A stretch of 26,069 nucleotides of DNA from Phoronis ovalis (lineage: Eukaryota; Phoronida; Phoronidae): assembly GCA_028565635.1 (NCBI GenBank), contig JAOXYB010053056.1, positions 1 through 26,069 on the forward strand, written 5' to 3'. Made by a program: the position numbers and the translations under genes. Under the pieces are notes generated by a model. It saw only the letters and a program-made list of their open reading frames with translations, searched no databases and was not told the origin of the DNA. Below are positions 1-26,069 of this stretch, in pieces (positions within the stretch are counted from its first letter, which is position 1; every line of letters begins with the position of its first letter).

Positions 1-429
1 TCAAAAGACATTCTCTACTTCCTCTAACAGGTGTCGCTACGTATCAAGCATACATGCTTCACATCTAAAACATTATCGATTTACAAACTAACACATCTTC
101 CAAATACATGCTTTTTATCACAAAAAAATTCAAATATAGTCACACATCTCTTGTACACATCGCATTTTTAGCAGCTTGTCATAACCTTTAGGTTATGGCC
201 TTGTTTAAAAATTGTAATGATCTCTGGAATTTTATTGCTTTAGTCAGAAATACAACATGTTGACATTAAAATGCCATGCCCCCCCCCCCCAAAAAAATAT
301 GTGTATTAATATGCTGGTACTATATTCGTATGTAATGTCAACAAAGCCTTGTGCTTAGGATATGTTACAAATTAAACTTATTTCAGTAACAAATACTCGC
401 CAAAGGTATTCTAAGGTAAACATGCTTAC
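1..429. other. Intron 13 of the receptor kinase (3' part outside window)
   Basis: No exon with the expected WSFG to RPSF kinase segment is visible on the minus strand. The stretch contains a run of 12 C followed by 7 A (279-297). Confidence 0.6.
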
Positions 430-589
430 TACATCGCTGTGAATACTGAACAGCCTATCTTGTAGACATTCTATTGCCATCCATTTCACTGGTAGTAGGA
501 TATGTTTGTCTTGTTTGTAGAAGTTGTTGGTATAGACATCTCTGGCTAAACCAAAGTCTGCTATCTTCACCACCAGCTGCTCATTGATC
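430..589 (-). CDS. Exon 13: DFG motif, activation loop and P+1 loop
   Basis: The exon encodes [13 protein letters not shown], then NNFYKQ and [11 protein letters not shown], ending HSDV at a gtaagc donor in phase 0. DFG is at 547-549. The activation loop tyrosines Tyr555 and Tyr560 fit the YxxxYY-like positions of Met/TAM kinases. PVKWMAIE is the tyrosine-specific P+1 loop. The next exon should start with the WSFG segment, and none is visible in 1-429, so it lies beyond the left edge. Reading through the donor gives about 25 codons and then a stop, which I take as intron. Confidence 0.93.
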
Positions 590-3500
590 CTGTATAGTAT
601 TATCAAATAATATTTAATATTTACACAATTTATTTCCAGTTTAATCACACTTTTTGGGCAAATTCTATAAATAAATGGTTATTTTGTGGGAGGTATAGAC
701 ATCATTTAAATCAGGTGTCATATTTTATATTTTGTTTAAGTTAAGGTGATGAATATCGTTTTTTATGTAATAATTGAGTAGTATAAAAATATACCTCATT
801 TGAAAGCAAAATATTGGCTATCATAACGTAACACTGTTGAAATATAGTTATCCAATTTATTTGCCTATAACAAAAGAAGAAATGAAGCTATTTCTAATTC
901 TTTTAAATTTGGAGATAGAATAAACAACAAACTATAGTTTTATTTTCCTATTTTTATTGTAAATTTTCCTGGCAATCTGGATTTGATGCATAATGTTTAC
1001 AATAAAATATACTTGTATATAGCTTGCATGTACATATGAATGAGCAAAATAAATAAGTTAAACTTACATGCAGTTCCTTGTTGCCAAATCCCTGTGAACA
1101 AATTTCAAGCTTTCTAAATACTCCATACCTTTAGCAATTTGAAGGCCAAATCCCAATAGATCTAATGTACTCGGAACCTAAATTGACAATTTACTAATTG
1201 ATTTAATTTAATAAATGTTAAAACATGTTGTACACAGACCAACACAATCATAATAAACTTTTCTGTAAACATTAAGGACATCTGAGTTCATAAATCAGAT
1301 TTATCAGGAAATAATTCTGTTAAAAATGAAATTTAAATCTGAAAATAAATAACTTTCATGTTTACTTTTCTGTAGCTAAGTCCACAGTCAATTATCATAC
1401 GTAAAGGTAGGATGAATTCTTATATGTGTATTTCTATCTAAATATACTTTACTCTATTTATGACCTGGATAATCATGACAGCAGCTGGGTTGAGTATCTG
1501 TCATATTTTTTATTTCTTTTTGTAATCCGTGGGATTTGGAAAAGTGGTGGAATTAAAGGCTAAATTTAAAGCGAACAATAAACAAAATTTTAATTTACAT
1601 TTTTGAAAAAATTGAAACTAGTCAAGATTATTTCAGGAATTCATCTGTTAACTAACTTTAGAAAGATGTCCAGATTAAAAAATATATAAATACCGAATGT
1701 TGCAGTTTGTCCCTGTTGCAAACATAAGACCCCCATTTTGAAGCTGTTTTCTGCCATTGTCCAAAATACCGAATCTCCCACTCAAAAATTTGCCAATTTG
1801 GTATGTAAAAATGTACGTAAGGCAATCTAAATATATAGATATTGCTACCAAACTATAAAATTTACTGGAGAATATCTATGCACAACTTTGTATGTCTGTT
1901 AGACTTGGTTTTCTTCATCAGTTTAAAGATTGAAATGAATGATTATTACTTCTGCAGTTCATTTGGCTGCAATTCAACAATTAATTTTCATGGTAAAGTA
2001 CTGAATCTTGTCTTAAGACAACATATTTACTGAAACGAGACATTTTGCATTTTGTAACAAAAAAAAATTTCAGTATGAACATGACATATAATATTTGATT
2101 AAAAGATTTTTTTGATAACCCAATTTGCTAGACATATCATTTGTATTTCTAAGATATCAATCCTGTATCAAAGTTTTAATTGTTGCTATGGTAACAGAAT
2201 TTGAAAGTGAAAAGATTCCCCACACATTTGTTAGAATACTGACAACTAGCAGGGGCACCTGTATAACAGGCAAGTGATGGGGGATAACGGTAAAAATGTT
2301 GGATGGTTTGTGCATGCATAAGGAAAGGGTAAACTTTAAAAATAGTAATAATTGCAATATACAAAGCTATTTCAATGAAATATCTGCAGCAGTTCTCCCC
2401 TGTACACGACGTTCTGGTTCTGTTGTCCTCACTTGTCATATGTAATGACTACTAAGAAAACCTCGTCATGGTGTCGCCATGTGATCATTTCCCGTCTATT
2501 TTAATGCACACAGTACTATGCACCTGGGCATTACACCACACATAACCTGACATGATCTAAAATGCAATTTAAATCACTTTGATGTAAGATCAAGGGGTAT
2601 ATGCATTTATATGGTTTGTCCCGTCCCTCAAACATTGTCCCGTACATTTTTATATCCCGTCCTGCCTTGTAAACATCATATAAACATTGTCGCTTATATT
2701 TATCCTCTCCCATGTCGTGACATACATGTCTCGTGTCAATTTCGACGACATTTAAAAATCCGTTCACATATAATGAAAAGATAGATTACCATAGGTACAT
2801 GCAGGGTAACTTGTGAACATGAAATGACATAAATAATATGACAGGAAAAAATTTGCCTGTTCAGATACGACACCTTAAAAATAAGCAAAAGTGACATTTT
2901 TTAGTTCGTAACATTAGCAAATTTAGTCAGATTATTTTTTTTACAAACTAGTTACAAATTTATATTAAAGCACTATATTCTATGAAGATTTGTCCAAATT
3001 TCATTAAAAAATTATTTGCCATCTGAATTTTTTATGTGGGGCAAGTTTTACTTCCGGTTTTCCTAGCTGGGCACTAATGATGTCACATAGTGCCTGGTAG
3101 TGTGGCATCTGTGAATGTGTATTTTACCAATGAATATCATGACTGTAGTGTAAGACTTGTTTGTGGTATAACTATTATTCAAATGTAATAAAATGGGTTG
3201 TGCATAAGAAATTGTATTATTGTTTTGTTCAGAGAGCATATATAGTTAAATGTATTAACCTTTGACATTAACTCGTGATCATATCGAAATTTCCTTAGAT
3301 AGGATTGAAGGTCTCCATGTTTCATGAATGGCATTAGTATCATAGGAACACCTGTATCTCTGGTGATGCAGACACCACCGATAGACATAATGTGACCATG
3401 TTTAAACTCAGCCATTGTCACAGCTTCTTCAACAAACTGGATGATTTCGGCAAAACTGCAGCCATCTAGAAAATAGTTTTATTTCATTCTGACACAGACT

Positions 3501-6500
3501 CAGTATTTGGGAAATAGGGAAATTATAATTGCAAGCTTCCCATGTAAGGTGAAAAATGCTTTGAGCAGCATTGATACTATATGAAATAGTTTATTTTTTA
3601 ATGAAGCAGTATTTATTCTACTGACTTCCAAAATGCTCCATTAACATGAAAATATACGTGAGGTCATATTTTGATATACTTGAGAGAGGCTGAAAGATCG
3701 TAAATATATCTATATTAAAAAAAATATCCAATTTTTTGTGATTTTTATGCTGCAAAAAAAACTGATAATAAATTAGCTGTCTGCTTAACCCTAAAATCCT
3801 AGATTTCATCCTACTTTGTGTAGGTATACTAAGACAAAAGAAATTTGTTCTTATTGCTAAAATAATATGACGGAAAAATTGTTATAAATAAGAACTTTTA
3901 CTTGGTAAACATATATCTGGGGTACAGTATAAAATATTAATTGTCTAAACTAATTAGGCCTATATTTACATATTACATACCTTTCAGTGTTTTAACTGCT
4001 AATACCCTAGATTTTGTAGGTAGGGTCCATTCGCTATATTCACCACGGAAAACATTACCAAATGCTCCTACAACAGCTCATTATATTTAGTTATCAAGTG
4101 AAACCATTGCTCTTTGTATCTTCTAAAAGATGCCTTTCTAGAATCTTTCACCACAACTATGCACATTACCAACATTGTCACGTCAGGCACGTACTGATTT
4201 GTTAAATTATCCTGTTCACGTATTTCGTATTATTTAAAAAACTGGAGGAATTTCATGGATACCACCAATGTTGGTGCTACATTTAGATTCACAGTGACAT
4301 GTTCAAATTTTCCTTTTGCCGTTTTCTCTGACTTAGGCTATTAGGTAAAATTAGATAGTTAGTAGATAGGAGTTCTGCACCTTTGTATATATTATTTTGT
4401 CAATTAATGAAAATTTTTGGAAGTCTCCTTAAAATGTTCTTGGAGAGATGACTGTCAATGAAAGCAGTACAGAGGGATCCACAGGAAAGGATCGTTTTCT
4501 TGGCCTGAGGTATACTTTTAGTTATTTTTCTTTTAAGCTTTACTGACAGTCAGTGTTTTTGTCTGTTGTTGTATACTGATGCTTGGCTTTTTCCTTAAAT
4601 TCACTTCACAGAAAATAGTGCACAACATCTCATACAACCAATTTTAGAGCTAGGCAAGAAGACAGAAATTTGGCCAATGGTATACTGACCGACAAGTTTT
4701 TAGCCATTGATATACTTGCTGACAAGATTTTTAGCCATTGATATATTCACCATTAGCGTTTTTGACCTGAAAATTTGGTGTATTGCCTGAAAGAGTCTGA
4801 AGGCTCCACCTGATTCCCTGTTGGTAGTCTAGAATCTCTGAACATTCATTTATTGTGACGTATATGTTCCCATCCAATATAGCTACCATAGTATAATTCA
4901 AAAATACTGAAGAATTTTTTTTTTTTTAAATGATAATATCGTCATGGATTGCACATTTAAGCTTATTGCACACAAAATAACAAAACAAATTACCTTGTCC
5001 TATCTTCTCTCTCAATTCTACCATATTGACATCAATAAGCAGGGGACATAACTTGGTCTGTAAATCTTCACATAGCAAGCTGCGTAAAACACAGCCAATT
5101 TGCGGTTTTCCTATGTTAACAAACAGTAAAAGCATTAAATATTCTTGAATGCAAAATATATTTATATATCAAATTTGAATCTTAATTGCTTTGCATTGTA
5201 TTGAATTATCTTGAAGTGAACCTATTCGATTAGCAGTACTTAGATTATTGATGGCATAATATTGAGATAAAGTTCTAATTCCTGTAGTCCGCATGTGCAT
5301 CTTAATCTTAAACTGTTATAGAAAGGTGTTCGACTTCTAACATCACATGCATGTTCATGACTCACCATTACATTCTCCAGTCTGTATTTCTTCATTACAG
5401 TAAATACGCCCTTTATTTGTAAAGCAATTATCACGTAATTTTTCCACATCGTCTTCAGACTGTGAAGCTTGTAAACGTCGACAACAAAATACCATAACAG
5501 AAAAAATTATGGCAAAAACAAGCACTGAAACCACACTTGCTACAACTGGTGTTTTAATATCTGTAAACAAAGAAAGTTGTCAGTGAGCTACTTCATAACA
5601 AAAATTCTTTGTTTTTTTAGAAAACCTGAAGTTTACGTTGCTCTTCATTCACTGCAAACAATTTTTCATTATGACTGTATATGCAGAATGTATATGTTAT
5701 TTGTACTTCATTACTGAATGTATTGTAGGAAATAAGAAACTTTCAAAGAGACAGTAATGTTTTAGGAGACTGATTGAATGAAGAAACTATAATTTCATTA
5801 TTTTTTTATCATGATTGATGAAGTTTATCTAATGCAAAACTACTCTAAGTTTAGTCACACATAACATATCTGATAAAAATGTAGTGCTATGTAATATTAA
5901 TTTAATTATACTCGCCATATGTCTCTGGTTCAACTGTTGATGACCTCGTCAGTTTAATACCAGAATCATGAGTTGCAACTGAAAAATTCATGTTTTTTTA
6001 ATTCGGACACCTAATATTTTACATTAAATATAAAGGTATAAGGTATAATTTTGTAGTCTTGTGTCACCACTGAGCTTTTACCATGCACGACTTTCACATA
6101 ATTTGTCTATTTACAAGAATTAAGTGACTTATAAAACTGTTTAATAACTCACTTATGCAATTGTGTTTACAATTAGTCACTGCTATTTTATATTCCCTGG
6201 GAGAGATGTTGACTTGCACCACTAGGGCATTGATTTCAAAGGATGATAAATTAAATCTGGCATTTAAATGTTAATAACGATAATAAAAGAAAATATATGA
6301 CATTTTGGAAAAATGTGACAAATCTGAAATAATTTGTCATTTTGTAAGTAAAAGCAATATTTTATAACTTGTATCATCATACACCAGAAAGGATTAATCC
6401 CTTGAATGAGAAATTACATAAACAGATGATCTTTTACTTCCTATGCTATATAAGTCCCTTATTTATTTTATTAGTTTGTATCTTTTTACAATACTTTTAT

Positions 6501-9500
6501 TATGGCATCCTACAACAAAGATCTTGCCATACAGTTGTTGCATCAGTTTTTTTTTTCTGTTTTTTTAGCAAATTTTGTCCATAGCTTTTCTCAGAAAGAT
6601 TTAAATGAAATTTTGTGATTCAAAATGTTCATATGAACATGAAAGGAAAAACATTTATTAAGAAGGTTTAATTTAAAATTACAGCCATGTCAAAAACATA
6701 TTCTTTGATAACTGGGAAAATACTGCACTGATTTCAACAAAACTTGGATTAAAATGTTTGCAGGGTTCTTATGATGAAAATATGTAGTGTAAATTTTGGC
6801 GGCCAAATTGAATCTGACATGGCTGCCATGTCAAAAACTTTGTTGGAAGCCATATACTGTTGCTGTGCAACATTACCCATATACGTGATTGAAACAATTT
6901 GCACCTTTTTAAACTATAAATAAGAAAGTTTTATGTTTTACTGGTAGTTTAGTAGCAATAATTTTGATTTTAAATTTCTGCAAAGTGATTGTAGTACAAA
7001 AATATTACTGTAATCAAGTAAAGTACATTATGTAATTTGTCCAAAGGACGTTGAGTACTATCATCATTGCATTCAGATGATTTTTATTCTGACAGTAATA
7101 GTTGTTATTAAAACAATTTTCACCTTTACAACTGTTTATGCTGTGTGTTTTTAATAAAGTTGTAGTATTAATTATTATATAATACACCATGACACAATAT
7201 CATGTGGATATTTTTGATTAAATGAATATTAGAAAATACGATTCACAAGTTCAATAAAATTGAAAATTTGAACTAATCAGAATTTATTTCAAAGAAGTTT
7301 AGAATCATAAAGTACCAACTAAGAAATTTAAGATGCTTTTATGAGGATGCTCTGAATTTGAAACAAAACAAATAAGATTTCCGTTGGTGATATAATATAA
7401 AGAAATGCTTACTTTCATTTTTATGCATTTTTAAAGCTGCATATATAAGTTTGTATTATAACGTTAATCCTATTTGAGTTCAAATACCAATATTATATAA
7501 AAATCATTGCTACTAAAACCATATGCAATTTGTTGAAAGCATGCAGTTTTTATCCCTTACAGCTCTGAATGCATTGCATATGACATAAGGAGATGGACAT
7601 GATGTGCAAATAAGAAGGCAGAACTTACAAAAATAGAACATCTTCAAATAATCATTTTTTTCGTGAATTTTAATTTATATTTAAATGTATTATTAATTTA
7701 TTTATTTCATAATGTCTCAAATAGATTTTACATATAATTTAAGGTGTTCTAAATGATGTACTCGGATTCAGAGGATTCTTAGTGATGATAAATAGAGCTA
7801 TATACAATATTTTTTGGAAAGTAATTAAACAACTTTTGAAAAATTAACATTTAAATCAACATTTGGCTAAAGGGATTTTTTTTCTAAATCAGTGAAATTA
7901 ATTACAAATCAGAAATACACTAAGAAAGCAAAGCACTTTGGTTGAAAGTGATGTCCCATTTGATTGATAACTCAAATATACTAAAGAAAAAATAGCACAT
8001 AAACCAATTCCAACAACATTGTATCGCAATGGTAAACTCATTTTTAGGTTAACAAATGAAGACTTACCATTATCTTGACGGTGTCCATATGGCATATAGT
8101 AACAGAAATGCATAGTAACTGTACGAGAATTTATATCTACTAGTAAATCCGGATACAAACCCATCTTTGTAATGTCATCTGGGTTCAGGGACCATATCAG
8201 AACCTCTAACCTATTTGTCATACCTGTCGACTAAACAAGAAGATGCAATGTATGAACAAAACAGTAGCAGCATTGTTCAAGAATCCACAGTATAAATTGC
8301 AGATTTTTGTACCAAACAAGTACGATCATCAATATAGGCAACAAACCTGCTGTTACACTTGCAGGGTGACATGAAAAAAAAACACAGAATACCAGGTACT
8401 CTGCAAACATTATTAGTACAATTGGAACTCGGTATGTTTAATATATTTTTTAAAATTATTTTTATTTGTAATTATACAGAAATGTCTAAAATGCTGCGTA
8501 TACGACAAAAATACTAAACGCTGAACCTTTGTTTAGTGAAAGCTGGGAGAAGTCAGTTATTATCAAAATTCATTAGAACTGTGCAAGGTAAAAAAAAGAA
8601 GCAAAGCATATTTTTCTTACGTCTGGACACTGGTTGTTATCTAAAGGAAGAAGGTAAAAAGCTTCGGTGGTAGATATCTTCAACTGATCCTTGGGAGCTC
8701 TCTCATTTTTGCAGCAATAGTCGAACGTCGTGAGGTAGTCATTTGTTTGAGCTGGACCATTGCTCATTGGCATCAGAGGTACCGGCAAACTTATGTTACC
8801 TAAAACAAGTATTCGTATCTTCCTAACTTTTTATATATACGTGTAACTACCCAAAATTTAAATTCGAAGTACAATTAACGTGTCGATAATTCGTCTTACG
8901 GCTATCCTCCTTAAACCTAATTACAAGGTATAATCATCTCTGGTTCCGCCGACAACTAACATACATGTTTGCAACATTTACTTTTGGACACCCTTTTAAA
9001 TGGTCAACAGCCCACACTTACCATACGTAAATCCCCCTGGGCATGTATTGTTCATCTGAAATATACAGTATTTTCCTGGTGGCCACACTGTTCCCAAACC
9101 AAGATGTTGTCTTGGTCGAGTACAGAAGAACAATACCAATTCACTGCCAAACATGTCGTAATTTGATAACGGAAAGACTCCTCGCTGTTGCCCAAAGTCT
9201 TTTGGATTTAGAATATATTTATCTGAGAACTTCAATACAGTCGAGTCCCAGCCCTCTGTAAAAAAGTTTGAAGATTATTTATGTATTTTCATTGAAATAA
9301 TCGGAGAAAGCTAAAAATTAAAAAGATCCTGTAATTTACGTCGTTAGGGTGCTTCTCAACCGCGCGCTATCACTGATATTGTGGACATAATTCAGTAGAG
9401 GGGAGAAAAGGCTCTAGAAATTGAATTTCGTTTCACCTCTGATATTCATTGTATTAACTGCTCGCATAAACTAGATAAACATTTACAACTCTAATAAAAA

Positions 9501-12500
9501 ATATAGTAAGTTTATACAGCTTGTGATAAATTGAAGGTACATTTAACCCATTTTACTCAAAGCTCGCGCATTAATGGTTAAATTTTATCAATAAATATGA
9601 ATGTGTATCAAAACTAATAACGCGCTTTGTTTATATCGACTACTACATTCAACCCTCGTGTCTATATACTTTCGTGAATAGTTTTACGCGGTAAACCTAA
9701 CTAAACGCAGCAACGACCTTGTCATTTTCGAGTACCTGCTAACAGTAAAACTGAAGAATTTGTTAATTTGTATCTAGAATGTTAACACATGATCCATATA
9801 TTTGGCAGCTTTAAAATTGGCGTTAATCCTGACGTGCAAAAAGTATATAATTTGTTTACATATTATACAAGTTCGTGTAGGTTCATTTAGATGTCATCAA
9901 AATCATACAGTTCATACAATTTCCTCTAACACTTGATTTGTTGCCTTTGTTTTTTTGTTGTTGTTATTTTCTGATTCCGAATTCATGCTGTGATTATGTT
10001 CCAGTTTGGGATGGTGGGATAAAAATGCTAAAAATGCTTTGTTGAAAGAAAAGTACTAGAGTCTAGTCGGTGTTATAGACTATACACGAAAATGTATGAA
10101 TGTTTTATAAATATTTTTTAAATGGCTAAAACAGGTACAATAAAACACACCTGGTGAGCATAATTGCTTAGAAATCAAGTTTTATCACAGTGTAGTAGCA
10201 TTTCAAAAATGACAATTTCAGCAATCTCTTTCTTGAGCCGTTTTTGTAAACTAGTGATAAGGACTGAATTCTGAAAGGATAACAATTTTTGAATGAAATA
10301 AAGCATTGCAAAATAATTAGTTTGTCCAGTACGCAGATATTTGTCAAATTTGGAATTTCGAGCAGTGATGTGCTATAATATGGCATGATGCAGCAACATA
10401 GTGTTAAACAGCTAGAGAGTCGCATGTCCGTAATAAGTCAACTGGTCAAAACTTCAATAAACGGAAACTATTGGAGTCGATCAAAGGTCTTGACGACAGG
10501 AACAAGTATCAGTAATTTTTTGTGATGTAGTAAATTCACCAAAAAAAAATCTATTTTGACCCATTAAAGCAATATTAATAAAAAAAATCAGAGTTGTTTA
10601 ACTGTTTGTGCATAATATATATTGAATTAAAGACTATATGCTATAACACGACCACATTAAAAAAATTAACCAGTTGATAATGCAAACTTCTTTCCATTAG
10701 CTTTTTAAGAAAACAAAAGTTAAAGTTACCAAATAAACAGTATATTTTCTAAAAGTTTACGGTATGTCCTTTCCATAGATGTATGTATAACAAGCCATGA
10801 TTGAGCCCAAAATTTGTTATGTTTAAAGTTTTTCAAAAATCCTTGCAATTGCATTGTGTATAAAACGCAAGAGTCTACCTTAACTCTTACGTTGTCACCT
10901 GACTATTTGGTGAGGTGGATGTCAAGCTGAGTTCAATACATAACGTCAGTACAACAGGTTGCTCCATGAATGAACACCACCAAACTCTTGGATCTCATTT
11001 TGTTTAAATATAAACAGATTTTGTTACTAAAGTATATCAAGCTGATCTCATATGTCACCAAGAAATCAGAAAATTATATGTTATTTTAACGTTTTAATGG
11101 AAAAAAATATTGAAAATTTTTTTATCCGCGTGAGAGACAAAATTTTATATTTTATATATTTTTATTTTAATGTGAATTACGTTGAAACAAGAAATTTGTA
11201 AAAAAAATGGCACGTTAAAAAAATTGAACCCCGTTAGGTATTATATAACTCATGTTGGTAAAAATCAGCATTTTTCCCACAAAAATGTTCAGTAAATAAC
11301 ATAAAAGGATGACACGTGAGAGTGAGAAACACTTTTTAAATTTCTTTACCTGGTGTTGGACACGTATGTGATTCAGGCTGTAATAATGCATATGGCCCGT
11401 CTGGAAATGGATCATTTGCACCGTTATGTCTCCTTCCACCAATAGATTTTGTGGCTGTTGGAGCGCTTACCATAACATCAAATTGAGTTGTGTTATTCAT
11501 GTTGCCACCTGCTCTGTGCTCAGCTGAAAACAAATAGTAGTTGTGGTCTACCACGTTTTATTTCTATAATCTTGAAAAATATATTTTCTCAATTTAACAA
11601 ATACTTTTTCTCTTTTGCTTGAACTCAAAATATGGGAAATAACCTGAAACTTATCAATCTTATCAATCAAAAATAGCTAGAACACATTTTGTTCGATCAC
11701 CTATATGAGATGCTGATTTACTGTTGAGTGTATTACTTCCAATCTATCCTTGGTTACCTCTGCCTGTACATACCTGATCCTTGAGCCTGTGCTATCATTG
11801 CCGATATTGCCGACATTATGACTGAAAAAGTATTCTTGCTCAACCTGTAGTCAAGAAATAAATGTCAAAAAAAATTGTGAAATACACTAAAAAAAGAATA
11901 TCTAGACTTTATTATACACGCATGCCTAGACTTAATCTTAGGGTAAATGGTGCATGCAGCTCGATGACAAACGCATTAATAACTATTAACCATATGGTAG
12001 CATGAAATAACTATTCTAAAGTTATATTGTGTGAATATATATATCGTTAAAGCTTTATTTAGCAGTTTGTGTCCGTGGGTTTAGTTTCCTCCGTGGTTGC
12101 CACTTATTGATATTTTTGCATAATCGTGTGGGATAGTCTCAATAAAGTTTATTGTGCACTTTTTCTATTTAAAATGAGGCAATGGGATGCCATTAGATTA
12201 ATCATTTGCTCTGTTGCTGATAGTCTCAAAGAATCAAATTTGACCAACTTACTTATGTTTTGTGCTTTTATTTAGCTACGGCTCTCCTATTTATCAAATG
12301 TATGTACACGTACATGTCACCTTATTGAACTGGAAATGCATTTCGGAAACGTGCACTTAATGATGTTATAACATGCTATATCTATATTTTAAAAATTTTA
12401 TCTCGACTAGTAAATTTCGAATAATGACGTATACTAATTTCGGATTACATAAATTACATATATTATGTATATAAACACTCCGATAAACGCAATCTATACA

Positions 12501-12593
12501 ATTTCCTTCTGGGTTGAATCATGTATGAGGATAGTTTACATATTAATGTTCACCCTAACATCAGCTGATATATTCTAATACTTACCATTCCAT
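430..12593 (-). CDS. ApeC-domain receptor tyrosine kinase with TAM-like kinase (13 exons, 3' end outside window)
   Basis: Thirteen exons, read right to left, join in frame with matching phases: 12593-12586, 11844-11774, 11523-11350, 9255-9022, 8799-8621, 8230-8068, 5978-5916, 5560-5366, 5110-4994, 4067-3981, 3465-3260, 1177-1068 and 589-430. They total 1767 nt, or 589 residues. Domains in order are a signal peptide (1 to about 25), an ApeC domain (about 66-270), a short stalk (to about 302), a transmembrane helix (303-324), a juxtamembrane segment (325-396) and a tyrosine kinase (from about 397). Seen in the sequence: GQGAFG loop, Lys427, Glu444, HRDLATRN with Asp529, DFG at 547-549, PVKWMAIE at 569-576. 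From family knowledge, ApeC domains of some amphioxus proteins bind peptidoglycan and TAM kinases sit at the cell surface. The inference is a surface receptor that signals by tyrosine phosphorylation after binding a microbial or self ligand. The remaining kinase C-lobe lies left of the window. I am confident of the architecture; the ligand is unknown. Confidence 0.9.
590..3259. other. Introns 12 and 11 of the receptor kinase (590-1067 and 1178-3259)
   Basis: AT-rich non-coding sequence interrupted only by exon 12. The larger intron has an isolated minus-strand open frame at 2767-2531 with no splice partner in the kinase (see findings). No other exon or RNA gene seen. Confidence 0.6.
1068..1177 (-). 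CDS. Exon 12: kinase catalytic loop
   Basis: The exon starts phase 0 with [20 protein letters not shown] and ends in HRDLATRNC, the receptor-tyrosine-kinase form of the catalytic loop. Asp529 is the catalytic base and Asn534 the metal ligand. It ends AT|gtaagt, and the Met536 codon is completed in exon 13. Confidence 0.95.
3260..3465 (-). CDS. Exon 11: kinase helix C to hinge and helix D
   Basis: The exon encodes [20 protein letters not shown] and on through [20 protein letters not shown] to ELMSK. Glu444 in EEAVTM is the helix C glutamate that pairs with Lys427. PFMKHGDL in the hinge region is shared with Axl, Mer and Met kinases. The usual HPNV and LIGV motifs are altered here ([11 protein letters not shown]), a small departure that does not touch catalytic residues. 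Confidence 0.92.
3981..4067 (-). CDS. Exon 10: kinase N-lobe, glycine loop to catalytic lysine
   Basis: This 87-base exon begins after a gtag acceptor and ends at gtatgt. It encodes [10 protein letters not shown] and then RVLAVKTLK, where Lys427 is the ATP-contacting lysine of the VAVK motif. Phase 1 at both ends. The loop Phe and all needed glycines are intact. Confidence 0.92.
4672..4763. repeat. Short tandem repeat, about three units of 31 bp
   Basis: Three diverged units each carry a core close to AGCCATTGATATA followed by a segment ending in GACAAG-type sequence and a T-run. The first unit reads gccaatggtatac, the next two agccattgatata. It lies inside intron 9 of the receptor kinase and has no visible function. 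Confidence 0.6.
4994..5110 (-). CDS. Exon 9: TAM-like juxtamembrane helix and start of the kinase glycine loop
   Basis: The exon encodes residues 364-401 and reads into the kinase as VELREKIGQ, with the loop glycine codon split across the intron. The segment [20 protein letters not shown] aligns by eye with the stretch of Axl and Tyro3 just before the kinase (pattern L-x2-E/D-L-x3-L-x3-L/M-x-D), which I take as a family-level resemblance to TAM receptors. It joins exon 10 to give [11 protein letters not shown]. Confidence 0.85.
5366..5560 (-). CDS. Exon 8: transmembrane helix and proximal juxtamembrane segment
   Basis: The exon lies between a ttacag acceptor and a gtgagt donor. Residues 303-322 ([20 protein letters not shown]) form one uninterrupted hydrophobic span, followed by the stop-transfer sequence CCRR. 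The two Cys at the membrane face could be palmitoylated. The cytoplasmic part is acidic (QSEDDVEKL) and contains IYCNEE, a Y-x-N pattern (Tyr351, Asn353) of the type bound by the Grb2 SH2 domain when phosphorylated. Confidence 0.88.
5916..5978 (-). CDS. Exon 7: extracellular stalk of the ApeC receptor kinase
   Basis: This 63-base exon follows a tttttcag acceptor and encodes [19 protein letters not shown] plus split codons at both ends. It is a hydrophilic, Ser/Thr-containing stalk between the ApeC domain and the membrane. The donor is GC rather than GT (ATATG|GCGAGT). The nearest GT (two codons on) would give phase 2 and create an immediate TAA with exon 8, while the GC site gives the phase 1 needed by both neighbours. 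Confidence 0.65.
5979..8067. other. Intron 6 of the receptor kinase
   Basis: About 2.1 kb of AT-rich non-coding sequence between the last ApeC exon and the stalk exon. It holds a degenerate repeat remnant around 6680-6840. No exon seen on either strand. Confidence 0.6.
6684..6838. repeat. Degenerate interspersed repeat remnant with a small palindrome
   Basis: The 14-mer GCCATGTCAAAAAC occurs at 6684-6697 and again at 6825-6838. The second copy overlaps the palindrome TGACATGGCTGCCATGTCA (6815-6833, only the centre unpaired). The text between includes ttcaacaaaacttgga and ggcggccaaa, which from memory resemble a repeat widespread in mollusc genomes; this was not searched. Confidence 0.4.
8068..11523 (-). 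CDS. Exons 3-6: complete ApeC domain (ectodomain of the receptor)
   Basis: Exons 11523-11350, 9255-9022, 8799-8621 and 8230-8068 encode residues 27-276. The order of landmarks matches the ApeC family: FPDGPYALL followed by CP (66-82), a GWDS segment, LVLFFC, then [16 protein letters not shown], an ISLPVPLMP segment, FDYCC, EAFYLLP, QCPDV, and finally VTMHFCYY. The eight Cys that recur in this family are present, including the paired Cys of YCC. Exon 3 has overlapping N-glycosylation sequons (NNT, NTT) in a spacer before the domain. There is one ApeC copy and no MACPF domain, unlike classical apextrins. The ApeC block starts and ends at phase-1 introns. I recalled the family consensus and did not search it. 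Confidence 0.88.
8231..8620. other. Intron 5 of the receptor kinase
   Basis: 390 bases between two ApeC exons, phase 0, with gtaaga donor and gtttag acceptor. Nothing else seen. Confidence 0.7.
9256..11349. other. Intron 3 of the receptor kinase
   Basis: About 2.1 kb inside the ApeC domain coding region, phase 1, gtaaag donor and ttacag acceptor. The minus-strand open frame at 10425-10168 has no coding signature or splice context. No transposon signature seen. Confidence 0.6.
11774..12593 (-). CDS. Exons 1-2: start codon and signal peptide of the ApeC receptor kinase
   Basis: Exon 1 contributes only 8 coding bases (12593-12586, ATG GAA TG) before a strong gtaagt donor. Exon 2 (11844-11774) follows a ctacag acceptor and ends at gtatgt. 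Spliced, they begin [20 protein letters not shown] and continue AQAQGS, an uncharged hydrophobic stretch ending in small residues. This is a normal eukaryotic signal peptide, probably cut near the AQA or GSA residues. The start was chosen because it is the ATG directly before the donor, and because it restores the reading frame and completes a leader that exon 2 alone lacks. A second in-frame ATG in exon 2 (residue 13) could give a much shorter leader. Confidence 0.75.
11845..12585. other. Intron 1 of the receptor kinase
   Basis: 741 bases splitting the signal-peptide codons, gtaagt donor and ctacag acceptor. AT-rich, nothing else recognised. Confidence 0.65.
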
Positions 12594-12732
12594 ATCCAAA
12601 AAAGTTTTTCCACAGATAATGCTTCTTTCTAGTAATTGCGTCTAGATTTTAACGAAATGCGCAAGTTTCACAACTACTATATCTTCAAATTATATTGTTT
12701 GTTGCTGTTATTATAGGTGTAACAGATCTAGC

Positions 12733-12750
12733 GTAATTACTAGTAATTAC
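12733..12750. promoter_or_regulatory. 18-bp perfect palindrome upstream of the receptor kinase (candidate homeodomain site)
   Basis: GTAATTACTAGTAATTAC is its own reverse complement and contains two copies of GTAATTAC, a homeodomain core (TAATTA). It lies about 140 bases upstream of the ATG at 12593, where the 5' UTR or core promoter would be. A regulatory role is an inference. Confidence 0.35.
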
Positions 12751-15075
12751 AATCGATCCATGGTGATTACGGTAAAACACAAAGTAAAAAGATAGATTAG
12801 GCTACTATAAAAATTACTCTAAGAAGCGTTAAGGCCAAACAAAATATCAATGTTTATTGTGAAATGTCCTACAACATATATTTTGGCTGTAGATGCAAAT
12901 TTCTACATTGTATGTATGTATGTACGTATAATTGTATATTCGTTTATTATAGTGACAATTAAGTAATGTACAAACAATTTTTAAACAAATTTACAATTAA
13001 TCAGTATATACATTGATTTACCCAGCCCGGGACTATATCGTGAACAAGTAAAATGGCCTTTTTTCGGCGAATCAGATGAGCGTGTGACAGGTGGAAAAGG
13101 CAGGTGATAAAAGTTTGGAAGTAAACAATGATAAACAAGCACGCTTTTGTAAATTCCTAAAGGATGGTGACAAGTCACTTAGCTAACATTTCGTATTACA
13201 GTTTGAATAAAAGCGTCGCCCAGTATTTGTTCAAGTAGTATTTTAAAATCACGTGGGCCAGGTGTATTTGTTTTCTTCATCATTAGCCTGATTAGCTGTT
13301 TAAATTGTAAACGTATCGGTCCGACGCACTCTAAAGGTGTCTAACTTTATGTTGACGTATAGCAATATAATAACTCTCGTTGATCCCGGCGCATCAGTAG
13401 CTATTATCTATTAGCTGGGACTAATATAACTAAGTTATATTAGCCCCGGCTATTAGATGTTAAGAAACCCCGGAAGTATTTACATGTATAATGACTACGG
13501 GGGGGGGGGCTGCCGCCCCAGAACGAGTCATTTTGTCACTGATAAATCCCTTAAAATGGATCTTTATTTACGATTCCATTTAAAGGTAACATTTCCAGGG
13601 ATTTTTTAAAGAGAAAACCAAATGGGTCCTTTTTATGACAGAAGACCATAAAAATGGAATGGGTATTTTGAGATAGGGCTGCACTGTCTGCACATCCCTG
13701 TCTAAAAATATAGTCAACCCCGGATAACAAACACTTTCTAAGCCTACTTTAACATAGGTTGAAGATATTTTACGGTTACTGTAGTGTTTTCAAAAGAAAA
13801 CAAATTTAAAAAGCAATACGGAAAATACAGTGGAGCATAGTTCACCGCCTGGACGATAAATGCCTCGGCTTGTATGCTTGATATTTATACAATATATATA
13901 ATCGCTCTATCTCTAGCTTATGATATTGCTTTTATACGCAATTCTGGCTGAGTATATTTGAGCTACATTTTTGAATACAATTGATTATCGATGTGTATAA
14001 GAACCCATTTTGTGAATTGAGATCCTTTACTCAGAAGCACACAATGAGGATAATTTTTTATGGCTTTATGTAGCACACCAACATATTTTTTTTACATGTT
14101 TTATGCTTAGATAAAACATTTGGTAATGTAGCTTGGAAGGCCATCTCTGCTCCCCACTCACCAGCAAGCTGAATTTTTTTTAATTCACCAGCCAGGTAAA
14201 AATGCGGGGGAACTCAATCTGCCAGCTGAAATTTGCAAAAAAATGTATTGTTTCATTCGGTTTCGCGCCTGGATGAGTCACTTAGTGGTGTTAATGTTGA
14301 GAATCAGATCTGTTCTCCATTACCAGCTGGATGGACTGTTTAAGGTTTGCCAGCCAGACAGACTCGTCTGGGGAACATATATTATGGGGAACAGAGTCGG
14401 TGGGTGCTTCCGTTTACTATAACTGTTTTCAAAAATAGATTATTCAGGTGCCAATTATGCCGGTGGCTATTATGTAAGAAGAACGCTGTAAAAGGCAGAG
14501 GTCAAGCTTTTTTAACCGTTAACATTGTTTTGCACTGAAAACATTGTAATGGTAAACAAAAGAATTGGTTGCCATTATATGTGATAATTTTGAGAAACTA
14601 ATTAATAAAGTATTTTGACATTCATTGGTTACAATTTGTGGTGCTTTAATATAATCCGTCTGTCACTCAACTGCAATCCTTCATAACTGCTGTACACAGA
14701 TATGTTTGATCTTATATACGTTTCAAATTTATGGATGCAGTATTTTTTTTAGTTTAGAGTGTCTACTTTGTTGGTAATCAACCATAACATGTCACAAGAA
14801 GGAATGCGCGATAGCTGTGGCTAAATTTGTAAGCACAAAAGTAGTCCGTCAAACGAGAATTCTGTATTTTTGGATACGTCCTGAAGATAGTAAATCTACA
14901 GATGAGTAATAACATCTGCAGTACAACACATCCTTCGTAAATTACCTTTTCATATAGGATTTATCCTATGGTTATAACCATTCTATTTAAAACGTGATTT
15001 TCCTTTTACTACGCACTTTAATTGTACTTTTACACTGCTCTGATAACAACTGTTTTTGATAAAATTATAAAAAAC
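12751..15075. other. Intergenic region between the receptor kinase and gene 2
   Basis: About 2.3 kb with no exon I can support on either strand. It contains a short TATG microsatellite (12911-12930), a 41-bp imperfect palindrome (13412-13452), a G-run near 13500 and otherwise AT-rich sequence. The promoter of the receptor kinase should lie at its left end and the end of gene 2 at its right end. Confidence 0.6.
13412..13452. repeat. Dispersed 41-bp imperfect palindrome, copy 1
   Basis: Two 20-base arms around a central A pair with two mismatches; the left arm is TAGCTGGGACTAATATAACT. A 22-base part (13413-13434) recurs exactly on the other strand at 24094-24115. It is probably a fragment of a dispersed hairpin-type repeat. 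Confidence 0.55.
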
Positions 15076-15081
15076 TTTATT
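15076..15081 (-). terminator. Poly(A) signal of gene 2
   Basis: AATAAA on the minus strand (TTTATT on plus), about 220 bases downstream of the TAA at 15304-15306, a normal distance for an animal 3' UTR. Confidence 0.6.
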
Positions 15082-15303
15082 TCATAAAATAGTATCAAAA
15101 GCACAATGCAACTGAGAAAATACAAGACAGAGTATACTTCAGTCCCTGGGTTCAAGAATATAAAGTCATTATAGTCTTAAAATAGAAATTATACAGTTAA
15201 TTAAAATACATATTTCTAAAAAGTCTGTGCATGTAGTGTTCAAGTGTCCCTTTCCACTATCCCAAGGCATAGTTACTGAGGACGAATTATGGCAAATGCA
15301 CTA

Positions 15304-15946
15304 TTAACAGGTTTTTGCAGACTTTCGCATGTTTCCAACATCATCATCGTCTTCATCACGAGAGCGTTTCACTCCTCTTTCCATAGAAATATCAATGTTT
15401 CGCATTTCGGATGTAGATGAGCTGAAATCTCTACCAGGTCTCTCTGTTTTACATTTATCATCTTTTGTCACTGTTACAACGGTACATGTTACTACAACAT
15501 TTCCAGTTTCTGAGTTATTATCTGATTCCAGTGGTAATGTTGCAGCAGTAGGCAATTGAGTAGATTTTCTTTTTTTCAATTGATGTGCACGCGTTTTACT
15601 TTCCTTTGGAGAAAATGACATTGAGGCAACTTCATCCAATGTTTTTTGAATTTTTCTGCTGGATTCGTCATCACTATTTTTCGAGATACTTGATCTTTTT
15701 AAGCGCCTGTTTGCTGTAGTTTTGTCTGTGATTTGTTTCCCATTTGTTGATTTCTTTGGGGCTTCTCCCTCTCTGCTTCTTGGTACAACTGCTAGCAAAG
15801 AAGGGGAGACGTTAGAGGGCATTTTATCATAGGCTTCAGAATCTTGCCGAGCTTGTTTAAATGCTATTGGTGATTCACTGACAGTGTGGTGAGACCGCTT
15901 AGTGGCTTTACTATACCTGCTCTCTTCTCTTCTGTGACGTCTTGAT
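15304..15946 (-). CDS. Exon 11 of gene 2: terminal exon
   Basis: The exon follows a tttcag acceptor and encodes the last 213 residues, beginning SRRHRREESRYSK (after an Arg codon split across the junction) and ending MRKSAKTC then TAA. Basic clusters (RRHRR, LKKRKST) could act as nuclear localisation signals. An acidic run (RDEDDDDVG) lies near the end. Open frames on the plus strand here are antisense shadows. Confidence 0.87.
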
Positions 15947-18900
15947 CTGAAAGTACACTAAATTATATATAACTGATGATTTCAAATATTATAACATACT
16001 TTTTTTTATTGTCTGTGTTTCTGATCCCGAAGATGAAATTTAATAAATTCATAAAAATATGATAAAATATACATGTAGCACAGTGATATTTGGATAGTGA
16101 ATAGCAATATACAGCATATGTTATCACCTTTTAATTTCCAGAATCAAACGGTCCTTTTCGGCCGTTGTTGGGGACTCTTTCTTTGTTTCCTTCTCTTTGT
16201 AGTCAACCTGGTCAATAGTGTCGAGCACATGAACGTTATTTCTTAGAATCGATAGGTCATCGGGCCCGATATCGTATAGCGGGATCTGTGAATATAAGCA
16301 AATTCAAACTGTTTTTGTGTCAGTTTAGTACCTTAGATCAAAGAAGAAGACGGGTTTCTAGGAAATTTGTGTGGAACTTACTTCTTATTCTGAAATAGTA
16401 TTACTTAAAGCATCTTTTATATATGAAAACAAGTCTGTCCAATTCAAAGGGTACACATTTAATACAGGCAATAAACTATCTTTACCATCGCATCTTCTCT
16501 TTCTTCTATAGGCAATTCCAAATTAGGTGTCTGCAATTGAGCTCCTTTAACAGTCCAGTAACCGGTGAGACCATCCAGTCTGCGTTCAGGATAAAACATT
16601 GTAGTTTCTACATCAGAAGTGGTGTTACTCTTATTGTTGGGGGTATTGTAATCATAGAATTTTTCTGCTACATTGGATTCTAGAAGTTTAATGTTTTCTC
16701 TGGGATTTTTCTCTAGTGTTAGTTCACCGTGACTAATCGATGTCGGATTTGGTCTATTTGGAACATGCACCGTGTGGTAACAGGTATCACATTTACATGG
16801 ATGTGTACTAAGATTTGGCGAAGATACGGGCATTGGTAAGTACGCCTGTCTACTTGCGACATCTGCTAGTAAGTCTAGTCCAGATCTGAAGGTTCCACAT
16901 TCGTTTGGCTGATTTTTGATAAGTTTACTATCTGCAGCATCATTGCCGCGTCTGGACAAGTCTAAGGGCTCTGGCATTGACCTATAGTTAAATTCGTCTG
17001 TTGAATCGCTATCACCAGTAGAAACGCTTGGAATGTTGCAGTAGGGATACGAGTGTTGGTATAACTCATAGTTTCTTTGGTAAATGTCCTGGCTTTTTGG
17101 CACTGAAAGAGGGCTACCATTTGAACTGCTGCTAATCCATATACTGTCTTGCGATTTGTTAATTCTCACGTGGTTTTCTTGGTTATGTGTGGTATCAACG
17201 ATATAGCAGCTACTGTCCATTGATTCTTGGCTACTATTTCGTTTAGAAATTTCGCTCGGATTATCAGGTACGGCCATTGTGCTTTTATCAACAGGCTTAC
17301 CGTATTTGCCATAATTAGCTGCCCTTATTAACATTCCGTACATAAGTTTGTCATTTTTATTATAATTTTGACAGTTTTCACCCTGTCCATCATTTGTGAT
17401 ACGGTCCACAAGTGACTTCAACCTCTTCAATAATGCTTCATCATCATTTGATATCGCTTTCTGGAGCACGTTATCATCATCTGAAGTACACTGACCATCA
17501 CCGCGAGATTGAGTTTCATCGGCAATGCCCTAAAAGTATTATAATAACACATCGGTCATAGACAGATTATAATTTATTATTTTTATTGATTGTAAAGTAT
17601 ATTAAAGGATACTGCTTGTAATCTCGATGTTGATATTAAATGTAGTATACACAATTAATATCTTCTACACATTATGCGAATTGTTTACAAGCATGTGTAT
17701 ACATGTGTATATAGTCTATATACCACTTATACAACAGTTAAGGTATACAACTCAAAATGTTATAAGCAATCAAAATATCGTAATTACGTTAATATCATCG
17801 TTTTTTTAAAATTTTAAGTCGCGAAACGTACGCTGGAAAGTAATTCATCGTACCCCAATTTTTCTAAGTCCTTGCTGAAGACTTGTCTTTTGAGCCTGTT
17901 TGCCAAGTCTTTGTTTTAGAGTGTGTGTCAAAAATTGTATGTCATCCGATTCAGGAGGAGGACCAACACCTCGGTCAAAAAACACCTTTCTGATGGTCTA
18001 AAAAAGTTTTTGAAATAATAACAACTTATGTTTATACAGCTGAGAACCACGGTGAACAGAATCAGATTTGGTTGTCTTTGCCATTAAAATAAGAATCCTT
18101 GTTCGTTGGAATAAATCCATCCGTTAGTGTTCCGTACCATCTCAACTAACGACTGGGCTTAACCAAAGTCAATTTTGTTATATTCCTACAATTTAACAAG
18201 AGCGAAATAATTACGTCATTAATCTTTTGTCAACCTAGATAAGCCTTTCTCTGTACATGATCAATCGTCGCCTACCACGTCTATTCTATCATTATGACTC
18301 ATTCTGAATAGGTATCGCCGGGGAGCTTGCTATTTGCTTAGCTGACTATAGATAAACTCTGGCAGCACAGCATGTGTGTGATCGACTACCTACCCGCTTA
18401 GTCCACAGTTATACCTATTATTGTAAGCTGCAATTTGATTGGTGTCAAGACTTTCGTGACACTTTATATAAACATAAAGGGATTATCGTTCTTCTGCTTA
18501 TCGAGATAATAAACAAACATGGTCTATGGTTAAGCCCAGACGTTAGTTGAGATGGTACGGAACACTAACGGATGGATTTATTCAGACTGGTTCATTGCTA
18601 ACCATCATTCTCTTGATCCAGCCTTAGAGAAACATAGATCAATTTATACTTCAAAAGTAAATTTTTATACTGTATTTCTGTCTATTAGAAATCAGCCTTG
18701 ATTTACTGTACAAGTTATAATTACGTTTTACGATTTACAACATACATATATTATACTAATAAAGGAATCAACTACAATTTTCGAACTTAAATTTATACCT
18801 TTAGATTCTCTCTTCTGTCTATTTCATGGAAAACATTGTCCATCACATAGTCTAGACTGTCATATATTTCTTCGTACATATCACATCGTTCATTTTCAGA

Positions 18901-21900
18901 CAAATTCAACCTCTTAGATTGAGTACGCTTATCTGAGCCCATATCAACGAATTTCATTCTAATAATACACAAAACGTAGAAAAAAATCAATGTTAAATGA
19001 CACTATTAGTAGATTTGAATTCAAAATAAAGATATTAATATTTTTTAGCATATTGTGCATTATCTGACTCCCAAACTGACTAAATTCAAAATACATTGGA
19101 CTAACATGACGTAAAATGCACAATTCATACGCGTCCAGGGTTATACTAAAAGAAATATTTAGAACTGTTATTAACGCCAACAGTACCAAAAAAACTTAAA
19201 TCTCTTGATACCTGTTTTCTTGCTTTACAGGCCATTCTTCCGCGTGATCCTGTTCATTCCATAAATGTCTTTGTTTGGGCTTCTTTCTCAAGTAAAAGGG
19301 GTCAGCTGTGCCAAACATGCCACTTATATTTTTAGCTGAACTTGAGGGAAGAGGATCAATCTGAAGTAAAATATAACCGTAGATATTTATTTACACCAGT
19401 ACCTGCTCAGATTTGTTGTCTAATTTCAGTTGTCTCATTACCAAAGTGTATAACCCACCAGTATATGGTGTTAGGCATCATTGGGCAAGATTGCCGTGAT
19501 TGCCATTCATGTCGGTAGACTTAATAGTTAATTTTGTTCATTATATTCAATTTTAATTTACGACTTACGTCTAAAGCCGATGTTCCCTGGGGGACTAGAG
19601 GCGTTTCTGACTTGGGTAGCCATTTTGCCGGACATTCAACTTTAGCTGGTCTGCGTTGCTGGGATTCTGGTCTGCGACAGATTGGTAGCGATTTGGGGTC
19701 AATCATGTTCCCTAATTTGTGACTGTCTGGAATTCCCATCCTCTGTAAAGCAGATCGAGCTAATTAGCAATCCAAAGACAATATAAAAATATGTATAACA
19801 CTGTTTTATTTGTATTGCATTCTCCCTTTATTAGCAATTTAAAAATTCTATTATAATCGTATTTCATTTTCAAAACAATGGCTTACCTTTTTCTCTTCCC
19901 GTGTAATACCCAAAGAATTCATAAATCTCACTTTTTCATTCTCGCTGCATACATGTGTATCGAATTGGATGCTAGAGTTACCCAGCTTATTTTTTGGCGA
20001 TTTTACTTGCTCGGTGGACTCTCTTGCGTTCTTTAATTCCTTTACATTAACGCTATTTAAACTCTTACTTCGTTTGACTTTTTTAATTTTTGATTTCATT
20101 CCTTTGGCAACATCCATAGTTTGCGCCATATTATTTCTAATTTTCTTCTTCCTGTTGCTGCTGTCGCTGCTATTACTAGACGAAGGCAAACAGGTTGGAA
20201 GCAGTGATATATTGTTGACGGGAAGAGCTGTTGGCTGCGTCGTGCTGGTATTGGTAGAAGTGCTACCGTGAGGAGTGGTTGGTATAATAATTCGTTTTGG
20301 CAATGTTATCTTAGGCAAAATCTTAGGGTATCTGTCAGACATATTGCTTTTTGCTTGGCTTGCGATATTGTTACTAATGGCAGAGGTGAATGTGGCCTTT
20401 GTCGGTTTTGAAATACCCTTTTCTTTTTGCGTGCTCATCAGACGAAATACTATTTGTTGAACTTTGCCACCAGCAGGTTGTATCATAGAAGAAACCGCCT
20501 GTACTTGAGTTAGCTCTTTTGCTAAATTTGTTTGGAAACCAACAGTATTTCCTTTGTTAGTTTCTTTAGGTTTTGGCGCCGGCTTCTTCTCGCTTGGTTT
20601 CCTAATATAAGGCTTATACCTTTTTACAACCTTTGGTTTCTTAAAAACTTCAGCGTCGGTTTCTTCGCGTTTTATGCCGGCTAAGACTCTGTAATCCAGT
20701 CTTGCAGCTCGGCTATTTCTAACTGATCGGAATTTAAAATTATCTTCTTTCTTTGCTTCTAGCTTTTCAATTGCTTGCAAATTTTTTTGAGCAATAATTA
20801 ATTCTTTTATTTCAGCAGATTTTTCCAATGTCTGTTCAGCCACTGTTGTCTGCTTAGACGTAACTGCTGTATTGGCAGAATTGACTTGAGCTTCTTGTGA
20901 AATACCTTTTTCCAAGGAGACAAGTTTTATTTCTTGCTGGTGTGAGTTGCTTTTTTCTTCTGACTTTTTTTCATTCAATTGATTAATGTCTGCCTCCTTA
21001 TCTTCTTTGAGCAGTGATGATATATTTGTACCTGTAAGAATAACCTCGCTAACGGAGTGAAAAGCTTGACCTTTAATTTCTTTGAGCAGCGATGAACAAT
21101 CTCTTTCTTTGATAACTGCTTCGTTTACATGAGGGGATTCTATATCTTTAACTTCTTGGAGATTTACAGAAATAGTGCTCTCTTCAATTTCACTATTCTG
21201 ACTATCTTCACAAACTATAAATTCTTCTAACACTGTAACAGTGTATCTCTCAATAGACTGTTCCTCAATACAAGTATTATTATGGCCTAAGTATTCAGAT
21301 AGCTTAGCTTTGACTAAGGAATCTCTCACAACTGGTTGGGTTTCGCTTGACGAATTTGAGATTGATAATGCATCTTGTATGTTGCTTAATCCTGATTCCA
21401 AATGCTCTTCATGAGTTTCATTAGAATCAGTCTTCACAATCGACGTTATACGTTCTTCTACGTTTTTCGAGTTGTCAGCAACAGCCTTAAACGTTGATGA
21501 ATCACTACTTCCAACAGGGGATTTTGACGCAGTCTCACTTTTGTTGTCCAAGCTGTAAATAAGGAAACCAAACTTAGTTGCCACTTTTCTTCAATCTTGT
21601 ATTTATTATAAGCAAGTTCAAGCTTGTGGTATTATGGTTCACATAGAATATGATTAGAAATAATCACTATTAATGTTTGGTTTGTTTAAATATTTTACCC
21701 TTCTAACTTGTATTTCTTAATTCTCCCAGAATGTAAGAGAACAGCTAAAATTAGACAAAGCATAAGATTGTTAAGAAAATCTGTTTTGTTAGTATAAAAT
21801 AACATGTTATGCACTTACACTTTGTCCAAAAGATGCTTTGGAATATATTTACTACACAAATTGTAGGCAGCGGGACTTTGCTTCACTATTTGTATACTCT

Positions 21901-22466
21901 GAGAAATTTCCTGAAATTTAATTAAAGAGCAAACGCAGTTTAAAAATCCATTCCGTTTGTTTATTTTTGAGCTGGTTGTCATGCAGAAGTGAAACCGAGG
22001 TTAATCACAAAATGTAAAAAAAAATACCAAACTGCTTTGTTTCTACTACTCTTGTCAATAAGATAAAATTCTACTTTTATAAAGTTTATAGAACTAATAT
22101 TTATAAATACAAATGTTTGTAAAATGTTCATTCAGACAATCTTTTTAACATAACAGCTTTACCTTCTGCAGAACAGATTTCTCAGATTGTTGATTATCAG
22201 TAAAAGACTTCTTTTTTCGACCTATTCAACAAACAATAAACACTTATGTACATCAAAACAAACACGAAACAAAAAACAAACGTGTAACACGTAACTTTCA
22301 ACGAAACTATCAAAACTTTCAAAGCGTTTGGACAATTGCGTGTTTGGTATGCGCAGAAAAATGGAAAACACTTTTTCGCGCATTCTTTCCATCGGGTAAC
22401 ATTGTGAGATTTTAAACTTTTTACAGACTAAGAAGATGTCATATACTTCTTACCTTTACAAGGCAT
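15304..22466 (-). CDS. Uncharacterised large protein, 11 exons, about 1433 residues
   Basis: Exons, read right to left: 22466-22454, 22221-22163, 21910-21819, 21552-19887, 19742-19569, 19360-19212, 18958-18799, 17997-17854, 17529-16486, 16285-16128 and 15946-15304. All junctions are GT-AG, phases match, and the total of 4302 nt is a multiple of three ending in TAA. I do not recognise the family. The protein is mostly Ser-, Lys- and Glu-rich low-complexity sequence without signal peptide or membrane helix. Visible motifs are a Lys-rich start (MPCKGRKKKSF), the block AAYNLCSKYIPKHLLDK (about residues 43-59), KVRF at 595-598 and RKVFF at 774-778 (PP1-docking-like), PLDLS at 1007-1011 (CtBP-binding type), a Cys/His cluster at 1062-1074, and basic plus acidic clusters near the C-terminus. 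A nuclear or centrosomal regulator is possible, but nothing proves it. The gene structure is well supported except exon 8. Confidence 0.8.
16486..17529 (-). CDS. Exon 9 of gene 2: exon with PLDLS and Cys/His motifs
   Basis: This 1044-base exon is phase 0 at both ends and encodes residues 820-1167. It contains MPEPLDLSRR, a textbook CtBP corepressor-binding motif (PxDLS, coding bases 16968-16954). It also contains HPCKCDTCYHTVH (16803-16765), a compact cluster of three Cys and three His that could bind one metal ion. The rest is Ser/Asn-rich. The exon ends REDAM|gtaaag and joins IPLYDIGPDDL in exon 10. Confidence 0.85.
17854..17997 (-). CDS. Exon 8 of gene 2, donor uncertain
   Basis: The exon starts after ttttttag in phase 0 with TIRKVFFDRGVGPPPESDD. 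With donor GGG|gtacga (end 17854) it is 144 bases and fully in frame. The frame hits TGA just beyond that donor. A second donor, AGC|gtacgt at 17832, would fit only if the reading frame shifted by one base near 17898 (see findings). Confidence 0.6.
17998..18798. other. Intron 7 of gene 2
   Basis: 801 bases, mostly filled by the inverted-repeat element at 18109-18583. Removing the element leaves an intron of about 325 bases, similar to the gene's other introns (roughly 140-325 bases). Confidence 0.7.
18109..18583. mobile_element. MITE-like non-autonomous DNA transposon, 475 bp
   Basis: The 57-base ends 18109-18165 and 18527-18583 are inverted repeats of each other with one mismatch (18152 against 18540); the ends start GAATAAATCCATCCG. 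Similarity weakens but continues a little further inward. The interior has no open frame. This fits a miniature inverted-repeat element that needs a transposase from elsewhere. I see no clear target-site duplication, so the exact termini and the superfamily are undecided. The near-identity of the arms suggests recent insertion or arm-to-arm gene conversion. Confidence 0.75.
19887..21552 (-). CDS. Exon 4 of gene 2: large low-complexity exon
   Basis: This 1666-base exon encodes residues 55-610, from a ttacag acceptor to a gtaagc donor. The first half is Ser/Glu-rich. The middle holds the better-ordered block SRAARLDYRVLAGIKREE, followed by a basic Lys/Pro run (FKKPKVVKRYKPYIRKP, then EKKPAPKPKE). 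Near the end is EKVRFMNSLGI, whose KVRF fits the protein phosphatase 1 docking pattern. No enzyme domain is visible. Confidence 0.85.
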
Positions 22467-22558
22467 CCTAGAATTTTAGATGTTTTTCGTCAGAAAAACA
22501 GTAAATGCAGCAGCAAAATTGCACTGTATTTCCCTCAATTACACAAAGTAACCAAGAG

Positions 22559-22566
22559 TGACGTCA
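22559..22566. promoter_or_regulatory. CRE-like site upstream of gene 2
   Basis: TGACGTCA, the palindromic consensus for CREB/ATF factors, lies 93 bases upstream of the gene 2 start codon (ATG at 22466-22464). A related GACGTC occurs just beyond. Position and perfect consensus make it a plausible promoter element, but this is not proof of use. Confidence 0.4.
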
Positions 22567-25049
22567 GTTGTAGCAACTTGTGACGAGACGTCTGACATCA
22601 ACCAAAAAACGTCGGCACATTTAACTAGGCAATATCTTATGTGTAACTTTCCCTGTGGGCATTTTCGAAACATGCAGTATAGTTGTTTTGATTACATGAT
22701 ATATATAGAAACATTTTTTTTGGTAACAAGGCGCTTCTTTAGTATTCTATAATAAATTACACATATTGGATTTCATTCGGAATAATTTTCTTTTCATATT
22801 TATGGAATATGTGTTATATCGATTGCTAATCTTATTGACTGCACTAGAATTATGAATTATGAGGCTTTGTCGTATCTAACGAATCTTAAATTATTTTTGA
22901 AAAGCATCCTCACATACCGGATACGTTATAGTAACATGAAATCATTGGAGTTGAAAAGTGTTTAATTGATTAAACAACAAAATGTAAATGTACTTTATAT
23001 TTCGTATTTTATTGTAAGTTTGCCTGTAATGAATAAAGTGTAGTTCTACCGGCCCTCCGCTGGCTCATATAGAGAGTTCTTTGCTGAGTAAAGGTATTTC
23101 TTCTTTGTCTACATACAGGCTTTTTTTAAATTGGTGTTTCCGGTAGTTGTGATACTGAGATCATTAATGTGTGTAACGTTCAACAAGTAAATACATCAGC
23201 ATCCTTTATTGAGAAAATTAAGGAAATTATGACAATGCTATTCTATGTATGTCTTATGAATAGAATCATATTGAGATAATGACGTGTTAATTATTTTTGA
23301 AGTATAGAAGGCACTTCTGTTTACCCTGAATAAAAATCAATAGATTGTTTGGATGGAATGATACTATATTGCAAATATGATATTTGGATAGACGTTCTCA
23401 CTAAATATAGTTCAAGTAGAGCATTAATTTTATTTAATGTGTCGCGCATATTTTGTGAATAAAATTATTTAAAACAAAATGTTTGCATGAATGTTCGACT
23501 TAAAAGGAACAAAACGAATGCACTAAGAAGGTTTACCTTCGAGTACGAATGCGGATTATAATATCAACGAACGCGATTCTATCGGTAGAATAAAACAGCA
23601 ATTTCCCACATAAGATTTGCGAAATACCTACCAGGTGGTTCTTAGTCGTCCAACGCTAAAACTTGGAGACTCGATTAGAGACCCACTCGTTCTTTTGCTA
23701 ACTTCCATGAACTTGGATTGGAGGAAGCAATTCGAAACTTAAAATAATTTTATTGTTATGATAAAAGAATATATCGATGAGTATTCCTTCAGTTCCGGAA
23801 TAAGTTCAACATATAATAACTTTAGTCAACTACGGAACAATTACTACTCAGCTCAACTGGCGGCGTTTGGTGGAGGCGGAAAACATCCAAGTTTGTTTCT
23901 GAATCAGGTAATAATTTTTAAAAATTTATATAGAGATACTACACTGCCAACACAATGTAGTGGTCGTTGAACATTCTTATAATATTAGACCTAGCCACTG
24001 AGTTACTATCGTTTGCAACGAAATGCGACCCTGTTTGTGGTATAATGGTATTCCGGATGGTATTTCGCTCGAGACGTCGCATTTTATAGTTATCTTAGTT
24101 ATATTAGTCCCAGCTTATATGTAGAATCTCAGCGGGAACATTTAAACTTTAGAACGCGAACGCTTTGAATGATATGATAATGATGTAAATTCAATTTTCA
24201 AAGGTTCGGTTGGTGTCAACGAACCCTCTACCATAGGTGTATGACAATACACATTCTCGTGTCTACTCAAAAAGTGGCAGGGATATTGTAAGTTACCGAG
24301 TGAAGACTAGAATAGTGGGACATCACGCAATAGAAAAAGGCATAGACTATTTCCTTATTTTTTAAATGACACCCCAAGCAAGATTTCCAAAATTTCAGTA
24401 GCCTAATTTACAAGAAAAAAAGGATATTCCTAGGTGCAAAAAACAAACAGACCCTCTTTTAAGTTTTCAAGCAGAGCAGCCAAGTAAATACACTTGGTAA
24501 TAAGCGGGTATAATAACAAGTCATCATTATGAAGTATACTACTGAGTATGTCGCCTTACTAACTGCTGTGAAAAAAATAACAGAGCAGTCATGCAAGGTC
24601 AAAATTCACATGGGCTGGTGAACTTTTTTAATGTATTTTAAATCTTAATGTCAACTATATATCTATATCTGCATTAAACTAAAATATCAAACCAGGTAGT
24701 TCAAAGCGAAAATCAATAAAAATGTATTTCATATTCACCTAATACGAATATTTGTTTCAGGTGTAACAAACAGTCCAATTAATAAAACTAGGCATCAAAT
24801 CACTATAGGTGTATCATAAGTACTAGACTACAGCTCCTGTGATGTCTCCATAGTGTCACAGGTCATCATAAAGTGGCCATTGATTGTCTCAGATTTATGG
24901 ATACAAAGATTTGACAAGGTTCTATCTTCTTGAAACCACAGTGTTATATTAATAATTTTAACAATAAAGTCCTGCATACGATGGTATCCAAGCATGCTTG
25001 AATCTCTAAGTATGAACAGTTGAACTACTTTACATAAAGAAGACAAATG
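22567..25049. other. Intergenic region between gene 2 and gene 3
   Basis: About 2.5 kb without a supported gene. It contains two small divergent open frames near 23631-23970 and a dispersed repeat copy at 24094-24115. A plus-strand AATAAA with a nearby tttcag occurs near 24762-24786. Confidence 0.55.
24094..24115. repeat. Dispersed repeat, copy 2 (22 bp, inverted relative to copy 1)
   Basis: This 22-mer, starting CTTAGTTATATTAGTCCC, is the exact reverse complement of 13413-13434, more than 10 kb away. Only one arm plus the centre is kept here; the flanks do not match convincingly. Confidence 0.5.
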
Positions 25050-25055
25050 TTTAAT
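25050..25055 (-). terminator. Candidate poly(A) signal of gene 3 (ATTAAA)
   Basis: ATTAAA on the minus strand, about 60 bases after the stop codon of the terminal coiled-coil exon. It is the common weaker variant of AATAAA. Confidence 0.35.
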
Positions 25056-25113
25056 GTATATTTCAAAATGAGTCACTTAATAGTAAATCCCATTATTATT
25101 TATATCGCTTCTG

Positions 25114-25234
25114 TTATGATCTTGCAGCAGCCTTGACCTGAGCTTGTTGAAACTGATGTTGTATTTTGCCTATGTTTTCACGATGACTTTCCTGTTTCTT
25201 CTCGAGATCTTGTATAACAGCATCATGACGTTTT
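25114..25234 (-). CDS. Terminal exon of gene 3, coiled-coil C-terminus (partial gene)
   Basis: The exon follows a tttgtag acceptor (phase 2) and encodes 39 residues to TAA, beginning KRHDAVIQDLEKKQESHREN and ending VKAAARS. The sequence is highly charged with Ile/Leu/Phe spacing typical of a coiled coil. An ATTAAA poly(A) variant lies about 60 bases downstream (25050-25055). No upstream exon is convincing in 25235-26069, so the rest of the gene should lie to the right of the window. I do not recognise the family. Confidence 0.55.
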
Positions 25235-26069
25235 CTACAAATTAACACAATTTTGCATTAATGCCCAAGGTGGTGCTGAAATAGATTATTTGTTAGGTCA
25301 CCTATTTAGGTGGTTCCTAGGTAAGAAAGGGCTTAGAACATAACAGTTGATTACGGGTATGGAAGTACATACATCGTTACCTCAAGTAAGAGACCCTTTT
25401 TTTTTGTTAAATTTACATTCTGTTAGTACTTTTTCAAAAAAATAAAGTTGTGACATTTAATTATTCATCGTTTTGTAACATATTCATAAATGGCATGAGA
25501 AGACTTCAGAAGTTTTGTGTGTAAAATATTTGTTGCGTGATTATGAGTAAGCCTAGTGGTGTATTCACTGCTTGGCTGACATGCTTTGGGTCTATGTATG
25601 CTTTAAATTTATATATTATATATATCACTCTTAGAATTTTGCTTTAAGAAACACCTCTAGCATTGAATATACGCTTATTGTTTCCTGCAGCAAACTGTGC
25701 GATTTGTGTATCAACACAAGCATTGTAATCAGCCAATTTTTACATGTTATTATTAGGATTGCTGCTGACTGTAAGATAAGCCTTTCAGCAAAGCAGTAAT
25801 CACTTGTGAAAACAGATATAGATAGCATTGTTGATGAAGTCTAAAGTTTGTTGTTCTGAGATCAAAGATAAAATAAAAGCAATGTAATCTGCCACATTTT
25901 CTATATTATTTGTTACTGTTGCTGCCAATCGTAAGTCAGTAATCTTCCCATTGGTATATACCTTATGAAAACAGTTGGCCTAAGTACACCAATAGACTCC
26001 CCATCCAACTCAATACAAAAACGTTGTAACGTTCATGCACATATCAAATAGAGCAACATTCCCGGAACT
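25235..26069. other. Probable intron of gene 3, to the right edge
   Basis: No exon could be supported on the minus strand. Two diverged similar segments (about 25720-25780 and 25880-25945) share a GCAATGTAATCTGCCA-like core. An AT microsatellite lies near 25610-25625. Confidence 0.4.

Follow-up and report, generated by a model that had tools for sequence, protein, structure and literature searches.

A Candidate ApeC Receptor Tyrosine Kinase and Sister Genes That Carry the Same Kinase Cassette behind Other Outer Domains

The Gene and Its Surroundings

The window, that is, the whole stretch of DNA that was analysed, is 26069 bases long and makes up the entire contig C3173, with window position 1 as the contig end. 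A gene of 13 exons lies on its minus strand and runs from 12593 to 430. When the exons were re-spliced by script, removal of the 12 introns left 1767 coding bases and 589 residues in a continuous frame free of stop codons, which bears out the claim of the initial annotation that 13 exons join with matching phases. The introns are GT-AG in 11 of 12 cases, with a GC-AG intron following exon 7. The exact hexamer GTAAGT, found nine times on the minus strand of all 26069 bases, forms the donor of four introns. The exons are as follows.

12586..12593, minus strand: exon 1, start codon, residues 1-3; proposed from an in-frame ATG and a GTAAGT donor, without homology support
11774..11844, minus strand: exon 2, weak signal peptide, residues 3-27; proposed from a hydrophobic core, splice sites, and phase, without homology support
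11350..11523, minus strand: exon 3, N-terminal ectodomain and ApeC, residues 27-85; splice sites and frame
9022..9255, minus strand: exon 4, ApeC, residues 85-163; PF16977 match in the genome search and in the spliced protein
8621..8799, minus strand: exon 5, ApeC, residues 163-222; the piece alone matches PF16977 at E 7.1e-6 and 26.4 bits (cut-off 26.5)
8068..8230, minus strand: exon 6, end of ApeC, residues 223-277; profile end (208/208) at residue 267, phase-1 GTAAGT donor
5916..5978, minus strand: exon 7, stalk with a GC donor, residues 277-298; proposed without homology support
5366..5560, minus strand: exon 8, transmembrane helix and juxtamembrane segment, residues 298-363; 19-residue hydropathy of 2.9, phase-1 start shared with an exon of four sister genes
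4994..5110, minus strand: exon 9, juxtamembrane segment to the start of the glycine loop, residues 363-402; similar sister exon, aligns with the segment preceding the MER/AXL kinase core
3981..4067, minus strand: exon 10, glycine loop and catalytic Lys (AVK, 425-427), residues 402-431; kinase profile and motifs
3260..3465, minus strand: exon 11, helix C and hinge, residues 431-499; kinase profile, genome search, and sister exons
1068..1177, minus strand: exon 12, HRDLATRN catalytic loop, residues 500-536; kinase profile, motifs, and sister exons
430..589, minus strand: exon 13, DFG (547-549), Y555, Y560, and KWMAIE, up to HSDV, residues 536-589; kinase profile, motifs, and sister exons; runs off the contig

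Because the contig ends there, the kinase is visible only as far as HSDV (residue 589), inside the C-lobe, and kinase profile positions 188-258 and the tail fall outside the window. The reading-frame piece of exon 3 gave no Pfam match when searched alone. Exon 7 can be skipped without loss of frame, as direct joining of exon 6 to exon 8 also keeps it. Read on past its donor (window 8067-7898, minus strand), exon 6 gives about 56 residues with a hydrophobic stretch and then a stop, and a short ApeC isoform, secreted or membrane-anchored, is conceivable.

A neighbouring gene lies upstream on the minus strand (15307-22460), with open reading frames at 19854-21590, 16462-17529, and 15307-15957. 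None of its pieces matched Pfam, and none of the three open reading frames matched NCBIfam. What seems to be an intron of this neighbour contains an inverted repeat (18109-18583) whose two 76-base arms are 89% complementary and lie 323 bases apart; it resembles a small non-autonomous DNA transposon.

Domains of the Encoded Protein

The spliced gene model encodes, in order, a weak signal peptide, an ApeC domain, one transmembrane helix, and a tyrosine kinase. An HMM search of the spliced protein had been set beforehand as the test of the ApeC assignment, and Pfam placed the domain (PF16977) at residues 128-267, with profile positions 60-208 of 208, an E-value of 9.7e-19, and 68.5 bits vs. a cut-off of 26.5. 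The domain had been called a full one. Its profile does run to the end, and the ectodomain (residues 26-297) holds eight cysteines and no more, but the first 59 profile positions lie outside the best stretch. When the ectodomain was searched alone, the match reached 1.5e-19 in two stretches. A pattern scan showed D.ED and DE.D motifs to be absent from the ectodomain.

The other parts named by the initial annotation fared in different ways. The single transmembrane helix is supported by hydropathy at residues 301-322. A hydrophobic core is present for the signal peptide at residues 9-20, but at 12 residues it is modest, and the two exons that encode this end of the protein are those proposed from splice signals and frame. 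The tyrosine kinase occupies residues 394-589 (profile positions 2-187 of 258, E 3e-57 in Pfam). It had been described as catalytically intact, and its glycine loop, Lys, HRD, and DFG are all found, together with activation-loop tyrosines 555 and 560, but this applies to the part up to residue 589, with the C-lobe past HSDV off the contig. The predicted protein combines an ectodomain, a single membrane-spanning helix, and a tyrosine kinase within one chain and so has the architecture of a receptor tyrosine kinase.

A search for further outer domains covered 88 minus-strand reading-frame pieces: 61 came from the region between 4 and 15.3 kb (minimum length 38 residues) and 27 from the region above it (minimum length 50 residues). 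No extra ectodomain domain appeared among them in Pfam; the matches were to ApeC (two pieces) and, weakly, to a transmembrane segment (one piece). Ig/FN3, Sema/PSI/IPT, and venus fly trap domains were found neither in the spliced protein nor in the 88 pieces. A second ApeC gene was likewise sought in 77.4 Mb of the genome, and the single match was the window gene, in a search that was insensitive because just one of that gene's own ApeC exons was detected. A solved ApeC structure was sought by sequence, with no match among 177635 distinct sequences up to E 10, and none of 11 pattern matches in prokaryote genome contigs was confirmed as an ApeC relative.

Sister Genes with the Same Cassette

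The genome search set comprised 4805 contigs (77.4 Mb), probably part of the genome, and the contigs inspected were all longer than 10 kb. The kinase-family profile gave at least 161 exon-level matches in this set, and the spliced protein gave 72, a count that takes in the exons of the window itself. The same genome has at least four sister genes with this transmembrane-kinase cassette. Their kinases, on contigs C858, C2578, C3653, and C4631, are 65%, 68%, 71%, and 64% identical to the window kinase, respectively, and the exon ends are alike across all of them. By eye, the transmembrane exon starts in phase 1, with AT right after the acceptor, in five of five genes including that of the window. 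The exons before it end in phase 1 as well, again by eye, in ApeC exon 6 and, for C858 and C2578, in the final F5/8 exons.

The outer domains differ among these genes. In C858, a WxxW domain (E 1e-9) lies upstream of the transmembrane exon, along with F5/8 type C exons, the best of which reaches 4.4e-24, with three more pieces above the cut-off and others below it. C2578 carries two kringles (E 3e-21 and 1.4e-17), F5/8 exons (1.1e-23, 1.7e-9, and 9.5e-7), and a PAN match below threshold (7e-4). The transmembrane exon of C4631 is preceded, at a distance of about 8-9 kb, by a sushi domain (6.5e-5) and a NedA-like/F5-8 exon (6.4e-9), which are candidate parts of the gene. The contig of C3653 stops soon past the transmembrane exon, so the ectodomain region is outside it. 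No convincing tblastn match to ApeC was found in the stretches of the sister genes that were covered. The earlier description of a receptor without adhesive modules thus holds for the ApeC-kinase gene, but it does not extend to C858 and C2578, with their F5/8, WxxW, kringle, and sub-threshold PAN matches.

Phase-1 introns are the classic class for exon shuffling. The phase-1 junction and the differing outer modules on the same cassette therefore point to exon shuffling onto a constant transmembrane-kinase cassette, and the sequences suggest a receptor family made by exchanging the sensor above the same kinase. The occurrence of this cassette with different outer domains in sister genes is new in this analysis and goes beyond the earlier observation.

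Other sequences in the set deserve mention. On C2208, the region 11800-13146 seems to hold the 3' end of a gene from the five-gene family: it has a WAYG exon, and its tail bears the motifs EDIYMLP and SNYEVPD. The matching 5' end would be on another contig, possibly the window or C2578; when C2208 was compared with the first 700 bases of each, shared stretches did not exceed 12 bases. A kinase fragment of the same family on C2487, near 8104-8310, is split over two frames and is probably a decayed copy. C1114 (10091-11431) holds mitochondrial cox1, in the order nad3-nad2-cox1-cox2 on one strand, with the genes named by eye. Such an order presumably indicates a lophotrochozoan resembling a mollusc, brachiopod, or phoronid.

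Kinship of the Kinase

Against solved structures, the window kinase scored 167.5 bits with MET and 163.4 with MER, and a higher EGFR row adds up two kinase copies. The N-lobe and juxtamembrane segment taken by themselves are nearer MER (72.1) than MET (59.0). A profile built from the five sisters, the window kinase among them, gave 262.5 bits for AXL, 262.4 for MER, 256.7 for MET, and 251.7 for IGF1R.

A maximum-likelihood tree of 17 rows included 5 of the 25 other kinase-bearing contigs among the loci retrieved by the two genome searches; the remaining 20 were partial, redundant, or from other kinase groups, and human DDR and ROR were absent too. In this tree, the five sisters form a clade (99/99), which is joined (82/84) with a set made up of AXL, MER, MET, and the genome's own Met-type kinases (80/78). 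The latter, on C4731, C1392, and C3566, cluster with human MET (96/95). A run with one residue in error gave an open three-way fork between the five, the TAM and Met set, and a set that contains a kinase named by eye as ROS-like. The position of the five beside TAM and Met is therefore weakly held, and the reading adopted is that they are a separate branch there. The initial annotation had likened the kinase to the TAM group, which is only roughly right. The top profile scores of AXL and MER and the N-lobe agree with it, but the five fall in a clade of their own that is placed, with weak support, outside the TAM and Met set.

The Met-type genes of the same genome were also looked at for their outer domains. 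TIG (IPT) is above the cut-off in C4731 (7.7e-8), with two further sub-threshold matches, is seen once below threshold in C1392 (0.014), and is absent from the three pieces of C3566 that were searched. The idea that all three contigs carry IPT was rejected on this piece-by-piece search, which found it above the cut-off in C4731 only; C1392 and C3566 are Met-type by kinase alone. By eye, the kinase intron positions in these Met-type genes look identical to those of the ApeC-kinase gene.

Interpretation and Alternatives

The reading that best fits the locus, with a probability of roughly 60%, is that one gene encodes a single-pass receptor kinase with ApeC as its sole recognised outer domain, that the kinase belongs to a clade with modules shuffled in phase 1, and that ApeC senses a surface by clustering. 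The ApeC-transmembrane-kinase architecture is supported by the predicted gene and also by the sisters, whose transmembrane exon appears in the same phase behind other ectodomain exons. If the gene is expressed and its product crosses the membrane as predicted, ApeC would bind a surface of repeating structure, probably a cell-wall polymer or a glycan. Receptors clustered there would then have their kinases close together, Y555 and Y560 would be trans-phosphorylated, and the cell would respond. The output might be immune defence, symbiosis, or settlement.

Bacterial cell wall sensors in animals signal mostly by adaptor, NF-kB, or protease routes. If true, a domain of the peptidoglycan-binding type on a tyrosine kinase would be a direct route from microbe to phosphotyrosine, and it is plausible, by analogy with other ApeC proteins, that the ApeC receptor couples microbe recognition to kinase signalling in this way. 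The sister genes, with one cassette and exchanged sensors, would offer a clean case in which receptor invention through exon shuffling can be dated and followed. A broader idea is that the family as a whole consists of pattern-recognition receptor tyrosine kinases, in which a constant cassette carries phase-1-shuffled sensors (ApeC, F5/8, WxxW, kringle, PAN-like, and perhaps sushi and NedA-like) that read microbial or altered surfaces by phosphorylation. This broader idea is tentative, and the odds lean against it.

What the ApeC domain binds is the point at which the main rival to microbial sensing arises. Among the sources on ApeC proteins and receptor kinases (PMC9585378, PMC8361754, PMC12373286, PMC4284660, PMC4883820, PMC4026697), those on ApeC describe, in the available text, peptidoglycan binding and bacterial agglutination by amphioxus and mollusc ApeC proteins, name eight conserved cysteines and DXED (DEXD) motifs for ApeC in the ACP papers, and report that all three DXED motifs are altered in amphioxus ACP5. 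The motifs are missing from the present ectodomain, and caution is therefore due on peptidoglycan as the ligand. Alternatively, a true ApeC receptor kinase could read a non-microbial ligand, with ApeC serving as a module of adhesion or of the matrix and with a role in development, in mucus, or at contacts between tissues, much like the apextrin of sea urchin larval ectoderm. Apextrin is described, in the text available, as an apical extracellular matrix protein of embryos, and the discoidin, kringle, and PAN-like modules of the sisters are common in adhesion. On the other hand, the amphioxus and mollusc ApeC proteins that were tested do bind peptidoglycan, although as secreted short forms and not as membrane receptors. 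An adhesive or developmental ligand is thus possible, but it is the less favoured choice.

The gene could also be a TAM or Met receptor in which ApeC took the place of the usual ectodomain. Such an origin would account for the AXL, MER, and MET scores of the five-sister profile, for an N-lobe and juxtamembrane segment nearer MER, for the MET and MER scores of the window kinase alone, and for intron positions like those of the Met-type genes. It is nonetheless unlikely, as the five kinases form a clade next to the TAM and Met set and not within it, the Met-type contigs go with human MET apart from the five, and IGF1R nearly equals MET in the profile search. Still harder to credit is that two adjacent genes or an assembly misjoin make a secreted ApeC gene and a receptor kinase gene merely look fused. 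The predicted link between ApeC and kinase does span 2.5 kb of a fragmented assembly by way of one 63-base exon with a GC donor. Read-through past the exon 6 donor is open and eight copies of AATAAA lie between exons 6 and 8, so intronic polyadenylation could yield a short form, also as an isoform of the long one. Against a misjoin, a perfect GTAAGT closes exon 6 ten residues past the domain end and in a phase that fits the transmembrane exon, C858 and C2578 have the same transmembrane exon behind F5/8 exons in the same phase, and the region from the neighbouring gene to the transmembrane exon gave no other ectodomain candidate among pieces of at least 38 residues. The single-gene ApeC receptor kinase is therefore retained as the preferred reading.

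Comparison with Known Systems

Known ApeC proteins, such as the apextrins, amphioxus ACP1/2/3/5, and the mollusc proteins CgACP1 and BgACP1, likewise have PF16977, eight cysteines, and a signal peptide ahead of the domain. The eight cysteines counted here agree with the conserved number in the available text of the ACP papers, by count alone. That text describes secreted, MACPF-linked, or multi-module extracellular proteins and mentions no kinase, whereas the present protein would be a membrane kinase and has no DXED motif. A fusion of ApeC or apextrin with a tyrosine kinase is not named among the literature matches listed, as judged by title and the start of the abstract; the main survey of ApeC architectures, reportedly that of Li et al. 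2021 (Mol Phylogenet Evol 155:107009), is beyond that scope.

Among receptor kinases, the TAM group (AXL, MER, and TYRO3) has in common with the window gene its kinase and juxtamembrane similarity and AIE(S/C) after the P+1 loop. TAM ectodomains carry Ig and FN3 domains, however, and neither was found in the ApeC-kinase protein, whose kinase falls in the five-sister clade. Met and Ron have a similar kinase, and the genome's Met-type genes have intron positions in common with the window gene (by eye), but no Sema, PSI, or IPT domain was found in the ApeC-kinase protein, and its kinase falls in a separate clade. Discoidin is part of the DDR architecture and kringle of that of ROR. Such modules occur in the sister genes, while the ApeC-kinase gene is without both.

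Shuffling of extracellular domains over receptor tyrosine kinases has been described in general for the IRKL subgroup, as far as the available text goes (PMC8662651). The nearest precedent is the Venus kinase receptors (VKR), invertebrate receptor tyrosine kinases in which, according to the portions of the sources at hand, a foreign sensor sits on a standard kinase. In VKR, a venus fly trap sensor is joined to an insulin-receptor-type kinase, whereas the only sensor domain found in the ApeC-kinase protein is ApeC.
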